A stretch of DNA of 64,000 nt from Eubacterium sp. (GTDB lineage Bacteria > Bacillota > Clostridia > Lachnospirales > Lachnospiraceae). The position numbers and the translations under genes were made by a program. Below the pieces are notes generated by a model, which saw only the letters and a program-made list of their open reading frames with translations, had not been told where the DNA came from and did no database searches. Positions within the stretch are counted from its first letter, which is position 1. Each line of letters opens with the position of its first letter. Of this stretch, positions 1 to 64,000 are shown in pieces. The stretch is from the NCBI GenBank assembly GCA_024684035.1, contig JAIKXQ010000073.1, positions 22,075-86,074 on the forward strand. Direction: 5' to 3'.

Positions 1-551
1 TCGTACATACTTCCGAGGTTGACGGTTTTTACCCGCTCCAGGGAACTCTTTCTTGTGTATTCGCGGAAGATATCATCGAAGATACCTGTGTAATCCAGAT
101 CTTCCGGAATGGTTACTTTCAGTGAGCGAAACTCCCGGTCGTTTCCGGCAAAACCGGATTTCATCAGGAGAATAAAAAGGAGGGCGATGACTGTTGTGAT
201 CATTACTGCGAAGAGAATCTGCCCCATTCCGCAGGCCAGGCCGACAGCCATGGCAAAGAAAATCGAGAGGATTTCCTTTGAGGTTCCGGGGGCAGAGCGG
301 AAGCGGACAAGGGAGAAGGTTCCGAGGACAGCTACGGCGCTGCCAAGGCTTCCGCTGGTCATCAGGATGACGGCTTCTACCAGAGCAGGGAGAAGAGCGA
401 GGGTGACGACAAAACTCTTTGTGTAGTGGTCACTGGATTTCATATAAACCAGCGATATGATGAGTCCGAGAATCAGAGCGGTACCGAAGCAGATGGCCGC
501 GGAACTGATGGACAATGTTCCGTTTGAGGTATCGAGGATGGTAGAAAACAT
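1..551 (-). CDS. DUF4956 domain membrane protein, C-terminus beyond window
   Basis: This gene is absent from the ORF track because it has no stop inside the window. Read from the ATG at 551 it encodes at least 183 residues: a short N-terminus, about three hydrophobic segments in the first 130 residues, a conserved central FSLVRFRSAPGT stretch, then a soluble tail. This matches DUF4956 proteins, whose biochemical role is unknown to me. The start is fixed by AGGAGGT seven bases upstream. It lies 17 bp after the stop of the VTC-domain gene, so the two are probably cotranscribed. DUF4956 and VTC genes are commonly paired, which suggests work linked to polyphosphate or a related anionic polymer at the membrane (inference). 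Confidence 0.85.
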   Translation of the reverse strand, partial: MFSTILDTSNGTLSISSAAICFGTALILGLIISLVYMKSSDHYTKSFVVTLALLPALVEAVILMTSGSLGSAVAVLGTFSLVRFRSAPGTSKEILSIFFAMAVGLACGMGQILFAVMITTVIALLFILLMKSGFAGNDREFRSLKVTIPEDLDYTGIFDDIFREYTRKSSLERVKTVNLGSMY

Positions 552-568
552 ATGGGGGACCTCCTGTT

Positions 569-1378
569 TTATGATGATTGCAGTAAAATGCGGTCGGGAG
601 TGGCAGATGTGTCCGGATCCCGGCAGATCACCCGTGGTGAGGGGATCTGCCGAGAATCTATGTAGGCCCGACCGTATTTAGAGAAGGAGGTCGGATAGAT
701 TTTGCATGCACTGAGCAACTGCACAATAGGGAGAGGAATGGAACCGGAAGCTTTCAGCTCCATGAGGTAGCCAAAGTCTTTGTCCAGTATTTTTCCATGA
801 TCCCCGAGGGTGAGATCCAGCTCGTCGGTTCGATAGCGGATATTCCTGTCGATGGTCAGCCGAAAGCTGTGATCAAAGGTGCCCATATAGGAATCCCTGT
901 CATAGCAGAGCACCATTGCCGGAATCGGGTGGTAGAAATCCCGGAAATAGGTGAGCTCCCTGCCGATCTGTGTGGAAGGTAGAGTTTCGGGAAGTTTCCG
1001 GTCGGAGTTTCCATCCGGATCAATAAAGGCAGTTGCCTCTGCGCAGGTGAGGGTGGTGCGCCGTTTGTAGACAATGCCATTGAACTTTTTCTTGATTTCC
1101 AGAAACGTCTGACTGTCCGCTTTGGGTACACCGTAGCTTCGGAGCCGGAGCTTTTCCTTGTATTTCGGTTTCTGCATGGAGCGGTTGACCAGATCATGAT
1201 TGGGGGTATCGTAATAGATATTCAGGATCTGACTGTGGGGGAAGGCTCCGTCCGGTTCGATCAGCAAAGAAGCGGCCTCCAGAAACTGCAGGTATTGCTC
1301 TTCTGTCATGCGGTACTTGATCTCTTTGCGGGCAAATGTGAGGATCGGTTTTTCACCTTTGATTTTGATAAGGATCAC
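569..1378 (-). CDS. VTC domain protein, polyphosphate polymerase-like
   Basis: The protein opens with the VTC-type FARKEIKYRM block and carries the basic and acidic strands of the tunnel fold (KEKLRLRSYG, FLEIKKKF, LMELKA). In yeast this domain makes polyphosphate from ATP; bacterial homologues are annotated as polyphosphate polymerase domain proteins. The ORF track starts at 1519, but the extra N-terminus looks like non-coding AT-rich sequence. I prefer the GTG at 1378, which follows AGGAAAGG and sits just before the conserved block, giving about 269 residues. The DUF4956 gene follows after 17 bp. The family is clear; the substrate in this organism is inference. Confidence 0.85.
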   Translation of the reverse strand: MILIKIKGEKPILTFARKEIKYRMTEEQYLQFLEAASLLIEPDGAFPHSQILNIYYDTPNHDLVNRSMQKPKYKEKLRLRSYGVPKADSQTFLEIKKKFNGIVYKRRTTLTCAEATAFIDPDGNSDRKLPETLPSTQIGRELTYFRDFYHPIPAMVLCYDRDSYMGTFDHSFRLTIDRNIRYRTDELDLTLGDHGKILDKDFGYLMELKASGSIPLPIVQLLSACKIYPTSFSKYGRAYIDSRQIPSPRVICRDPDTSATPDRILLQSS

Positions 1379-1681
1379 ATCCTTTCCTGTTCGTTGGATC
1401 TGTAAATCCCTTTGGTTTTGTGTTGCTCTGAGAATAGTGTAGAAAAGAATTGTGTTTGATATGTGGGAAAAATGTGTGCGACTTGTGGGGAAAATATGAA
1501 GAAAGTGTGAGTGGATCAATTTGCGGAAAAAAGGATTTAGCGTTACTTAATGATTTTGAATTAAAAAGAAAATGGGTTGAATTAGTATAAATTCAGATGG
1601 AGGTGCCGAAATATTAAGTAGATGATTTACGATTCGGAGATATGCGTTATCGGAAGAGCGAAAGGATTTGGAGGTGCTGTC

Positions 1682-2212
1682 ATGCGTGGGATGAAAGTCA
1701 GTCATTGCGGTATCACACAGTTGAATACCGAGGCCATTGTAAACGCCGCAAACGAGAGGCTTCAGGCAGGAGGCGGAGTCTGCGGGGCGATCTTTGAAGC
1801 GGCGGGTATTCGGCAGCTGAAGGAGGCCTGTGATAAGATCGGACACTGTGATACAGGAGAGGCTGTCATCACCCCGGGGTTCGACCTGAATGCGAAGTAT
1901 ATCATCCATGCAGTGGGACCCAGATGGAAGGACGGAAAGAGCGGAGAGATCGAACTCCTGTATTCCGCGTACTACACAGCCCTTGAACTGGCAGTGAAGA
2001 ACAACTGCAAGTCCATCGGATTTCCTTTGATTTCTTCCGGTGTATTCGGCTGTCCTTATGATCATGCATGGGAGACCGCCATTGCCGCCTGCAGAGATTT
2101 TCAGGATGAGCACCCGGATCAGGAGATCAGCATAGTTTTCGCGATTCCGGACGATGAGATCATGGAATTCGGAGAGGTTATGCTGGACACTATGGGACTT
2201 CTGATCTGGTGA
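1682..2212 (+). CDS. Macrodomain (ADP-ribose-binding) protein
   Basis: A single-domain macrodomain protein of about 176 residues. Visible motifs are AIVNAANERLQAGGGVCGAIF near the N-terminus (the ADP-ribose pocket), VGPRWKDG, and GFPLISSGVFGCPYDHA. Family members hydrolyse O-acetyl-ADP-ribose or remove ADP-ribose from proteins or nucleic acids. The start at 1682 is chosen over the track's 1622 because GGAGGT lies just upstream and the macrodomain begins within a few residues. It is divergent from the VTC gene and followed by a terminator. No ADP-ribosyltransferase or sirtuin neighbour is visible, so the substrate is open. Confidence 0.9.
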   Translation: MRGMKVSHCGITQLNTEAIVNAANERLQAGGGVCGAIFEAAGIRQLKEACDKIGHCDTGEAVITPGFDLNAKYIIHAVGPRWKDGKSGEIELLYSAYYTALELAVKNNCKSIGFPLISSGVFGCPYDHAWETAIAACRDFQDEHPDQEISIVFAIPDDEIMEFGEVMLDTMGLLIW

Positions 2213-2297
2213 GGACGATTGCAGGCCGGTGGAGCCGGTGAGCGAAGATCTAAAAAAGGATTGAAGCAGCACCAGATAAATAAAGATATGCGTACCG

Positions 2298-2339
2298 AAA
2301 GCGATGCCTATGCCTACAGAGACAGGCGTCGCTTTTTTT
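2298..2339 (+). terminator. Intrinsic terminator after macrodomain gene
   Basis: AGCGATGCCT pairs with AGGCGTCGCT (one G-T pair) and is followed by seven T residues. An intergenic repeat palindrome begins directly after it. Confidence 0.85.
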
Positions 2340-2511
2340 GTCTCATAGGAAATTCGGAGGAATTTCCTATGGAGGATCTTCTTGTTTAAAATCAGAAACT
2401 CCCCACGCATGGTTTTACATATGAAAAGAAAAAGCGCATAATAAGTTCCGTGTAGTTAAGTGTTTGGATGCATGTGCCTTTGAGTCATGCGGGTAGTTAG
2501 GAGTGATTTTT

Positions 2512-3879
2512 ATGAATAAGGATCTGACGGTGGGAAAACCGGCGACCGTACTGAGAAGCTTTTGTCTGCCTCTGTTCGGAAGCATTATTTTCCAACAGCT
2601 GTACAATATTGCGGACAGTCTGGTGGCGGGAAAGTTTATCAATGAGAATGCGCTGGCTTCTGTGGGAAACAGCTATGAGATCACGTTGATCTTCATCGCA
2701 TTTGCCTTCGGTTGCAACATCGGATGTTCTGTCATCACGTCAATGTTCTTCGGTGCGAAGAATTATAGCAAAATGAAGACGGCGGTATCGACGTCTCTCA
2801 TTGCCAGTGCGGTGATCTGCGGTGTGCTTATGGCCATCGGCATCGGTTTCTGCGATGATCTGCTTCGGCTGATTCGTACGCCGGCAGATGTTTTTGCAGA
2901 TTCGAAACTCTATCTGGATATTTATGTTTGGGGACTTCCCTTTGTTTTTTTCTATAATATCGCCACAGGTATTTTTTCCGCCCTGGGGGATTCGAAGACG
3001 CCCTTCTATTTTCTGGCGGTATCTTCTGTCTCCAACATCGGAATGGATATCCTTTTCGTCGCAGGCTTTGATATGGGAGTCGCCGGCGTTGCCTGGGCCA
3101 CCTTCATCTGTCAGGGAGTGAGCTGCCTGTTGGCTATGCTGGTGGTGCTTCGGAAAGTGAAGAGTATTCCAACAGCAAAAGGTTTCACATGGTTTTCCTG
3201 GAAGATCTGCGGGGACATCGCGAAGATCGCTGTTCCAAGCATCCTGCAGCAGAGTTTTATCTCTGTGGGAAATATCATCATACAGGGTGTCATAAACGGA
3301 TTCGGACCTGGAGTTATGGCCGGATATTCCGCTTCCGTAAAGCTGAATAACCTGGTGATCACATCCTTCACGACCCTGGGCAACGGCATCTCCAACTATA
3401 CGGCGCAGAATCTGGGCGCCGGGAAGAAGGAGCGGATACCGGAGGGATTTAAGGCCGGGCTTAGGCTGGTGTGGACAGTTACCGTGCCGATTGTCATCCT
3501 GTATCTCACCTGCGGAAGAACGCTGTTGATGTTCTTCATTGATAAGCCCTCGGCGACGGCCATGAGTTCCGGACTGATGTTTTTGAGAATTGTAACGCCC
3601 TTCTACTTCATAGCTGCAGTGAAACTCACGGCAGACGGAGTTCTTCGGGGTAGTTCTATGATGGGAAAATTTATGATCGGCACTTTCACAGATCTGATCC
3701 TTCGCGTCGTGCTTGCCTTTGTTCTGTCAGGAACGGCACTCGGCTCCACGGGAATCTGGTGTGCCTGGCCCATCGGCTGGACCGTGTCCGCCGTATGTTC
3801 CCTGTTCTTTTATCTCTACGGACCGTGGAAGGTGAGAAAAGAGAGCGAAAGTGGAATAGTGACAGGTCAGCATCGATAA
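2512..3879 (+). CDS. MATE family efflux transporter
   Basis: A protein of about 455 residues with some 12 hydrophobic segments and the typical MATE opening, LTVGKPATVLRSFCLPLFGSI, followed by NIADSLVAGKF. MATE transporters export drugs or metabolites across the cytoplasmic membrane using Na+ or H+ gradients. The track starts at a GTG at 2503; the ATG at 2512 fits better with TTAGGAG eight to nine bases upstream. It is preceded by a terminator and repeat palindrome and appears to be a single gene. The substrate cannot be read from sequence. Confidence 0.92.
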   Translation: MNKDLTVGKPATVLRSFCLPLFGSIIFQQLYNIADSLVAGKFINENALASVGNSYEITLIFIAFAFGCNIGCSVITSMFFGAKNYSKMKTAVSTSLIASAVICGVLMAIGIGFCDDLLRLIRTPADVFADSKLYLDIYVWGLPFVFFYNIATGIFSALGDSKTPFYFLAVSSVSNIGMDILFVAGFDMGVAGVAWATFICQGVSCLLAMLVVLRKVKSIPTAKGFTWFSWKICGDIAKIAVPSILQQSFISVGNIIIQGVINGFGPGVMAGYSASVKLNNLVITSFTTLGNGISNYTAQNLGAGKKERIPEGFKAGLRLVWTVTVPIVILYLTCGRTLLMFFIDKPSATAMSSGLMFLRIVTPFYFIAAVKLTADGVLRGSSMMGKFMIGTFTDLILRVVLAFVLSGTALGSTGIWCAWPIGWTVSAVCSLFFYLYGPWKVRKESESGIVTGQHR

Positions 3880-4011
3880 AACAGCGTTCGTATATTATAA
3901 TTGATGGAGAAATGTTTGGTGGCGTAAGTTATGTATCGGGGAAATACCGGAAATCTATACTTTGATAATTCAGGAACCGGTATGCCCCTGAAAAGAGGGG
4001 GAGGGAAAGAA

Positions 4012-4485
4012 ATGAGTGAATTTGTTCGACGCGCGAAAGAAGAAGATATTCCGGCGGTCATTGAATTGCTGAAACAGGTAAACAAGACGCACTATGACGG
4101 AAGACCGGATTTATTTAAACTGGCAACAAAGTATACGGAAGAGGAACTCCGGGAGATCTTCTGCAACGATCAGACGCCGGTATTTGTTTATGCTGATGAA
4201 AACGGACGGGTACTTGGACACGGCTTTTGTGTTCTGCAGCGCCCGGAGAATACAAGACTTCTCACGGATATCCAGACGCTGTACATTGATGATATCTGTG
4301 TGGACGAGGCTGCCAGAGGAAAGCATGTGGGCGCGGCGATCTACGAGCATATCCTTGATTATGCACGTTCCTGCGGCTGCTATAACGTAACGTTGAATGT
4401 ATGGAGTTGCAACCCTGGAGCCATGAAATTCTATGAAAAGCTGGGACTCGTACCATACAAATTAGGGATGGAGAAAATTCTGTAA
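4012..4485 (+). CDS. GNAT family N-acetyltransferase
   Basis: A 157-residue GNAT protein. The acetyl-CoA-binding region reads DICVDEAARGKHVGAAIYEHI (R/Q-x-x-G-x-G/A type), followed by NVTLNVWSCNPGAMKFYEKLGL, a common GNAT C-terminal block. It should transfer acetyl from acetyl-CoA to an amine; the acceptor is unknown. The ATG at 4012 lies after a purine-rich GGGAGGGAAAG site, and the track's earlier start at 3931 adds unlikely sequence. A hairpin terminator follows. Confidence 0.88.
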   Translation: MSEFVRRAKEEDIPAVIELLKQVNKTHYDGRPDLFKLATKYTEEELREIFCNDQTPVFVYADENGRVLGHGFCVLQRPENTRLLTDIQTLYIDDICVDEAARGKHVGAAIYEHILDYARSCGCYNVTLNVWSCNPGAMKFYEKLGLVPYKLGMEKIL

Positions 4486-4557
4486 GCTATCGAACCTGCT
4501 TAAATCAAGAGCAGAGCATAATTTATAAGAAAAATACAGATATTTACGCAATCAGGA

Positions 4558-4600
4558 AAGGTGATCACCTCTACATAGGAAGTGATCACCTTCTTTATAT
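4558..4600 (+). terminator. Terminator-like hairpin after GNAT gene
   Basis: AAGGTGATCAC and GTGATCACCTT form a perfect 11-bp stem around a 13-base loop, followed by TTCTTTATAT. Confidence 0.7.
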
Positions 4601-4651
4601 TCTCCTGTGTTATAGTTTTGGAAGAAAGTTTTCTACCGGGGAGGAGAAAAA

Positions 4652-5314
4652 ATGCTGGACATTATCATCGTGGAAGATCACAAGGAGATCGCGGCTCTTT
4701 TGCTGGATTTCCTGCAGAATAGAAACTACAGGGCGGAGGTCGCGTCCACCGGGGAGCGGGCGCTGGAGCTGTTCGAGGAACAGGGGGCGAAACTGATCAT
4801 TCTGGATCTCATGCTGCCTGGATTAGACGGCTTTTCGGTGTGCTCGAAGATCCGGGAAAATTCCAATGTGCACATTCTCATTGTGAGCGCCAGAGATACA
4901 AAGGAAGATAAGTTGAAGGGATTGAATATCGGGGCAGACGATTTTATCGAGAAGCCCTATGACATCGATATTCTGCTGGCGAAGATTGATGGGATTTTCA
5001 AGCGCAAATACGGTGTCGATGAACTGCGGGATGCCAATATCGTGCTGAATATCGGAAAACAGAAGCTGGCCGTGGATGGGACGGAGGTGGAAGTCACTGC
5101 GAAGGAATTCGAGCTTCTGCGTCTCCTGATGGAGAACAAGGGAGTGAACCTGAAGAAGGAGTTTCTCTTTAATTCCATCTGGGGGTATGACAGTGATTCT
5201 GAGCAGCAGACACTGACGGTTCACATCAAGCATCTGCGGGAAAAGATCGAAAAGGATCCGAAGCATCCGGTTCACATCATCACTCAGTGGGGAAAGGGAT
5301 ACCGCTATGAATAA
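4652..5314 (+). CDS. OmpR-family response regulator
   Basis: A 220-residue regulator with an N-terminal receiver domain (acidic ED near residue 8, phospho-acceptor Asp52 in LIILDLMLPG, Lys in EKPYD) and a C-terminal winged-helix DNA-binding domain (VTAKEFELLRLL, then WGYDSDSEQQTLTVHIKHLR). It overlaps the histidine kinase gene by 8 bp and precedes an ABC transporter. The four-gene order resembles sensor and transporter modules that respond to peptide antibiotics or envelope stress; the inducer is inference. Confidence 0.95.
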   Translation: MLDIIIVEDHKEIAALLLDFLQNRNYRAEVASTGERALELFEEQGAKLIILDLMLPGLDGFSVCSKIRENSNVHILIVSARDTKEDKLKGLNIGADDFIEKPYDIDILLAKIDGIFKRKYGVDELRDANIVLNIGKQKLAVDGTEVEVTAKEFELLRLLMENKGVNLKKEFLFNSIWGYDSDSEQQTLTVHIKHLREKIEKDPKHPVHIITQWGKGYRYE

Positions 5315-6641
5315 GTTCAGACGGGTGATGATTCTTATTCTTTTGTCAGAACTTCTCCTTTTTTTCGGGGCAAACTTCTATGTCGGGTACGGCGACAGCA
5401 AGTCCGGAAAGAATGCAGGAGACGGAGCTTATCGCGTGGAAATACAGCGGGCGCAGAAGGATATGGAGGTGTTTGCGGCTGAAACTACTGATCAGGAGTC
5501 GGACGTGTCGAAGTCAACCGGAGGAACTCCGGTTTTGTCTGAAGGTGGGGACACACGGATCACAGCGCTTCCTCAGGAGCGGCTGGATGAAATCGCGGGG
5601 GACTATTCGTTGATCCTCGGGATTCGGCCTTTCGATGTGGAAGAACTGGTCAACGAGGAATACCGGGTGGAGGAAGTCGGGGGCGTGCTCTATCGCTTCG
5701 TCTACAGAACCGGCGGGAATAACAGTGTGGCGAAAAGTATGAACGTAGTGTTCGCAATGGTTTTTCTGCTGACGATGCTCGTACTGGTTTATATCCAGCG
5801 AAAGATTCTGGCGCCTTTTAACAGGATGACCGGTGTCACGGAAGATCTGGCAAGGGGAAATCTTGCCATGCCTCTTTCGCAGGAAAAGAGCGGCTACTTC
5901 AAATCCTTTCTCTGGAGTATCGACATGCTTCGGGAAAAACTGACAGATGACCGCACCAGGGAAATGGCGCTTCAGAAGGAGAAGAAAACCATTGTTCTCT
6001 CTCTGGCTCACGATATCAAGACGCCGCTGTCGGCTATCGATCTCTATGTAAAAGCCTTGTCGGAGAATCTCTATGACACTGGGGAGAAAAAAGAGGCTGC
6101 CCTTAAGGGAATTGAGAAAAACGCGGATGAGATCAAGAAATATGTCAACGAGATTGTCACAGCTTCCAGAGAAGACTTCCTGGATCTGTCTGTAAAGATT
6201 GGAGAAATCTATCTTTCAGAGGTCTTAAAGCCGGTGACGAAGTACTATGCGGATAAACTGAATCTTCTGTCGATAAACTTTTCCATCGACGTGTACCAGG
6301 ATGTACTGCTCTCCTGCGACGGATCCAGACTCATGGAGGCCATGCAGAACTGTATGGAGAATGCCATCAAATACGGAGACGGCAGAGAGATCCTCATCGG
6401 GATCGAAGAGGAAGAAAACTGTAAGCTCATTACCATTGAAAACTCCGGATGCAACCTGAGCGCGGAGGAAGAAGACTCTATCTTCGATTCTTTCTACCGT
6501 GGAAGCAACAGTCAGGGGATTCAGGGCAGCGGCCTCGGACTCTATATCTGCAGGGAGCTTCTGCGCGCGATGGGCGGCGAAGCCTACGCACGGATCGGGG
6601 AAGATCTTTTCCGGGTTACGCTTGTGGTGCCTATGGTTTAG
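5307..6641 (+). CDS. Sensor histidine kinase
   Basis: A 444-residue membrane kinase. A first hydrophobic helix (about 7-24) and a second (about 145-165) enclose an extracytoplasmic segment of some 120 residues. A HAMP-like linker follows, then the dimerisation helix with His235 in SLAHDIKTPLSA, and an ATPase domain with N-box ENAIKYGDG and GSGLGLYI. It overlaps the response regulator by 8 bp. The substantial external loop differs from the very short-loop BceS type, so direct ligand sensing is possible (inference). Confidence 0.94.
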   Translation: MNKFRRVMILILLSELLLFFGANFYVGYGDSKSGKNAGDGAYRVEIQRAQKDMEVFAAETTDQESDVSKSTGGTPVLSEGGDTRITALPQERLDEIAGDYSLILGIRPFDVEELVNEEYRVEEVGGVLYRFVYRTGGNNSVAKSMNVVFAMVFLLTMLVLVYIQRKILAPFNRMTGVTEDLARGNLAMPLSQEKSGYFKSFLWSIDMLREKLTDDRTREMALQKEKKTIVLSLAHDIKTPLSAIDLYVKALSENLYDTGEKKEAALKGIEKNADEIKKYVNEIVTASREDFLDLSVKIGEIYLSEVLKPVTKYYADKLNLLSINFSIDVYQDVLLSCDGSRLMEAMQNCMENAIKYGDGREILIGIEEEENCKLITIENSGCNLSAEEEDSIFDSFYRGSNSQGIQGSGLGLYICRELLRAMGGEAYARIGEDLFRVTLVVPMV

Positions 6642-6792
6642 TATAACGGTTCTTAAATAACCCGGGCGAACGACGCACTGAAAAAATTCCGGGACTTAAG
6701 GATTAGTTAAGAATTGGAATGGTAGCATATCCATATACCCGAGAGGTGATCGGGGCACTAGCAGAATTATGTAATAAAAGGGGACGGTGGAC

Positions 6793-9174
6793 ATGTATTT
6801 TACCATTTTGAAAAAAGATCTGAAGCGGAAACGAACCATGGCCGTGATCATTTTTTTGTTCACGGTGCTGGCGGCCTGCTTCGTGGCCAGCGGCATCAAC
6901 AACGCCGTGACAGTAATGAACGGAACGGACTATTTCTTTGAGAAAGCCGGGGTCAGCAACTTCGTCATCGTAGATGCGGGGGACGGAAAAGCGCTACGCG
7001 AGGAGATGAAAAAACTCTCCTGCGTGAAGGGAATCCGACAGGACCGGGTCATCATGGCTCAGACTTCCAATGTCTGGAAGGATGAGAAAAACGAGAAATC
7101 CGAGATGCTCCTCATTCAGTCGGTGTACAGGGACGGCCTTCGCTACTTCGATCAGGACAATGAGCGGATCACTTCGGTGAAGAAGGGGGAAATCTACCTT
7201 CCACAGAAGATGATCGACAGTTTCGAAGTAAAGTGCGGCGACACGGTTCATTTAAAACAGAATGGCATCACGAAGGATCTGGTGCTGGCAGGTACCTTAA
7301 AGGACGCTGTCATGGGAGCTCCCATGATGGGAGGATCCAGAGTTTTGATCAGCAAAGAAGACGAAAAGGACTTCGTGAAAGCTTCTGATCTCTCGGTGCC
7401 TCAGGGATCCATCTTCTATATTCAGACCACGGATGCGGACGCCGTGACGGAGAGCTGCTCGGAAGTTCCTTCCATCATTCAGTGTCTGCCGGGGAGCACT
7501 CTCCGGCTGGCCTACATCATGAGTATGATCGTAGCTATGAGCGTGCTGGCCATCAGCGTCTGTCTGATCCTGGTAGCTTTCGTCGTTCTCAAATATGTCA
7601 TCGCGTTTTCCATCAACGAGGAGTTCCGGGAAATCGGTGTCATGAAAGCCATCGGAATTACGAACAGAAAGATCCGGAGCTTATTCGTCGTGAAGTACGC
7701 CTGTATAGCACTGGCGGGATCTGTGCTGGGCTTCTTCGCAAGCATTCCCTTCGGGAATCTGCAGATCGAGGCGATCTCAAAAAATATGGTGCTGGGAAAT
7801 GACGGAGGAATCTGGCTCAATATCGGGGGGGCTGTTTTTGTGGCGCTGCTGATGGTGTCTCTGGCATACTTCTCTACAGCGAAGGTGAAGAAGTACACGC
7901 CGCTGGACGCCATTCGGAGCGGAGAGACGGGAGAGCGGTACGGCAAGAAAACAAAGATGAAACTTTCCGGAAGCAGACTTGGCAACGCACACTTTCTGGC
8001 GTGGAACGACGTGCTCAGCTATCCGAAACGGTACATCACCATTATGATCTCCTTCGTGCTCTGTTCCGTTTTTACCTTCGGACTGGTGCTGATGGCGGAC
8101 ACCATGCGAAGTGACAAACTGGTGGAATCCTTCGGAACAAGAGGTGATGTCTATCTGTTGCCGGAGTCCATCCGTGAGGATAATCAGAATAAGATCATTG
8201 AGGCAAACGCCGCAGGAATAGCCTGTGAAACAGATCCTTATGACGACTCAGCTCATGAGATCGGGAAAAAACTGAAAGAAAACGGTATGCCCGGGCGTGT
8301 CAGCATCGAGCTTTTCTACTCCTACAAGATTGAAATAAACGGAAAAAAGAAGAATGCTTTTTTCGAGAAAAATCCCTATGTGAAGATGACGGATTACAAG
8401 TATGAAGAGGGCACGGCGCCGAAATATGCCGACGAGATCGCCATTACGGACAAGATCCGCAAGGAATATGGCGTCGGCATCGGCGACAAGGTTGTGGTGG
8501 AGTTCAACACGGGGAAAAAGACCTGTCTGATCACGGCGGTTCACACCACCATGAATCAGCTGGGAGACTGCTTCCTGCTTCACACCGACGCGCCCACAAG
8601 GCCGGAGGATGTGGACATGACGATGTTGTACCAGGTTTCCTTTGACGACAATCCTTCCTCTGCGGTGATTGATCAGCGGGTGGAGAAATTAAAAGAAATT
8701 TTTGATTCGGACAATATTATGAACGCCACGGATTATGTTGTGGACTGTATGAAATCGGCGGATACCATGGATGCGGTGACCATGCTGCTTCTTGTCATCA
8801 CTCTTCTGGTGGTTGTACTGGTAGCGATTCTGATGGAGCGATCCTTCATTGCGGATGAGGAAGGAAGTATCGCGGTGCTCAGGGCCATCGGCTTTTCGGA
8901 GAGAGCAGTCATCCGGTGGCACGTCTGCCGCTTTATGATCGTGGCCGTAATCTCGGAGGTGGTGGCGGTTATTTTTACCCTTCCGGTGACCCATCTCTGG
9001 ACAGATCCCATCTGGTCCATGATGGGACAGACAAAGGTGGAATATAACTTCAAGCCGCTGTCTATGTTCGTGATTTATCCGGGTATTATCCTGGGTTGTA
9101 CACTGGCCGCGGCTCTTGGAACAGCCGTTTACACGAGGAGGATCAAGGCGGCGGATGTGGTAAATATCGAGTGA
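6793..9174 (+). CDS. ABC transporter permease, two FtsX domains
   Basis: About 793 residues. After an N-terminal helix comes a large extracytoplasmic region, three helices with a FtsX-type core (FREIGVMKAIGITNRKIRSL), a second extracytoplasmic region, and another FtsX core (AVLRAIGFSERAVIRWH). This duplicated layout is typical of permeases paired with LolD or MacB-like ATPases that act on envelope substrates or peptides. The ATG at 6793 is preferred to the GTG at 6787 because of the spacing to AAGGGGA. The partner ATPase gene follows after 184 bp that contain an intergenic repeat. Confidence 0.92.
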   Translation: MYFTILKKDLKRKRTMAVIIFLFTVLAACFVASGINNAVTVMNGTDYFFEKAGVSNFVIVDAGDGKALREEMKKLSCVKGIRQDRVIMAQTSNVWKDEKNEKSEMLLIQSVYRDGLRYFDQDNERITSVKKGEIYLPQKMIDSFEVKCGDTVHLKQNGITKDLVLAGTLKDAVMGAPMMGGSRVLISKEDEKDFVKASDLSVPQGSIFYIQTTDADAVTESCSEVPSIIQCLPGSTLRLAYIMSMIVAMSVLAISVCLILVAFVVLKYVIAFSINEEFREIGVMKAIGITNRKIRSLFVVKYACIALAGSVLGFFASIPFGNLQIEAISKNMVLGNDGGIWLNIGGAVFVALLMVSLAYFSTAKVKKYTPLDAIRSGETGERYGKKTKMKLSGSRLGNAHFLAWNDVLSYPKRYITIMISFVLCSVFTFGLVLMADTMRSDKLVESFGTRGDVYLLPESIREDNQNKIIEANAAGIACETDPYDDSAHEIGKKLKENGMPGRVSIELFYSYKIEINGKKKNAFFEKNPYVKMTDYKYEEGTAPKYADEIAITDKIRKEYGVGIGDKVVVEFNTGKKTCLITAVHTTMNQLGDCFLLHTDAPTRPEDVDMTMLYQVSFDDNPSSAVIDQRVEKLKEIFDSDNIMNATDYVVDCMKSADTMDAVTMLLLVITLLVVVLVAILMERSFIADEEGSIAVLRAIGFSERAVIRWHVCRFMIVAVISEVVAVIFTLPVTHLWTDPIWSMMGQTKVEYNFKPLSMFVIYPGIILGCTLAAALGTAVYTRRIKAADVVNIE

Positions 9175-9242
9175 TAGTGTCCGGAGTATGGACAGAGACG
9201 TCCATCCGGTTTCGGAGAGATATGCGCGATGAGTGATCTTAG

Positions 9243-9332
9243 AAAACGCTCCGCTTAGATGCGCACTCGCGCGATATGTAGATGCGTTGCATCCGCGCTC
9301 GGCGCGAGAATGTCGCTAGCGACATTCTTTTT
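9243..9332 (+). repeat. Modular intergenic repeat, long form, inside ABC operon
   Basis: This copy starts AACGCTCCGCTTAGATGCGC and ends in a perfect palindrome, AATGTCGCTAGCGACATT, followed by TTCTTTTTT, which is a terminator-like hairpin. It is almost identical over about 85 bp to the copies at 15.97 kb and 27.8 kb. It lacks the leading TGTCTC palindrome. It lies between the permease and ATPase genes. Confidence 0.9.
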
Positions 9333-9358
9333 TAAATACAGAAAGGAAGAATATAAAA

Positions 9359-10123
9359 ATGGCAAGTGTACTGGCGGTACAGAATCTGTGCAAGACATAT
9401 GTGGTAGATAAGAGACAGAACAATGTTCTGAAGAATGTGAATTTTAATATCGAAGAAGGAGACATGGTGGCGATCATGGGACCTTCCGGCTCCGGCAAGT
9501 CCACACTGCTCTATGCGGTGTCCGGTATGGATCGCCCCACCAGTGGGGAGATTGTTTTTTCCGGAGAGCGTATGCAGGAATTCAGCGAGAAGAAACTGGC
9601 GCAGCTGCGGCTCACAAGGATGGGTTTCATTTTTCAGCAGATGTATATGTTGAAGAATCTGACGATCCTGGATAACGTGCTTTTGCCGGCCATGGAGAAC
9701 AGGGAGGCGAAGCTGTCCCGGAAGGAGAAGACGGAGCGTGCAAAAGAGCTGCTCCGCAAGATGTCCATCATCGACGTGGCGGACAATGACATCAATGAGG
9801 TATCCGGCGGTCAGCTTCAGAGAGCCTGCATCGCCAGAAGTATCATCAACAATCCTAAGATTCTCTTTGCGGATGAGCCCACAGGCGCATTGAACAGGGC
9901 GGCTTCCAACGACGTCATGGATGTGATGGAGCGGTTGAATAAGGAAGGTACCACCATCATGATGGTCACCCACGACGCGAAGGTAGCGGCCAGATGTAAG
10001 CGGGTTCTCTACCTCGTGGACGGAAGCATCGTCGGAGAGTACAGGGCTCCGGAAGATGAAAGCTTAAGCCGTACGGACCGGGAGAGAAGACTGAATAACT
10101 GGCTCATGGAGCAGGGGTGGTGA
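9359..10123 (+). CDS. ABC transporter ATP-binding protein
   Basis: A 254-residue ATPase of the LolD/MacB/FtsE type. Walker A is GPSGSGKST, the Q-loop is FIFQQMYML, the signature reads VSGGQLQRACIARS, Walker B is ILFADEPTGALN and the switch histidine is in MVTHDAKVA. The signature is VSGGQ rather than LSGGQ, common in this group. It should energise the upstream two-domain FtsX permease. AAAGGAAG precedes the ATG. Confidence 0.95.
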   Translation: MASVLAVQNLCKTYVVDKRQNNVLKNVNFNIEEGDMVAIMGPSGSGKSTLLYAVSGMDRPTSGEIVFSGERMQEFSEKKLAQLRLTRMGFIFQQMYMLKNLTILDNVLLPAMENREAKLSRKEKTERAKELLRKMSIIDVADNDINEVSGGQLQRACIARSIINNPKILFADEPTGALNRAASNDVMDVMERLNKEGTTIMMVTHDAKVAARCKRVLYLVDGSIVGEYRAPEDESLSRTDRERRLNNWLMEQGW

Positions 10124-10303
10124 CAACGGGAATTCTTTAATATATAATAGGGAGATACGAAGTGATACAGGACAGGATGTATTGCGGCAACAGCGTGATC
10201 TCCCTGCAGGGTGAAAGGCCTGGAAGTGAACAACGACGGGATACGCTGCGATCGAATAGAATGACCGGGCAGAGCGCCGGTCAGAACTATGGAGGAAGAA
10301 AAT

Positions 10304-11197
10304 ATGTTTCAGGTATTTGTAGATTCAGCAGCGAATATCCCGGCGACGATTGTCAAGGAATACGGAATTCACGTGATCTCATTTGTAAATATGGTCAACG
10401 GAGAACCTCTCGTCTGCTTCAATCCGGATCTGACGGAGGAGCAGGAGCGTGAAGAGGGACGTAAGTATTACGACGCGATTCGCCAGGGAGCGGAAGTGAA
10501 AACTTCGCTGATCAGTACCGGTACCTTTGAAGATGAGTTTCGTCCGGTGTTGGAGGCCGGTGAGGATATCATCTATTTCAGCCTCAGTCACGGAATCAGC
10601 GGAAACTACAATGCGGCAAGGATTGCGGTGGAAGAGCTTGCTGAAGAATTTCCGGAGCGGAAAATCCGGCTGGTGGATTCACTGAACGCATCTCTTGCCC
10701 AGGGAATTCTCGGAATCTATGCGGTGGAGATGAGAGAGAAGGGAGAGGACATCGACACCATTGCAGACCGTCTGCAGGAATATGCGCACAAGATGAACGG
10801 ACTCTTTACGGTGGAAGATCTGAAATACCTCTCCAGAACAGGAAGACTGAGTAACGCAAAAGCTTTCGTTGGTAATATTCTCGGCATCAAGCCTATTCTC
10901 AAGGGAAGCAAAGAGGGTGTCATTGTGGCTTTTCAGAAGGTTCGCACCAGAAAGAGATCGCTTGCCACGATCATTGACCTGGTTGTAAAGAATATCGAGA
11001 ATCCGGAGGATCAGATCATCGGTATTGCCCATGCGGACTGCTATGAGGAATCTCTCTACGTAATGGAGCAGATTCAGGAAAAGGTAAAGGTTCGCCGGTT
11101 CATCAATACTTCCTATGATTACTGCACAGGTTCCCATGTGGGTCCCGGAACGATTGCTCTGTTCTTTATGGCAAAGGACAGAGAACTGGATCAGTAA
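10304..11197 (+). CDS. DegV family fatty-acid-binding protein
   Basis: About 297 residues. The start MFQVFVDSAANIPATIV and later SLSHGISGNYNAAR and LKYLSRTGRLSNAKAFVGNIL are DegV hallmarks. DegV (FakB-type) proteins bind a fatty acid and, in known systems, present it to a DAK-domain kinase for phosphorylation. The ATG at 10304 follows GGAGGAAG, so the track's first five residues are probably the ribosome binding site read as codons. No fakA-like kinase is nearby. A terminator follows. Confidence 0.92.
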   Translation: MFQVFVDSAANIPATIVKEYGIHVISFVNMVNGEPLVCFNPDLTEEQEREEGRKYYDAIRQGAEVKTSLISTGTFEDEFRPVLEAGEDIIYFSLSHGISGNYNAARIAVEELAEEFPERKIRLVDSLNASLAQGILGIYAVEMREKGEDIDTIADRLQEYAHKMNGLFTVEDLKYLSRTGRLSNAKAFVGNILGIKPILKGSKEGVIVAFQKVRTRKRSLATIIDLVVKNIENPEDQIIGIAHADCYEESLYVMEQIQEKVKVRRFINTSYDYCTGSHVGPGTIALFFMAKDRELDQ

Positions 11198-11227
11198 TAA
11201 CAATCAGCTTTTTTACGAAAAAACAGT

Positions 11228-11262
11228 GACGCTTTCACACAAGGTGGAGGCGTCTTTTTTTC
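11228..11262 (+). terminator. Intrinsic terminator after degV
   Basis: GACGCTTTCAC pairs with GTGGAGGCGTC (two G-T pairs) and is followed by an uninterrupted T-tract. Confidence 0.8.
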
Positions 11263-13454
<2,192 letters not shown>

Positions 13455-13549
13455 AAAAAATCCTATATGTAGACTCCCATAAGGCGCGTACCCCGGTTCA
13501 TCCGGGCCGGGGCGCATCAAACAAGAAAGAAACTCTCATAGTAACTATG

Positions 13550-13612
13550 GCCGCGGAAACGGTCTGCCCGGGCAAAAGGGCAGGCAGGAATCCGCGGCTG
13601 CTTTGTTTTGTA
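13550..13612 (+). terminator. Branched hairpin terminator after esterase gene
   Basis: GCCGCGG pairs with CCGCGGC and encloses a second stem, CTGCCC with GGGCAG. TGCTTTGTTTT follows. A degenerate TGTCTC...GAGACA repeat palindrome lies at 13623-13646. Confidence 0.65.
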
Positions 13613-13673
13613 GCATAAAAAATGTCTCGGCATGCTCTATGAGACAGGCCGGTAGTCTGGTCGCTGCTCTCAT

Positions 13674-13702
13674 TTGCATCCACGCACGGGATGAGATATA
13701 CT
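13674..13702 (+). promoter_or_regulatory. Sigma-A-type promoter for GT14 gene
   Basis: TTGCAT, 17-bp spacer, TATACT, about 70 bp upstream of the start codon at 13771. Confidence 0.6.
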
Positions 13703-13770
13703 TTTATGAATAATAGTTGAAACGGGGGATAGCATACGTAAATTGATAAAGGGACTTAACGGGGGAAAGA

Positions 13771-14637
13771 ATGAAGCACGCATATATGATTATTGCCCAT
13801 AAAAATGACGTGACTTTTTCGACATTGCTCAGGATGCTGGATCATCCGGACAATGACATCTTTATCCATTTTGATGCGAAGGTAAAAGATTTCGGAACGG
13901 AGGAAATGCAGAAAATCAGAAATTCTCTGAGCCATGCAGGGATCTGTTTTACCAGGCGTACTTCTGTGATATGGGGAGGATACTCACAGATTCGGAGTGA
14001 ACTGATCCTTCTGGAAGCGGCTGTGGGACATGGTCACTATGATTACTATCATCTGATCTCCGGACAGGATCTGCCGATTCAGTCAACAGAAGAAATCAAC
14101 AGTTTTTTTGAGAAAAACAATGGAAAACAGTTCATAGAAACATTTTCTTTGAGCGAAGCCTGTATGGACCGGGTGAAGTATTTTTACTTCGCCCAGGAGA
14201 GAATGGGAAGAAAAGAGCTGAAAGATCTGGGATTGTTCCTGAAGCTGATCATGAAGGCAACCTACGTGATTCAGAACAGACTTAAACTCTACCGGAACCG
14301 GAAGATCAGGTTCATGAGAGGAGCCAACTGGTTTTCAATTACCCACGAGTTGGCGGAATACATTCTGGAGAACCGGAAGTGGATTAGAAAGACTTTCCGC
14401 TGGACCAGATGCTGTGATGAAGTCTTTTTGCAGACCCTGATTCATAACACAAGATTTGAAGATCAGATCTCCGAACAAGGATATCTTCGATGCATTGACT
14501 GGGATCGCGGCATGCCTTACATCTGGAAACGGGAAGATCAGGATTATCTGCAGAAGAGCCCGATGTTGTTTGCCAGGAAATTTGACAGCAATGTAGATCC
14601 GGACATCGTTGAAAAAATCTGTGAGGCATATGGTTAA
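13771..14637 (+). CDS. GT14-type beta-1,6-N-acetylglucosaminyltransferase-like protein
   Basis: A 288-residue cytoplasmic protein matching the Core-2/I-branching glycosyltransferase family: MKHAYMIIAHKN at the start, IFIHFDAK, then HYDYYHLISGQDLPI, and later RGANWFSITHELA and CDEVFLQTL. Bacterial members probably transfer a sugar from a nucleotide sugar to a cell-surface glycan. It has its own promoter and is followed by a lipoprotein gene after about 105 bp. Acceptor and donor are unknown. Confidence 0.85.
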   Translation: MKHAYMIIAHKNDVTFSTLLRMLDHPDNDIFIHFDAKVKDFGTEEMQKIRNSLSHAGICFTRRTSVIWGGYSQIRSELILLEAAVGHGHYDYYHLISGQDLPIQSTEEINSFFEKNNGKQFIETFSLSEACMDRVKYFYFAQERMGRKELKDLGLFLKLIMKATYVIQNRLKLYRNRKIRFMRGANWFSITHELAEYILENRKWIRKTFRWTRCCDEVFLQTLIHNTRFEDQISEQGYLRCIDWDRGMPYIWKREDQDYLQKSPMLFARKFDSNVDPDIVEKICEAYG

Positions 14638-14742
14638 TATAAAAGATAGTGTCCTTGTGAGATAAAGTAGGGTATACTATAAACAGGAAGGAAAGTTTAT
14701 CATTTTTTGATAGCAAAGCTTTATGACAGGGAGACAATAATT

Positions 14743-15807
14743 ATGAGAAAAAGAATGAAGACTTTAACAGCAGCACTGTGCCTGGGACTTGTTTTTTCCA
14801 TGATGGCAGGTTGTACATCGTCAACTGCAAGCGACAGGAAGCCGGCTACAAAATCGGAGTCCTCTGAGTCCTCTGATAAGGATACGAAAAAGAAAGCAGA
14901 GCCGACAGAGTCGCTGAAAGAAGCAAAGGCCAATTCAGATAAGGTGGCAGAAGCTCTCAAGAAGACGGAAGCGCTGAAGAACAAGACAGATAATGGCGAT
15001 CAGGACGGCAAAGATGATAAAGACGGTGAGGATAAGCCGGATACAAAGAAAAAGTCAGGCGGAAAAGTAACCGTGGATGAGCAGGTGCTCCTGGATCAGG
15101 ATGGCGTCAAGGTTACGGCTCTTGAATACACCACAGGTGATTACATGGGAGACGGAATCAAGCTCCGCATCGAGAACAATACAGACAAATCTCTGAGACT
15201 CGCCGCCGATGCGCTGATCGTAAACGAGTGCATGATCAACAGCATGCTTGCCGTGGAGGTGGCTCCCGGAAAGAAGGCGAACGAGACCATGTATCTCTCC
15301 AAGACAGATCTGGAGGCAGCCGGTATCACAGAGGTCGGCCAGGTAGAAGTTTATTTCCGCGGTTATGATGAGGATACCTACGACACCATTGTAAAATCCG
15401 ACTGCGTCACGATCCGTACATCTGCTTACGACCGTATGGATACAAAGGTAGATGATTCCGGTGATGAAATCTACAATGCAAACGGAATCCGGATCGTCTG
15501 CAAGTCATTGGGTGAGAGCAATGAGTTTTCATCAAAGATCCTTCTCTACATGGAGAATACATCCGACAAAAAAGTTACCATCAGCGCGGACGACGTATCC
15601 ATCGACGGAACAATGACGAGAGCGTATATGGCATCTGAAGTTTATGCCGGCAGGAGACGTTTTGATGGAATTATGTTCCTCGCTTCAAATCTTGAGGAGA
15701 ATAACATCGAGAAGATCGAGAACGTGGAACTCAAATTCAAGATCTATGATACGGAAACTTATGAAACTATCGCTGAGACAGACACGATTAAGCTGCTGGC
15801 GAAGTAA
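14743..15807 (+). CDS. Lipoprotein with duplicated Ig-like domain, function unknown
   Basis: About 354 residues. The signal peptide ends in a lipobox with Cys24 (SMMAGC), so it should be anchored on the outer face of the membrane. A charged, Lys/Glu/Asp-rich linker of about 80 residues follows. Then two similar beta-rich domains of about 110 residues each repeat the pattern V/I-K/R-I-V/T...LRIENNTDKS...YFRGYDEDTYDTI; the second copy reads LYMENTSDKK and IYDTETYETI. The ATG at 14743 is chosen since the track's TTG at 14707 precedes a poor signal. I do not know its role. Confidence 0.8.
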   Translation: MRKRMKTLTAALCLGLVFSMMAGCTSSTASDRKPATKSESSESSDKDTKKKAEPTESLKEAKANSDKVAEALKKTEALKNKTDNGDQDGKDDKDGEDKPDTKKKSGGKVTVDEQVLLDQDGVKVTALEYTTGDYMGDGIKLRIENNTDKSLRLAADALIVNECMINSMLAVEVAPGKKANETMYLSKTDLEAAGITEVGQVEVYFRGYDEDTYDTIVKSDCVTIRTSAYDRMDTKVDDSGDEIYNANGIRIVCKSLGESNEFSSKILLYMENTSDKKVTISADDVSIDGTMTRAYMASEVYAGRRRFDGIMFLASNLEENNIEKIENVELKFKIYDTETYETIAETDTIKLLAK

Positions 15808-15892
15808 TTCAGCAACAATAAAGTCGAATATCTGTATAGAAAAGCTTACCGCCAAAGGCAAGGTGCAAAAATACAGCAAATAACGAATGATG

Positions 15893-15932
15893 AAGCCCCG
15901 TACCACTCAAAAAGTGGTTGCGGGGCTTTTCT
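15893..15932 (+). terminator. Intrinsic terminator after lipoprotein gene
   Basis: AAGCCCCG and CGGGGCTT enclose ACCACT with AGTGGT, followed by TTTTCT. Confidence 0.85.
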
Positions 15933-15933
15933 G

Positions 15934-16058
15934 ATCTCATAGGAAATTCCTCAGAATTTCCCATGAGACAAAACGCTCCGCTTAGATGCGCACTCGCGCG
16001 ATATGTAGATGCGTTGCATCCGCGCTCGGCGCGAGAATGTCGCTAGCGACATTCTTTT
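15934..16058 (+). repeat. Modular intergenic repeat, full form
   Basis: It begins with the palindrome CTCATAGGAAATTC...GAATTTCCCATGAGACA, continues with AACGCTCCGCTTAGATGCGC and ends in GAATGTCGCTAGCGACATTC plus T-tract. It lies between the converging lipoprotein and radical SAM genes. The 3' hairpin could terminate plus-strand transcripts. Confidence 0.9.
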
Positions 16059-16087
16059 TTAAAGAATGGAGGATGACTATGCTGTGT

Positions 16088-17197
16088 TTATTCACCTTCG
16101 TAATTGAGTACTGCTTCCACGAAGTGTTTTCTCTGATGGAGAATACAACCTCCCCGGTGCTCATCGCGAAGAAGTCCGTTCTCGTTAAGCATACGGAATA
16201 ATCTGGACTTCAACGCATCCCGGATTGAGGTTTCCTTCACGTTGATATCCGAATATGGAGAGAAGGGACAGGGCTCTGCCGCTCCGTGAGAACTGATATG
16301 AAAGAGTCCTCTGCCGGCGGCGATGCAGCCGCCAAGTCGCTTCTCATCACCCGGGAAAGATACAAATATAATGTCCGGATAAGCTTCGCGAAGTCTTGTA
16401 AGTTCATATTCCAGAAACTCTCTCTCTTCATCCTTCGGTGCCAGCTCCTGACAGCTTTTGTCCACGGAAATGAATTCCACATAAATCACGGATTTACATC
16501 CGCGGGCTCGCAGACTCTCAATGAACCTGTCACAGGTCACATCCCGAAAGTTCTTTGTCGTCACTGTAACCGATACGCCATAGAAAAGCTTTCTTCGGTT
16601 GAGTTCATGCATATTTTCAACAAGCCGTGCATACATTCCATCGCCCCGACGGGCATCGGTCTGTCTGCGTCCACCTTCAATACTGAGAAAAGGAATCAGA
16701 TTTCGATGACGGTCAAAGAGCCCGAAATACTTCTCGTTCAAAAAAACTCCGTTTGTAAAAACCGGAAAGAGGATGTCCGGCTGCATAGCGGCGGCCTCTA
16801 TAACCTCCATTCTAAGAAGAGGTTCTCCGCCTGCCAGCAGAATGAAACTGATTCCCAGTTCTTCTGCCTCATCAAAAACTGTTTTCCATTCTTCATCTGA
16901 AAGCTGTTTAACGGCTTTTCTGTCTTCCGTGGCATGGAAAAATCTGGAGTAACAGCCGGCGCAGTGCAGATTGCAGGTTGAAGTGATACTTGCGATCAAA
17001 AACGGAGGAATATGTTCTCCCTCACATTCAGCCGCCCGTCGCTTCTCAGCGGCCATCCTTGCGGCGGCGGCAAAGCCAGCCATAAAGGCACTTTCCTTTG
17101 GATTATCCTGCACTGCCCCGATCGCGTCTTCGATCACGCGCTCCAGGCCTCTTGTCATGTACTCTTGAACATTAAACAACTCACTGCTGATCGCCAT
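16088..17197 (-). CDS. Radical SAM protein with SPASM-like C-terminal cysteines
   Basis: About 369 residues from the ATG at 17197, which follows GGAGGAGG; the track's start is eight codons upstream. The radical SAM cluster motif is Cys75-x3-Cys79-x2-Cys82 in TCNLHCAGC, followed by LLAGGEPLL. Extra cysteines occur near the C-terminus (GGCIAAGRG, PCPFSP, GGCIL), as in SPASM-type proteins that bind an auxiliary cluster and modify peptides or proteins. It is a lone minus-strand gene with no evident precursor peptide beside it, so the substrate is unknown. Confidence 0.88.
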   Translation of the reverse strand: MAISSELFNVQEYMTRGLERVIEDAIGAVQDNPKESAFMAGFAAAARMAAEKRRAAECEGEHIPPFLIASITSTCNLHCAGCYSRFFHATEDRKAVKQLSDEEWKTVFDEAEELGISFILLAGGEPLLRMEVIEAAAMQPDILFPVFTNGVFLNEKYFGLFDRHRNLIPFLSIEGGRRQTDARRGDGMYARLVENMHELNRRKLFYGVSVTVTTKNFRDVTCDRFIESLRARGCKSVIYVEFISVDKSCQELAPKDEEREFLEYELTRLREAYPDIIFVSFPGDEKRLGGCIAAGRGLFHISSHGAAEPCPFSPYSDINVKETSIRDALKSRLFRMLNENGLLRDEHRGGCILHQRKHFVEAVLNYEGE

Positions 17198-17483
17198 CAC
17201 AAAAAACCTCCTCCGGCGCAACCGGCACCGGGTCTTACTTATCTGTCATTCACCGGAAGAACGCGATCCTCGCACTTCTCCTGCCGGACAGACTATTATT
17301 CTATACATCGGATAAAAGTTTTAAAATATGATAGCTTTTTGTTAGGTTTTTCATTATGTACGTATTTAAACCCCAAAGTATCAGTGGATGTTGACGTCGA
17401 TTGGAATGAAGAGGAACGACCGCGGGGATTTTGTCTACTGTCATCAAGAGGAAAGCTGTATAATAGTATACAGGAGGGATGGC

Positions 17484-18329
17484 ATGAGTAGAGAAAAGAG
17501 AATGAAAAGAAAGAAGAAAGTCACGAAATGGATCGTGCTGGCAATGATTCTTTGTTTTCTGGGATGCAGTCTCTGGTCCTGGACGCCGGTGACGGAACGG
17601 ATCACACTCGACCTGCTCAAGGGGAGAGGGAAAAAAGTGCGGCTTGTTTTGATAACAGATCTTCACAACTGCTGGTATGGAAAAGGGCAAAAGGATCTAC
17701 TGAATCGCATAGACAGTGAGAAGCCGGACATAGTCCTGATCGGCGGAGATTTCTTTGATGACATCCTGCCGGATGAGCGGGGAAAAACTGTGGCGGAGGC
17801 TCTGGTGAAGAAGTATCCCTGTTATTATGTCACGGGTAACCACGAATACAGACAGAACCGCGGTCAGGAGCGCAAAGAATATATGCGGAGCATCGGTGTG
17901 AAGGTACTGGCGGGGAATTGCGAGACGATTACCGTGAATGAGACTACGCTGGATATCTGCGGCATCGATGATCCGGCCGGAATTCCCGGAGCGGATTGGG
18001 GAACGCAGATGTACTCCGCCTGGGCACAGACAAGTCCTGAGCACGTTCGTCTGTTGCTTACTCACAGACCGGAGCCGGTGCATGCCTATGTTGAGTTCGA
18101 TTATGATCTCGTTCTTGCTGGACATGCACATGCCGGACAGATTATGATCCCGTTTACGAACAGAGGGCTGTATGCTCCGTCTCAGGGATTGTTTCCGAAG
18201 TATGTCAGTGGAACCTATGAACTGTCCAATGGCTCGATCCTCGAGGTGAGTCGCGGACTTTCCAGAGAGAGAAATCCGTTTCCGCGCTTTTTCAACCATC
18301 CGGAAGTTGTTGTACTTGATCTTGTGTAG
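17484..18329 (+). CDS. Membrane-anchored metallophosphoesterase
   Basis: About 281 residues. A basic N-terminus and one hydrophobic helix (about 13-32) anchor it, and the catalytic domain faces outward. Metal-binding motifs of calcineurin-like phosphoesterases are present: LITDLHN, GGDFFDD, YVTGNHEY, LLTHRPE and LAGHAHAGQ. Related YkuE-type enzymes act on phosphate esters at the envelope; the substrate here is not known. The start at 17484 follows AGGAGGG. A terminator follows. Confidence 0.9.
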   Translation: MSREKRMKRKKKVTKWIVLAMILCFLGCSLWSWTPVTERITLDLLKGRGKKVRLVLITDLHNCWYGKGQKDLLNRIDSEKPDIVLIGGDFFDDILPDERGKTVAEALVKKYPCYYVTGNHEYRQNRGQERKEYMRSIGVKVLAGNCETITVNETTLDICGIDDPAGIPGADWGTQMYSAWAQTSPEHVRLLLTHRPEPVHAYVEFDYDLVLAGHAHAGQIMIPFTNRGLYAPSQGLFPKYVSGTYELSNGSILEVSRGLSRERNPFPRFFNHPEVVVLDLV

Positions 18330-18409
18330 CGGTTCGAGAAAGGAAAAATCTGTTTGATGGCGTATCCGTTAGGGCTGTACACCTAAAAAATAAAATTACG
18401 ACAGGAAGA

Positions 18410-18450
18410 AAGATCTCATCCCGTAAAGTAACGGGAAGGGATCTTTTTTA
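18410..18450 (+). terminator. Intrinsic terminator after phosphoesterase gene
   Basis: AAGATC with GATCTT and CCCGT with ACGGG form a two-part stem, followed by a T-tract. Confidence 0.75.
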
Positions 18451-18562
18451 AACTCTTCAAATCCTTTGAATGCTTATAAAAATGCACGAAAAGACGATAT
18501 GTTTTTTAGACCTTGTGTGTGCTTTTTTCATAAAAATATACAATGAAAAGGATGGTATAAAT

Positions 18563-20248
18563 ATGAGAAAGATGCAGAATTGGAAGATGCGTCAGAAGTT
18601 TTTGGCAACGATTGGCTTTATCGCGGTGATGGTTTTCATTTTGGTCGGTTTTTTCTTTTCCGGTTTCCTCAGAATGAGCAAGATGGTTGAGAGCTTCGGA
18701 GATGTTCAATATGTGAACATGAATGCGCAGATGTCCATGCGCAAGGATATTCAGACGATTAACAAGCGACTTCTCCTTACCATATATGTATCTGATCAGA
18801 ATAAGCCGGAAGATACAAAGGCGGACTTTGACGAGCGATTCGAGGAGATGCAGGGGAATATCACGACCATCGGCAAGACCCTTAACAATGACGAGCTGAT
18901 CAGCACTCTTCAGGAAGAGTTTGAACAGCTGAAGACAGATTCCTACAAGATCATCGATATGGTGTCCTCCGGTGATGTGAAAGGAGCCAGGGAGTTTTAT
19001 AACAACGGATTCAACGACAAGACGTCAGAGGAATTTGTAAGTGCTCTGGGCGCGGTTGGAAATCTCTGTGATGAGCAGGCGACCGGAATGCTTAGTGAGG
19101 CAAGCAGTCTGAAGCGTAATATCGTGATCTTCATGATTGTCATGGTAGCGGTATCATTTGTAATCAGCATGGTGGTATTCATGATGCTCGCGAATTATAT
19201 TACGCGCAATCTTAAGACAGCAAGTGACGCTATGGAGTGCATGAAGAACGGAGATTACAATATTGAGTTTGATCTTTCCAATGTCGGCAATGACGAGCTT
19301 GGTCAAATGCTTCGAAATATGGGCACAATGACAGAGGGACTCAAGGTGCTGATTCAGGATGTGAGCCGCATCCTGACCGCAATGGCAGGCGGAAACTTTG
19401 CGATGCGTGTACAGAACCCGGAGGTTTATGTGGGTGACACGGTCGAGATCCGGGAAGGCTTTGATAAGATTTCGAATCAGCTGGCGGATATGCTCTCGAG
19501 CATGAACAAGGTTGCGCATCAGGTGAGCAGCGGATCCGAGCAGATCGCCAACGGATCCATGGCACTCAGCCAGGGAACTACAGAACAGGCATCGACGCTG
19601 GAAGAGCTTTCTGCTACGGTTTCCGTTCTGAATGATAAGATCAAAGAGAGTGCTGTGGCAGCGAAGGATGTCGAGGATTTCTCTGCAGGAGTGGCTGAAA
19701 AAGTCAGCGCTGAGAATGAGCAGATGCAGCTTGTGAAGAAGGCGATGGAGGAGATCGAGGACAAGTCGAATCAGATTGAGAATATCATCAAGGCTATTGA
19801 TGATATTGCATTTCAGACCAATATCCTTGCACTTAATGCTGCTGTAGAGGCTGCCCGTGCCGGAGCAGCAGGTAAAGGTTTCGCGGTTGTTGCGGATGAA
19901 GTACGTAATCTTGCCGGTAAGTCCGCCGAGGCAGCGGCAGAGACATCCGGACTGATTGAATCCGCAATTCAGGCGATCCGGAATGGTTCGAGAATGGTTG
20001 TATCCGCGGCCGCGGCCCTTAATGAAGTGAAGGATAATTCCGTGAAGTCCAAAGAACTGGTTGCGCAGATCGCAGAGGAGATGCAGAACGAGGCCCGGGC
20101 GATTGCAGAAATCACCACAGGTCTGGAGCAGATCTCTCAGGTTATTCAGCAGAACAGTGCTACTGCTGAGAAGAGTTCCCAGTCCAGTGAGGAGCTGAAC
20201 GGACATGCGAATGTCCTCAGAGACATGGTGGATAAGATGACTTACTAA
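18563..20248 (+). CDS. Methyl-accepting chemotaxis protein
   Basis: About 561 residues from the ATG at 18563. Order: N-terminal transmembrane helix, extracytoplasmic four-helix-bundle sensor (about 40-185), second transmembrane helix (about 190-215), HAMP region, and a long signalling hairpin. The hairpin tip reads [23 protein letters not shown] followed by [15 protein letters not shown], the CheA/CheW-contact region. The ligand is unknown. No other chemotaxis or flagellar gene lies in this window. Confidence 0.95.
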
Positions 20249-20299
20249 CAACCCATGAAAGGTGTGTTATAGATAATATTGAATAACGTATAACGTGAG

Positions 20300-20340
20300 A
20301 GCGTCTCCGGAAGTTGATTTCCGGAGGCGCTTTGTGTTAT
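20300..20340 (+). terminator. Intrinsic terminator after chemoreceptor gene
   Basis: AGCGTCTCCGGAA pairs with TTTCCGGAGGCGCT over about 12 bp, followed by TTTGTGTT. Confidence 0.8.
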
Positions 20341-20403
20341 ATTTGTAAAGTTTGTTGAAAAAAGAAGTAAGGATTCAAACCGATAACTGATAGGAGTTAT
20401 ACC

Positions 20404-21756
20404 ATGAATAAGGAGTTTTATGTTGCGCATTTGAAGCAGTACAAGGTAGCCGATCTGCGCATGTATCTCGAGATAATCTGTAATACACTGCTTGGGGATA
20501 TGGATTTTTCCCTTGCGCTTCACGAGGATGAGCTTCCGGAGATCATTGAGAAAGAGCTTCCGCAGACCAAAGGAAAGATGGACGCGCTCTTTTCGAAGGA
20601 GACGCTGGATTTGTATCGCCGGCTTCAGGACTATTGTTTTTCCGAGGAGAATCTGAAAAAGGTTGAGACGAGGGAACTTCTTGCGGAAGCTCTTGCAGAT
20701 GAGGCTGTATCGGAGGCACTCTGGCTCTGTCTGGCGGCAAGGGACGATGAGGCTGATGAATTTGCGGAAGAACTGGGCGCAACGGCGGATCTGGAGCGCA
20801 TGCGGGCTGATGAGACGTTCCGCATGCGGAAATCCTATCTGGAGATGATTCGAAGATATGCGGAGGCTGCCGCAAATCTCTATGGTACGATTAGTATCGC
20901 AGAACTTGAGACTCTGATCCACTACTATCATGCATCCTTTGAGAATCCGGAGAAATACCAGAGAGCAGACGGAGCTTACAGGCAGACAATCTTCCTTTCA
21001 CCCGAGTATTTAAACGTGCTTACACTGCAGTATATCGTTGGAAACGCGGTTCCGCTGGTACAGCAGTCGCTGGACGGAATGGTAATGAACCGTTGTTTCG
21101 TGGATGCGTACAGGGAAGAGATTAATGAGTTCACAGTCTACATGAAAGAGCTGTCTGATTCCGGAAAGGCCATCGGCGATTCGACCCTTGCTGATTTTCT
21201 GGAAACCCGCACGTATCCGTACCGGCGTCTTCAGGATAAGGCGATGATGAACCTGATGTATCTTCCGTCTGAGACAGAGTTTCTCAGATACGCGAACGAA
21301 ATGGATATGACTGTTTGGGAGACAGAGGAAGAGGAGCAGTTCCGGAAGCTTCTGGAGGCAGAGGATGATCTCCCGGAAGCGGAGGCACGGGTGCTGATGA
21401 CGGAACTTCGGGAGAAGCTCTGGGATCACAATGTCAATGCTGTGGATTGGGAGAAAGAGGCCGCAATACAGTCGGCTCTGATTGTTCTGGAGAAGAACGG
21501 GATCAAAGTCGCGAATTCCGACGAAAGGCAGAAACTGGAAGATGCCCTTACGATTGTGACGGATCATCTGCGTATGTGGACGTACCGCGGCAATACAGCG
21601 GCAGAGTTGAGATCGGCAACTTCTATGAAGGGTGCCGGAATCTCCGTGATTTCAGAGAAGCAGGAGACCATCACAAAGCCAAAAAAAGTGTATCCCAATG
21701 ATCCCTGTCCTTGCGGAAGCGGGAAAAAATACAAGAAATGCTGCGGAAGAAAGTGA
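20404..21756 (+). CDS. SEC-C zinc-motif protein, function unknown
   Basis: A 450-residue, acidic, mostly helical protein. The only recognised motif is at the extreme C-terminus: [17 protein letters not shown], a SEC-C zinc-binding motif like that at the end of SecA, which contacts SecB or ribosomes in SecA. The rest is unfamiliar to me. No signal peptide or membrane segment is evident. TAGGAG precedes the ATG. It appears to be a single gene, followed by an EAL-domain gene with its own promoter. Confidence 0.8.
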
Positions 21757-21907
21757 TATCTGTATACGACCCGACGAAACTGACGGCTGACAAGGGAAAC
21801 AGGGGCTTAGTTGTCTGCCGGTATGGTCTTGGAAAATATATACAAAACTACCGTTTCCTTCCTAGTGGTGTTTGTTCATGTTTTTGCGATCCTGTCCCCC
21901 GGTATTC

Positions 21908-21937
21908 TTGACAGTACAAAAAGCATTATGATACTAT
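21908..21937 (+). promoter_or_regulatory. Sigma-A-type promoter for EAL gene
   Basis: TTGACA, 18-bp spacer, TACTAT. The predicted 5' leader is about 70 bases. Confidence 0.65.
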
Positions 21938-22014
21938 CCAATTATGATAAGGGTTTTAGAGTGAGGTATTGTCGCCTGTTGGTATAGCGTTTTTGTGGGG
22001 ATCGGTAATTTCTT

Positions 22015-23763
22015 ATGCAGGAAAAGTTTGTTCTGAATGGTCATGAATTTAACATTTTTGTCACGACGCTGTTAAGGGAGGAACTCTCTGCCCAGGCAGC
22101 GCCTAAGGCGTTGGCTCCTTTTGCGGAGAAACACGGTATTGGTCGCGTGGAGATGGAAATCACGCTTAGTGTGAAGATGACTTCCACGACCGGGGAAGAG
22201 CGTCATGAGAGTATTATTCTGTATGAGAGTCCGACGGGATACGTCCGGGAGTATGCCTGGACGAAGGTGCATTGCGCAAGCGAAAGAGGACGTATTGTCA
22301 CAAAAGTGTACCCGCGGCCGGAAGTGGGCTCCTGGACGGATACGGATGTGATGACAATCGATACGATCACTTCTGTGCTGATTCTTCATGTGGCCAGAGC
22401 CAATCTGCTTGACCGTCTGCAGGAGTCATCGGTTACGAACTACCTCACGATGCTTCCGAATTCAGGTGGGTACATGGATAGAGTGGGAGAAGCCTTTGCG
22501 GAAGGAAAGATTTCGGACTACAACGCCTACTATTTCAATCTCAAGGGAACGGGACTTTTGAATGTGCGTTACGGTCCCAGTGAGTGTGACTGGATTCTTC
22601 GGCGGTATGCGGATCACTGTAGAGCTTTCGTCAAACCGGATGAGTGCATCGGACATCTGGGCGGTGACAATTTCGTGGCAATGATCAGGAAAGATCGTGA
22701 GACCGAATTCGAGGCTTTTCTCTCCGGAACAGAGACGTATGCAGTCGTCGGCGAGACGAGGGTGCCGATTACGATCCGGTCAACCTGCGGAATGATGCGG
22801 ATGGATGAAAAGCTTCCCGGTCCCTGGATGGTCATGGCTGGTATTGCCGTTGCACTGAATTACGCCAGAAAGCATAACTTGAATCTTGCAGAACTTACCC
22901 CGCAGATGATGGCACAGGCCAATCGTCAGAAAGAAATCCAGCAGGGATTCAACTATGCGCTGCGCAACAGAGATTTTGAGACATACTATCAGCTGAAGGT
23001 AGACATCAGAAACAACAGGATTGTGGGAACGGAGGTTCTCTCACGGTGGAGATTTGGGAATGAGATCATCGGCCCCTCCGAGTATATACCGGTTCTTGAA
23101 CAGGCGGGGATGGTTGAGGAACTTGATCTTTATGTACTGGAAGAGGCCTGCCGGAATCTCTGCAAGTGGAAACAGATGGGCAGAGACATTGTTCCGATGT
23201 CTGTCAATTTCTCCCGCAGAGATCTCTGTGATCCGCGGTTGGCAGACAAGATTATTGATGTGATCCGCAGGTATCAGGTCGACAGAAACGATATTCTGAT
23301 TGAGATCACAGAGACGACAAGTGAGCGTGAGAAGGCGATGATGCTGACTTTCCTTCGGGAAATGGATAAGTACCAGATCGCCACATCCATCGATGATTTC
23401 GGAACGGGGTATTCTTCACTGAGTGCTCTTCGTGATTATCCGGTCAGCGAGATCAAGATCGATCGTTCCTTTATCAATCATCCGAGTCTGAAAGACAAAG
23501 ATAAGGCCATCATCGGATCTATTATCGACATGGCCAACAGACTTCACGTGGATGTTATCACGGAGGGCGTTGAGAATATGGAGCAGGTCGAACTTCTCAA
23601 GGATCTCGGCTGCAACCGCGCTCAGGGATTTCTCTATGGAAGACCCCTTCCGAAGGAGAAATTTGAGAAAATGTTGGAACAGAAATATATCGAGATCAAC
23701 AGCGGAACCGTTCAGGAGCCGGTGGTCAAAGAGAAGATACTTAAGGGGACTTATCCAAGCTGA
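22015..23763 (+). CDS. EAL-domain c-di-GMP phosphodiesterase with degenerate GGDEF
   Basis: A 582-residue protein. The middle contains a GGDEF-like domain whose signature has become GGDNF, so it is unlikely to make c-di-GMP. The C-terminal EAL domain keeps the catalytic set: ExLxR as EVLSR, the Asn in SVNFS, EITET, DDFGTGYSSL, KIDRSF, ITEGVE and RAQGFLYG. It should hydrolyse cyclic di-GMP in the cytoplasm. The N-terminal 150 residues are not a domain I recognise. No transmembrane segment is seen. Confidence 0.92.
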   Translation: MQEKFVLNGHEFNIFVTTLLREELSAQAAPKALAPFAEKHGIGRVEMEITLSVKMTSTTGEERHESIILYESPTGYVREYAWTKVHCASERGRIVTKVYPRPEVGSWTDTDVMTIDTITSVLILHVARANLLDRLQESSVTNYLTMLPNSGGYMDRVGEAFAEGKISDYNAYYFNLKGTGLLNVRYGPSECDWILRRYADHCRAFVKPDECIGHLGGDNFVAMIRKDRETEFEAFLSGTETYAVVGETRVPITIRSTCGMMRMDEKLPGPWMVMAGIAVALNYARKHNLNLAELTPQMMAQANRQKEIQQGFNYALRNRDFETYYQLKVDIRNNRIVGTEVLSRWRFGNEIIGPSEYIPVLEQAGMVEELDLYVLEEACRNLCKWKQMGRDIVPMSVNFSRRDLCDPRLADKIIDVIRRYQVDRNDILIEITETTSEREKAMMLTFLREMDKYQIATSIDDFGTGYSSLSALRDYPVSEIKIDRSFINHPSLKDKDKAIIGSIIDMANRLHVDVITEGVENMEQVELLKDLGCNRAQGFLYGRPLPKEKFEKMLEQKYIEINSGTVQEPVVKEKILKGTYPS

Positions 23764-23846
23764 AGAAAAGAGAACTATGCTGAGGCTGTCATGCAAGTGG
23801 TGTTTGTTACAAACGCCGCTTCATGGCAGCTTTTTTCTGTTCTCAC

Positions 23847-23935
23847 AGGTAAGTGCCTGGCATCCCTGTGAGACGGAACGCTCCGCTTAGATGCGCAGCT
23901 CGCAGATGGGAAGATCGCTTATGCGATTCTGCCAT
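23847..23935 (+). repeat. Modular intergenic repeat, variant
   Basis: A diverged leading palindrome (CTCACAGG...CCTGTGAG) is followed by the usual AACGCTCCGCTTAGATGCGC and the alternative AGCTCGCAGATGGGAAGATC arm. It lies between the EAL gene and the padR promoter. Confidence 0.8.
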
Positions 23936-23985
23936 GCGCAAAAGTCAGAAAATAAAGCGTTTTTTGATAAAAAATGAAAAAGCGA

Positions 23986-24014
23986 TTGACTCCATCTTCT
24001 GAATATGATATGTT
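23986..24014 (+). promoter_or_regulatory. Promoter of the PadR operon
   Basis: TTGACT, 17-bp spacer, TATGTT. The start of transcription would fall at about 24021, at the beginning of the 15-bp tandem repeats, so the array would sit in the 5' leader. Confidence 0.6.
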
Positions 24015-24017
24015 TAC

Positions 24018-24117
24018 TACGACAGACGTAGTACGACAGACGTTGCAACGATAGATAATGCAACGACAGACGATACAATGATAGATGATATAACGACAGA
24101 TGAAGCAATGATCGTAT
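24018..24117. repeat. Degenerate 15-bp tandem repeat in padR leader
   Basis: Six to seven units of the form acgacagacgNNgca or acgatagatNatgca follow one another with a 15-bp period, ending about 40 bp before the padR ribosome binding site. Alternate units are the most alike. An open frame across them on the minus strand is a by-product of the period being a multiple of three. Confidence 0.85.
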
Positions 24118-24172
24118 AGCGGTTGCCTAGAACCGTTATACCGGCACAAACGTGGAAAGGAGGGAACTCTAT

Positions 24173-24502
24173 ATGACAGAAATCAGCAGTGATGTCATTC
24201 GAGGATATAATGACACGATTATTCTGTATCTGCTCCTGGATAAGCCATCCTACGGATATGAGATATCCAAACAGATCAAAGATATGTCGAATGGAAAGTA
24301 TGTCATCAAGGAGACGACACTATATTCTGCTTTCACAAGAATGGGCAAGAACGGATTTATCGAATCTTTTTACCAGAATGCGGAAAACGGAAAACGGCGT
24401 ACCTACTATCAGATTACGGATCAGGGCAGGGAGTATTACCGCATGAAATGTGAAGAGTGGAAGCTGACGAAAGAGGTCATTGAATCGTTTATCTCACATT
24501 GA
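24173..24502 (+). CDS. PadR family transcriptional regulator
   Basis: A 109-residue winged-helix protein. LYLLLDKPSYGYEISKQI, ETTLYSAFTRM and GKRRTYYQITDQGREYY are PadR-type recognition elements. PadR proteins usually repress their own operon and respond to a small molecule or membrane stress. The ATG at 24173 follows AAGGAGGG. The next two genes encode a HAAS-domain membrane protein and a DUF4097 protein, a recurrent Firmicutes arrangement. Confidence 0.93.
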   Translation: MTEISSDVIRGYNDTIILYLLLDKPSYGYEISKQIKDMSNGKYVIKETTLYSAFTRMGKNGFIESFYQNAENGKRRTYYQITDQGREYYRMKCEEWKLTKEVIESFISH

Positions 24503-24565
24503 AATTTGAGAACAGATGATGAATGACAGAAGAGAGAAAAAAGCGCGAAGCGAAAAGGAGACATT

Positions 24566-25573
24566 ATGGAGACAATCAGAAACTATCTTGAGTCAATGTT
24601 TGCACAGCTTCCGAATACACCGGAAGTGTGGAATGCAAAGAATGAACTTAGCCAGATGATGGAGGATAAATACAACGAGCTCAGAGCACAGGGGAAAAGT
24701 GACAACGAGGCAGTCGGAATCGTGATTTCGGAATTCGGAAACCTGGATGAGCTTGCAGAGAGTCTCGGAATTCAGAGATTTATGGGACAACAGGTAGAGC
24801 AGGGAAAGATTTTCGAGGAGAGCGAAGCGAAAAAACTGATCAGGGATATGTCCAGGGCGGCACTGATCCGCGGTATCGGTATTTTCTTTTTCATCATCTG
24901 CTGTGTCGGTCCGATTATCGGCTGTGCGATCGGTGATGCGGAATTCGGTGAGACTATGGCGGAGCCGATGGGAGTGGCATCCATGTTCATCTTCATTGCC
25001 CTCGGCGTGGGTCTCTGCATTGTGGCAGGAACCATGGACTCGAAATGGAGTTTTTTGAAGAAGGGCGGTTACCGGATTGATTATCAAACAGCCGAGGAGG
25101 TCGGCAGACAGATGGAAAACTATCGCATGACTAATTCTCTCATGAAGGCTATCGGAGTTGCTTTCTGTGTACTTTGTTGTGTGCCGGTGATTGTGATGAC
25201 TTACGGGGATAACAGCAACATGAAGGGATGCCTTGGAGGAGCGGCTATTTTCTTCATGGTGGGGATCGGTGTGATGCTCATGGTTGCAAGCAGCGGAAGA
25301 ATGGCAGCTTTCCGTCTGGTTCTCGGTTTAAACGACAAGAGCACCATTGCAGGAAGTTATGTGCCGGGGCAGCAGGAAAACAAGTATTCCAATGAGACTG
25401 TGGCAAAGCTTATGTCCGTATACTGGCCGACAGTCACAGCAGTTTACCTGATCTACAGTTTCCTTACGTTCCACTGGTGGAAGAGTTGGATCATCTGGCC
25501 CATTGCGGCAGTGATTCAGGCTGTAATTAACTCATTCTACGGTGTAAATAATCAGGGAGGAGAAAGACGATGA
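24566..25573 (+). CDS. HAAS-domain membrane protein (permease prefix domain 1 type)
   Basis: A 335-residue protein. Residues 1-70 form a small helical domain (METIRNYLESMFAQLP, then DEAVGIVISEFGNLDEL-like sequence) seen in HAAS or permease-prefix-1 proteins encoded with PadR regulators. About six hydrophobic segments follow. It overlaps the next gene by 4 bp (ATGA). It may sense a membrane state and pass it to PadR, which is inference; transport activity is not evident. Confidence 0.85.
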   Translation: METIRNYLESMFAQLPNTPEVWNAKNELSQMMEDKYNELRAQGKSDNEAVGIVISEFGNLDELAESLGIQRFMGQQVEQGKIFEESEAKKLIRDMSRAALIRGIGIFFFIICCVGPIIGCAIGDAEFGETMAEPMGVASMFIFIALGVGLCIVAGTMDSKWSFLKKGGYRIDYQTAEEVGRQMENYRMTNSLMKAIGVAFCVLCCVPVIVMTYGDNSNMKGCLGGAAIFFMVGIGVMLMVASSGRMAAFRLVLGLNDKSTIAGSYVPGQQENKYSNETVAKLMSVYWPTVTAVYLIYSFLTFHWWKSWIIWPIAAVIQAVINSFYGVNNQGGERR

Positions 25574-26349
25574 AGAGAGGAATATACACAGCAGTTCTTT
25601 CGATTCTGACGATCGCTGCAATTATCTGGGGCTCAGCGGTTCATCTTTTTGGAGTAACATCTGATTTTTCCTGGGGATCGAAGTGGCTGCCGGTGATCCA
25701 TCTGGGAAGTGGCGGAAAGCAGGCCGGTTACACGGAAGATGTCGAGCCCTTCAAAAATCTGAATGTAGACGTAAATGCGGGAACCGTCACAGTCATTGCG
25801 GGAACTGAGTACTCTGTGGAGTACAAGGGCAGAGAAGCGCTGAAGCCGGAGATTAAGAAAGACGGCGATGAACTCAAGATCACACAGAAGAAAAAGAACA
25901 GTGGCTTTACCATAGCCGGGAATAAGGAAGAGATCATTATCACTGTTCCGGAGAAAAAGATCATTGATGAGTGTGTGATCAAGGCAGATCTGGGAAATCT
26001 GAAGATCAGAGATGTCCAGATTCTGGATCTGGAGACGGAGACCGACGCCGGCAACGTGAATGTCAGCGGTTGTCAGCTGGAGAAGGTTTCCATGGACGCG
26101 GACATGGGAAATATCAATGTGAAGGACAGCTCATTTACTGAATTCTATGCCGAGATGGAGATGGGAAATGCAAAGATCAATTCTTCGGAGGATCTTGGCA
26201 ATGCGACTTTCAGGCTTCACGCAGATCTTGGAAAAATCAAAGTCGACGGTGAGAATCAGGGAAATGACTATAAAGTGAAGGGATCTGACGGAAAGAAAGT
26301 GGATATCAGCGCGGATCTCGGAAATATCAAAGTGAACTGGATTCGATGA
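25570..26349 (+). CDS. DUF4097 beta-strand repeat protein
   Basis: A 259-residue protein with one N-terminal membrane helix followed by a beta-helix-like domain. The repeated rungs are visible as V-D-V-N-A-G-T-V, ADLGNLKI, TDAGNVNV, ADMGNINV, EMGNAKI, ADLGKIKV and ADLGNIKV, about 20 residues apart. DUF4097 proteins are thought to sit at the membrane surface; function unknown. It is the last gene of the PadR operon and is followed by a strong terminator. Confidence 0.9.
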   Translation: MKRGIYTAVLSILTIAAIIWGSAVHLFGVTSDFSWGSKWLPVIHLGSGGKQAGYTEDVEPFKNLNVDVNAGTVTVIAGTEYSVEYKGREALKPEIKKDGDELKITQKKKNSGFTIAGNKEEIIITVPEKKIIDECVIKADLGNLKIRDVQILDLETETDAGNVNVSGCQLEKVSMDADMGNINVKDSSFTEFYAEMEMGNAKINSSEDLGNATFRLHADLGKIKVDGENQGNDYKVKGSDGKKVDISADLGNIKVNWIR

Positions 26350-26398
26350 TACCCGGGAATTCCTGCAGAGCACTCATACAAAAATCTTGTATAAATCG

Positions 26399-26430
26399 AT
26401 ACGCCGGCCACTGGCCGGCGTATATTTCTT
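26399..26430 (+). terminator. Intrinsic terminator of the PadR operon
   Basis: ATACGCCGGCC and GGCCGGCGTAT form a perfect 11-bp stem with a 3-base loop, followed by ATTTCTT. Confidence 0.85.
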
Positions 26431-26458
26431 GATAAATACTTATTGATTATGATAGTAT
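26429..26458 (+). promoter_or_regulatory. Putative promoter of polysaccharide deacetylase gene
   Basis: TTGATA, 18-bp spacer, TAGTAT, immediately after the preceding terminator. Confidence 0.5.
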
Positions 26459-26559
26459 AGGTTTGCTGTAAAACAAATGGTAACTACAATCATGAAACGA
26501 CTATCATTTCTATTTTACATGGGATACAATGGCCTATATGGAAAGTGAGAATCAGTGGT

Positions 26560-27711
26560 ATGAATGATTTTTTTGATATGGACGAGTTTGAGGAGCATAC
26601 CAGACGGGTTGAGCTCAGACAGAGACGGGAGCGGATTCGTCGCAGAAGAAGAGTACGACGTCAGAGACGGATGATTCGAAGAGGTGCAGGGTTGCTTATT
26701 CTTCTGGCACTGATCGCGGGTATCGCGTCTGTCATATTTGGACATGATGAGAAGAATACCGGGAACTCTGCAGTTGTAGCGGGCAACGGAAAGGACGCAG
26801 ATGAGTGGATGACCGTTTCAAAAAACGTGACCTACGAGTTGTTTTTTCCCGAGAAGTTGACGGCTGTGACAAATGGAAAGGCCGGACTTCTTCAGACCTC
26901 TTCAGACCATCAGGCGGCGCAGGAAGAAAAAATACGGCAAGAGAAGGAACAGAAGGAAAAGGAGAGAATCGCCAGTCTGGAGAACGGCGGATACTTCTGG
27001 GCAAGCCCGAAGGGCGCTGTAGACGGAAAAGATTTTTATTATATGGAGCGGCCGCAGGATGATCCGGCTCTTCAGGAAGAGAAAGGAAAGGTGATCTATC
27101 TGACTTTCGATGACGGTCCCAGTGATTATACATCGGATCTTTTGGATTTCCTGGATAAATATCCGGAGGTGAAGGTGACGTTTTTTGTGGTTGGGCTTCG
27201 GAGTGATCACTATGATCAGATCGGAAGAGCCGCGAAGGCGGGGCACAGCATTGCCGTTCACTCTTTTTCTCATGATTTCAAGAATATTTATCAGTGCTCG
27301 GAGAACTACTGGGAGGACTTCGAAAAGATGCAGAAGGTGATTGAAGAACAGACCGGATACCGGTCGCAGCTGATGAGATTCCCCGGAGGAAGCTCCAACA
27401 GCACCAGCGCACCTGTTTGCCAGGGAATCATGACGAAGCTGACGAACGAGGCAAATGAAAAGGGTTACACCTATGTGGACTGGAACAATGCCAGCAACGA
27501 TGCGGGAATGACGACAGATCCGAATCAGGAGATCGCTTACATCAAGCAGCTTCTCTCGGACACGACGCCGAATGTTGTTCTGAATCACGATTCCAAGGAT
27601 TACACCGTCAAGGCAATGAAGACATTCATACCGTGGGCACTGGAGAACGGATATACGTTCCTGCCCATGTCGCCGAGGAGTTTTGCTTCACACCACACGG
27701 TGGTGAATTGA
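26560..27711 (+). CDS. Membrane-anchored polysaccharide deacetylase (NodB/CE4)
   Basis: About 383 residues. A very basic Arg-rich N-terminus leads into one membrane helix (about 44-60), then a linker and a NodB domain. Catalytic blocks: TFDDGPSDYT (metal-binding Asp), HSIAVHSFSHDF (metal-binding His pair), RFPGGSSNS and VVLNHDSKD. The likely substrate is N-acetylglucosamine in peptidoglycan, outside the membrane. Two starts are possible, ATG 26560 and GTG 26545; neither has a strong ribosome binding site. Confidence 0.9.
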   Translation: MNDFFDMDEFEEHTRRVELRQRRERIRRRRRVRRQRRMIRRGAGLLILLALIAGIASVIFGHDEKNTGNSAVVAGNGKDADEWMTVSKNVTYELFFPEKLTAVTNGKAGLLQTSSDHQAAQEEKIRQEKEQKEKERIASLENGGYFWASPKGAVDGKDFYYMERPQDDPALQEEKGKVIYLTFDDGPSDYTSDLLDFLDKYPEVKVTFFVVGLRSDHYDQIGRAAKAGHSIAVHSFSHDFKNIYQCSENYWEDFEKMQKVIEEQTGYRSQLMRFPGGSSNSTSAPVCQGIMTKLTNEANEKGYTYVDWNNASNDAGMTTDPNQEIAYIKQLLSDTTPNVVLNHDSKDYTVKAMKTFIPWALENGYTFLPMSPRSFASHHTVVN

Positions 27712-27737
27712 ACGTAGAATTGATCAGATTATATGCG

Positions 27738-27780
27738 AAAAGGGATCGCCGCAGCGTATGCTGCAGGGCGATCCCTTTTT
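27738..27780 (+). terminator. Intrinsic terminator after deacetylase gene
   Basis: AAAAGGGATCGCC and GGCGATCCCTTTTT, with inner GCAGC and GCTGC, make a long stem followed by T residues. Confidence 0.9.
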
Positions 27781-27781
27781 G

Positions 27782-27907
27782 TTATCTCATAGGAGATTCT
27801 TCCGAATTTCCCATGAGACAAAACGCTCCGCAGGATGCGCACTCGCGCAATATGTAGATGCGTTGCATCCGCGCTCGGCGCGAGAATGTCACTAGCGACA
27901 TTCTTTA
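27782..27907 (+). repeat. Modular intergenic repeat, full form
   Basis: This copy matches the 15.9-kb copy in module order. The 3' palindrome carries one substitution (GAATGTCACTAGCGACATTC), which breaks one base pair. It lies between convergent genes. Confidence 0.9.
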
Positions 27908-27924
27908 GGATATGGTTCTGATTT

Positions 27925-28725
27925 TCAGAACGGGCGAAGGGTCGGGACGCGTTTCGAATAGGAGGCCAGAGATGTGAAGCCGCATTCCCTGGCGATTTCC
28001 TGCCCGACACGGATGTAGGCTCCGACATCGCCGGAGGCGTGTGCATCGGATCCGATGGTCAGAATGCGTCCGCCGCAGTCGTGGTAGAATTTCAGAAGTT
28101 TCGGGGTAGGCATGGTTGTTTGGATGGACTGGCGAAAACCGGAAACGTTCAGTTCAATTCCCTTGTCGCGTCGGATGATGATTTGAAAGAGGTGTTCAAT
28201 TTTCTCCATGAATGGGCTGATGTCCAGGCTGAAACCGGCCTCTCCCATGTAGCGCAGAGGATAGGTGATGTGGCCGATCACATCATAGTCGTAGTTTTCC
28301 GCCAGATCAAGCAGCCAGTCCAGATAGTGATTGTAAACATCCCGGGGATCGCGCCGACGGAAATTGTAGTAGTAGACGTCCAGATCGTTTTCCATCTGGT
28401 GGATGGAACCGATGACAAAATCAAGTTCCGGATGATTCTGAAGGAAGGCGCCGGCAGCGGCCGGATTGGCCATGGGCTGTCCCAGTTCGGCGCCGATTAC
28501 AACCCGGAGTTTATCCGCCCATTTTTCACGGCAGGCGAGAAGTTCCGGATAGAGTTCCCGGCAGTTCAGGATGTAGTCATAGGAATGTACGGTAAAAATG
28601 TCCATGTGATCGGTAAAGGCCAGTTCCTGAAGTCCCAGCTCGACTGCGCGCCGGCACATCTCTTCCGGATCTCCCATCCCGTCAAAGGAATAACGTGTGT
28701 GAGTATGATAATCTGCCAGATACAT
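27925..28725 (-). CDS. PHP-domain phosphatase, histidinol-phosphatase (HisJ) type
   Basis: A 266-residue protein opening YLADYHTHTRYSFDG, with ELAFTDHMD, DFVIGSIHQM, DVIGHITYP and GSDAHASGDVG, the metal-binding motifs of PHP phosphatases. HisJ members dephosphorylate histidinol phosphate, but no other his genes are nearby, so a different phosphoester is possible. AGGAGG precedes the ATG at 28725. It faces away from the branching enzyme gene. Confidence 0.87.
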   Translation of the reverse strand: MYLADYHTHTRYSFDGMGDPEEMCRRAVELGLQELAFTDHMDIFTVHSYDYILNCRELYPELLACREKWADKLRVVIGAELGQPMANPAAAGAFLQNHPELDFVIGSIHQMENDLDVYYYNFRRRDPRDVYNHYLDWLLDLAENYDYDVIGHITYPLRYMGEAGFSLDISPFMEKIEHLFQIIIRRDKGIELNVSGFRQSIQTTMPTPKLLKFYHDCGGRILTIGSDAHASGDVGAYIRVGQEIARECGFTSLASYSKRVPTLRPF

Positions 28726-28864
28726 GTAAACCTCCTGTATCGGATATGCGAATGAAAAAACCTTTGGTTACAAGTATATCACTATTTTTGCATCTGTTCA
28801 CGGCAGGTATTGCCGACAAACGGGATTCGTGAGAAAATATTGATATAGAAAGGGGAAATTTGCT

Positions 28865-30706
28865 ATGAACCTGGGCAATTTTTACAGTGGCAGAGAATTC
28901 GAGGCTTATGAATATCTGGGAGCGCACACGGTGGCGGTGGGAACTGTTTTTCGCACCTATGCGCCGGCGGCGAAGGCAGTGAGCGTCATAGGCGAATTCA
29001 ACGGCTGGACAGATACCCCTATGCATCGCACGGAGGATGGAAAGTTCTGGGAAGTCTGGATCGATTCTGCGCGGGACGGGATGATGTACAAGTTCAGAAT
29101 CTACAGGCAGGACGGAAGTTTCATGGATCACGCGGATCCGTACGCTTTTTTTTCGGAGAAGAGACCCGGTACGGCATCGGTGATTTATGACAGAGAACGT
29201 TACAGGTTTGAAGATGCGGACTGGATGTGGAACAGACGCGACCGCCGGAATGAGGCGATGAATATTTACGAGATGCACCTTTCTTCCTGGAGGAGGAAAG
29301 ATAACCCTGAGGAGCTGGACCGGAGAATCAATCATGCGAAAGAGACCGGGGAGTGCATCGATGTCTCGGATGGCTGGTATACCTACGAGGAAATCGCGGA
29401 CCGGATCATTCCCTATTTAACGGAGCATGGATACAATTATCTTGAACTCATGCCGCTGAATGAGTATCCTGCGGATGAGTCCTGGGGATATCAGGCACTT
29501 GGTTTTTTCAGCGCCACATCCAGGTACGGCAATCCGGACGGCCTCAAGAGACTCATAGACCGGTGCCATGCGAAGGGAATCGGCGTGATTCTGGACGTCG
29601 TTACGGTACACTTTGCGGTGAATGACTACGGACTCTACCGGTATGACGGAACACCGATCTACGAGAATCCGAATTTTTCCGTTGGAAGGAGCGAGTGGGG
29701 AAGCTGCAACTTCGACCATTCCAGGGGAGAGGTGCGAAGCTTCCTGAATTCAGCGAGTGAGTTCTGGCTTCACGATTATCACTTTGACGGTCTGCGGTTC
29801 GACGCGGTAGGAAATCTCATCTACTGGCAGGGAGATGAGCGTCGAGGAGTGAATACAAATGCCACAGAATTCTTGCGGAGAATGAATGCCGGCCTCAAGG
29901 AGCGGGACGGAAATGTGATTCTGATTGCGGAGGATTCTTCGGCCTTCTCCGGAGTGACGAAGCCTGTGCGGGAAGGCGGACTTGGTTTCGATTATAAATG
30001 GGATATGGGATGGATGAATGACACCCTGGATTTCTTCCGGACAGAGAAGGATTACCGATCCGCGAATTATCACAAACTCACCTTCTCCATGCAGTATTTT
30101 TACAATGAGAAATATCTGCTTCCGCTTTCTCATGATGAGGTTGTACACGGAAAGGCAACGATCCTCCAGAAGATGGCGGGGGGATATGATGACAAGTTTC
30201 CGCAGATGAGGGCACTTTTTCTTTATATGTACGCCCACCCGGGAAAAATTCTGAATTTCATGGGCAATGAGTTCGGGCAGTTTCGGGAGTGGGATGAGAA
30301 GAAACAGCAGGACTGGTTCATGACCCGCTATCCGATTCACGACTCTCTGCAGCGTTTTGTGGATGACCTGAACAGACTCTATCTGGCACATTCGGCATTC
30401 TGGGAGCGGGATTATGACAGGAACGGGTTTGAGTGGATGGAAGCGGACGATACCCTGCAGTGTGTATATATTTTCCGTAGAATCTCTACTGCGGAAAAAC
30501 TGTTATTTTTCTTCAATCTTTCCGGCTGGGATCAGTGTTACCGACTTTATCCGAAGGCAGTGACAAGGCTGGAGCTGCTCATCGATTCGGACGAAGATGT
30601 CTACAGCGGTGGAACGCATGACCCACTTCGCAGGATTGAGGTGTCAACCAAAGGCTATGATATGTATCTGAAGGCCTTTAGTGGACGCTGCTACCGGTTG
30701 ATTTAA
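28865..30706 (+). CDS. glgB: 1,4-alpha-glucan branching enzyme
   Basis: A 613-residue GH13 enzyme with an N-terminal CBM48-like beta domain (TVFRTYAPAAKAVSVIGEFNGW) and a TIM barrel. Catalytic regions: DVVTVHF, nucleophile Asp313 in GLRFDAVGN, acid/base Glu356 in IAEDSS and LSHDEVVHGK. It makes alpha-1,6 branches in glycogen. Other glycogen genes are not in the window. It is followed by an intergenic repeat rather than by an obvious partner gene. Confidence 0.93.
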   Translation: MNLGNFYSGREFEAYEYLGAHTVAVGTVFRTYAPAAKAVSVIGEFNGWTDTPMHRTEDGKFWEVWIDSARDGMMYKFRIYRQDGSFMDHADPYAFFSEKRPGTASVIYDRERYRFEDADWMWNRRDRRNEAMNIYEMHLSSWRRKDNPEELDRRINHAKETGECIDVSDGWYTYEEIADRIIPYLTEHGYNYLELMPLNEYPADESWGYQALGFFSATSRYGNPDGLKRLIDRCHAKGIGVILDVVTVHFAVNDYGLYRYDGTPIYENPNFSVGRSEWGSCNFDHSRGEVRSFLNSASEFWLHDYHFDGLRFDAVGNLIYWQGDERRGVNTNATEFLRRMNAGLKERDGNVILIAEDSSAFSGVTKPVREGGLGFDYKWDMGWMNDTLDFFRTEKDYRSANYHKLTFSMQYFYNEKYLLPLSHDEVVHGKATILQKMAGGYDDKFPQMRALFLYMYAHPGKILNFMGNEFGQFREWDEKKQQDWFMTRYPIHDSLQRFVDDLNRLYLAHSAFWERDYDRNGFEWMEADDTLQCVYIFRRISTAEKLLFFFNLSGWDQCYRLYPKAVTRLELLIDSDEDVYSGGTHDPLRRIEVSTKGYDMYLKAFSGRCYRLI

Positions 30707-30740
30707 GGAAAAGCCGCTAAAGCAGTGGTCATCGGTACTC

Positions 30741-30915
30741 TTGTCTCATGGGAAATTCCTCCGAATTTCCCATGAGACAAAATGCTCCGCAGGATGCGCA
30801 GCTCGCAGATGGGAAGATCGCTTCGCGATTCTGCTCGCGCGCCTTTCGTCCGCTGCGCTCCCCTCAGGAATGAGGGGCTTGGGGAGTTGAGGTCCGCTTG
30901 CGGACTTTGTTCTAT
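30741..30915 (+). repeat. Modular intergenic repeat, longest form
   Basis: Order: TGTCTC palindrome, AATGCTCCGCAGGATGCGC, AGCTCGCAGATGGGAAGATC arm, GATCGCTTCGCGATTC hairpin, a CCGCTGCGCTCCCCTCAGG block, a short palindrome CCCCTCAGGAATGAGGGG and a final GTCCGCTTGCGGAC hairpin. The copies at 47.6 kb and 49.0 kb share the distal modules. Confidence 0.88.
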
Positions 30916-30939
30916 CCCGCAAAAAAAATATTTGTATTG

Positions 30940-30968
30940 TTGAATAATTAACAAGCCTATGGTATAAC
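30940..30968 (+). promoter_or_regulatory. Promoter of ECF S component gene
   Basis: TTGAAT, 17-bp spacer, TATAAC. The leader contains a small GGAAC/GTTCC hairpin. Confidence 0.65.
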
Positions 30969-31048
30969 AAGAGTGCATCGGAACAGGAGGTTCCGGTAGT
31001 AAATGCGTTATATCCGTTGAATGACGGAACAACAGCAGGAGGAAAAGA

Positions 31049-31645
31049 ATGAAAGAATACAGCAAAGTGCAGAAAATGGTGGGGACTGCCGTCCTCGCGG
31101 CAATTGTCGTGGTACTTCAGACAGTTGCAAGTGGAATTCATGTAGGACCGTTTACAATCACCCTTTCACTGGTGCCGATTATTATCGGAGCGATCATGTT
31201 CGGAGAACTGAGCGGAGCAATTCTCGGAGCAGTCTTCGGAATCGTCGTTGCCACAGCCGTTGTGCTTGGAGCTGACCAGGGTGGAGCAATGATGTTCAGT
31301 CAGAACCCGTTTGCGACGATTTTGCTCTGTCTGCTGAAGAGTACGGTGGCAGGTTTTGTTGCCGGACTGATCAGTCACAAGGTTGCGTCAAAGAATCTGA
31401 TGCTCGGTGTTATCCTTGCGGCAATTGCAGCGCCGGTATGTAACACAGGAATCTTTGTACTGGGGCTTTCCACCATCTTCAACGATCTGCTTCATACATG
31501 GGCAGCGGGCAGTGGCTTCGGAAATGCTTTTGTATATATCATCGTTGGTCTTGTCGGAATTAACTTCCTGGTCGAGCTGCTTGTAGATCTTATTCTGGCA
31601 CCGATCATTGTAAGTATCGTCAAGACAATCCGCAGAGCGGCCTGA
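31049..31645 (+). CDS. ECF transporter S component, probably pantothenate (PanT-like)
   Basis: A 198-residue protein with about six membrane segments and an ECF S-component look: KMVGTAVLAAIVVVLQTVA at the start and a small-residue-rich core. S components bind a vitamin and work with the shared EcfA/A'/T module, which is not encoded here. The next gene is a pantothenate kinase, which makes pantothenate the best guess; the substrate is inferred from context. A terminator and a repeat separate the two genes. Confidence 0.8.
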   Translation: MKEYSKVQKMVGTAVLAAIVVVLQTVASGIHVGPFTITLSLVPIIIGAIMFGELSGAILGAVFGIVVATAVVLGADQGGAMMFSQNPFATILLCLLKSTVAGFVAGLISHKVASKNLMLGVILAAIAAPVCNTGIFVLGLSTIFNDLLHTWAAGSGFGNAFVYIIVGLVGINFLVELLVDLILAPIIVSIVKTIRRAA

Positions 31646-31702
31646 CCGTCTGGAAAAGACAGGGCATCTGCGCAGTCAATAAACAGAATACATACAACTT
31701 AT

Positions 31703-31733
31703 GCTCCGGATCTGCAACATCCGGAGCTTTTTT
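31703..31733 (+). terminator. Intrinsic terminator after S component gene
   Basis: GCTCCGGAT and ATCCGGAGC with a 7-base loop, followed by six T residues. Confidence 0.85.
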
Positions 31734-31801
31734 GTCTCACAGGAATGCTCCGCGTTCCCTATGAGACAAAACGCTCAGCGTAGATGCGCAAGCGTACTTT
31801 G
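31733..31801 (+). repeat. Modular intergenic repeat, short form
   Basis: A TGTCTCACAGGAATGC...CCCTATGAGACA palindrome followed by AACGCTCAGCGTAGATGCGC and CGTACTTTGTT. It lies directly upstream of coaX. Confidence 0.8.
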
Positions 31802-31818
31802 TTAATGGAGGATAAAAA

Positions 31819-32610
31819 ATGATACTGGCAATCGATATCGGAAATACGCATATGGTACTGGGGTGTGTAAATGAACAGACGAATGAGGTGGTCTCTTCGA
31901 TGAAGATGAGCACCGACCGGGTGGAGACGGCTCACGAGTACGCGGCGGAGATTGTGCAGATTCTCGCTCTGGAAAGAATCAGTCCGGAGGATTTCTGCGG
32001 TGCGATTATTTCTTCGGTTGTTCCCATGGTGACTACTGTAGTGAAAAAAGCTGTCGAAATCATTACAGGAGAGAAACCGCTGGTTCTCGGAGAGGGTACG
32101 GATATCGGGATGGAAGTGGACATGAACGGAATACCGGCCGACGCCATTGCGGGGGATCTGCTGGCAACCGCCGTCGCCGCGAAAGAAGCCCATACACTTC
32201 CGGCGATCATTATCGATATGGGTACAGCGACAACGGTTACTGTTGTGGATTCACGGGGAATCTATATCGGTGGTGCGATCCTTCCGGGACCGGGAACGGC
32301 GATGAAAGGTCTGGTGTCAGATACTTCACTTCTGCCTGCCATCGATTTTACCGCTCCGGATCGTGCAATTGCGAAGGATACAATAAATGCCATGAAGAGT
32401 GGAATTATCTACGGGTCTGCAGGAGCTGTCGACGGAATTCTGGAGCGGTATGAAGAGGAACTGACAGCATCGGGAGAGACGAAACGTCCGATGATCGTTG
32501 CCACAGGCGGTATGGGCAGGATCATTGCTCCCTTCTGCAGACATGAGATTCTGGTGGATGATCAGCTTCTGCTCAAGGGACTGAGTATTATATGGAAGAA
32601 AAACAATTAA
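31819..32610 (+). CDS. coaX: Type III pantothenate kinase
   Basis: A 263-residue ASKHA-fold kinase. MILAIDIGNTHMVLG is the phosphate-binding motif, ADAIAGDLLATAVAA the pantothenate/dimer region, and IIDMGTATTVTVVD and LPGPGTAMKGL are further conserved blocks. It phosphorylates pantothenate in the first step of CoA synthesis. Type III kinases need a monovalent cation and are not feedback-inhibited by CoA. The lrgA-like gene follows after 23 bp, so coaX, lrgA and lrgB look cotranscribed. Confidence 0.96.
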   Translation: MILAIDIGNTHMVLGCVNEQTNEVVSSMKMSTDRVETAHEYAAEIVQILALERISPEDFCGAIISSVVPMVTTVVKKAVEIITGEKPLVLGEGTDIGMEVDMNGIPADAIAGDLLATAVAAKEAHTLPAIIIDMGTATTVTVVDSRGIYIGGAILPGPGTAMKGLVSDTSLLPAIDFTAPDRAIAKDTINAMKSGIIYGSAGAVDGILERYEEELTASGETKRPMIVATGGMGRIIAPFCRHEILVDDQLLLKGLSIIWKKNN

Positions 32611-32633
32611 GTGGGATGGAGAAATAAGTAATT

Positions 32634-33116
32634 ATGAAGTACATGAAGCAATTTTCCATTATTCTGGCGGTGACATGTGTCGGTGAGATTTTGAAGTATT
32701 TCATTCCGCTCCCGATTCCCGCGAGTATCTACGGACTGGTTCTCATGCTGGTTCTTCTTATCAGCGGACTGGTGAAGCTGGAAGACGTCAACGACGTGGC
32801 TACCTTTCTGATTGAAATTATGCCCATGATGTTTATTCCTGCGGGCGTAGGCTTGATGACCGCCTGGAGTAAACTGCAGCCGGTTCTTTTACCTGTTCTT
32901 TTCATCACGTTTGCGACGACGGTTCTGGTGATGCTTGTAACCGGAAAAGTGACGGATGTATTGACAGCAGGTCAGCAGGTTGTGGATGAACAATTGGTAG
33001 CTGCAGAAAAAGAACTTGCCCGGATCGAGAAGGAAGAAGTCCGGTTGAAAGACGAGATTGCCTCTGTAAAGAAAACGGAACAGGAACAGAATAACGGCAG
33101 GGAGGAGCGGAGATGA
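32634..33116 (+). CDS. CidA/LrgA family membrane protein with charged C-terminal tail
   Basis: A 160-residue protein. The first 115 residues carry four membrane helices and the LrgA/CidA signature (LKYFIPLPIPASIYGLVL, MPMMFIPAGVGLM). Family members act with LrgB in murein hydrolase control or, in some Firmicutes, pyruvate transport. Unusually, a highly charged, probably coiled-coil tail of about 45 residues (AAEKELARIEKEEVRLKDEI) follows the last helix. It overlaps lrgB by 4 bp. Confidence 0.9.
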   Translation: MKYMKQFSIILAVTCVGEILKYFIPLPIPASIYGLVLMLVLLISGLVKLEDVNDVATFLIEIMPMMFIPAGVGLMTAWSKLQPVLLPVLFITFATTVLVMLVTGKVTDVLTAGQQVVDEQLVAAEKELARIEKEEVRLKDEIASVKKTEQEQNNGREERR

Positions 33117-33814
33117 ACGCAAATTCAATAATTCTTAATTCCGCAACGGTTGGTGTGGTGCTCAGTATGATGACCTATGGTTTTGGCATATGGCTGAGAG
33201 GAAAAACAAAAATTGACTTCCTCAATCCTCTGCTGATTTCCATAGCATCGATTATCGCAATCCTGCTGATTTTCAAAATCGACTACCAGTCCTTCAATGA
33301 AAGCGCGAAGTATCTGAGTTACCTGCTGACACCGGCCACGGTGGCACTGGCAATTCCTCTTTACAGGCAGCTGGACCTCTTAAAAAAGAATCTCAAGGCG
33401 ATTCTGATCGGTGTAGCCTCCGGCGTACTTACCTCGATGTCATCGGTACTGGCTTTTTGTGTGCTCTTTCGTTTGAGCCATGAAAACTATGTGACGCTGC
33501 TTCCGAAGTCAATCACCACAGCCATAGGAATGGATGTGTCAAAGGAACTCGGCGGATCCGTGACGATTTCTGTTGCTGTCATTATTATCACCGGCATTCT
33601 GGGAAACATGCTTGCCACGACGCTGACAAAGCTTTTTCGAATCAAAAGTCCTATTGCCGTCGGCCTGATGTGCGGAACGGCCTCCCATGCCATTGGAACG
33701 GCGAAGGCGATGCAGATCGGTGAAATCGAGGGCGCCATGAGTTCGCTGGCGATTGTAGTGTCGGGACTGATGACTGTTGTTGGTGCTTCTTTCTTCGCAA
33801 TGATCGGAGCCTGA
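33113..33814 (+). CDS. LrgB family membrane protein
   Basis: A 233-residue polytopic protein typical of LrgB/YohK: YLLTPATVALAIPLYRQ, LLPKSITTAIGMDVSKELGG and GLMCGTASHAIGTAKA. It should form a membrane complex with the upstream LrgA-like protein. Homologous pairs transport pyruvate in some bacteria. Its place after coaX suggests a link with pyruvate or CoA metabolism, which is inference. A strong terminator follows. Confidence 0.93.
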   Translation: MNANSIILNSATVGVVLSMMTYGFGIWLRGKTKIDFLNPLLISIASIIAILLIFKIDYQSFNESAKYLSYLLTPATVALAIPLYRQLDLLKKNLKAILIGVASGVLTSMSSVLAFCVLFRLSHENYVTLLPKSITTAIGMDVSKELGGSVTISVAVIIITGILGNMLATTLTKLFRIKSPIAVGLMCGTASHAIGTAKAMQIGEIEGAMSSLAIVVSGLMTVVGASFFAMIGA

Positions 33815-33934
33815 GGGTATACGAGCTGGCGCGTTTGTGATCGGCTGCATCAGGGATCCGGTAAACTAATTGTGAAGGTTGCTTGCACTTTATGTAATAG
33901 ATAGGAAACAAAATCTAAATAATAGATAAAATAA

Positions 33935-33980
33935 ACCGCTCATCTGTTGACAATACAGCAGATGAGCGGTATTTTTTTTA
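33935..33980 (+). terminator. Intrinsic terminator of coaX-lrgAB unit
   Basis: ACCGCTCATCTG and CAGATGAGCGGT form a perfect 12-bp stem, followed by ATTTTTTTT. Confidence 0.92.
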
Positions 33981-34075
33981 TCGGGTTCGATAAGAAAACA
34001 AATAGAAAAGTAACACTATGTGACTTATTTACACGGTACTTTGTAACATAAATGTAAAAAACATTGGTAATTCTG

Positions 34076-34104
34076 TTGCAAATACGAAACAACTGTGCTA
34101 CTAT
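34076..34104 (+). promoter_or_regulatory. Promoter of NlpC/P60 gene, flanked by inverted repeat
   Basis: TTGCAA, 17-bp spacer, TACTAT. The 10-mer TACGAAACAA (34083-34092) in the spacer has its exact inverse TTGTTTCGTA at 34122-34131 in the early leader, a possible operator pair. Confidence 0.7.
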
Positions 34105-34178
34105 GTATTCGTATCGAAGAATTGTTTCGTAAATATTACGGGCGTGTGCAGTAACGCCACGTTGAGGAGGTTTTACGG

Positions 34179-35510
34179 TTGAATTCATTAAAACGAAGAA
34201 TTATTGCAGCAACATTAAGTATGGCGCTGATCGGCGCGCAGGCACTTCCTGTAGGCGCTGATACAGCTGATGATATTGCGGCTGTTCAGGCTCAGCAGGA
34301 GCAGACAAACGCAGCACTGTACGATGTACAGAGTTCTATTGACAGTCTTGAAGGACAGAAGCAGGAGATTCTTGATCAGATCGACGGTTATGATCAGCAG
34401 CTGGTTCTGACCATGGCATCGATCCAGTCCCTGGATCAGCAGGTCGCTCAGAAAGAGAAAGATCTCGAAAAGACAGCCAAGGATCTCAAGAAGGCCCAGA
34501 AGGACGAGAAAGTTCAGTATGAGGCGATGAAGAAGAGAATCCAGTACCTGTATGAGCAGGGCGGACGCAACGGTTGGGTTGACGTTATGATGGGAGATGT
34601 ATCCCTGTCAGAGGGAATGGACAAAGTAGACAATACTCAGTCCATGTACAAATACGACCGCGAAGAGCTTGAGAACTACACAAAGACTGCTGAGGAAGTA
34701 AAGAAACTTCAGGCACAGCAGACACAGCAGAAATCTTCCCTGGAGGCTATGAAGCAGGAGCAGGAGGGAGCGAAAGCAAACCTCGAGGCGCTCAAAGAGC
34801 AGGCACAGGCTGAGAATGAAAACTACGATCAGCAGATTGCTCAGGCACAGGCAACTGCGGATGAGTACTATGCTCTGATCGAGCAGCAGAACGCTCAGAT
34901 CGCTCAGCTTCAGGAACAGAAAGCTGCTGAGGATGAAGCTGCCCGCCAGGCTGCTGAGGCAGAAGCTGCCCGTCAGGCCGCTGAGCAGGAAGCTGCTCAG
35001 AATGTGCAGACAAGCGGTGAGACATACACAGGAAATGATGGCGACGCACAGTCCGATGCCGGCTATTCTGAGGACACAAGCTCTTACAGTGAGAGTACAG
35101 GTTCTTCTGAAGCTCAGACAACGGTATCCGCACCGGTATCCGCACCGGTAAGCAACGGTACAGGCGTTTCCGGATCCGCAATCGCAAGCTATGCTTGCCA
35201 GTTCACCGGAAATCCTTATGTATGGGGTGGTACATCCCTTACAAACGGAGCTGACTGTTCCGGATTCGTTCAGTCTGTGTACAGACAGTTTGGAATCAAC
35301 CTTTCCAGAACTACATATACACAGGCAAATGAGGGTGTTGCAGTATCCTACAATGATATGCAGCCCGGAGATGTTATCAACTATGGTTTCCATACAGCGA
35401 TCTACATCGGAAACAACCAGATCGTACACGCTGCAGATGAGAGCCTGGGTATCATCGTTCAGAGTAATCCGGCATATCAGCCGATCGTAACAATCAGAAG
35501 ATTCGTCTGA
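34179..35510 (+). CDS. Secreted NlpC/P60 peptidoglycan hydrolase with coiled coil
   Basis: A 443-residue protein with a TTG start, placed eight to nine bases after GAGGAGG. Order: signal peptide (about 1-28), long Gln/Glu/Lys-rich coiled coil (about 30-270), a low-complexity Ser/Thr/Gly linker, and a C-terminal NlpC/P60 domain. The catalytic Cys360 lies in GADCSGF, with His in FHTAIYIG and QIVHA. The layout resembles PcsB and CwlO-type hydrolases, which cleave peptide cross-links during cell separation and are often activated through FtsEX. Confidence 0.93.
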   Translation: MNSLKRRIIAATLSMALIGAQALPVGADTADDIAAVQAQQEQTNAALYDVQSSIDSLEGQKQEILDQIDGYDQQLVLTMASIQSLDQQVAQKEKDLEKTAKDLKKAQKDEKVQYEAMKKRIQYLYEQGGRNGWVDVMMGDVSLSEGMDKVDNTQSMYKYDREELENYTKTAEEVKKLQAQQTQQKSSLEAMKQEQEGAKANLEALKEQAQAENENYDQQIAQAQATADEYYALIEQQNAQIAQLQEQKAAEDEAARQAAEAEAARQAAEQEAAQNVQTSGETYTGNDGDAQSDAGYSEDTSSYSESTGSSEAQTTVSAPVSAPVSNGTGVSGSAIASYACQFTGNPYVWGGTSLTNGADCSGFVQSVYRQFGINLSRTTYTQANEGVAVSYNDMQPGDVINYGFHTAIYIGNNQIVHAADESLGIIVQSNPAYQPIVTIRRFV

Positions 35511-35612
35511 AATTGAAAAGCACAGCTTTGCCTGTGTGAAAGAATTGAAATTAACTGATCGGGGAACTGCCTTCTGGCAGATGGTCAGTTGAGTAGGGAG
35601 TATTCTATATAA

Positions 35613-35643
35613 GCAGTCATGGCTTCGGCCATGGCTGTTTTTT
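35613..35643 (+). terminator. Intrinsic terminator after NlpC/P60 gene
   Basis: CAGTCATGGC pairs with GCCATGGCTG around a TTCG loop, followed by six T residues. Confidence 0.9.
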
Positions 35644-35711
35644 CGTCTCATAGGAAATTCCTCCGAATTTCCCATGAGACAAAACGCTCCGCTTAGATGC
35701 GCAGCCCGCAG
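35644..35711 (+). repeat. Modular intergenic repeat, short form
   Basis: A CGTCTCATAGGAAATTC...GAATTTCCCATGAGAC palindrome followed by AAAACGCTCCGCTTAGATGC and truncated after GCAGCCCGCAG. Confidence 0.88.
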
Positions 35712-35850
35712 AACACAGAATGAACATATTTTCATCAAATTTGAATCACATTTTTCACAAAAATCCATCACAATCTGACCGTATGATAAGAACCATAGAA
35801 GACAGGCAACGCAGTGTTGTGAATATAGAAAGACAGGAAAGGTGAAGATT

Positions 35851-37254
35851 ATGAATGGATACGATAATTTCAATTACGACGGAAACAATGATTTACACCG
35901 GAACAATACAGAAAGTAGTTTTTCAGAGGGCGAGCGGAACGGAGCTCACTTCGAGGGCAATGGAAATTTGAATAATGGCAGCCGCAGAGGAAATACAGGA
36001 AAAAGAAAACGCGGAAATTCCGGAAAGTTCATGACAGTCGTTGCCCTGGCAGCGGCCTTCGGCGTCACTGCCGGCGGAACGGCATACGGAGTAAATTACA
36101 CAGCCGGAAAGCTTTTCGGAGGCGCAACGGAGAGTCAGGCGCAGGCTTCCGGTACAAAGTCGGACACGAACAGTACCGCAGCTGAGGCCAGTCTCACAAC
36201 AGCGAAAAAGACAAAGAGTATTGAGACTACAACAACGAATACCTCAGGCGTGATGACGGTGGCAGATGTCGCAAAAGAGGCAATGCCATCCATGGTTACC
36301 ATCTCCACGATGTCGGTGCAGGAGATGCGCAGCTTCTTCGGAGGATCTCAGAAATATGAGGTGCAGGGCGCCGGAACCGGTGTGATCATCGGAGAGACCG
36401 ATGAGGAAATCCTCATCGCCACAAACAATCATGTAATCAGCGGAGCCCAGACCGTATCCATCGGCTTTGTAGATGAGTCGGTTGTATCTGCGGCAATTAA
36501 GGGGACGGATGCAGAGAACGATCTTGCTGTTGTGGCTGTAAAGAAAGCAGATGTGACAGACAGCACAATGGAGCAGATCAAGGTAATCACTGTTGGTGAT
36601 TCCGACGAACTTCAGCTCGGAGAGCAGGTGGTGGCCATCGGAAACGCACTTGGCTATGGGCAGTCAGTTACCAGCGGTTATGTAAGTGCTTTGAACAGAA
36701 CGCTGGATATGAGTGACGGGACAACAGATTACAATTCAACGGGACTGATCCAGACGGATGCCGCGATCAACTCAGGAAACTCCGGCGGCGCCCTTCTCAA
36801 TATGAAAGGTGAACTCATCGGAATCAACGAGGCAAAGAGTTCTGCCGGATCCGGAGAAGCCTCTGTAGACAATATGGGATTTGCGATCCCGATGTCCAAG
36901 GCAAAATCTATTCTCAGCGACCTTATGAATCAGGAGACAAAGACCAGGTACGCGGAGAATGAGAGAGGACGTCTGGGTGTGAATGTAGCGGATGTCACAG
37001 CCGAATATGCACAGGCCTACAATATGCCGGAGGGTGTATGTATTACGGATACACAGATGGACAGCGCAGCGGCTCTGGCCGGACTTCAGCAGGGAGATGT
37101 GATCACGAAGTTCGGCGATACGGATGTAAAGACCGCCTCAGAACTCAAGGAAGCTCTTGCCTATTACACATCCGGAGATACTGTTGATGTCACTGTACAG
37201 AGAAATAGCAGTGGCCATTATGAGGAAATGACGGTAAGCGTCACCCTCCAGTGA
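35851..37254 (+). CDS. HtrA/DegP-type membrane serine protease with PDZ domain
   Basis: About 467 residues from the ATG at 35851, eight bases after GGAAAGG. A long hydrophilic, basic cytoplasmic N-terminus (1-60) precedes one membrane helix (about 61-82), a Ser/Thr-rich linker, and a trypsin-like domain with His194 (NNHVIS), Asp224 (ENDLAVVAV) and Ser311 (GNSGGALL). A single PDZ domain ends the protein (AALAGLQQGDVITKFG). It should degrade misfolded proteins outside the membrane. A terminator follows. Confidence 0.95.
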   Translation: MNGYDNFNYDGNNDLHRNNTESSFSEGERNGAHFEGNGNLNNGSRRGNTGKRKRGNSGKFMTVVALAAAFGVTAGGTAYGVNYTAGKLFGGATESQAQASGTKSDTNSTAAEASLTTAKKTKSIETTTTNTSGVMTVADVAKEAMPSMVTISTMSVQEMRSFFGGSQKYEVQGAGTGVIIGETDEEILIATNNHVISGAQTVSIGFVDESVVSAAIKGTDAENDLAVVAVKKADVTDSTMEQIKVITVGDSDELQLGEQVVAIGNALGYGQSVTSGYVSALNRTLDMSDGTTDYNSTGLIQTDAAINSGNSGGALLNMKGELIGINEAKSSAGSGEASVDNMGFAIPMSKAKSILSDLMNQETKTRYAENERGRLGVNVADVTAEYAQAYNMPEGVCITDTQMDSAAALAGLQQGDVITKFGDTDVKTASELKEALAYYTSGDTVDVTVQRNSSGHYEEMTVSVTLQ

Positions 37255-37363
37255 AATGTTATTGTCTGCCATCCGTATCCATGAATTACCCCCCTATAAT
37301 GTGTAGTACCTCTATAATCTGAATTACACGACAGCGGATGGATTCAATATATAGATAATAAAG

Positions 37364-37418
37364 GACAGCTGTGAGAAAAACATACGATGGTTTTTCCCGC
37401 AGCTGTCTCTTTTTTTGT
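37364..37418 (+). terminator. Intrinsic terminator after htrA-like gene
   Basis: GACAGCTG and CAGCTGTC enclose GAAAAAC with GTTTTTC, followed by CTTTTTTT. Confidence 0.9.
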
Positions 37419-37472
37419 GGTATAGGAAATTGCTTCGCAATCCCTATGAGACAAAACGCTCCGCGTACTTTG
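37417..37472 (+). repeat. Modular intergenic repeat, short variant
   Basis: A diverged leading palindrome (TATAGGAAATTGCTTCGCAATCCCTAT variant) followed by GAGACAAAACGCTCCGCG and TACTTTGTT. The sequences at 39151-39179 and 47599-47630 share this leading variant. Confidence 0.8.
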
Positions 37473-37565
37473 TTGAAAATATGTATGGAATATAAAATAT
37501 ATTTGAGATATGATGAAAGGGTATGATATAAAAAACATGAATCAATCATTGAAGAGGAGAGCTTT

Positions 37566-39092
37566 ATGAGAGAAGGGCACAGAAATGCATCATCTATGGT
37601 GCAGAATCTACGAAGGTTATTTTGTTTTCGGGCAGCGCTGGTGATCTTGTTGACAGGGGCTGCCTTTCTTTTTCTGACTCCGAAAACGATATCGGCAGCC
37701 GTAAAGGCGATTCATGTACAGGGAACGCAGTTGGTAGACAGCTCCGGTGAGCAGGTACAGCTCTGCGGCGTGAGTACACATGGCCTTCAGTGGTATCCGC
37801 AGTATGTCAATGAGGCGTCGTTTGCCAGTCTCAAGGGCATCTGGGGGGCAAATGTGGTTCGTCTGGCCATGTATACCGGTGAGGGCGGATATTGTACCGG
37901 GGGCGATAAGACTCGTCTGGAGCAGATCATCGACACCGGTGTCAAGGCGGCAAACAATCAGGGAATGTACTGCATCATTGACTGGCACACCCTCAGCGAC
38001 TCCAATCCACAGACATATCAGGGAGAGGCGGTGAATTTTTTTAGAAAAATGTCCGCGAAGTATGCCTCCTACAACAATGTCATTTATGAAATCTGTAACG
38101 AGCCCTGTAACGGAACGACCTGGGGACAGGTGAAATCCTACGCGGATGCAGTTGTTGCGGCCATTCGGGCAAATGACAAGAAGGCTCTTATTCTCGTTGG
38201 AACGCCGAACTGGGCACAGTTGGGACTCGACGGTTCTCTCTACAACGCATATTACAGTAACCAGACGGATACGGATCTGAATACGATTCTGAACAACAGG
38301 ATCAGCGACAGTAACCTGATGTACACCTGTCACTTCTATGCAACCACTCACGTGGACTGGCTTCGTGCCCGTGTGAACAGGGCGATCGACGCGGGACTTC
38401 CTGTATTCATTTCCGAATGCAGCATCTGTGATTCCTCAGGCGGCGGAAACATTGATTATACGCAGGCGGATGCCTGGAAAAATCTGATCGTCCAGCGAAG
38501 ATTATCGTTCTGTGCCTGGAGTCTGTGCAACAAGGCGGAGACATCTGCATTGATCTCTTCGGGGTGTCAGAAGACTTCCGGGTGGTCGGATTCTGATTTG
38601 TCCACCACCGGAAAGTGGTTTAAGAAGTTTATCTGGAATCAGGGAGAATTGTCGAAGCCGACGCCCGAAGGCGCCATGTTCCGCCTCTATCATCCACATA
38701 CGGGTGAGCACTTCTATACAAGCAGCCGGCTGGAGAGAAATACGCTGGTGAGCCGTGGATGGATTTATGAGGGAATCGGCTGGTATGCGCCGAAGAAATC
38801 CACGACACCGGTATACCGTCTGTACTATCCTTTTACAACGGATCATCATTACACGTCCGATAAACATGAGTACGACACACTCATCAAGAAATACGGATGG
38901 AAGGGAGAGGGAATCGGCTGGTATTCCAGTGACAGTAAAGAGGTGCCGATCTACAGACAGTACAATCCGGGGGCACGTACCGGTGCGCATAATTATTCCG
39001 ACAGCAAATACGAAAATGATGTGCTTGTTTCGAAACACGGATGGATTGCGGAAGGAATCGGCTGGTACGGAATCAAGCAGGAAAGCAGATAA
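37566..39092 (+). CDS. Secreted GH5 endoglucanase with C-terminal DUF5648 repeats
   Basis: A 508-residue protein: signal peptide (about 1-42), GH5 barrel (about 45-360) and three DUF5648 repeats (about 375-505). Catalytic residues are Glu179 in ICNEPC (acid/base) and Glu284 in VFISECS (nucleophile), with WHTLSD and HFYATTHVDW nearby, as in subfamily-2 cellulases. The repeats read FRLYHPHTGEHFYTSS, VYRLYYPFTTDHHYTSD and IYRQYNPGARTGAHNYSD, each ending in EGIGWY. The enzyme should cut cellulose or mixed beta-glucans; the repeats probably bind cell wall or glycan (inference). Confidence 0.94.
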   Translation: MREGHRNASSMVQNLRRLFCFRAALVILLTGAAFLFLTPKTISAAVKAIHVQGTQLVDSSGEQVQLCGVSTHGLQWYPQYVNEASFASLKGIWGANVVRLAMYTGEGGYCTGGDKTRLEQIIDTGVKAANNQGMYCIIDWHTLSDSNPQTYQGEAVNFFRKMSAKYASYNNVIYEICNEPCNGTTWGQVKSYADAVVAAIRANDKKALILVGTPNWAQLGLDGSLYNAYYSNQTDTDLNTILNNRISDSNLMYTCHFYATTHVDWLRARVNRAIDAGLPVFISECSICDSSGGGNIDYTQADAWKNLIVQRRLSFCAWSLCNKAETSALISSGCQKTSGWSDSDLSTTGKWFKKFIWNQGELSKPTPEGAMFRLYHPHTGEHFYTSSRLERNTLVSRGWIYEGIGWYAPKKSTTPVYRLYYPFTTDHHYTSDKHEYDTLIKKYGWKGEGIGWYSSDSKEVPIYRQYNPGARTGAHNYSDSKYENDVLVSKHGWIAEGIGWYGIKQESR

Positions 39093-39114
39093 AGAATCGA
39101 TAGAAGTATCATTG

Positions 39115-39150
39115 TTAAGGGAACGCTGTTTTTCAGGGTTCCCTTAATTA
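39115..39150 (+). terminator. Terminator-like hairpin after GH5 gene
   Basis: TTAAGGGAAC and GTTCCCTTAA form a perfect 10-bp stem. A partial repeat element (GGTATAGGAAATTGCTCCGC, then AATCCCTA) follows at 39151-39179. Confidence 0.75.
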
Positions 39151-39219
39151 TGGTATAGGAAATTGCTCCGCAATCCCTAAAAAATACTGAAAATTCATCA
39201 ATCTTCGTGTGTCCATGGT

Positions 39220-39248
39220 TTTACTGTCGTCACATTTGATGGTATAAT
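39220..39248 (+). promoter_or_regulatory. Promoter of ilvB
   Basis: TTTACT, 17-bp spacer, TATAAT. The leader of about 95 bases shows no T-box or leader-peptide attenuator that I can recognise. Confidence 0.65.
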
Positions 39249-39348
39249 ACTTTTTTAGAATTACGGAAATGACAGAAAAGATGAGTGCAAATCATATAAA
39301 AGAGAAAAAGTACTCGTCAGTCTGGCCGCAGTCAGAGGAGGTTTACAC

Positions 39349-40971
39349 ATGAACGGTGCAGAAGCAATGGTAAAATGTCTGGAAGCAGAGGGGATCACAC
39401 AGATCTTCGGTATTCCGGGCGTTGCAATCGCCCCTTTCTATGAGGCGATGTATAATTCGAAGAACTTACAGCATATCCTGGTGAGACAGGAACAGGCAGC
39501 GGGACATGCTGCCAGCGGATATGCCCGCATTTCGAAGAAGCCGGCCGTCTGTGTCACATCCTCAGGCCCCGGCGCGACGAATCTTATTACTGCTCTTGCC
39601 ACTGCCTATGCGGACAGTATTCCGATGGTGGCAATTACGGGACAGGTAAACAGCAATCTTCTCGGAAGAGATGTTTTTCAGGAAGCGGACATGCGCGGAG
39701 CTACAGAGTCTTTCGTCAAGTACAGCTACCTCGTAAAAAACGCAGACGATCTTCCGAGAGTGTTTAAGGAAGCATTCTATATTGCCTCTACAGGAAGACA
39801 GGGCCCGGTTCTCATCGATATTCCCTGCGACGTGCAGATGGCTCAGTTGAAAAAAGAATTCAAATACCCGGAAGAAGTTAACATCCGGGGATATAAACCG
39901 AGTACAAAGGGAAACGGACAGCAGATGGCAAAGGTGATCGCAGCCATCAACAAGGCGAAAAAGCCTTTGATCTGTGCCGGCGGCGGTGTAATCCTCGGTG
40001 ACGGAGAGAAAGTAGTTACAGAATTCTGCGAGAAGTTTAATATCCCGCTGGTAACTACGATGATGGGAATCGGTGTCATGCCGAAGAAACATCCTCTCTA
40101 TTTCGGTATGCTTGGCAACAACGGAAAGCCCTACGCGAACCGTGCTGTGGCAAACAGTGATCTTCTCATTGTTGCCGGCGCAAGAATCGCGGACCGTGCG
40201 GTGCCGAAGCCGGAGAATCTCGAGAAACAGGTCAATGTCATTCACATCGACATAGACTCCGCAGAGATCGGTAAAAACCTTGGACCTACCATTCCGCTGG
40301 TGGGCGATATCAAGAACATTTTCAACTCCCTTCTTGAGGCGGATATCAAGATCGATACGAAGGAATGGATCGGTACTCTGGAGGAGATCAAGACAAGCAC
40401 AGTGGATCACAGAGTTTTCAGTAACCGTCTGGTTAATCCGATGATTCTTGTGCAGACACTCTCCGAGAAAATGGATGACAATGCTGTATATGTAGCGGAT
40501 GTGGGACAGAATCAGCTCTGGTCTGCGGACAATTACGTGATGAAGTCCGGTCGTTTCATGACCACCGGAGGAATGGGAACCATGGGATATTCGATCCCGG
40601 CGGCCATCGGCGTAAAGGTCTGCGAGCCGGATCGTCAGGTTGTTGCCGTCTGCGGAGACGGAGATTTCCAGATGTCCATGTTTGAGCTTGGCACCATGGC
40701 TGTCAACCGGATTCCGCTGAAGATTCTCATAATGAGAAATCAGTATCTCGGACTGGTGCGTGAACATCAGGAGAAGACCTATGAGGGACATTATTCCGGC
40801 GTGCAGCTGCACAACTATCCGCACTATGATCATTTGGCGGCGGCCTATGATATGGATTACTTCCATGCACAGGAGAACGAGGAGCTGGATGCGGAACTCG
40901 ATCGATTCCTGAAGTGCAAAAATGCGGCCATCATGGTCTGCGAGATCGACAGTTTCAATAAAGTTAAGTAA
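39349..40971 (+). CDS. ilvB: Acetolactate synthase large subunit
   Basis: A 540-residue thiamine-diphosphate enzyme. The N-terminal domain holds the catalytic Glu in LVRQEQAAGHAASGYAR, and the C-terminal cofactor motif is GDGDFQMSMFELGTMAVNRIPLKILIMRN. It condenses two pyruvates to acetolactate (or pyruvate plus 2-oxobutyrate) for valine, leucine and isoleucine synthesis. The small-subunit gene follows after 12 bp. It is slightly short for the family, with a compact N-terminus. Confidence 0.95.
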   Translation: MNGAEAMVKCLEAEGITQIFGIPGVAIAPFYEAMYNSKNLQHILVRQEQAAGHAASGYARISKKPAVCVTSSGPGATNLITALATAYADSIPMVAITGQVNSNLLGRDVFQEADMRGATESFVKYSYLVKNADDLPRVFKEAFYIASTGRQGPVLIDIPCDVQMAQLKKEFKYPEEVNIRGYKPSTKGNGQQMAKVIAAINKAKKPLICAGGGVILGDGEKVVTEFCEKFNIPLVTTMMGIGVMPKKHPLYFGMLGNNGKPYANRAVANSDLLIVAGARIADRAVPKPENLEKQVNVIHIDIDSAEIGKNLGPTIPLVGDIKNIFNSLLEADIKIDTKEWIGTLEEIKTSTVDHRVFSNRLVNPMILVQTLSEKMDDNAVYVADVGQNQLWSADNYVMKSGRFMTTGGMGTMGYSIPAAIGVKVCEPDRQVVAVCGDGDFQMSMFELGTMAVNRIPLKILIMRNQYLGLVREHQEKTYEGHYSGVQLHNYPHYDHLAAAYDMDYFHAQENEELDAELDRFLKCKNAAIMVCEIDSFNKVK

Positions 40972-40983
40972 GGAGAGAAGGAC

Positions 40984-41457
40984 ATGAAGGGTATTTTTTC
41001 GGTATTGGTAGAAAACAAAGACGGTGTTCTCTCCGGTATAGCAGGACTCTTCGCCAGAAGGGGATATAACATCACCAGTCTTGCGGTGGGCGAGACGGAG
41101 CGGCACGATGTGTCCAGTATGACGGTGGTATCCAACGGAGATGCGAGAACCATCGATCAGATTGAGAAGCATCTCAATAAGAAACTGGACGTGATAAAAG
41201 TCCGCAGACTGGACGAGTCAAAAAGTATCGAGCTTGAGATGATGCTGATCAAGGTTTCCTATAATATGACCAACCGTGCTTCTCTCATTGAGCTCTGCAG
41301 TGTCATGGGGGCGAGAATTGCACATGTATCGCCGAAAAACATGGTGATTGAGATGCACGCGGCACCTGACACAATCGTGGAATTCATCGATCTGGTTCGC
41401 AACTTCGGAATTCTAGAGGTTCAGAGAACCGGAACGATCGCGATGTCCAAGAGCTGA
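40984..41457 (+). CDS. ilvN: Acetolactate synthase small regulatory subunit
   Basis: A 157-residue protein with an N-terminal ACT domain (FSVLVENKDGVLSGIAGLFARRGYNI) and a C-terminal domain beginning IELEMMLIKV. It binds branched-chain amino acids, usually valine, and gives feedback control to IlvB. It is directly downstream of ilvB with a good ribosome binding site, and is followed by a terminator. Confidence 0.95.
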   Translation: MKGIFSVLVENKDGVLSGIAGLFARRGYNITSLAVGETERHDVSSMTVVSNGDARTIDQIEKHLNKKLDVIKVRRLDESKSIELEMMLIKVSYNMTNRASLIELCSVMGARIAHVSPKNMVIEMHAAPDTIVEFIDLVRNFGILEVQRTGTIAMSKS

Positions 41458-41480
41458 GAGCGGGACAGAATGGTATAAAG

Positions 41481-41525
41481 AACAGCGGGATGTGGAGAAA
41501 AAACTCTTGTTCCGCTGTTTTTTTA
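41481..41525 (+). terminator. Intrinsic terminator of ilvBN
   Basis: AACAGCGG pairs with CCGCTGTT, with an inner GGAG/CTC pairing, followed by seven T residues. Confidence 0.8.
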
Positions 41526-41637
41526 GATGCAGAAACAAAGAATTCTGTTACAATAATGTAGATGCCGGATGCGCCTCCGTTTGAACGCGATCGCGGCAAA
41601 AAAAGCAAGAATTTTTATGAAATCGGGGAATACAACG

Positions 41638-43281
41638 ATGAAGAAGCAGGCATACAATCCATATCTGCCGCTGAATGAATATATTCCGGACGCAGAACCT
41701 CATGTGTTCGGAGACAGAATCTATATCTACGGTTCGCATGACAAGGAGAACGGAGAGACGTTCTGTATGCGTCCGTATATCGTCTGGTCTGCACCGGTCA
41801 CGGATCTCTCTGACTGGAGCTGCGTAGAGACAGTCTATGATCAGTCCGAGGATCCTCTCTACAACAGTGAGACGGAGATGATCTACACCTATGCGCCGGA
41901 TGTGGTGCAGGGAAATGACGGACGTTTTTATATGTATTATTGTATGTCGGGAAGAGACGGCCACGGAGGGTACACGAACCCCATCAGTGTCGCGGTATCT
42001 GATGAGCCCGACGGTACCTTCCACTATCTCGGGATTGTCCGTGACAGGAACGGGCTTCCTCTGATGCGCTACGTGTGTTTTGATCCGGCGGTGATCAACG
42101 ACAACGGAACCATCCGCCTCTATTACGGCACATATTACGCATCTCACGAAAAGATGCCGGCGCGTATGAGAGAAAAAACCGAGAGTTCTATGTTCGGAAG
42201 AACCGTGGAGGAGATCCGCGAAGCGAAGGCATGGACGTCGGAGGACGGAAGAAGTTTTTCTGCCGGAATTTCGGGAGCAATTCATGTGGAGCTGGAAGAT
42301 GATATGCTCACAGCAAGAACCGTGCCGGTACGTATTGATGACGATGAATTCCGGAAGAGCGGTCACGCTTTTTTTGAGGGCTCTTCCATCAGAAGGATCT
42401 GTTTCATGCCGGACGGAACGGCAGCGGCTGCCGGTCAGATCGGAGGCAGCGTGGATGACTCGAACTCATTGTATTATTTTATCTATTCCTCCGACAAGAA
42501 TGATGAGCTCTGCTACGCGACCAGCAGGTATCCTGATCGGGACTTTGTCTTTGGCGGCACCATTGTTTCCGCAGGAGATGTGGGCTTCGAGGGGCGTAAG
42601 CCGAAACACAGATTGAACCATACGGGGACAACTCACGGAAGTATCGAGTGGATCAACCATCAGTGGTATGTTTTTTATCACAGACTGACTAATCAGTCGG
42701 ATTATTGCAGACAGGGATGCGCGGAAGCCATTGAAATCGGAATGGACGGATCGATTGAACAGGTGGAAGTGACAAGCTGTGGTTTGCACGACGGTCCTCT
42801 GGACGGTGGAGTAAACGGACCGGTTACATATCCGGCCGCAATCTGCTGCAATCTGACCAATGGAAGGATGCGTCACGGAAGCAACAGTAAGAAAGCCTAT
42901 GCTGCTCCGAAGATCATGTGTCAGAAGGAACTTTATCATACGGATGCTGCCGATGAGGGGAAGGCAGTTCACGGTGAACGCGGCGACGGTTATGAGCGCT
43001 TTGTCGGACAGATCGCAAACGGAACACTGATCGGGTATAAGTATTTCCAGTTTGCTAAGGGAGATGTGACGCTGACTGTCAGTATGCGAGGACGAGGCGG
43101 CGGACAACTCTATGTCACCACCGGCTTTGACGGCGAGGCAAAGGAAGTGATCGATCTTACAGACAGTGCGGCATGGAAGAAGTACACTGTCTCGTGGGAT
43201 CAGGAGGCTGGCGTTGCTCCGTTGTATTTTATGTACTCCGGTCGGGGAAATTATGAATTTCTGGAGTTTACGCTGGGGTAA
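41638..43281 (+). CDS. GH43-type glycosidase, cytoplasmic
   Basis: About 547 residues, no signal peptide. The five-bladed beta-propeller of GH43 is suggested by NPYLPLNEYIPDAEPHVFGDRIYIYGSHD (catalytic base Asp region), YAPDVVQGNDGRFYMYY (pKa-modulating Asp region) and HAFFEGSSIRR (acid Glu region). A C-terminal beta-sandwich (about 400-547) follows. Such enzymes usually release arabinose or xylose from hemicellulose oligosaccharides. The ATG at 41638 follows GGGGA with eight-base spacing; the track's start at 41569 adds unlikely residues. Confidence 0.88.
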   Translation: MKKQAYNPYLPLNEYIPDAEPHVFGDRIYIYGSHDKENGETFCMRPYIVWSAPVTDLSDWSCVETVYDQSEDPLYNSETEMIYTYAPDVVQGNDGRFYMYYCMSGRDGHGGYTNPISVAVSDEPDGTFHYLGIVRDRNGLPLMRYVCFDPAVINDNGTIRLYYGTYYASHEKMPARMREKTESSMFGRTVEEIREAKAWTSEDGRSFSAGISGAIHVELEDDMLTARTVPVRIDDDEFRKSGHAFFEGSSIRRICFMPDGTAAAAGQIGGSVDDSNSLYYFIYSSDKNDELCYATSRYPDRDFVFGGTIVSAGDVGFEGRKPKHRLNHTGTTHGSIEWINHQWYVFYHRLTNQSDYCRQGCAEAIEIGMDGSIEQVEVTSCGLHDGPLDGGVNGPVTYPAAICCNLTNGRMRHGSNSKKAYAAPKIMCQKELYHTDAADEGKAVHGERGDGYERFVGQIANGTLIGYKYFQFAKGDVTLTVSMRGRGGGQLYVTTGFDGEAKEVIDLTDSAAWKKYTVSWDQEAGVAPLYFMYSGRGNYEFLEFTLG

Positions 43282-43365
43282 CACAGGAGTAGAATACGGA
43301 ACGTATAAATAATGATTCTTATGAACGGCCTGTGGTGGAACAGGCCGGATAGGGGAGATTAAGAA

Positions 43366-45012
43366 TTGAAGGGGAGCACCATTTTTCATAGGGGGGCCAT
43401 ACGCAAGGCGCTCACCGGAATCGGGGCTGTTCTGGTATCTTTTGCGATTTTTTCCGGGGGAGGGAAGAATCAGGGGATCATACCGGAAGAGCTGCGTACC
43501 GGATGTGAAGCCGAGGCTGCTGTGATTTCCTCGGATGCCGCTTTTTCTGATCTGAACTGGGGAAATCTGCTGATTGAAGCGGATGCCTTGAGCGGTACCA
43601 GCGTGGCGCAGTCTGTATGTGTGACCCAGTATTATATTATTGTAATGGAAAACGCGGCAGAAGATCCGCATCAGCCGGATCGTGTGACGGCTTACTACCG
43701 GCTGCCGTATGACGAAAAAGGAAATGCGGTCAGACCGTTCACCAGGGCGAAATCTGTTCAGGATACGGATTGGGAACACTGTAACGGAATGGCCTACAAC
43801 CCCCGGACAGACAAAGTGTACGTGTCGCTGTACACAAGTCTGCAGGGAGGAAATAACGGGGATATCTACATCATGAATCCCTATACCCTGGGCTATGAGG
43901 ACAGGATTCATATCAGCGACGACTACAATATTCTGGGCATTGGCTATGATTCGGTGCAGGATCGCTACATCATCCAGACGGACGTGGTTGGCGGTTTTGC
44001 CATCAAGATTCTCGACAGCAATTTCCAGATCATTGATGATCTCGGAGGCTACGATCCAAGCCCGGGAAGAAATTTCAATGACCTCTGCGTCTGCGGAGAC
44101 TATGTATTGAACAATCCGGTGACCAACGGTATGAATATCGGAGAATACCTGAATGTCTATTCTCTGTCCCGTCGCGGTCTGGTGGGGACTTTTCCTGAGA
44201 CTTACGGAATTACCGATGCCGATCCGGCCAGTCTGGAGACGGAGTCGATTTGCGAGCTGGGACAGGGAGAGTTTCTGGCACTCGTTAATCTTACGACAAA
44301 TGAGGGTCAGAGAAAATACAGACTTTACTGGACCACCGTACCTATGGATTTCAGCGTTTCTGTTTTGACTTCCGGAGAGGGAAGCGCCGGAGGCGCGACG
44401 GATCTGGTGAGCCGCGGAGCCGACTTTGAACTTTCGTATCAGGCACAGGACGGATATCAGCTCACGGGTATAGTGATCAATGGAAAGGCTGTCAATATTG
44501 ACGGTCAGGACAAGAGTTCCGGTGTATACAGGATACAGAATGTTCAGGCGGATCAGACCATCGATGTGCGCTTTGCGCCGGCTGTCGTGACACAGACTCC
44601 TCTGCCGACGGAGAAGCCGGAGGGGACAGAAGCGGTACAGGGTACATCGGTGACAGATTCCGTAAGCACTTCGTCGGCAGTTGCCGGAGTGCCGACGGAG
44701 AAAAAAAACGGAGGAAAAGGCACAGAGACCAATCTGGCACACAGGATGATCCGTTCCTTTGCAAAAGCTCTCCGGAACCATTTCAGTTACAAGCTGGTTT
44801 TGCAAATCATTTTTGTATGTCTGATGATCGCTCTGGCTGTAGTGATCGGAATAGGTGTGAGAGTGGATATGATCAGAAAAAGGAATCATCGGCGATTTCA
44901 GGAGAGACGCATGAACGATGAAGCCAGACTGATGAAAAAAAGAGAAGAAGATCTCAGGTTTGCCAGAAGCATCAGTGAGATGAGTTACGATGAGCTGAGA
45001 GATCTTCGCTGA
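43366..45012 (+). CDS. Membrane-anchored surface protein, function unknown
   Basis: A 548-residue protein with a TTG start eight bases after AGGGGAG. Order: signal peptide or N-terminal anchor (about 1-30); an extracellular domain (about 55-320) with propeller-like strands (NGMAYNPRTDKVYVSLY, ILGIGYDSVQDRYII); a beta-repeat domain (about 325-400: SGEGSAGGATDLVSRGADF, QADQTIDVRFAP) like bacterial surface repeats; a Thr/Ser/Pro linker; a membrane helix (about 470-497); and a basic cytoplasmic tail of about 45 residues. I do not recognise its function. Confidence 0.78.
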   Translation: MKGSTIFHRGAIRKALTGIGAVLVSFAIFSGGGKNQGIIPEELRTGCEAEAAVISSDAAFSDLNWGNLLIEADALSGTSVAQSVCVTQYYIIVMENAAEDPHQPDRVTAYYRLPYDEKGNAVRPFTRAKSVQDTDWEHCNGMAYNPRTDKVYVSLYTSLQGGNNGDIYIMNPYTLGYEDRIHISDDYNILGIGYDSVQDRYIIQTDVVGGFAIKILDSNFQIIDDLGGYDPSPGRNFNDLCVCGDYVLNNPVTNGMNIGEYLNVYSLSRRGLVGTFPETYGITDADPASLETESICELGQGEFLALVNLTTNEGQRKYRLYWTTVPMDFSVSVLTSGEGSAGGATDLVSRGADFELSYQAQDGYQLTGIVINGKAVNIDGQDKSSGVYRIQNVQADQTIDVRFAPAVVTQTPLPTEKPEGTEAVQGTSVTDSVSTSSAVAGVPTEKKNGGKGTETNLAHRMIRSFAKALRNHFSYKLVLQIIFVCLMIALAVVIGIGVRVDMIRKRNHRRFQERRMNDEARLMKKREEDLRFARSISEMSYDELRDLR

Positions 45013-45058
45013 TGTACGGCTGCCAAAGGTCTCATGTGAACATAATGATTTTTTGATT

Positions 45059-45098
45059 AATCCCGGGATTTCTGCTTGAGAGGAATCCCGGGATTTTG
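45059..45098 (+). terminator. Terminator-like hairpin
   Basis: Two copies of AATCCCGGGATT, each itself palindromic, form a 12-bp stem around a 13-base loop. TTTTG follows, then directly the ribosome binding site of the next gene. Confidence 0.65.
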
Positions 45099-45113
45099 TG
45101 GAGGAAGAAATAT

Positions 45114-46094
45114 ATGATTAAGATCGATCTGGTGACGGGCTTTCTCGGTTCGGGAAAGACGACATTCATTCGTAATTATGCGAAGTATCTGATATCGCAG
45201 GGGAAGCGGATCGCGATTCTCGAAAATGATTATGGCGCCATCAACGTGGATATGATGATGCTGGAGGATCTGGAGGGGGATCAGTGTGATCTGCAGATGG
45301 TCGTCGGTGGCAGTGACTATGCCTGCCATAAGCGCCGCCTGAAGTCCAAACTGATCACTCTTGGTATGCTCGGATATGATCGTGTGATCATGGAACCGTC
45401 CGGAATCTTTGATGTAGACGAGTTCACGGATACCCTGCGGGAGGAACCTCTGGATCGCTGGTATGAAATCGGAAGTGTAATCTCCATCGTAGACGCGTCT
45501 CTGAAGGAAGAACTATCGGAAGAATCCGAATATCTGATTGTCTCGCAGACGGCAAATGCCGCGGCTGTTATTCTAAGCAGAACGCAGGAGGTGGAGGCTG
45601 ACCGGATTCTTTTGACCATCGATCATATCAACCGCGCCTTCGAAAAATTCCGTTGCAGCCGGAACCTTTCGGCCGGAGATCTGATTATGGATAAACCCTG
45701 GGATCAGTATGGAACGGAAGAGTATGAGGCCATCCTCCGGGCGGGCTTTGTCCATGCAGATCATATAAAGATCCCGGTTACGGATGATAACGCATATGAT
45801 TCGATGTTTTATATGAATGTGAAGATGCGTGAAGAGGAAATACGGCCGACACTGACAAGGCTGCTGTCGGATTCGGCCTGCGGAGAAATCATACGTATAA
45901 AGGGGTATGTATCCTGCCCGGAAGAAAAATGCTGGATCGAGATCAACGCGACTGCTTCAGAGATGAGAATTGAACCGTCAACGCAGGGGCAGGAGGTAAT
46001 CATCGTGATTGGAGAACACCTCGACAGAGACAAAATTGCGGAGTATTTCGACTTCAGCTATGGCAGCGGACATGAATTTATTCATCAGGACTAA
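45114..46094 (+). CDS. COG0523 (CobW-like) GTP-binding protein lacking CxCC
   Basis: About 326 residues. The G-domain is clear: Walker A GFLGSGKTT, IAILENDYGAINVD, and RVIMEPSGIFDVDEF. In most COG0523 metallochaperones a CxCC motif follows the switch region; here the matching place reads VVGGSDYACHKRR, with only one cysteine. The C-terminal domain (about 235-326) resembles the CobW C-terminal fold. It may insert a metal by another ligand set or have another role. ATG 45114 follows GGAGGAAG. Confidence 0.85.
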   Translation: MIKIDLVTGFLGSGKTTFIRNYAKYLISQGKRIAILENDYGAINVDMMMLEDLEGDQCDLQMVVGGSDYACHKRRLKSKLITLGMLGYDRVIMEPSGIFDVDEFTDTLREEPLDRWYEIGSVISIVDASLKEELSEESEYLIVSQTANAAAVILSRTQEVEADRILLTIDHINRAFEKFRCSRNLSAGDLIMDKPWDQYGTEEYEAILRAGFVHADHIKIPVTDDNAYDSMFYMNVKMREEEIRPTLTRLLSDSACGEIIRIKGYVSCPEEKCWIEINATASEMRIEPSTQGQEVIIVIGEHLDRDKIAEYFDFSYGSGHEFIHQD

Positions 46095-46154
46095 GGTATT
46101 CTGCAATAAAAATTCCGAAAATCCCAGGCAATTATAGGAATTGCCGGTGAATCC

Positions 46155-46183
46155 TAGACGAAAGTGTTCTTACGCTATATAAT
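46155..46183 (+). promoter_or_regulatory. Promoter of metY
   Basis: TAGACG, 17-bp spacer, TATAAT. Transcription would start near 46190, just before the structured leader. Confidence 0.6.
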
Positions 46184-46198
46184 GGGGGTTATTGGTGA

Positions 46199-46240
46199 GG
46201 ACGGACGTAAAGTTTGACTGTGATCAGTCAAATGGCCGTC
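46199..46240 (+). promoter_or_regulatory. Structured leader hairpin upstream of metY
   Basis: An outer stem GACGG/CCGTC (46200-46204 with 46236-46240) is extended by CG/TG. A perfect 8-bp inner stem, TTTGACTG/CAGTCAAA, has a TGAT loop. A one-sided TAAAG bulge lies between them. It ends about 25 bases before the start codon. It does not match the SAM-I S-box that I know. Confidence 0.55.
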
Positions 46241-46265
46241 AAGTTTAAAATAAAGGGGACTGACA

Positions 46266-47540
46266 ATGAAAAAAGAGACAAAATGTATTCAGGCCGGCTA
46301 CACTCCGAAAAACGGGGAGCCGAGAATGATTCCGATCATTCAGAGCACGACGTTTAAATACGATACCAGCGAGGATATGGGTAAGCTGTTTGATCTTGAG
46401 GCCAGCGGTTACTTCTACACCAGACTTCAGAATCCGACGAACGACTATGTCGCTGCAAAGATCGCTGCTCTTGAAGGCGGTTCCGCGGCCATCCTTACGT
46501 CTTCCGGACAGGCTGCCACGTTCTTCTCTGTGTTCAACCTTGCGGGTGCCGGAGACCACGTGATCGCATCCACTGCGATTTATGGCGGAAGTTTCAACCT
46601 GTTTAATGTGACCATGAGAAAAATGGGCATTGATTTTACATTTGTGGATCCGGATTGTTCCGATGAAGAACTTGAGGCAGCGTTCAAACCGAATACAAAA
46701 GCTGTCTTTGGTGAGACGATTGCCAATCCCGCACTGATCGTTTTTGATATCGAGAGATTTGCGAAAGCTGCTCATGCGCATGGTGTACCGCTGATCATCG
46801 ACAATACATTTGCTACGCCGATCCACTGCAGACCGATTGAGTGGGGAGCAGACATCGTCACTCATTCCACAACAAAATACATGGACGGACATGACGCCAC
46901 AGTCGGCGGCTGTATCGTTGATTCCGGAAACTTCGACTGGATGGCGCATGCAGACAAATTCCCGGGACTCTGCACACCGGACGATTCCTATCATGGAATT
47001 ACCTATGCCGAGAAGTTCGGCAAAGAGGGCGCGTACATCACCAAGTGTACCGCGCAGTTGATGCGCGATCTCGGAGCGATTCCTTCTCCGATGAACTGCT
47101 ACATGCTGAATCTCGGCCTTGAGTCTCTGGCAGTGCGTATACAGAGACACTGTGAGAATGCGCAGAAAGTCGCAGAATTCCTGAGCGGCCACGAGAAGAT
47201 CTCCTGGGTGAACTATCCGGGACTTGAGGGCAACAAATACTACGAGCGCGCGAAAAAATACATGCCGGACGGAACCTGTGGAGTTATCTCCTTTGGCGTA
47301 AAAGGCGGTAGAAGCGCAGCGGAAGAATTTATGAAACATCTGAAACTGGCCATCGTTGCGACCCATGTGGCGGACGCACACACCTGTGTGCTTCATCCGG
47401 CGTCCTCTACCCATCGTCAGATGACAGACGAGGAGCTTATTGCCGGCGGTGTAGCACCGGATCTGGTAAGATTCTCCGTTGGTATCGAGAATGTGGATGA
47501 TATCATTGAGGATCTTGCACAGGCACTTGAAAATGTTTAA
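46266..47540 (+). CDS. metY: O-acetylhomoserine sulfhydrylase (homocysteine synthase)
   Basis: A 424-residue PLP enzyme of the Cys/Met metabolism family. YTRLQNPTNDYVAAKIAALEGG and SSGQAATFF bind the cofactor phosphate, and the Schiff-base Lys lies in THSTTKYMDGH. The insert around YHGITYAEKFG and total length suit MetY rather than the shorter MetB or MetC. It makes homocysteine from O-acetylhomoserine and sulfide. It has its own promoter and structured leader, suggesting regulation of methionine synthesis. Confidence 0.93.
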   Translation: MKKETKCIQAGYTPKNGEPRMIPIIQSTTFKYDTSEDMGKLFDLEASGYFYTRLQNPTNDYVAAKIAALEGGSAAILTSSGQAATFFSVFNLAGAGDHVIASTAIYGGSFNLFNVTMRKMGIDFTFVDPDCSDEELEAAFKPNTKAVFGETIANPALIVFDIERFAKAAHAHGVPLIIDNTFATPIHCRPIEWGADIVTHSTTKYMDGHDATVGGCIVDSGNFDWMAHADKFPGLCTPDDSYHGITYAEKFGKEGAYITKCTAQLMRDLGAIPSPMNCYMLNLGLESLAVRIQRHCENAQKVAEFLSGHEKISWVNYPGLEGNKYYERAKKYMPDGTCGVISFGVKGGRSAAEEFMKHLKLAIVATHVADAHTCVLHPASSTHRQMTDEELIAGGVAPDLVRFSVGIENVDDIIEDLAQALENV

Positions 47541-47598
47541 AACGCAGTGATACGTGTTTTTCTTTCGGCAGATGCGGTAGGCATCTGCCGAATTTTTT

Positions 47599-47772
47599 TA
47601 TGGTATAGGAAATTGCTCCGCAATCCCTATACCATAACGCTCCGCGGGATGCGCAGCTCGCAGATAAGAAGATCGCTTACGCGATTCTGCTCGCGCGCCA
47701 AAGTCCTGCGGCGCTCCCCTCAGGAATGAGGGGCTGGGGGAGTCGAAGTCCGCTTGCGGACTTTGTTCTAGG
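47599..47772 (+). repeat. Modular intergenic repeat, long form
   Basis: Leading variant GGTATAGGAAATTGCTCCGC with its inverse CCCTATACCAT, then AACGCTCCGCGGGATGCGC, the GATCGCTTACGCGATTC hairpin, CCCCTCAGGAATGAGGGG and the final AGTCCGCTTGCGGACT hairpin. It closely parallels the 30.7-kb and 49.0-kb copies. Confidence 0.88.
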
Positions 47773-47964
47773 ATATTTTTCCGTGTTTCCCGTGAGACAA
47801 CATGCGATACGGAAATCACTTGTTTTTGGAGGATCCGTGGCGTCGCATGTTTTTGGGGTGAAATAATGTCTTGATATGTTATAATAATGAAAAAAATGTG
47901 GCTCTGCGCCGGATGGGTGACAAATATTCCTGTCTGCGCAGAGAGATTTAGGAGGAGAAAGATT

Positions 47965-48564
47965 ATGTTAATTACCTGTCTGGATGTTGAAGGTGTACTT
48001 GTACCGGAGATTTGGATCGCATTCGCCGAGGCGAGTGGTATTCCGGAGCTGAAGAAGACCACAAGAGATGAGCCGGATTACGATAAACTGATGAACTGGA
48101 GACTGGGCATTCTGAAAGAGCATGGCCTCGGGCTGAAGGAGATTCAGGATGTCATCGCAACCATCGATCCTCTTCCGGGTGCAAAAGAGTTCCTTGATGA
48201 GCTTCGTTCGTTTTCACAGGTAATTCTGATTTCGGATACGTTCGAACAGTTCGCAGCTCCTCTTATGGAGAAGCTTGGCAGACCTACACTTTTCTGCAAC
48301 TCTCTTGAGGTGGCTGACAACGGAGAGATCACAGGATTCAGAATGCGCTGTGAGAAATCCAAGCTGACAACTGTAAAGGCACTCCAGTCCATAGGATTTG
48401 AAACAATCGCATCCGGCGACAGCTACAATGATCTCGGAATGATTCAGGCCAGCAAAGCAGGTTTCCTGTTCCGCAGTACAGACAAGATCAAGGCTGATTT
48501 CCCTGAGATTCCGGCATATGAGGAGTATGCAGATCTTCTTGAGGCGATCCGCAAGGCAATGTGA
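47965..48564 (+). CDS. thrH: Phosphoserine phosphatase/homoserine phosphotransferase (ThrH type)
   Basis: A 199-residue HAD-family protein starting MLITCLDVEGVLVPEIW; motif I is DVEGV, where most HADs have DxDGT. Motif II lies in ILISDTFEQF, and motif III in SGDSYNDLGMI. Whole-length agreement with ThrH is good. ThrH dephosphorylates phosphoserine and can pass the phosphate to homoserine. ATG 47965 follows AGGAGGAG; the track's earlier start is unlikely. Confidence 0.9.
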   Translation: MLITCLDVEGVLVPEIWIAFAEASGIPELKKTTRDEPDYDKLMNWRLGILKEHGLGLKEIQDVIATIDPLPGAKEFLDELRSFSQVILISDTFEQFAAPLMEKLGRPTLFCNSLEVADNGEITGFRMRCEKSKLTTVKALQSIGFETIASGDSYNDLGMIQASKAGFLFRSTDKIKADFPEIPAYEEYADLLEAIRKAM

Positions 48565-48904
48565 TCGGATCCGAAAGCCGGATTTGAGACAAACTGATGA
48601 TTCTTCGGCACAAAGGGCACTTGACAAAAAGATTCTTCGTCAATCTGCTGATTTATTGTGAATGGAATCGATTACAATACGTGCAGAAATGTGAACAGCG
48701 AAATATGCACATTATGTCGCTGTGCATAAGATAAAAGTGTGAAAAACAGCGTAATTATTGAATTTGTGCACATGTTGTGCACAAAAATGTGCATAACTTT
48801 ACGAAATATACACACTGACGTTCAAGATGGGATATAGAGGAGATTTCACATAGAATTCACAGAAACAACGAACTTCGAACACAACTGAAAGCTATACTGA
48901 ATGC
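48565..48904. other. Gene-free stretch with clustered TGTGCA-type motifs
   Basis: No plausible ORF. Between 48703 and 48796 there are five related 9-mers: ATATGCACA, TGTGCATAA, TTGTGCACA, TTGTGCACA and TGTGCATAA. Two are exact matches on the minus strand to the DnaA-box form TTATNCACA, and the rest differ by one base. Confidence 0.6.
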
Positions 48905-48935
48905 ATAGAAACGGGTACAGTGATCTCGTTTCTAT
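48905..48935. other. Hairpin, possible small RNA element
   Basis: ATAGAAACG and CGTTTCTAT form a perfect 9-bp stem with a 13-base loop. It lies 65 bases before a strong terminator and may belong to an unannotated short transcript. Confidence 0.4.
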
Positions 48936-48999
48936 CGGTTGAGAAGTGTTTTGTTTTTTCTCATAATTGATCTTGCAAAAGATCGAAATCTCCTTCCTT

Positions 49000-49028
49000 A
49001 AGAGGCCGCCGGCTGGCGGCCTCTTTTA
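49000..49028 (+). terminator. Strong intrinsic terminator with no gene directly upstream
   Basis: AAGAGGCCGCC and GGCGGCCTCTT form a perfect 11-bp stem around GGCT, followed by TTATA. The nearest upstream gene ends 436 bases earlier. Confidence 0.85.
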
Positions 49029-49032
49029 TAGT

Positions 49033-49172
49033 GTTGATAAACGCTCCGCGGGATGCGCAGCTCGCAGATAAGAAGATCGCTTGCGCGATTCTGCTCGCGC
49101 GCCTTTCGTCCGCTACGCTCACCGGGAGGATTGAGGGGATGGGGAGTCGAAGTCCGCTTGCGGACTTTGCTT
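49033..49172 (+). repeat. Modular intergenic repeat, long form without leading palindrome
   Basis: AACGCTCCGCGGGATGCGC, then the GATCGCTTGCGCGATTC hairpin, CGCTACGCTCACCGGGAGG and the final AGTCCGCTTGCGGACT hairpin. It ends shortly before the ketopantoate reductase gene. Confidence 0.87.
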
Positions 49173-49235
49173 TTGAATGTGATATAATGTACGTTGAATT
49201 GCAGATGGGTCAGACTGGATCCGAAGGGAGAAAAA

Positions 49236-50255
49236 ATGAGAATTAAACGTGCAGCATTGATCGGGGCAGGAGCTGTGGGAAGCTGGTTCATTCCGGGACT
49301 TGGCATGGTTCTGGGCAAGAACTTTTATGTGATCGCATCCGGGGAGCGGGCTGACAGGCTTAGAACAGAAGGGATCGTGATTAACGGCCGTGTCTATGAC
49401 GGCGACAATCTCAATATTCGAACAGCGGAAGAGGCCGGAGCCCTTGGCGTTGATCTGTTGCTGGTGGCCGTGAAATATAATAACCTGAAGGATGTGCTCT
49501 ACGATATCCGTACAATTGTCGAGGAGCGGAAGATTTTCGGCTCCGGAGATGACACGGATGATGCGATGAAGGACATGGTAGTAGTGAGTTGTCTGAATGG
49601 TATCAATGCGGAGGAAATCATAGCGAAGGAGATCGGAGAGGAATTGATTCTGCCGGCCTTCATGCGGGTGGTTTCCAGGAAAGTCGGAAATGAGATTCGC
49701 TATAACCCGTATATGCCCCAGCCGGGTGGATTGATCTTCGGTGAAAAAGATACAGCGGAAAAAACGGAACGCTGCGAGGCTGTTGAGCATCTGCTCCGTG
49801 ATGCAGGGATCGGCTGTGAATTTGTAGGCAATATTCTGGAGCGGAAGTGGCAGAAATATGCCCTCAATATTTCCAATAATCTGCCCCAGGCAATTCTGGG
49901 TGTGGGGTTTGGCGCTTACTGTGACAGCGCCCATGTGGCATATATTCATGACTGTCTCTATGCAGAGACGATGGTCGTGGCATCCAAATACGGTATTCGT
50001 TTTGAACCGGAAAAGAATTCCCTCGAGATGGCACCGGAGCCCGCACGTTTTTCCACGCTTCAGGATCTGGATGCAAAGCGGCATACAGAAATCGAGATGC
50101 TTGCCGGAGTTTTGATGGACAAAGCGGAGGCAGTTGGTGTTCCGGTTCCGTTCACGGAGTACACCTATCATCTGATTCGTGCTCTGGAAGAGAAAAATGA
50201 CGGACTTTTCGATTACTCTGTGGAGAACGCCGGGGGAGAGACGGAAAAATGTTGA
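49236..50255 (+). CDS. Ketopantoate reductase (PanE/ApbA) family protein
   Basis: A 339-residue NAD(P)-binding protein. The N-terminal Rossmann motif is ALIGAGAVGSWF. AVKYNNLKDVL and VVSCLNGINAEEII follow, and the C-terminal helical domain includes KWQKYALNISNNLPQAIL with the conserved Lys. The family reduces 2-dehydropantoate to pantoate in pantothenate synthesis, though many homologues use other substrates. ATG 49236 follows AAGGGAG. It overlaps the next gene by 7 bp. Confidence 0.86.
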   Translation: MRIKRAALIGAGAVGSWFIPGLGMVLGKNFYVIASGERADRLRTEGIVINGRVYDGDNLNIRTAEEAGALGVDLLLVAVKYNNLKDVLYDIRTIVEERKIFGSGDDTDDAMKDMVVVSCLNGINAEEIIAKEIGEELILPAFMRVVSRKVGNEIRYNPYMPQPGGLIFGEKDTAEKTERCEAVEHLLRDAGIGCEFVGNILERKWQKYALNISNNLPQAILGVGFGAYCDSAHVAYIHDCLYAETMVVASKYGIRFEPEKNSLEMAPEPARFSTLQDLDAKRHTEIEMLAGVLMDKAEAVGVPVPFTEYTYHLIRALEEKNDGLFDYSVENAGGETEKC

Positions 50256-50959
50256 GAGATGTAGATATCAAAGACATCTGGGATGGACGTTTCTACGGAG
50301 CGGAGGAAAAAGTGAGAGTGGGGTGTAACGCCTGCGAGGGGTGTTCAGACTGCTGTCGCACGACGGGAGATTCTATCATTCTCGATCCTTATGATCTCTA
50401 TCAGCTGAACAAGGGTACCGGCTTGACTTTTACAGAGATGATTGAAAACCAGATCGAGATCCGTTTTGTGGATGGAATGATTTTGCCGAATATTATGGAG
50501 CATGATGAAGCCAGGCCTGAGAGAGAGGATGGTTGTCCCTTTCTCAATGAAAAAGGAAGGTGCAGCATATATCTGTACCGGCCGGGCTTTTGCAGACTCT
50601 TTCCGGTGGGAAGATACTACACGGGTGAGCCGGAGAGAACCTTCCGGTATTTTGTTCAGAAGGATGAATGCGCGAAGAAAAACAGCCCGCGATACAAGGT
50701 GAGATTGAAGGATTGGCTTGGGATCCCTGAACTGAAAAAGTACGAAGCGTATATCAACCGCTGGCATTATTTCCTCAAAGATGTCAGCGCCGGCTTGAAT
50801 CTGATGAGTGAGTCGGCCAGAAAGCAGATCGCCAGATATATTCTCCAGGTTTTTTATGTTACTCCCTACCATGTGCAGGCGGATTTCTACGGGCAGTTTG
50901 AAATGAGGATGAATAAAGTCAGGGATGAGCTGGTGGCTCTGGGAATCCGGCTGCCTTGA
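50249..50959 (+). CDS. YkgJ family cysteine-cluster protein
   Basis: A 236-residue protein. Eight conserved cysteines occur in two groups: CNACEGCSDCCR near residue 30 and CPFL, CSIY, FCRLFP around 90-115. YkgJ-type proteins are thought to bind zinc or an iron-sulfur cluster through such residues; the function is unknown. It overlaps the ketopantoate reductase-family gene by 7 bp, so the two are probably cotranscribed. Confidence 0.87.
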   Translation: MLRDVDIKDIWDGRFYGAEEKVRVGCNACEGCSDCCRTTGDSIILDPYDLYQLNKGTGLTFTEMIENQIEIRFVDGMILPNIMEHDEARPEREDGCPFLNEKGRCSIYLYRPGFCRLFPVGRYYTGEPERTFRYFVQKDECAKKNSPRYKVRLKDWLGIPELKKYEAYINRWHYFLKDVSAGLNLMSESARKQIARYILQVFYVTPYHVQADFYGQFEMRMNKVRDELVALGIRLP

Positions 50960-51020
50960 GGACAGGAAAGGTAATGATTGTACAGCCGCAGTATAATGAA
51001 TTCACGGGGAGGAGAAGACG

Positions 51021-51878
51021 ATGAACTGCTCAAAGGTGGATATGCATATGCACAGCACGGCATCGGATGGAACTGATGAACCGAAATGTCTGGTAGAAAA
51101 AGTGAAGAATGCCGGAATCAGAGTTTTTTCACTCACGGATCATGATACGGTTGCCGGTCTGGAAGATGTTTCCGCAAATATTCCATCTGGAGTCCGGTTC
51201 ATCCCGGGGATTGAATTCTCCTGTATTTCAGAGGCGGGAAAGTGTCACATCCTTGGGTATAACTGTGACGTGACAAGTCCGGTGTTCCGGGAGACTCTGG
51301 AAAAGGGAGTAAGGCTTCGGCGCGAAAAGCTGACCAGACGGCTGGATTATCTGCAGGATGTCTGCGGAATTGAGATCGATGAAGGGGAGCGGGAGAAATT
51401 CTACCGCATGAAAAGTGTCGGAAAGCCTCACCTTGCCAAAATGCTGATTCGAAAGGGAATGGCGACGTCGATCTGGGAGGCAATCGACAAATATATCAAC
51501 CCGAGCGGCACGGAAGACAGTCGTCTATCTTCGGAGCTGGTGATTTCTTCGATTCTGGCTTCGGGTGGTGTTCCGGTCTGGGCCCATCCCCTTGGAGGGG
51601 AGGGGGAGAGAAGAATCGGCCGAGGAGAGTTTGAAGAAGAACTGAATTACCTTCTTGGTTGTGGCCTCCGTGGTCTGGAGTGTCATTATTCCAGATACTC
51701 AGAAAGCGAGTGCGCTGCGCTTGTCGATGCGGCTGAAGAATCACGGCTGCTGGTATCCGGAGGCAGTGATTATCACGGGAAAAACAAAGATATCTGGATG
51801 GGGACATTGAATGCGGAACTTCGACCGGTGGAGCCGGAAAAGCTTACGTTGCTGCGGGAGCTTGGAATTTCAGTTTGA
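51021..51878 (+). CDS. PHP-domain phosphoesterase (TrpH/RNase AM-like)
   Basis: A 285-residue protein opening VDMHMHSTASDGTDEP, with FSLTDHDTVAGL, FIPGIEFSC, VWAHPLGG and VSGGSDYHGKN, the metal sites of the TrpH/YciV group. Homologues remove phosphates from 3',5'-nucleoside bisphosphates or degrade short 5'-phosphorylated RNA. It lies 61 bp after the YkgJ gene with GGGGAGGAG before the ATG, possibly in the same transcript. Confidence 0.88.
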   Translation: MNCSKVDMHMHSTASDGTDEPKCLVEKVKNAGIRVFSLTDHDTVAGLEDVSANIPSGVRFIPGIEFSCISEAGKCHILGYNCDVTSPVFRETLEKGVRLRREKLTRRLDYLQDVCGIEIDEGEREKFYRMKSVGKPHLAKMLIRKGMATSIWEAIDKYINPSGTEDSRLSSELVISSILASGGVPVWAHPLGGEGERRIGRGEFEEELNYLLGCGLRGLECHYSRYSESECAALVDAAEESRLLVSGGSDYHGKNKDIWMGTLNAELRPVEPEKLTLLRELGISV

Positions 51879-51966
51879 CGGTCTTCCGGAGGAATACATA
51901 ACAAACATGTGAGATGCCCGTATTGTTATCTAAGAACAGTTATACCAGGATCATGGGGTGAGATTT

Positions 51967-53328
51967 ATGAGTGAAACAGCACAGAAAGTATGTGAATATA
52001 TAAAACGGTCACCGAGTTGCTTTCATGCAGTCGATGAAATGAGGAAAGAGCTGGAGGCGGCAGGGTTTATGGAACTTCATGAGGAGGCGCACTGGAAGCT
52101 TTCCTGTGGTGGAAAGTATTTTGTCCGTCGGAATCATTCCTCGATCATTTCATTTGTTGTGCCTTCGGATTCTTCTGCGGTGGCGGAACTGCATATGATT
52201 GCCAGTCACAGTGACTCTCCTACGTTCAAGATTAAACCGCAGCCGGAGATGAAGAGCGCAGGTGGAACCGTGCGTCTGAATATCGAGGGATATGGAGGAA
52301 TGCTTTGCAGTACATGGTATGACAGACCGCTGAGTATTGCAGGAAGGATTTTTTTGCGTGACAAGGAGAGGGGAATAGAGGAAAAACTGATTCATATGGA
52401 TCAGGACTCTGTGATCATTCCGTCCCTTGCGATTCACATGAACCGAAAAGCAAATTCTGAGCAGTCCATCAATATACAGAAGGATATGCCGCCGCTTTGG
52501 GCAATGGTGACGGGAGATGAGGCGTCGACGTCCCTGACCTTTTCGGAATGGATTGCGGAAAACTGTGGAATCGGAAAAGAGCGTGCCGGGGATATTATCG
52601 GATCGGATCTCTATCTGGTGAACCGGACAGAGCCGGCAGTCTGGGGAATGAATAAAGAATTCTTATCTGCGCCGAAGCTGGACGATCTTGAGTGTTGTTA
52701 CAGCAGCTTTCTCGGTTTCCTTAAGGCTGCGGTGACGGACGGCTGTGGAGAGAAGAATGGGTGTTGCGTGCAAGATGATGCAATTATGATGATGCACTGT
52801 GTGTTTGATAATGAGGAGACGGGATCCATGTCCAGGCAGGGCGCGCAGTCGACCTTTCTCTCTGATACACTGGTGCGTATAGCAGAGGCGTTGGACTGGA
52901 GCGCGGGGGATCTCAGAAGAATTCTGGCAAAAAGCCTTATGGTATCGGCAGACAATGCACATGCGGTGCATCCCAATAATCCGGATAAGGCAGATCCTGT
53001 GTGCAGACCGGAGATGAACAGGGGAATTGTAGTCAAGTACCACGCGAATCAGAAGTATACGACAGACGGTGCATCAAGTGCCCTTTTTGCGTGGTTGTGC
53101 GATGAAAACAGTATACCGTGGCAGAAGTTTGTGAATCGGGCCGACATGGCAGGTGGATCGACGCTGGGAAATATCTCTAACACCCAGGTGTCTGTAAGAA
53201 GTGTGGATATCGGATTGGCGCAGCTGGCCATGCATTCGGCCTATGAGACGGCCGGGAGTAAGGATCCGGAGTATCTGGAGCTTTTTGCTGAGAAATTCTA
53301 TACGACGAAATTGCCGGACATCTTTTGA
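51967..53328 (+). CDS. M18 family aminopeptidase
   Basis: A 453-residue enzyme with the M18 metal-binding motifs: ASHSDSPTFKIKP, LDDLECCYSSF, DNEETGSMSRQGAQS, SADNAHAVHPN and KYHANQKYTTDG. It should be an intracellular zinc aminopeptidase releasing N-terminal residues, often acidic, from peptides. ATG 51967 is preferred over the track's GTG at 51958, with GGGGTGAG upstream. Its 3' end runs toward the end of the hairpin-array region, from which it may share the terminal stem as a terminator. Confidence 0.93.
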   Translation: MSETAQKVCEYIKRSPSCFHAVDEMRKELEAAGFMELHEEAHWKLSCGGKYFVRRNHSSIISFVVPSDSSAVAELHMIASHSDSPTFKIKPQPEMKSAGGTVRLNIEGYGGMLCSTWYDRPLSIAGRIFLRDKERGIEEKLIHMDQDSVIIPSLAIHMNRKANSEQSINIQKDMPPLWAMVTGDEASTSLTFSEWIAENCGIGKERAGDIIGSDLYLVNRTEPAVWGMNKEFLSAPKLDDLECCYSSFLGFLKAAVTDGCGEKNGCCVQDDAIMMMHCVFDNEETGSMSRQGAQSTFLSDTLVRIAEALDWSAGDLRRILAKSLMVSADNAHAVHPNNPDKADPVCRPEMNRGIVVKYHANQKYTTDGASSALFAWLCDENSIPWQKFVNRADMAGGSTLGNISNTQVSVRSVDIGLAQLAMHSAYETAGSKDPEYLELFAEKFYTTKLPDIF

Positions 53329-53367
53329 AGTATCCCTAATATGCAGGCTGTAAAAACAGACATGTGA

Positions 53368-53409
53368 AAGGGCTGTGATTGCTACTTTATTAGCGTAATC
53401 ACAGCCCTT
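53368..53409. terminator. Long stem-loop carrying the CTTTAT loop, possible bidirectional terminator
   Basis: AAGGGCTGTGATT and AATCACAGCCCTT form a 13-bp stem, capped by GCTA-CTTTAT-TAGC. It lies 40 bp after the aminopeptidase stop and at the 3' end of the proposed minus-strand RNA. T-tracts are weak on both sides (TTCTAAT on plus; TTTCACATGTCTGTTTTT on minus). Confidence 0.6.
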
Positions 53410-54327
53410 CTAATGAATATCCTGAAGCTTCACTGTATAACCTCCTGATTCATCATGTATTCACTTTTCAGGTTTGTCCTCCGGATTTATTTCACGTTCT
53501 ATCTTTCTTACGAATTACTTTATTAATTCTTTTCGATTTGATATAATTCCCGGGTTCCTATTTTAAACTTAGTCCAAGCTTCACGATTATTAAATAACCC
53601 TTCATGCTTCTGTTTCCTGACGGTTACTTTATTAACTGTCGATGGATGATTTTGATGATCCGGTTACTTTATTAACCTTCACTGATCTTTTTTTGATTCG
53701 GATTACTTTATTAATCTTCAGTCATATTGTATGATTCAGATTACTTTATTAATCTTCAGTCACACCTGCATCGTGATTATTTAATTAATCAGATCCGCTT
53801 GTTTGTATCCTAACGGTTACTTTATTAACTGTTATGGATTTGATTTTTGGATATTCCGGTTACTTTATTAACCTTCTGTATCTTTTGATAATCGAGATTA
53901 CTTAATTAATCTCTTCTTATCTTTTGGACTTCGTTTCTTTTCTTGCCGGGTATGAACTTGTTCTTCGGGAACCTTTATGTTCCTTCCGTTTCTCGTACTC
54001 ACTTGTGAAATCGTAGCCCTCTTGTTCATGTATGATCGTTCGAGTACCTTTAGCTCTAGCAGATCATTCATTAAGAATATAGCTTGCAGATGACCTTTCC
54101 GGACAAATCACCTTTGGCTGCTATAATTCTCGGTTGGTCAGGATATTCTTTATAATATCCTTTCTTTGACCGGAGCCTTTCTCTTTGCAGAATACTTGGC
54201 TCTTAGATTATGAAGGATAAGCTACCTCCGGGATGTGGTTCTATGTCCCAATGGACTGTCCTCCTTAAAAAAGTGTACGCTCTCAAGAAATGACAGGATC
54301 TTTATATCCGCATCAGTTTCTTTTGAT
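53368..54327 (-). ncRNA. Candidate large structured RNA made of repeated hairpins
   Basis: No ORF of 60 codons occurs here on either strand. At least 13 short inverted repeats share one loop: 11 have CTTTAT (AUAAAG in a minus-strand RNA) and two have variants (TTTAAT, CTTAAT). The listed cores run 53512-53529, 53619-53640, 53662-53677, 53701-53716, 53738-53755, 53774-53791, 53811-53834, 53858-53873, 53894-53913, 53968-53983, 54141-54160 and 54296-54309, plus the terminal stem at 53381-53394. Centres from 53.63 to 53.90 kb are 36-43 bp apart. Stems differ (GGTTA/TAACC, GATTA/TAATC, GAATTA/TAATTC, GGAAC/GTTCC, GGATATT/AATATCC) but keep pairing, which favours an RNA role. Strand comes from the TTGACA promoter at 54334-54362. 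Function unknown. Confidence 0.7.
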
Positions 54328-54333
54328 GCTTAT

Positions 54334-54362
54334 ATCTTACTGAATTTGCGACGATGTGTCAA
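54334..54362 (-). promoter_or_regulatory. Minus-strand promoter driving the hairpin array
   Basis: On the minus strand: TTGACA, 17-bp spacer, TAAGAT. The -35 is a perfect match. Transcription would start near 54327 and run into the hairpins. No protein gene lies downstream on that strand within the array. Confidence 0.7.
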
Positions 54363-54668
54363 TAAGAAAATTGAAAAAAAAGAAAATAAAATGAAATAGT
54401 CAGAATATTACGTTGGAGAGGCACAATTTGACACGACAAAAAGGAGTTGTATAGAAATCAAAACAATTTTACAGGTAAACACCAAGGAGGACCCCGAAGT
54501 TGATCCATATATATAGACACATTACACAAAATACTACTATTCAGCAAAAATCATATTGATAAACTGATCCATTTGGTGTAGAAAATAATAGAAAGTATGG
54601 AGATGAACAGGGGTGTCCGGCTTTAACTTGTATAATGCATCTGTGGGGTAGAAAGAGAGAAATACAAG
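54363..54668. other. AT-rich spacer upstream of XRE gene
   Basis: About 300 bp between the divergent hairpin-array promoter and the XRE gene. TATAAT occurs at about 54632, some 35 bp before the ATG, but with no good -35. The minus-strand 60-codon ORF at 54541 looks spurious. Confidence 0.4.
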
Positions 54669-55019
54669 ATGAAGAAAAAAACCATCGGAGACCCGGAGTT
54701 CGAATTTGATGATCTAGGCGCAAAAGTCAGGGAAATGAGAATCAAATCCGGAATGACTCAGAAAGAAGTAGCGATGAATTTGAACGTCACTCCCGGTTAC
54801 ATCAGCAATGTCGAGAATAACCGCACGGTACCGTCATTGCGGCTGCTTTCCTATTTTGCGAAAGTCACTGGAATGACTTTCGATGAGATAGTAGGCGGTA
54901 AGAAGAATGAATATATTATTACCGATCTCGACAGAAAGCTTCAGGGTGTTCTGACGAAGATTCCGGACAATATGAAAGATAAAGTTCTTCGTACTGTAAG
55001 GATGTGGAAAGAGGACTGA
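54669..55019 (+). CDS. XRE-family helix-turn-helix regulator
   Basis: A 116-residue protein. Residues 14-70 form a classic HTH_3 domain (VREMRIKSGMTQKEVAMNLNVTPGYISNVENNRTVPS), followed by a short C-terminal tail that may dimerise. It is transcribed away from the hairpin array, roughly 340 bp from that promoter, so regulation of the array is possible but unproven. A terminator follows. Confidence 0.92.
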   Translation: MKKKTIGDPEFEFDDLGAKVREMRIKSGMTQKEVAMNLNVTPGYISNVENNRTVPSLRLLSYFAKVTGMTFDEIVGGKKNEYIITDLDRKLQGVLTKIPDNMKDKVLRTVRMWKED

Positions 55020-55057
55020 TCGGCAGGGGATGCGACCGGTATCCGGATGCAGATCGG

Positions 55058-55106
55058 AAAAGAGAGGCAGAGAGAATGAGAAATCATTTTTTCTGCCTCT
55101 CTTTTG
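55058..55106 (+). terminator. Intrinsic terminator after XRE gene
   Basis: AAAAGAGAGGCAGA and TCTGCCTCTCTTTT form a perfect 14-bp stem with a 20-base loop, followed by GTTAT. Confidence 0.85.
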
Positions 55107-55145
55107 TTATAGAATAGAGATATAGATCAGAGAGGAGGAGTGTCT

Positions 55146-56396
55146 ATGCCTCACAATGAAAGATGTTTTTCCGGGGAGGCAGCTGTTCCCGGAAGCCGAT
55201 TCTGGGATGATCTGGTTCAAAGAGAAGACGGGCTGTATAACCGGTCGGATGACGTTCGCAGTCCTTTTGCCAGGGATTATACCCGGATCCTCCATTCGCA
55301 GGCTTATCGAAGACTGAAGTTTAAGACGCAGGTTTTTTACAATATCGACAACGATCATATCTGTACGAGGATGGAGCACGTGGCTCACGTGGAGTCGGTG
55401 GCCGGAACGATTGCGTCGTTTCTCGGACTGAACACGGAGCTGACGAAGGCGATTGCCATCGGCCATGATCTCGGACATGCGCCCTTCGGTCATCAGGGCG
55501 AAGTTGTTCTGCGAAAACTCACAACGGAACATCTGGGTGAGGATTTCTGGCATGAGCGTAACGGGCTACGTTTCGTGGACAATATTGAGCTTCTTGCGGA
55601 TAATTACAATGAGAAGAGAAACCTGAATCTCACTTATGCCGTGAGAGATGGAATTATTTCTCATTGCGGAGAACTGGATGAGAATGGTCTTCGGCCGAGA
55701 ACAGAGAAAATCTGTCTGGAGAAAGATTTTCAGAGACCCGGTCAGTATTCACCCATCACCTGGGAAGGCTGTGTGGTCAAGATTTCAGACAAGATTGCCT
55801 ACATAGGAAGGGATATCGAGGATGCCAGATCTCTGGGATTTCTGAGTAAGAGAGCGGAACAGCAGCTCCTGGATATGGCCAGAGTACATGACGCCAATGT
55901 TTACAATACCACGGTGATCATGCATAATCTGATCATTGATATCTGCGAAAACAGTACACCGGAGACCGGGATTACCCTGAGTCCCGCTTTTAACGAGCAG
56001 ATGAATGCGTTGAAGGATTTTAACTATAAGAATATCTACAGACATCAGAGATTCAAACCTTATACGCATTACACTGAACTGGTTATAAATGAGTTGTTCA
56101 GTGCGCTGCTGGAGATGTATGACGAGAGGGGGACCTGGGACAGTCTGCGGGGAGCCAGCAGGTATTGCCCGGAACTCTTCGGATCCTTTGCGAGATTCCT
56201 GGCAAGATACTGTGATCCGGAGATCATTCCGGCCAGCGAGAGGGAATTGACGGATATAGCGGTTGCCTGCAAGAACCGCAAAATTTACGGAAGACTTGAG
56301 TCGCCGAAGGAGTACATTCAGTGCATCATTGACTTTATTTCCGGTATGACGGACAGGTACGCGGTTCGTGTGTTTGAGGAACTGCTGCGATATTGA
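55146..56396 (+). CDS. dgt: Deoxyguanosinetriphosphate triphosphohydrolase-like HD protein
   Basis: About 416 residues from the ATG at 55146, just after GAGGAGGAG. The HD-domain metal ligands are visible in RMEHVAHVESV and AIGHDLGHAPFGHQGE, with YRRLKFKTQVF upstream, as in dGTPases. The enzyme hydrolyses dNTPs to nucleosides and tripolyphosphate, affecting nucleotide pools. It is smaller than E. coli Dgt and fits the type common in Firmicutes. Confidence 0.93.
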   Translation: MPHNERCFSGEAAVPGSRFWDDLVQREDGLYNRSDDVRSPFARDYTRILHSQAYRRLKFKTQVFYNIDNDHICTRMEHVAHVESVAGTIASFLGLNTELTKAIAIGHDLGHAPFGHQGEVVLRKLTTEHLGEDFWHERNGLRFVDNIELLADNYNEKRNLNLTYAVRDGIISHCGELDENGLRPRTEKICLEKDFQRPGQYSPITWEGCVVKISDKIAYIGRDIEDARSLGFLSKRAEQQLLDMARVHDANVYNTTVIMHNLIIDICENSTPETGITLSPAFNEQMNALKDFNYKNIYRHQRFKPYTHYTELVINELFSALLEMYDERGTWDSLRGASRYCPELFGSFARFLARYCDPEIIPASERELTDIAVACKNRKIYGRLESPKEYIQCIIDFISGMTDRYAVRVFEELLRY

Positions 56397-56411
56397 CAGG
56401 AATACGGGGTT

Positions 56412-56451
56412 TTGTCTCATAGGGAATGCGAAGCAATTTTCTATGAGACAA
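56412..56451 (+). repeat. Intergenic repeat, leading palindrome only
   Basis: TTGTCTCATAGGGAATGCG pairs with the inverse AATTTTCTATGAGACAA form. No downstream modules follow. Confidence 0.75.
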
Positions 56452-56453
56452 AA

Positions 56454-56490
56454 AAAAGAGGAGACGCCGGTGGACGGTGTCTCCTCTTTT
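56454..56490. terminator. Bidirectional terminator between dgt and GT2 genes
   Basis: AAAAGAGGAGAC and GTCTCCTCTTTT form a perfect 12-bp stem, with inner CCG/CGG. T-tracts on both strands serve the convergent genes. Confidence 0.88.
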
Positions 56491-56540
56491 ATATGATGTC
56501 AGTTTTGATAAATATTCATGCGTGTTCGCAGAGAAACTTC

Positions 56541-57263
56541 TCAGCAGTGCGCCATATCTGCTTTCAGGCTACGGAAATCCGCCAGGGCATCCCAGCCGAT
56601 GCGGGTGATTTTTTTGATGTTGATGGAATTGGTGCCACCCTGACGCGGTTTAAAACTTACCGGCACAAATCGGACTCTATCGTGATAATACACACCGAAG
56701 GTGGAGAGCATTACGTTCGGAAGATTGTAGTCCTTCCGGAGTTTCGGCAGGTATTTCGCCACGTATGCTCTGGTCATGAGTCTGAACGGTGCGTTAGAGT
56801 CCGGCAGAGATACTTTGAAGTAATGCTTCAGAATCCGGCAGAGCGTCTTCTCCACAAAAGCACGGTCTTTTCCGTCACCGCGCACGGTGCGGTTGCCGAA
56901 CTGTGCGTCGTATTCTGTTCTGTGCTGCCAGAATTCCTCAAACTCTGCCGGGTTTGTCTGTCCGTCGGAGTCTGTCTGGAAGATATAGTCTGCCTGGTGA
57001 TCCAGAGCGTAAGTGTAACCATAGATCAATGTCGGTCCGTGGCCGCCGTTTGGCTTGGTGAGGCCGGTAAGCAGAGGTTTTTCCTCGGCGTATTTGCGGA
57101 TGATCTCATAGGTGTTGTCTTTACTTCCGTCGTTGACGATCACGAGACGGGATTTTCCGCCGCCGTCATGTGCTTCAACGATGGGATACCAGTCGTCGAT
57201 CAGGTTTTTGATGTTTTCGGATTCGTTGTACGCCGGTACAACAATGTACAGTACATCACTCAT
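56541..57263 (-). CDS. Family 2 glycosyltransferase
   Basis: A 240-residue GT-A protein: LYIVVPAYNESENIKNLI at the start, LVIVNDGSKDNTY (nucleotide-sugar site) and QTDSDGQTNP (metal-binding DxD). No membrane helix is evident, so it resembles short dolichol-phosphate-mannose-synthase-like enzymes lacking the anchor. The acceptor is unknown. GGGGGAAG lies about ten bases upstream of the ATG. Confidence 0.9.
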   Translation of the reverse strand: MSDVLYIVVPAYNESENIKNLIDDWYPIVEAHDGGGKSRLVIVNDGSKDNTYEIIRKYAEEKPLLTGLTKPNGGHGPTLIYGYTYALDHQADYIFQTDSDGQTNPAEFEEFWQHRTEYDAQFGNRTVRGDGKDRAFVEKTLCRILKHYFKVSLPDSNAPFRLMTRAYVAKYLPKLRKDYNLPNVMLSTFGVYYHDRVRFVPVSFKPRQGGTNSINIKKITRIGWDALADFRSLKADMAHC

Positions 57264-57676
57264 TCGTTATTGCTTCCCCCAATTATTCTAATTGATAAAA
57301 AATTCTGATAATAATATCGAAGTAACTTGAATTATTGTAACACATAGTGAAAAAATACACCATAGTGCGGAGAAATTTTTGCAAAATGAACAGTGAAAAC
57401 TTTCGCACTTTGGCGCGAAGCTCGCAGATGTGATGATCGTTTCGCGATTCTTCGCGTGTGCCTTTCGGCTGTTTCGCTCACCGGGAGAGTCAAGCGGAAA
57501 TACAAAACAGGGAGGACAAAGAATTTCGGCCGCTGCGCTCACCGGGAGGGGGGAGGGACTGAGTAATTCGAAAGACTATCCTGTGAGATAAAAACAGCAG
57601 AGCGCGCGTACTGCGATGCTCTGCTGTCTGAAGAACTGTGATGGAGGAAATGCGGATCCTATAGCATTCCTGATAA
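57264..57676. other. Gene-free stretch with diverged repeat modules
   Basis: It holds GCGAAGCTCGCAGATGTGAT and CGATCGTTTCGCGATTC-type modules plus two CGCTCACCGGGAGG blocks at 57411-57560, in the same orientation as the other copies although both flanking genes are on the minus strand. A hairpin CAGCAGAGC...GCTCTGCTG at 57595-57628 may terminate the thioesterase transcript. Confidence 0.6.
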
Positions 57677-58087
57677 TTATATTTCCACTGCTGTGAAATA
57701 CGTAAAGGTGCCGCGGGCAAGTGTGATCTCTTCGGAGGGATCGGTTATGGTAACCTCGTAGACTGCAAGTGATCGCCCGTGTTTGACAACAGTGGCGACG
57801 GCCACGAGGTTGTCGAAGCCGCAGGCCGGCCGAAGAAAGTGCAGATCACCGGATACCGTCGGAGCGATTTTTCCGAAGGTCGCGCAGGCACAGCCGCCGA
57901 CAGAATCTGCCAGAGAATAGAGACAGCCACCGTGGACTGTGCCCAGAGGATTCAGGAAGTCCGGTTTCACCGGCATGGATCCTTTGGCATAACCTTTGCG
58001 ATATTCAAGGATGCTGATTTCCAGAAGGTTTCCGAACCGGTTCTGATGATTGCGCTCTGCCATCAGTTTTTCGATGTCAATTCTCAT
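57677..58087 (-). CDS. PaaI-type hotdog-fold thioesterase
   Basis: About 136 residues from the ATG at 58087. The track's longer N-terminus lies inside the upstream AraC gene and is not coding. The hotdog core is LNPLGTVHGGCLYSLADSVGGCA, including the conserved HGG, followed by GDLHFLRPA. Such enzymes hydrolyse acyl-CoA thioesters. The start lies one base after the stop of the AraC gene, so the two are translationally linked. Confidence 0.88.
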   Translation of the reverse strand: MRIDIEKLMAERNHQNRFGNLLEISILEYRKGYAKGSMPVKPDFLNPLGTVHGGCLYSLADSVGGCACATFGKIAPTVSGDLHFLRPACGFDNLVAVATVVKHGRSLAVYEVTITDPSEEITLARGTFTYFTAVEI

Positions 58088-58088
58088 A

Positions 58089-58844
58089 TCAGGTGTCCTT
58101 TGTATCAGCCATGTCCTGTGCTCTGGCGGTGCGATACTGTTTCGGCGTAAAGTTTGTGTAGGAGCGGAAAATCTGAATGAAATGACTCTCCGAGGAGAAG
58201 GCAAGGTGTTCCGCGATCTCTACAATACTCTTTCCGCTGTAGCGGAGAAGCTCCTTGGCCATATCGATCTTTTTGCTTCGGATATAGTCGCTGACAGAAA
58301 GTCCGGTTTCTTTTTTGAAGATACGGGACAGATAACTCTGGGACAGATGAACCAGAGAAGACAAATCAGCAACCGTAATTCGCTCGTTGATATGGGCGTA
58401 AATATAGTCCACGCACTGGCGGATCGGCGGTGAGGAGGGAACGTGCTTCCTCTGCTGCTGCATCTTGCTTGTGAAATCGAGAACCATGTGGTCATGAAGT
58501 GCGGCCACCTGTTCAATGGTTCTGGTATTGTCCAGCTGCTGGATATAGAAATCACTCATACGGAAAGCGCGCTCAGGCTCGAGACCGTGCTCGATGCAGA
58601 TTCGGGTAATGAATGCGGTAGTAATTACGCAGTGGTAGCGCATATTGAGCAGCGGATCCCTGGAAAGAGTTCCGACGCCGTTGTTGTCCAGGAAGCGGCG
58701 CTCCTGAATGTTCTTGCGGATCCGGTCTACGTGTCCGTGGCTTACGTTGTGGAAAAACTGCAGCTCCTCATCCAGGGCACGGTGAACGCGGCCGGCTTCA
58801 CCTTCGGCCTGTTCGTATTTGTACCAGTCTTGTAGTAATCCCAT
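58089..58844 (-). CDS. AraC-family transcriptional regulator
   Basis: About 251 residues from the ATG at 58844, ten bases after GAGG. The N-terminal 150 residues are not a familiar ligand domain. The C-terminal double HTH is clear: VADLSSLVHLSQSYLSRIFKKETGLSVSDYI and IVEIAEHLAFSSESHFIQIFRSYTNFTPKQYR. It may regulate the thioesterase that follows it or the divergent GH5-like gene; both are inference from position. Confidence 0.93.
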   Translation of the reverse strand: MGLLQDWYKYEQAEGEAGRVHRALDEELQFFHNVSHGHVDRIRKNIQERRFLDNNGVGTLSRDPLLNMRYHCVITTAFITRICIEHGLEPERAFRMSDFYIQQLDNTRTIEQVAALHDHMVLDFTSKMQQQRKHVPSSPPIRQCVDYIYAHINERITVADLSSLVHLSQSYLSRIFKKETGLSVSDYIRSKKIDMAKELLRYSGKSIVEIAEHLAFSSESHFIQIFRSYTNFTPKQYRTARAQDMADTKDT

Positions 58845-59107
58845 AGAAATATTTCCTCGCAATTATTGTTCGTATTTTGATACGTAAAATATCATATGTG
58901 TCTTTTTTGATTGTACTACGTTTTTTACAAAAATGCATCACTAATTTTTATGAAAATGTCAAAAAGGTGACTTTAAGTCGTTTTATAAACTTATTTTGTG
59001 TCATAGATTTAATATTTTTCGACGACACCTCGATAGAAAAGCAAATGGCATCAATTTATTATACTGTATAAGCTGAGTTGTGATTTTTACGGAGGAAAAA
59101 ACAGAAT

Positions 59108-60151
59108 ATGAGACAGTGGCAGGGGTACAGAAATGGTATAAACCTTGGCGGCTGGTTGTCGCAGTGTGATATCTGTGACAGGAAGCATCTCGATTCCTTT
59201 ATACAGGAGGCGGATATCCGGCAGATCGCAAAGACGGGTTTTGACCATGTAAGAATCCCTATCGACTACAGGTTATTCGAGGCAGAAGACGGGAACCCGA
59301 AAGAGGATGGGTTCCGTTATCTTGATCGTTTGCTTGAATGGTGCAACAGCTATGGTCTTCATATGCTGATCGATGTCCGCGAAACATACGGCTACACTTA
59401 TGATCCGGAAAAACGGGAAGTGGAGCGTATGCGATTTTTTTACAGCGCGGAAATGCAGCACCGGTTTCAGAGATTGTGGATGCGCGTGGCAGGGAGGTAT
59501 GCGCAGTATTTCGGGACAGTGGCCTTTGAACTTTTGGACGAGGTGGTACCGGAGGAGGTATCGGATGCCTGGAATGAAACGGTTCGGGATGTGCTGACTG
59601 TGATCCGGCAGGTGGCGCCCCGTTCCTGGGTAGTCATAGGCGGAGTGCGATATAGCTGTGTGAAGACGGTGGCACTTTTGGATGTACCCTTTGATGAGCA
59701 TATCGTATACAGTTTCCACTGCTTTGAACCCTTCGCGTTTACGCATCAGAAAGCATACTGGTTCGGACGGATGCCCTTCGACTATCAGATGGGATACCCG
59801 GATTCTATTGAACGGTACAGGGAAAAATCTTCTGTGTTCCCGTACGAAGTGGCCGGGATGATTTACGATCCCTTCGGGGGAAATATAGGGCCACATTATT
59901 TCGAACAGCTTTTTCAGACAGCGGTTCGAAATGCAGATGCCGATCATGTGCCGCTCTATTGCGGGGCGTACGGTGTGATTGACCGTGCTCCGTTGGAGGA
60001 TGCCCTTCGTTGGTTCAGAGATATCAGCGATGTATTTGAAAGATACAGAATAGGAAGAGCGCTATGGAATTATAAGGGTAAAGATTTCGGCCTTGTGAGC
60101 GGAGCTTTATCTGAAGCCGGAGATGAACTGGCGGAAATTCTTGGCAAATAG
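59108..60151 (+). CDS. GH5-like intracellular protein lacking the expected nucleophile
   Basis: A 347-residue barrel protein without signal peptide. The start YRNGINLGGWLSQC, FDHVRIPIDYRLF and MLIDVRETYGY resemble GH5 glucosidases or endoglucanases. At the acid/base position the usual NEP reads LDE (Glu145). At the nucleophile position, where GH5 enzymes have a Glu such as CGEFG, this protein reads YCGAYGVID with Ala287. It may be inactive, a binding protein, or use another residue. It sits just before the secreted GH16 gene (23 bp) and is probably cotranscribed with it. Confidence 0.82.
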   Translation: MRQWQGYRNGINLGGWLSQCDICDRKHLDSFIQEADIRQIAKTGFDHVRIPIDYRLFEAEDGNPKEDGFRYLDRLLEWCNSYGLHMLIDVRETYGYTYDPEKREVERMRFFYSAEMQHRFQRLWMRVAGRYAQYFGTVAFELLDEVVPEEVSDAWNETVRDVLTVIRQVAPRSWVVIGGVRYSCVKTVALLDVPFDEHIVYSFHCFEPFAFTHQKAYWFGRMPFDYQMGYPDSIERYREKSSVFPYEVAGMIYDPFGGNIGPHYFEQLFQTAVRNADADHVPLYCGAYGVIDRAPLEDALRWFRDISDVFERYRIGRALWNYKGKDFGLVSGALSEAGDELAEILGK

Positions 60152-60174
60152 ATTTATCAGGTAAGGAGAGAAAT

Positions 60175-63100
60175 ATGAAAAAGAAACAGTTGATCGCGCT
60201 TGGGCTTGCTATGGTTCTGGCCGGAGCTGTGCCCACAAGTGTATTCGGAGCTACAGGATCTGACCGGAATAACGGAAAGGATGTTTCGGTTGAGGCAACA
60301 GACGCGGACGTCAATGTTACCGTCGCTTCTGAAGAGAACGTTCCGATGTATCGTCTCTTCAACAAGGGAACCCTTGAACATCTCTACACTGACAGCACGG
60401 TGGAGAGAGACTACCTTTCAAAACACGGCTGGGTTTATGAGGGAATCGGCTGGTATGCACCGAAGGAAGGAAGAGAGATTTACAGACTCTACAATCCGGC
60501 CACAACCGATCATCATTACACTGACTCAACACATGAGCGTGATACCTTGAAGAAAAAATACGGCTGGAAGTACGAGGGAATCGCATGGCACACGGCAGAA
60601 AAAGAGACAGAGGGAAGTGTGGCGATTTATCGTCAGTTCAATCCCGGACTTACAACCGGCGCACACAATTTTACCGACAGCACGGTTGAGCGCGATCAGC
60701 TGAAAAAAGTCGGCTGGGTTGATGAAGGTATTGCATGGTACGGAGTAAAGGCTCCGGGAAAGGCTACCGCGGATATGTCGGATACATCCACAGTAAAAGA
60801 GAAAACAGATCTTTCATACAAGGGTTACACCATGAAGTGGGAGGATAAGTTCGATCAGAAAGAGCTTGACCGCGATGCCTGGAACGTTGAGCTTCATGAG
60901 CCGGGCTGGGTAAACGCCGAGCTGCAGGAGTATGTGGACAGCACAGACAACATTAAGGTGCAGGACGGACAGCTCATTCTGAAACCGTCCAAAGACAAAG
61001 ACGGCAACATTACATCCGGCCGTGTGAATACACAGAACAAACATGACTTCAAATACGGTCTTTTTGAGGCGAAGGTAAAAATGCCGAAGGGCAAAGGCTT
61101 CCTGCCGGCGTTCTGGCTGATGGCAACAGATGAGAATCTCTATGGACAGTGGCCGCTCTGCGGAGAGATCGACGCAGCTGAGGTTATGGGACAGGAGACT
61201 GATCTCGCCTACGGAACAATCCATTACGGAAACCCTCACAAACAGAGCCAGGGCACATACAGACTTCCGGCGGGAATGGACTTCTCGGATTCCTGGCATA
61301 CCTTCGATGTAGAATGGGAGCCGGGCAAGATCACATGGTATGTTGACGGAATCAAGTACCATGAGGAGAGTGACTGGTATTCCACAAAAGAAGGTGTTGA
61401 GACAGTATCTTATCCGGCACCGTTCGACCAGAACTTTTACATGATTCTGAATCTTGCAGTAGGCGGATCCTGGGTAGGATATCCGGACGATACTGTAGAT
61501 ATCAATGCTGATTCTTCTGAGTTCAAGATTGATTACGTCCGCGTATATCAGAAAGACAGCTACGACGAGAATGTAAAGAGACCGGAGAAGGAAGTTTCCT
61601 ACAAAGAGCCTGACGCAGAGGGCAACTACGTAACAAACGGAAACTTCTCCGAGGACGAAGATCTGACAGACGCAGAGGCATGGCAGTTCCTCACAACACA
61701 GGGCGGTGAAGGATCTGCGAAAATCAAAGACGGTCAGATCAATATCGATGTGAAAAAAGAGGGGGATGAAAACTATAGTACTCAGCTTCTCCAGAAGGGA
61801 CTCCCGATCATGCAGGGCGGCACCTACAAGGTTACATTTGATGCCTGGGCAGACGCAGAGCGTAGAATGGTCGTAAATCTCGAGGGACCGGACAACGGCT
61901 GGACCCGTTACCTGGCTGATACAACCGTAGATCTCACTACAGAGAAGAAGAGTTATGAGTACACCTTCAAGATGGAAGGAAAGAACGACCCCAACGGATC
62001 TTTGGAGTTCAATTTTGGTCACCAGGGATCTCTGGACGGTGTGCACATCACAAACGTAAAACTGGTAAAAGTGAGCCAGGATGAAGTTGCAGATGACAAC
62101 GCGAAGACTGTTCTTGCAGATGGAAACTACGTATACAACGGACAGTTCCAGTCCGGCGAAGGCCGTATGGGATACTGGGAGGCAGATAAGAACAATGCTG
62201 CCGGCACAGCTGTAAGCGTAACAAACGAGAATAATATCAGAAGACTGAAGATCGAAGCTCCGGAAGGAACTTCCGAGGAGAATCCGGTGATTGTATCCCA
62301 GGATAGTCTGGCACTTGTTGACGGTCAGGAATATGCAATGAGCTTTGACGCAGAGGGTCCGGCAGACGGAGCGCTCGCTGTAAAAGCAGCCGGACAGACA
62401 TATCAGGCAGAGCTCAACGGAGAAGAAACTTCCTATAATACAACAATTGTTCCGGCAGAAGGTTCTGCAAAGGATCTTCGCATTGTGATTACAAAGCCGG
62501 GAACATACTACCTGGACAACGTGAGAATCGTAGAAGACGCAATGATCAAGAACGGTTCCTTCGATGCGGGTACAAGCGGATATGAAGTATACGTAGATTC
62601 CGCGGCAAAGGCAAAGGTAGGCGTAGATTCCCTGACAGAGAAGAACGCACTTGCCATTGACGTAGAGGATACAGGCGCAGATGACTGGAGAGTTCAGATT
62701 AAGCAGAACAATGTGAAACTTGAAAAGGGAAGATGGTACACACTGACCTACAAAGCAAGAGCAAGCAAAGAACGTAAGATCCGTGTCATCATGCAGGGAC
62801 TTGAGGACAGAGGCTGGTCTGTATATTCTGACGACAGCAAGGGAACTGTTGATCTTACAACGGAGTACCAGACCTTTACACAGACCTTCCAGATGAGAGC
62901 AGAGGATGATCCCAAGGCGTTCCTCAGCATCTGTGCAGGTGCAGTGAATGGAAAACAGATCACAGAGAACCACAGTGTATATGTAGATGATATTTCACTG
63001 GTAGAGACCCCGGCTCCGGCACCGGGAACTGCAGCTTCCGAGGTGGAAGCGGGTGTAAACCAGCTCAAGAACGCTGATTTCGCAAACGGAACAGAGAACT

Positions 63101-63513
63101 GGGATGGCTTCGGTGATCTCGGATCTCCGGCAGAGGGAAGTGTTGCAGCAGTAGATGGCGCAATCGTGGCAGATATCAAGAACGCAGGTTCCGAAGACTG
63201 GCATGTTCAGCTCAAACAGGGCGGAATCGTCCTTGAGAAGGGCAAGACATACAAGCTTAGCTTTAAAGCAAGCTCTACGGTTGACAGACAGATCAAGGCG
63301 GATTTCCTTGATCCGGGCAACGGCTATGCATGGTACGGCGGCGGCACCTTCGATCTTACAAGTGAAGAGAAAGAATTTGAGGTAAAATTCACTGTAGATA
63401 AGGAAACAAACACGAATATGTACATGATGCTTTCCATGGGTAAGGTCGGAAACATTACACCGGCATCGACCGTAAAGGTAAGCGGACTGTCTCTGGTAAA
63501 AACTATAATATAG
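60175..63513 (+). CDS. Secreted GH16 beta-glucanase with DUF5648 and CBM4/9-like modules
   Basis: A 1112-residue protein. Order: signal peptide (about 1-25); three DUF5648 repeats (about 58-200: MYRLFNKGTLEHLYTDS, IYRLYNPATTDHHYTDS, IYRQFNPGLTTGAHNFTDS); a GH16 domain (about 215-460) with Glu331, Asp333 and Glu336 in GEIDAAEVMG; then about four CBM4/9-like beta-sandwiches (about 480-635, 645-785, 790-945 and 960-1110), the third and fourth most alike. It should cut beta-1,3 or mixed beta-glucans outside the cell. AGGAGAG precedes the ATG. Confidence 0.94.
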   Translation: MKKKQLIALGLAMVLAGAVPTSVFGATGSDRNNGKDVSVEATDADVNVTVASEENVPMYRLFNKGTLEHLYTDSTVERDYLSKHGWVYEGIGWYAPKEGREIYRLYNPATTDHHYTDSTHERDTLKKKYGWKYEGIAWHTAEKETEGSVAIYRQFNPGLTTGAHNFTDSTVERDQLKKVGWVDEGIAWYGVKAPGKATADMSDTSTVKEKTDLSYKGYTMKWEDKFDQKELDRDAWNVELHEPGWVNAELQEYVDSTDNIKVQDGQLILKPSKDKDGNITSGRVNTQNKHDFKYGLFEAKVKMPKGKGFLPAFWLMATDENLYGQWPLCGEIDAAEVMGQETDLAYGTIHYGNPHKQSQGTYRLPAGMDFSDSWHTFDVEWEPGKITWYVDGIKYHEESDWYSTKEGVETVSYPAPFDQNFYMILNLAVGGSWVGYPDDTVDINADSSEFKIDYVRVYQKDSYDENVKRPEKEVSYKEPDAEGNYVTNGNFSEDEDLTDAEAWQFLTTQGGEGSAKIKDGQINIDVKKEGDENYSTQLLQKGLPIMQGGTYKVTFDAWADAERRMVVNLEGPDNGWTRYLADTTVDLTTEKKSYEYTFKMEGKNDPNGSLEFNFGHQGSLDGVHITNVKLVKVSQDEVADDNAKTVLADGNYVYNGQFQSGEGRMGYWEADKNNAAGTAVSVTNENNIRRLKIEAPEGTSEENPVIVSQDSLALVDGQEYAMSFDAEGPADGALAVKAAGQTYQAELNGEETSYNTTIVPAEGSAKDLRIVITKPGTYYLDNVRIVEDAMIKNGSFDAGTSGYEVYVDSAAKAKVGVDSLTEKNALAIDVEDTGADDWRVQIKQNNVKLEKGRWYTLTYKARASKERKIRVIMQGLEDRGWSVYSDDSKGTVDLTTEYQTFTQTFQMRAEDDPKAFLSICAGAVNGKQITENHSVYVDDISLVETPAPAPGTAASEVEAGVNQLKNADFANGTENWDGFGDLGSPAEGSVAAVDGAIVADIKNAGSEDWHVQLKQGGIVLEKGKTYKLSFKASSTVDRQIKADFLDPGNGYAWYGGGTFDLTSEEKEFEVKFTVDKETNTNMYMMLSMGKVGNITPASTVKVSGLSLVKTII

Positions 63514-63576
63514 AAAAAACGTCTATGCGGGAGCGTTCTGCATAGGGGGGGAGATTGAAGAAAAAGTAAAGCGTGA

Positions 63577-63616
63577 GCCGCGGCGGACACAATATAAAGG
63601 GTCCGCCGCGGTTTTT
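63577..63616 (+). terminator. Intrinsic terminator after GH16 gene
   Basis: CCGCGGCGGAC and GTCCGCCGCGG form a perfect 11-bp stem followed by TTTTT. Confidence 0.92.
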
Positions 63617-63775
63617 GGTTTTATCTCATGGGGCAGACCTATGAGACTAACCGCAAGAGGTCTTGGGAAAACGGCTTTAATTTTGTAGTGAAACACAAGA
63701 TATAGACGAAAAATGAGCGAAAGACACGAAAAACACAAGAGGAAAATTATTTACAAAAAAAGAACAAAAAAGTTG

Positions 63776-63804
63776 TTGACAATCCCGTAAGAAAGGCGTA
63801 AAGT
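63776..63804 (+). promoter_or_regulatory. Promoter of a probable rRNA operon
   Basis: TTGACA, 17-bp spacer, TAAAGT, in an AT-rich context and followed by an rRNA-type leader. Confidence 0.75.
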
Positions 63805-64000
63805 AGTCGATGTTGTAGCGGTCAACGACACACGACGAACCGCGAAAACACAAGAGAACATTGACAACTGAACAGTAAAACACATCCTCGAAAATTCAAA
63901 AAACATTTTTGAACGATCGATGAGTATTCAACAATTTATTGTTAATACAAATCCTTTAAAACAGTAATAACGGGATGAATTAGCCAAGTGTTAATTCTGA
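63805..64000 (+). other. Leader of rRNA operon; 16S gene lies beyond the window
   Basis: CATTGACAACTGAACAGTAA and GCCAAGTGTTAATTCTGA resemble the leader and spacer sequences found before 16S genes in Clostridia. No mature rRNA sequence is inside the window, so this is based on the leader alone. Confidence 0.7.

Follow-up and report, generated by a model that had tools for sequence, protein, structure and literature searches.

CelC of Clostridium thermocellum (1CEN) has been assigned to subfamily GH5_37 and described as intracellular (PMC3526467), and celC shares an operon with licA, a beta-1,3-glucanase gene, the operon being induced by laminaribiose through GlyR3 (PMC5483248). Non-catalytic GH5 proteins are also known, namely GH5_30, subgroups of GH5_1 (Xanthomonas) and GH5_8, and one GH5_48 sequence, and C. 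thermocellum possesses a pseudo-GH5, Rsi24C-GH5, as a putative biosensor; GH5_37 is absent from the non-catalytic groups described in that work (PMC3526467). No description of a non-catalytic GH5_37 was found in the literature searched, an absence that is in itself no proof. The reuse of dead glycosidases for binding or sensing is a known phenomenon, but an intact sister locus is rarely available to compare it with. Here, the gene at 59108-60151 (forward strand) of a 64,000-nucleotide stretch of Eubacterium sp. DNA (contig JAIKXQ010000073.1; hereafter the window) is concluded to encode a putative cytosolic GH5_37 (CelC-type) pseudoenzyme that is maintained in a predicted beta-glucan locus of AraC, GH5 and secreted GH16 genes.

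The open reading frame is intact, with an ATG start preceded by a ribosome-site-like stretch, CGGAGGAAAA. Its 347-aa product matched the Pfam Cellulase/GH5 profile PF00150 with 90.3 bits (cut-off 23.5), placing it in the GH5 fold family, and its best solved relative, by far, was CelC (1cec; E = 2.9e-67, residues 7-346 aligned). The AlphaFold model reached a mean pLDDT of 94.5 and a pTM of 0.93, and a Foldseek search with this model returned the CelC structures 1cen, 1ceo and 1cec as the top three hits, with TM-scores of 0.85-0.87 by query length. CelC being the nearest PDB relative, and the protein being nested inside the CelC-like set in the tree, the placement was in GH5_37; the designation as a GH5_37-type pseudoenzyme is based on the PF00150 match, the CelC alignment and an altered catalytic signature. 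The protein consists of a single domain and lacks the anti-sigma factor and the membrane segment of an Rsi24C-type fusion. No signal peptide is visible, the N terminus MRQWQGYRNGINLGGW leading directly into the barrel, and the protein is predicted to be intracellular (cytosolic). A whole-genome search found no second GH5_37 copy in the same genome. The gene as a duplicate beside an active paralogue was rejected, because none of the genome's remaining PF00150 hits matched the 347-aa protein at E <= 0.001.

We take the GH5 catalytic centre to comprise eight residues, which in CelC numbering are R46, H90, N139, E140, H198, Y200, E280 and W313. The corresponding positions in the 347-aa protein read R49, R91, D144, E145, H204, F206, A287 and W320; four are replaced (H91R, N144D, Y206F and E287A), and Arg49, Glu145, His204 and Trp320 are kept. 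The original prediction of a GH5-like protein with Ala at the nucleophile position and a retained acid/base Glu was correct, given the PF00150 match and the full-length CelC alignment, which puts Ala287 (codon GCG, 59966-59968, forward strand, as are the codons below), within the stretch LYCGAYGVID, on Glu280, and Glu145 (GAG, 59540-59542) on Glu140. In addition, Asp144 (GAC, 59537-59539) replaces the invariant Asn at CelC N139, Arg91 (CGC, 59378-59380) the invariant His at H90, and Phe206 (TTT, 59723-59725) the invariant Tyr at Y200. The protein therefore lacks the strand-7 nucleophile Glu, the Asn before the strand-4 acid/base Glu, and the conserved His and Tyr of retaining GH5 enzymes; Glu145 is present, yet preceded by Asp144 rather than Asn. 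The conserved Trp218, H213 and Q214 are also kept. The gene is a warning for annotation: it scores as a cellulase above the Pfam cut-off although catalytic residues are missing.

In 73/73 relatives examined, which came mostly from Lachnospiraceae and other Bacillota and included one Treponema, the signature was R-H-N-E-H-Y-E-W; among the sequences checked, R-R-D-E-H-F-A-W occurred only in the 347-aa protein and its ortholog in [Eubacterium] cellulosolvens LD2006. In a curated alignment of 53 proteins (51 intact relatives and the two altered ones), 37 positions were invariant in the 51, and at five of them the two altered proteins carry the same substitutions (H91R, F98Y, N144D, Y206F and E287A); the remaining 32 were kept in the 347-aa protein. 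Of these five changes, four affect the eight-residue catalytic centre (Fisher p = 0.005), F98Y being the fifth and lying outside it, which points to a focused loss and not to general erosion. The claim that the rest of the barrel was intact and in frame hence holds for the fold and the reading frame but not for the catalytic centre, where His91, Asn144 and Tyr206 are gone, with F98Y besides. As judged from the sequence, the protein has most probably lost retaining glycosidase activity, with the barrel, the acid/base Glu and the conserved aromatics kept, and it may have low residual or altered activity.

The LD2006 ortholog is 75% identical at the protein level and has the same altered residues, including the Ala at the nucleophile position; two entries for this strain (L002 and L040) are apparently one locus. 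Among the genomes examined, the dead form was found in only these two. A sequencing error was rejected, because the same changes occur in a second assembly and species. Between the two genes, dS was 1.36, dN 0.153 and dN/dS 0.112 by a simple Nei-Gojobori count, which is rough at this divergence, and no stops were present. The dN/dS was 0.05-0.07 for intact GH5_37 pairs where computable, and 0.09-0.13 for several neighbouring genes in the same comparison with LD2006. Because the loss is common to both species, constraint acted after it, and the comparison indicates that the gene has been under purifying selection since its catalytic loss; the roughly twofold excess of dN/dS over intact pairs could possibly reflect some relaxation. 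In the tree, both altered proteins form one clade inside the active set, with a stem length of 1.02 changes per site. The long stem and the low dN/dS would fit an episode of rapid change after which constraint returned, and the identical replacements in the two orthologs could be due to simple descent. We regard it as very likely that the 347-aa protein does not function as a GH5 hydrolase and that selection maintains it.

Divergent from the GH5 gene lies a gene for a 251-aa AraC-type regulator (58092-58844, reverse strand). Its model, of moderate quality (pLDDT 82, pTM 0.51), is all-helical, which suggests that the regulator has no beta-rich cupin sugar-sensing domain. The intergenic region (58845-59107) is probably a divergent promoter region and is 84.8% identical to that of LD2006; since the locus resembles a recombination mosaic, this identity is no proof of regulatory constraint. 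Downstream, a gene for a secreted GH16 beta-1,3-glucanase-like protein (60175-63513, forward strand) encodes a signal peptide, DUF5648, GH16 and four CBM4_9 modules. The protein carries an EIDAAE motif, and its closest solved relatives are beta-1,3-glucanases. The distance of 23 bp originally noted between the GH5 gene and a large secreted GH16 gene was confirmed as the gap from the GH5 stop to the GH16 start on the same strand, in which no gene fits, and the GH16 N terminus is signal-peptide-like. The celC-like and GH16 genes are thus co-directional across 59108-63513, as in celC-glyR3-licA, but no LacI-type glyR3 lies between them, and a divergent AraC gene is found upstream instead. GH94 genes are present in the same genome; as cellobiose and cellodextrin phosphorylases belong to this family, a loss of GH5_37 activity could be tolerated.

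Compared with LD2006, the GH16 gene is itself a mosaic: the first ~200 codons (signal and DUF5648) show 72-77% DNA identity, and the rest is mostly 91-99% identical with near-identical four-fold sites. Most genes neighbouring it have a dS around or above 1. This suggests that the GH16/CBM part was exchanged recently between the two species. The window also contains a second GH5 gene (37566-39089), whose secreted product has the normal catalytic motifs ICNEP and FISEC. The repeats at its end look, by eye, similar to the N-terminal DUF5648 module of the GH16 protein, and this DUF5648-like module may be a surface- or glucan-binding element that both proteins share.

Loci with an intact GH5_37 provide a reference for this gene order. 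In 41 such loci, drawn from two best-match searches so that the fractions are not population frequencies, an AraC gene of the same type lies within 400 bp of GH5_37 in 14, being divergent and upstream in 11 of these, and GH16 adjoins GH5_37 in six. The order of GH5 then GH16, as at 59108-63513, also occurs in L052, L054, L058 and L071, and the exact order AraC, GH5, GH16 with an intact GH5 in L052, L054 and L071; in L060, the AraC gene stands at the end of a GH16-GH5 pair. Across Bacillota, intact GH5_37 genes repeatedly have the short AraC-type regulator as a divergent neighbour (L041-L044, L052, L054, L057, L071 and L077-L079). L083, the match to the GH5_37 gene of G607, has one in-frame TAA. 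As the AraC gene stands beside a working enzyme in active relatives, the regulator does not in general need a dead GH5 partner. The occurrence of the same neighbourhood with working and non-working GH5_37 makes the change of role directly testable.

Several other explanations were weighed. The protein could be an ordinary active GH5 whose nucleophile was misidentified, as the original prediction had also considered in the form of a misassigned active site. The position is fixed by the 73 intact relatives and the full-length CelC alignment, and the fold of the model matches CelC best, so that this reading is refuted at the level of sequence and we give it hardly any weight; the confident CelC-like model likewise lends no support to a hidden alternative nucleophile. 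A glycosynthase-like variant, also proposed originally, appears unlikely as well, because the equivalents of His90 and Asn139 are gone too and there is no obvious natural activated alpha-glycosyl donor. Alternatively, Asp144, Arg91 and Glu145 together could form a rebuilt catalytic centre with a new chemistry, for example that of an inverting hydrolase or a phosphorylase in the space left by Ala287. The kept acid/base and the identical new residues (R, D, F, A) in two species would agree with this, and an Arg next to the vacated nucleophile site might in principle accommodate phosphate. However, we know of no GH5 that works via such an Asp/Arg/Glu centre, and the replaced His and Asn are both essential in a related GH5 enzyme, the GH5_36 member CpMan5B, whose mutants at the H90 and N139 equivalents are virtually inactive (PMC3835425); we consider a rebuilt centre improbable.

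A decaying gene, whose enzyme is gone and whose reading frame persists as a relic, would agree with the long stem branch and with a dN/dS about double that of intact pairs. On the other hand, the loss was already present in the common ancestor and dN/dS is still 0.11, the replacements are concentrated in the catalytic centre, and a neutral simulation over half the divergence gave a mean of 14 stops, with 0/2000 runs stop-free. A decaying pseudogene was accordingly rejected on dN/dS and this simulation, and is very improbable in our assessment. More serious is the explanation that a dead GH5_37 acts in some structural or moonlighting capacity that has nothing to do with sugar binding, or persists merely through its operon with GH16. 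The catalytic residues are lost, dN/dS is mildly raised, the GH94 genes of the same genome could handle cellodextrins, and the case for sugar binding is drawn from sequence. Purifying selection and the lack of stops at a dS above 1 argue against mere persistence, and the retention of nearly all other invariant positions, among them Trp218, Trp320, Arg49 and His204, suggests that the cleft is kept; this explanation is possible, though we would not favour it.

The "sensor or binding protein" of the original prediction is probably the best remaining reading, and the binding of oligosaccharides after GH16 digestion would be the simplest positive role for the 347-aa protein. The secreted GH16 would release beta-1,3 or mixed-linkage oligosaccharides, which would enter the cell and be bound there, uncut, by the dead cytosolic GH5; the bound oligosaccharides could thereby be stored, as in a buffer, or presented as a signal in a sensing circuit. 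The full account, in which the dead GH5_37 binds or senses beta-glucan oligosaccharides, has in our estimation slightly less than an even chance of being right. The recipient of the signal might be the neighbouring AraC regulator, which seems to have no sugar-sensing cupin of its own. Adjacency and the lack of a sensor domain in the AraC protein suggest this partnership, a weak step because active relatives also carry the AraC gene. A two-protein sugar sensor, in which a cellulase-derived pseudoenzyme captures glucan oligosaccharides and signals to an adjacent AraC protein without a sugar-binding domain, is a doubtful extension of oligosaccharide binding.

Among described systems, CelC (GH5_37; 1cec/1cen/1ceo) resembles the 347-aa protein most closely, with full-length homology at about 35% identity and the same fold; its subfamily is intracellular, and its gene is likewise linked to one for a beta-1,3-glucanase, in the celC-glyR3-licA operon (PMC5483248). 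However, CelC keeps all eight catalytic residues, whereas four are replaced here, and the regulator of the CelC locus is the LacI-type GlyR3, in contrast to the divergent AraC-type regulator adjoining 59108-60151. The non-catalytic members of GH5_30, GH5_1, GH5_8 and GH5_48 are likewise devoid of catalytic residues, and two of these groups stand on long branches (PMC3526467), but they belong to other subfamilies and have other domain architectures. In Rsi24C-GH5, too, a GH5 module has lost its catalytic function, and it serves in cellulose recognition (PMC3526467). This module is extracellular, forms part of a membrane anti-sigma factor and has lost the acid/base, whereas the 347-aa protein is a stand-alone, putatively cytosolic member of another subfamily, in which the nucleophile was lost and the acid/base kept.
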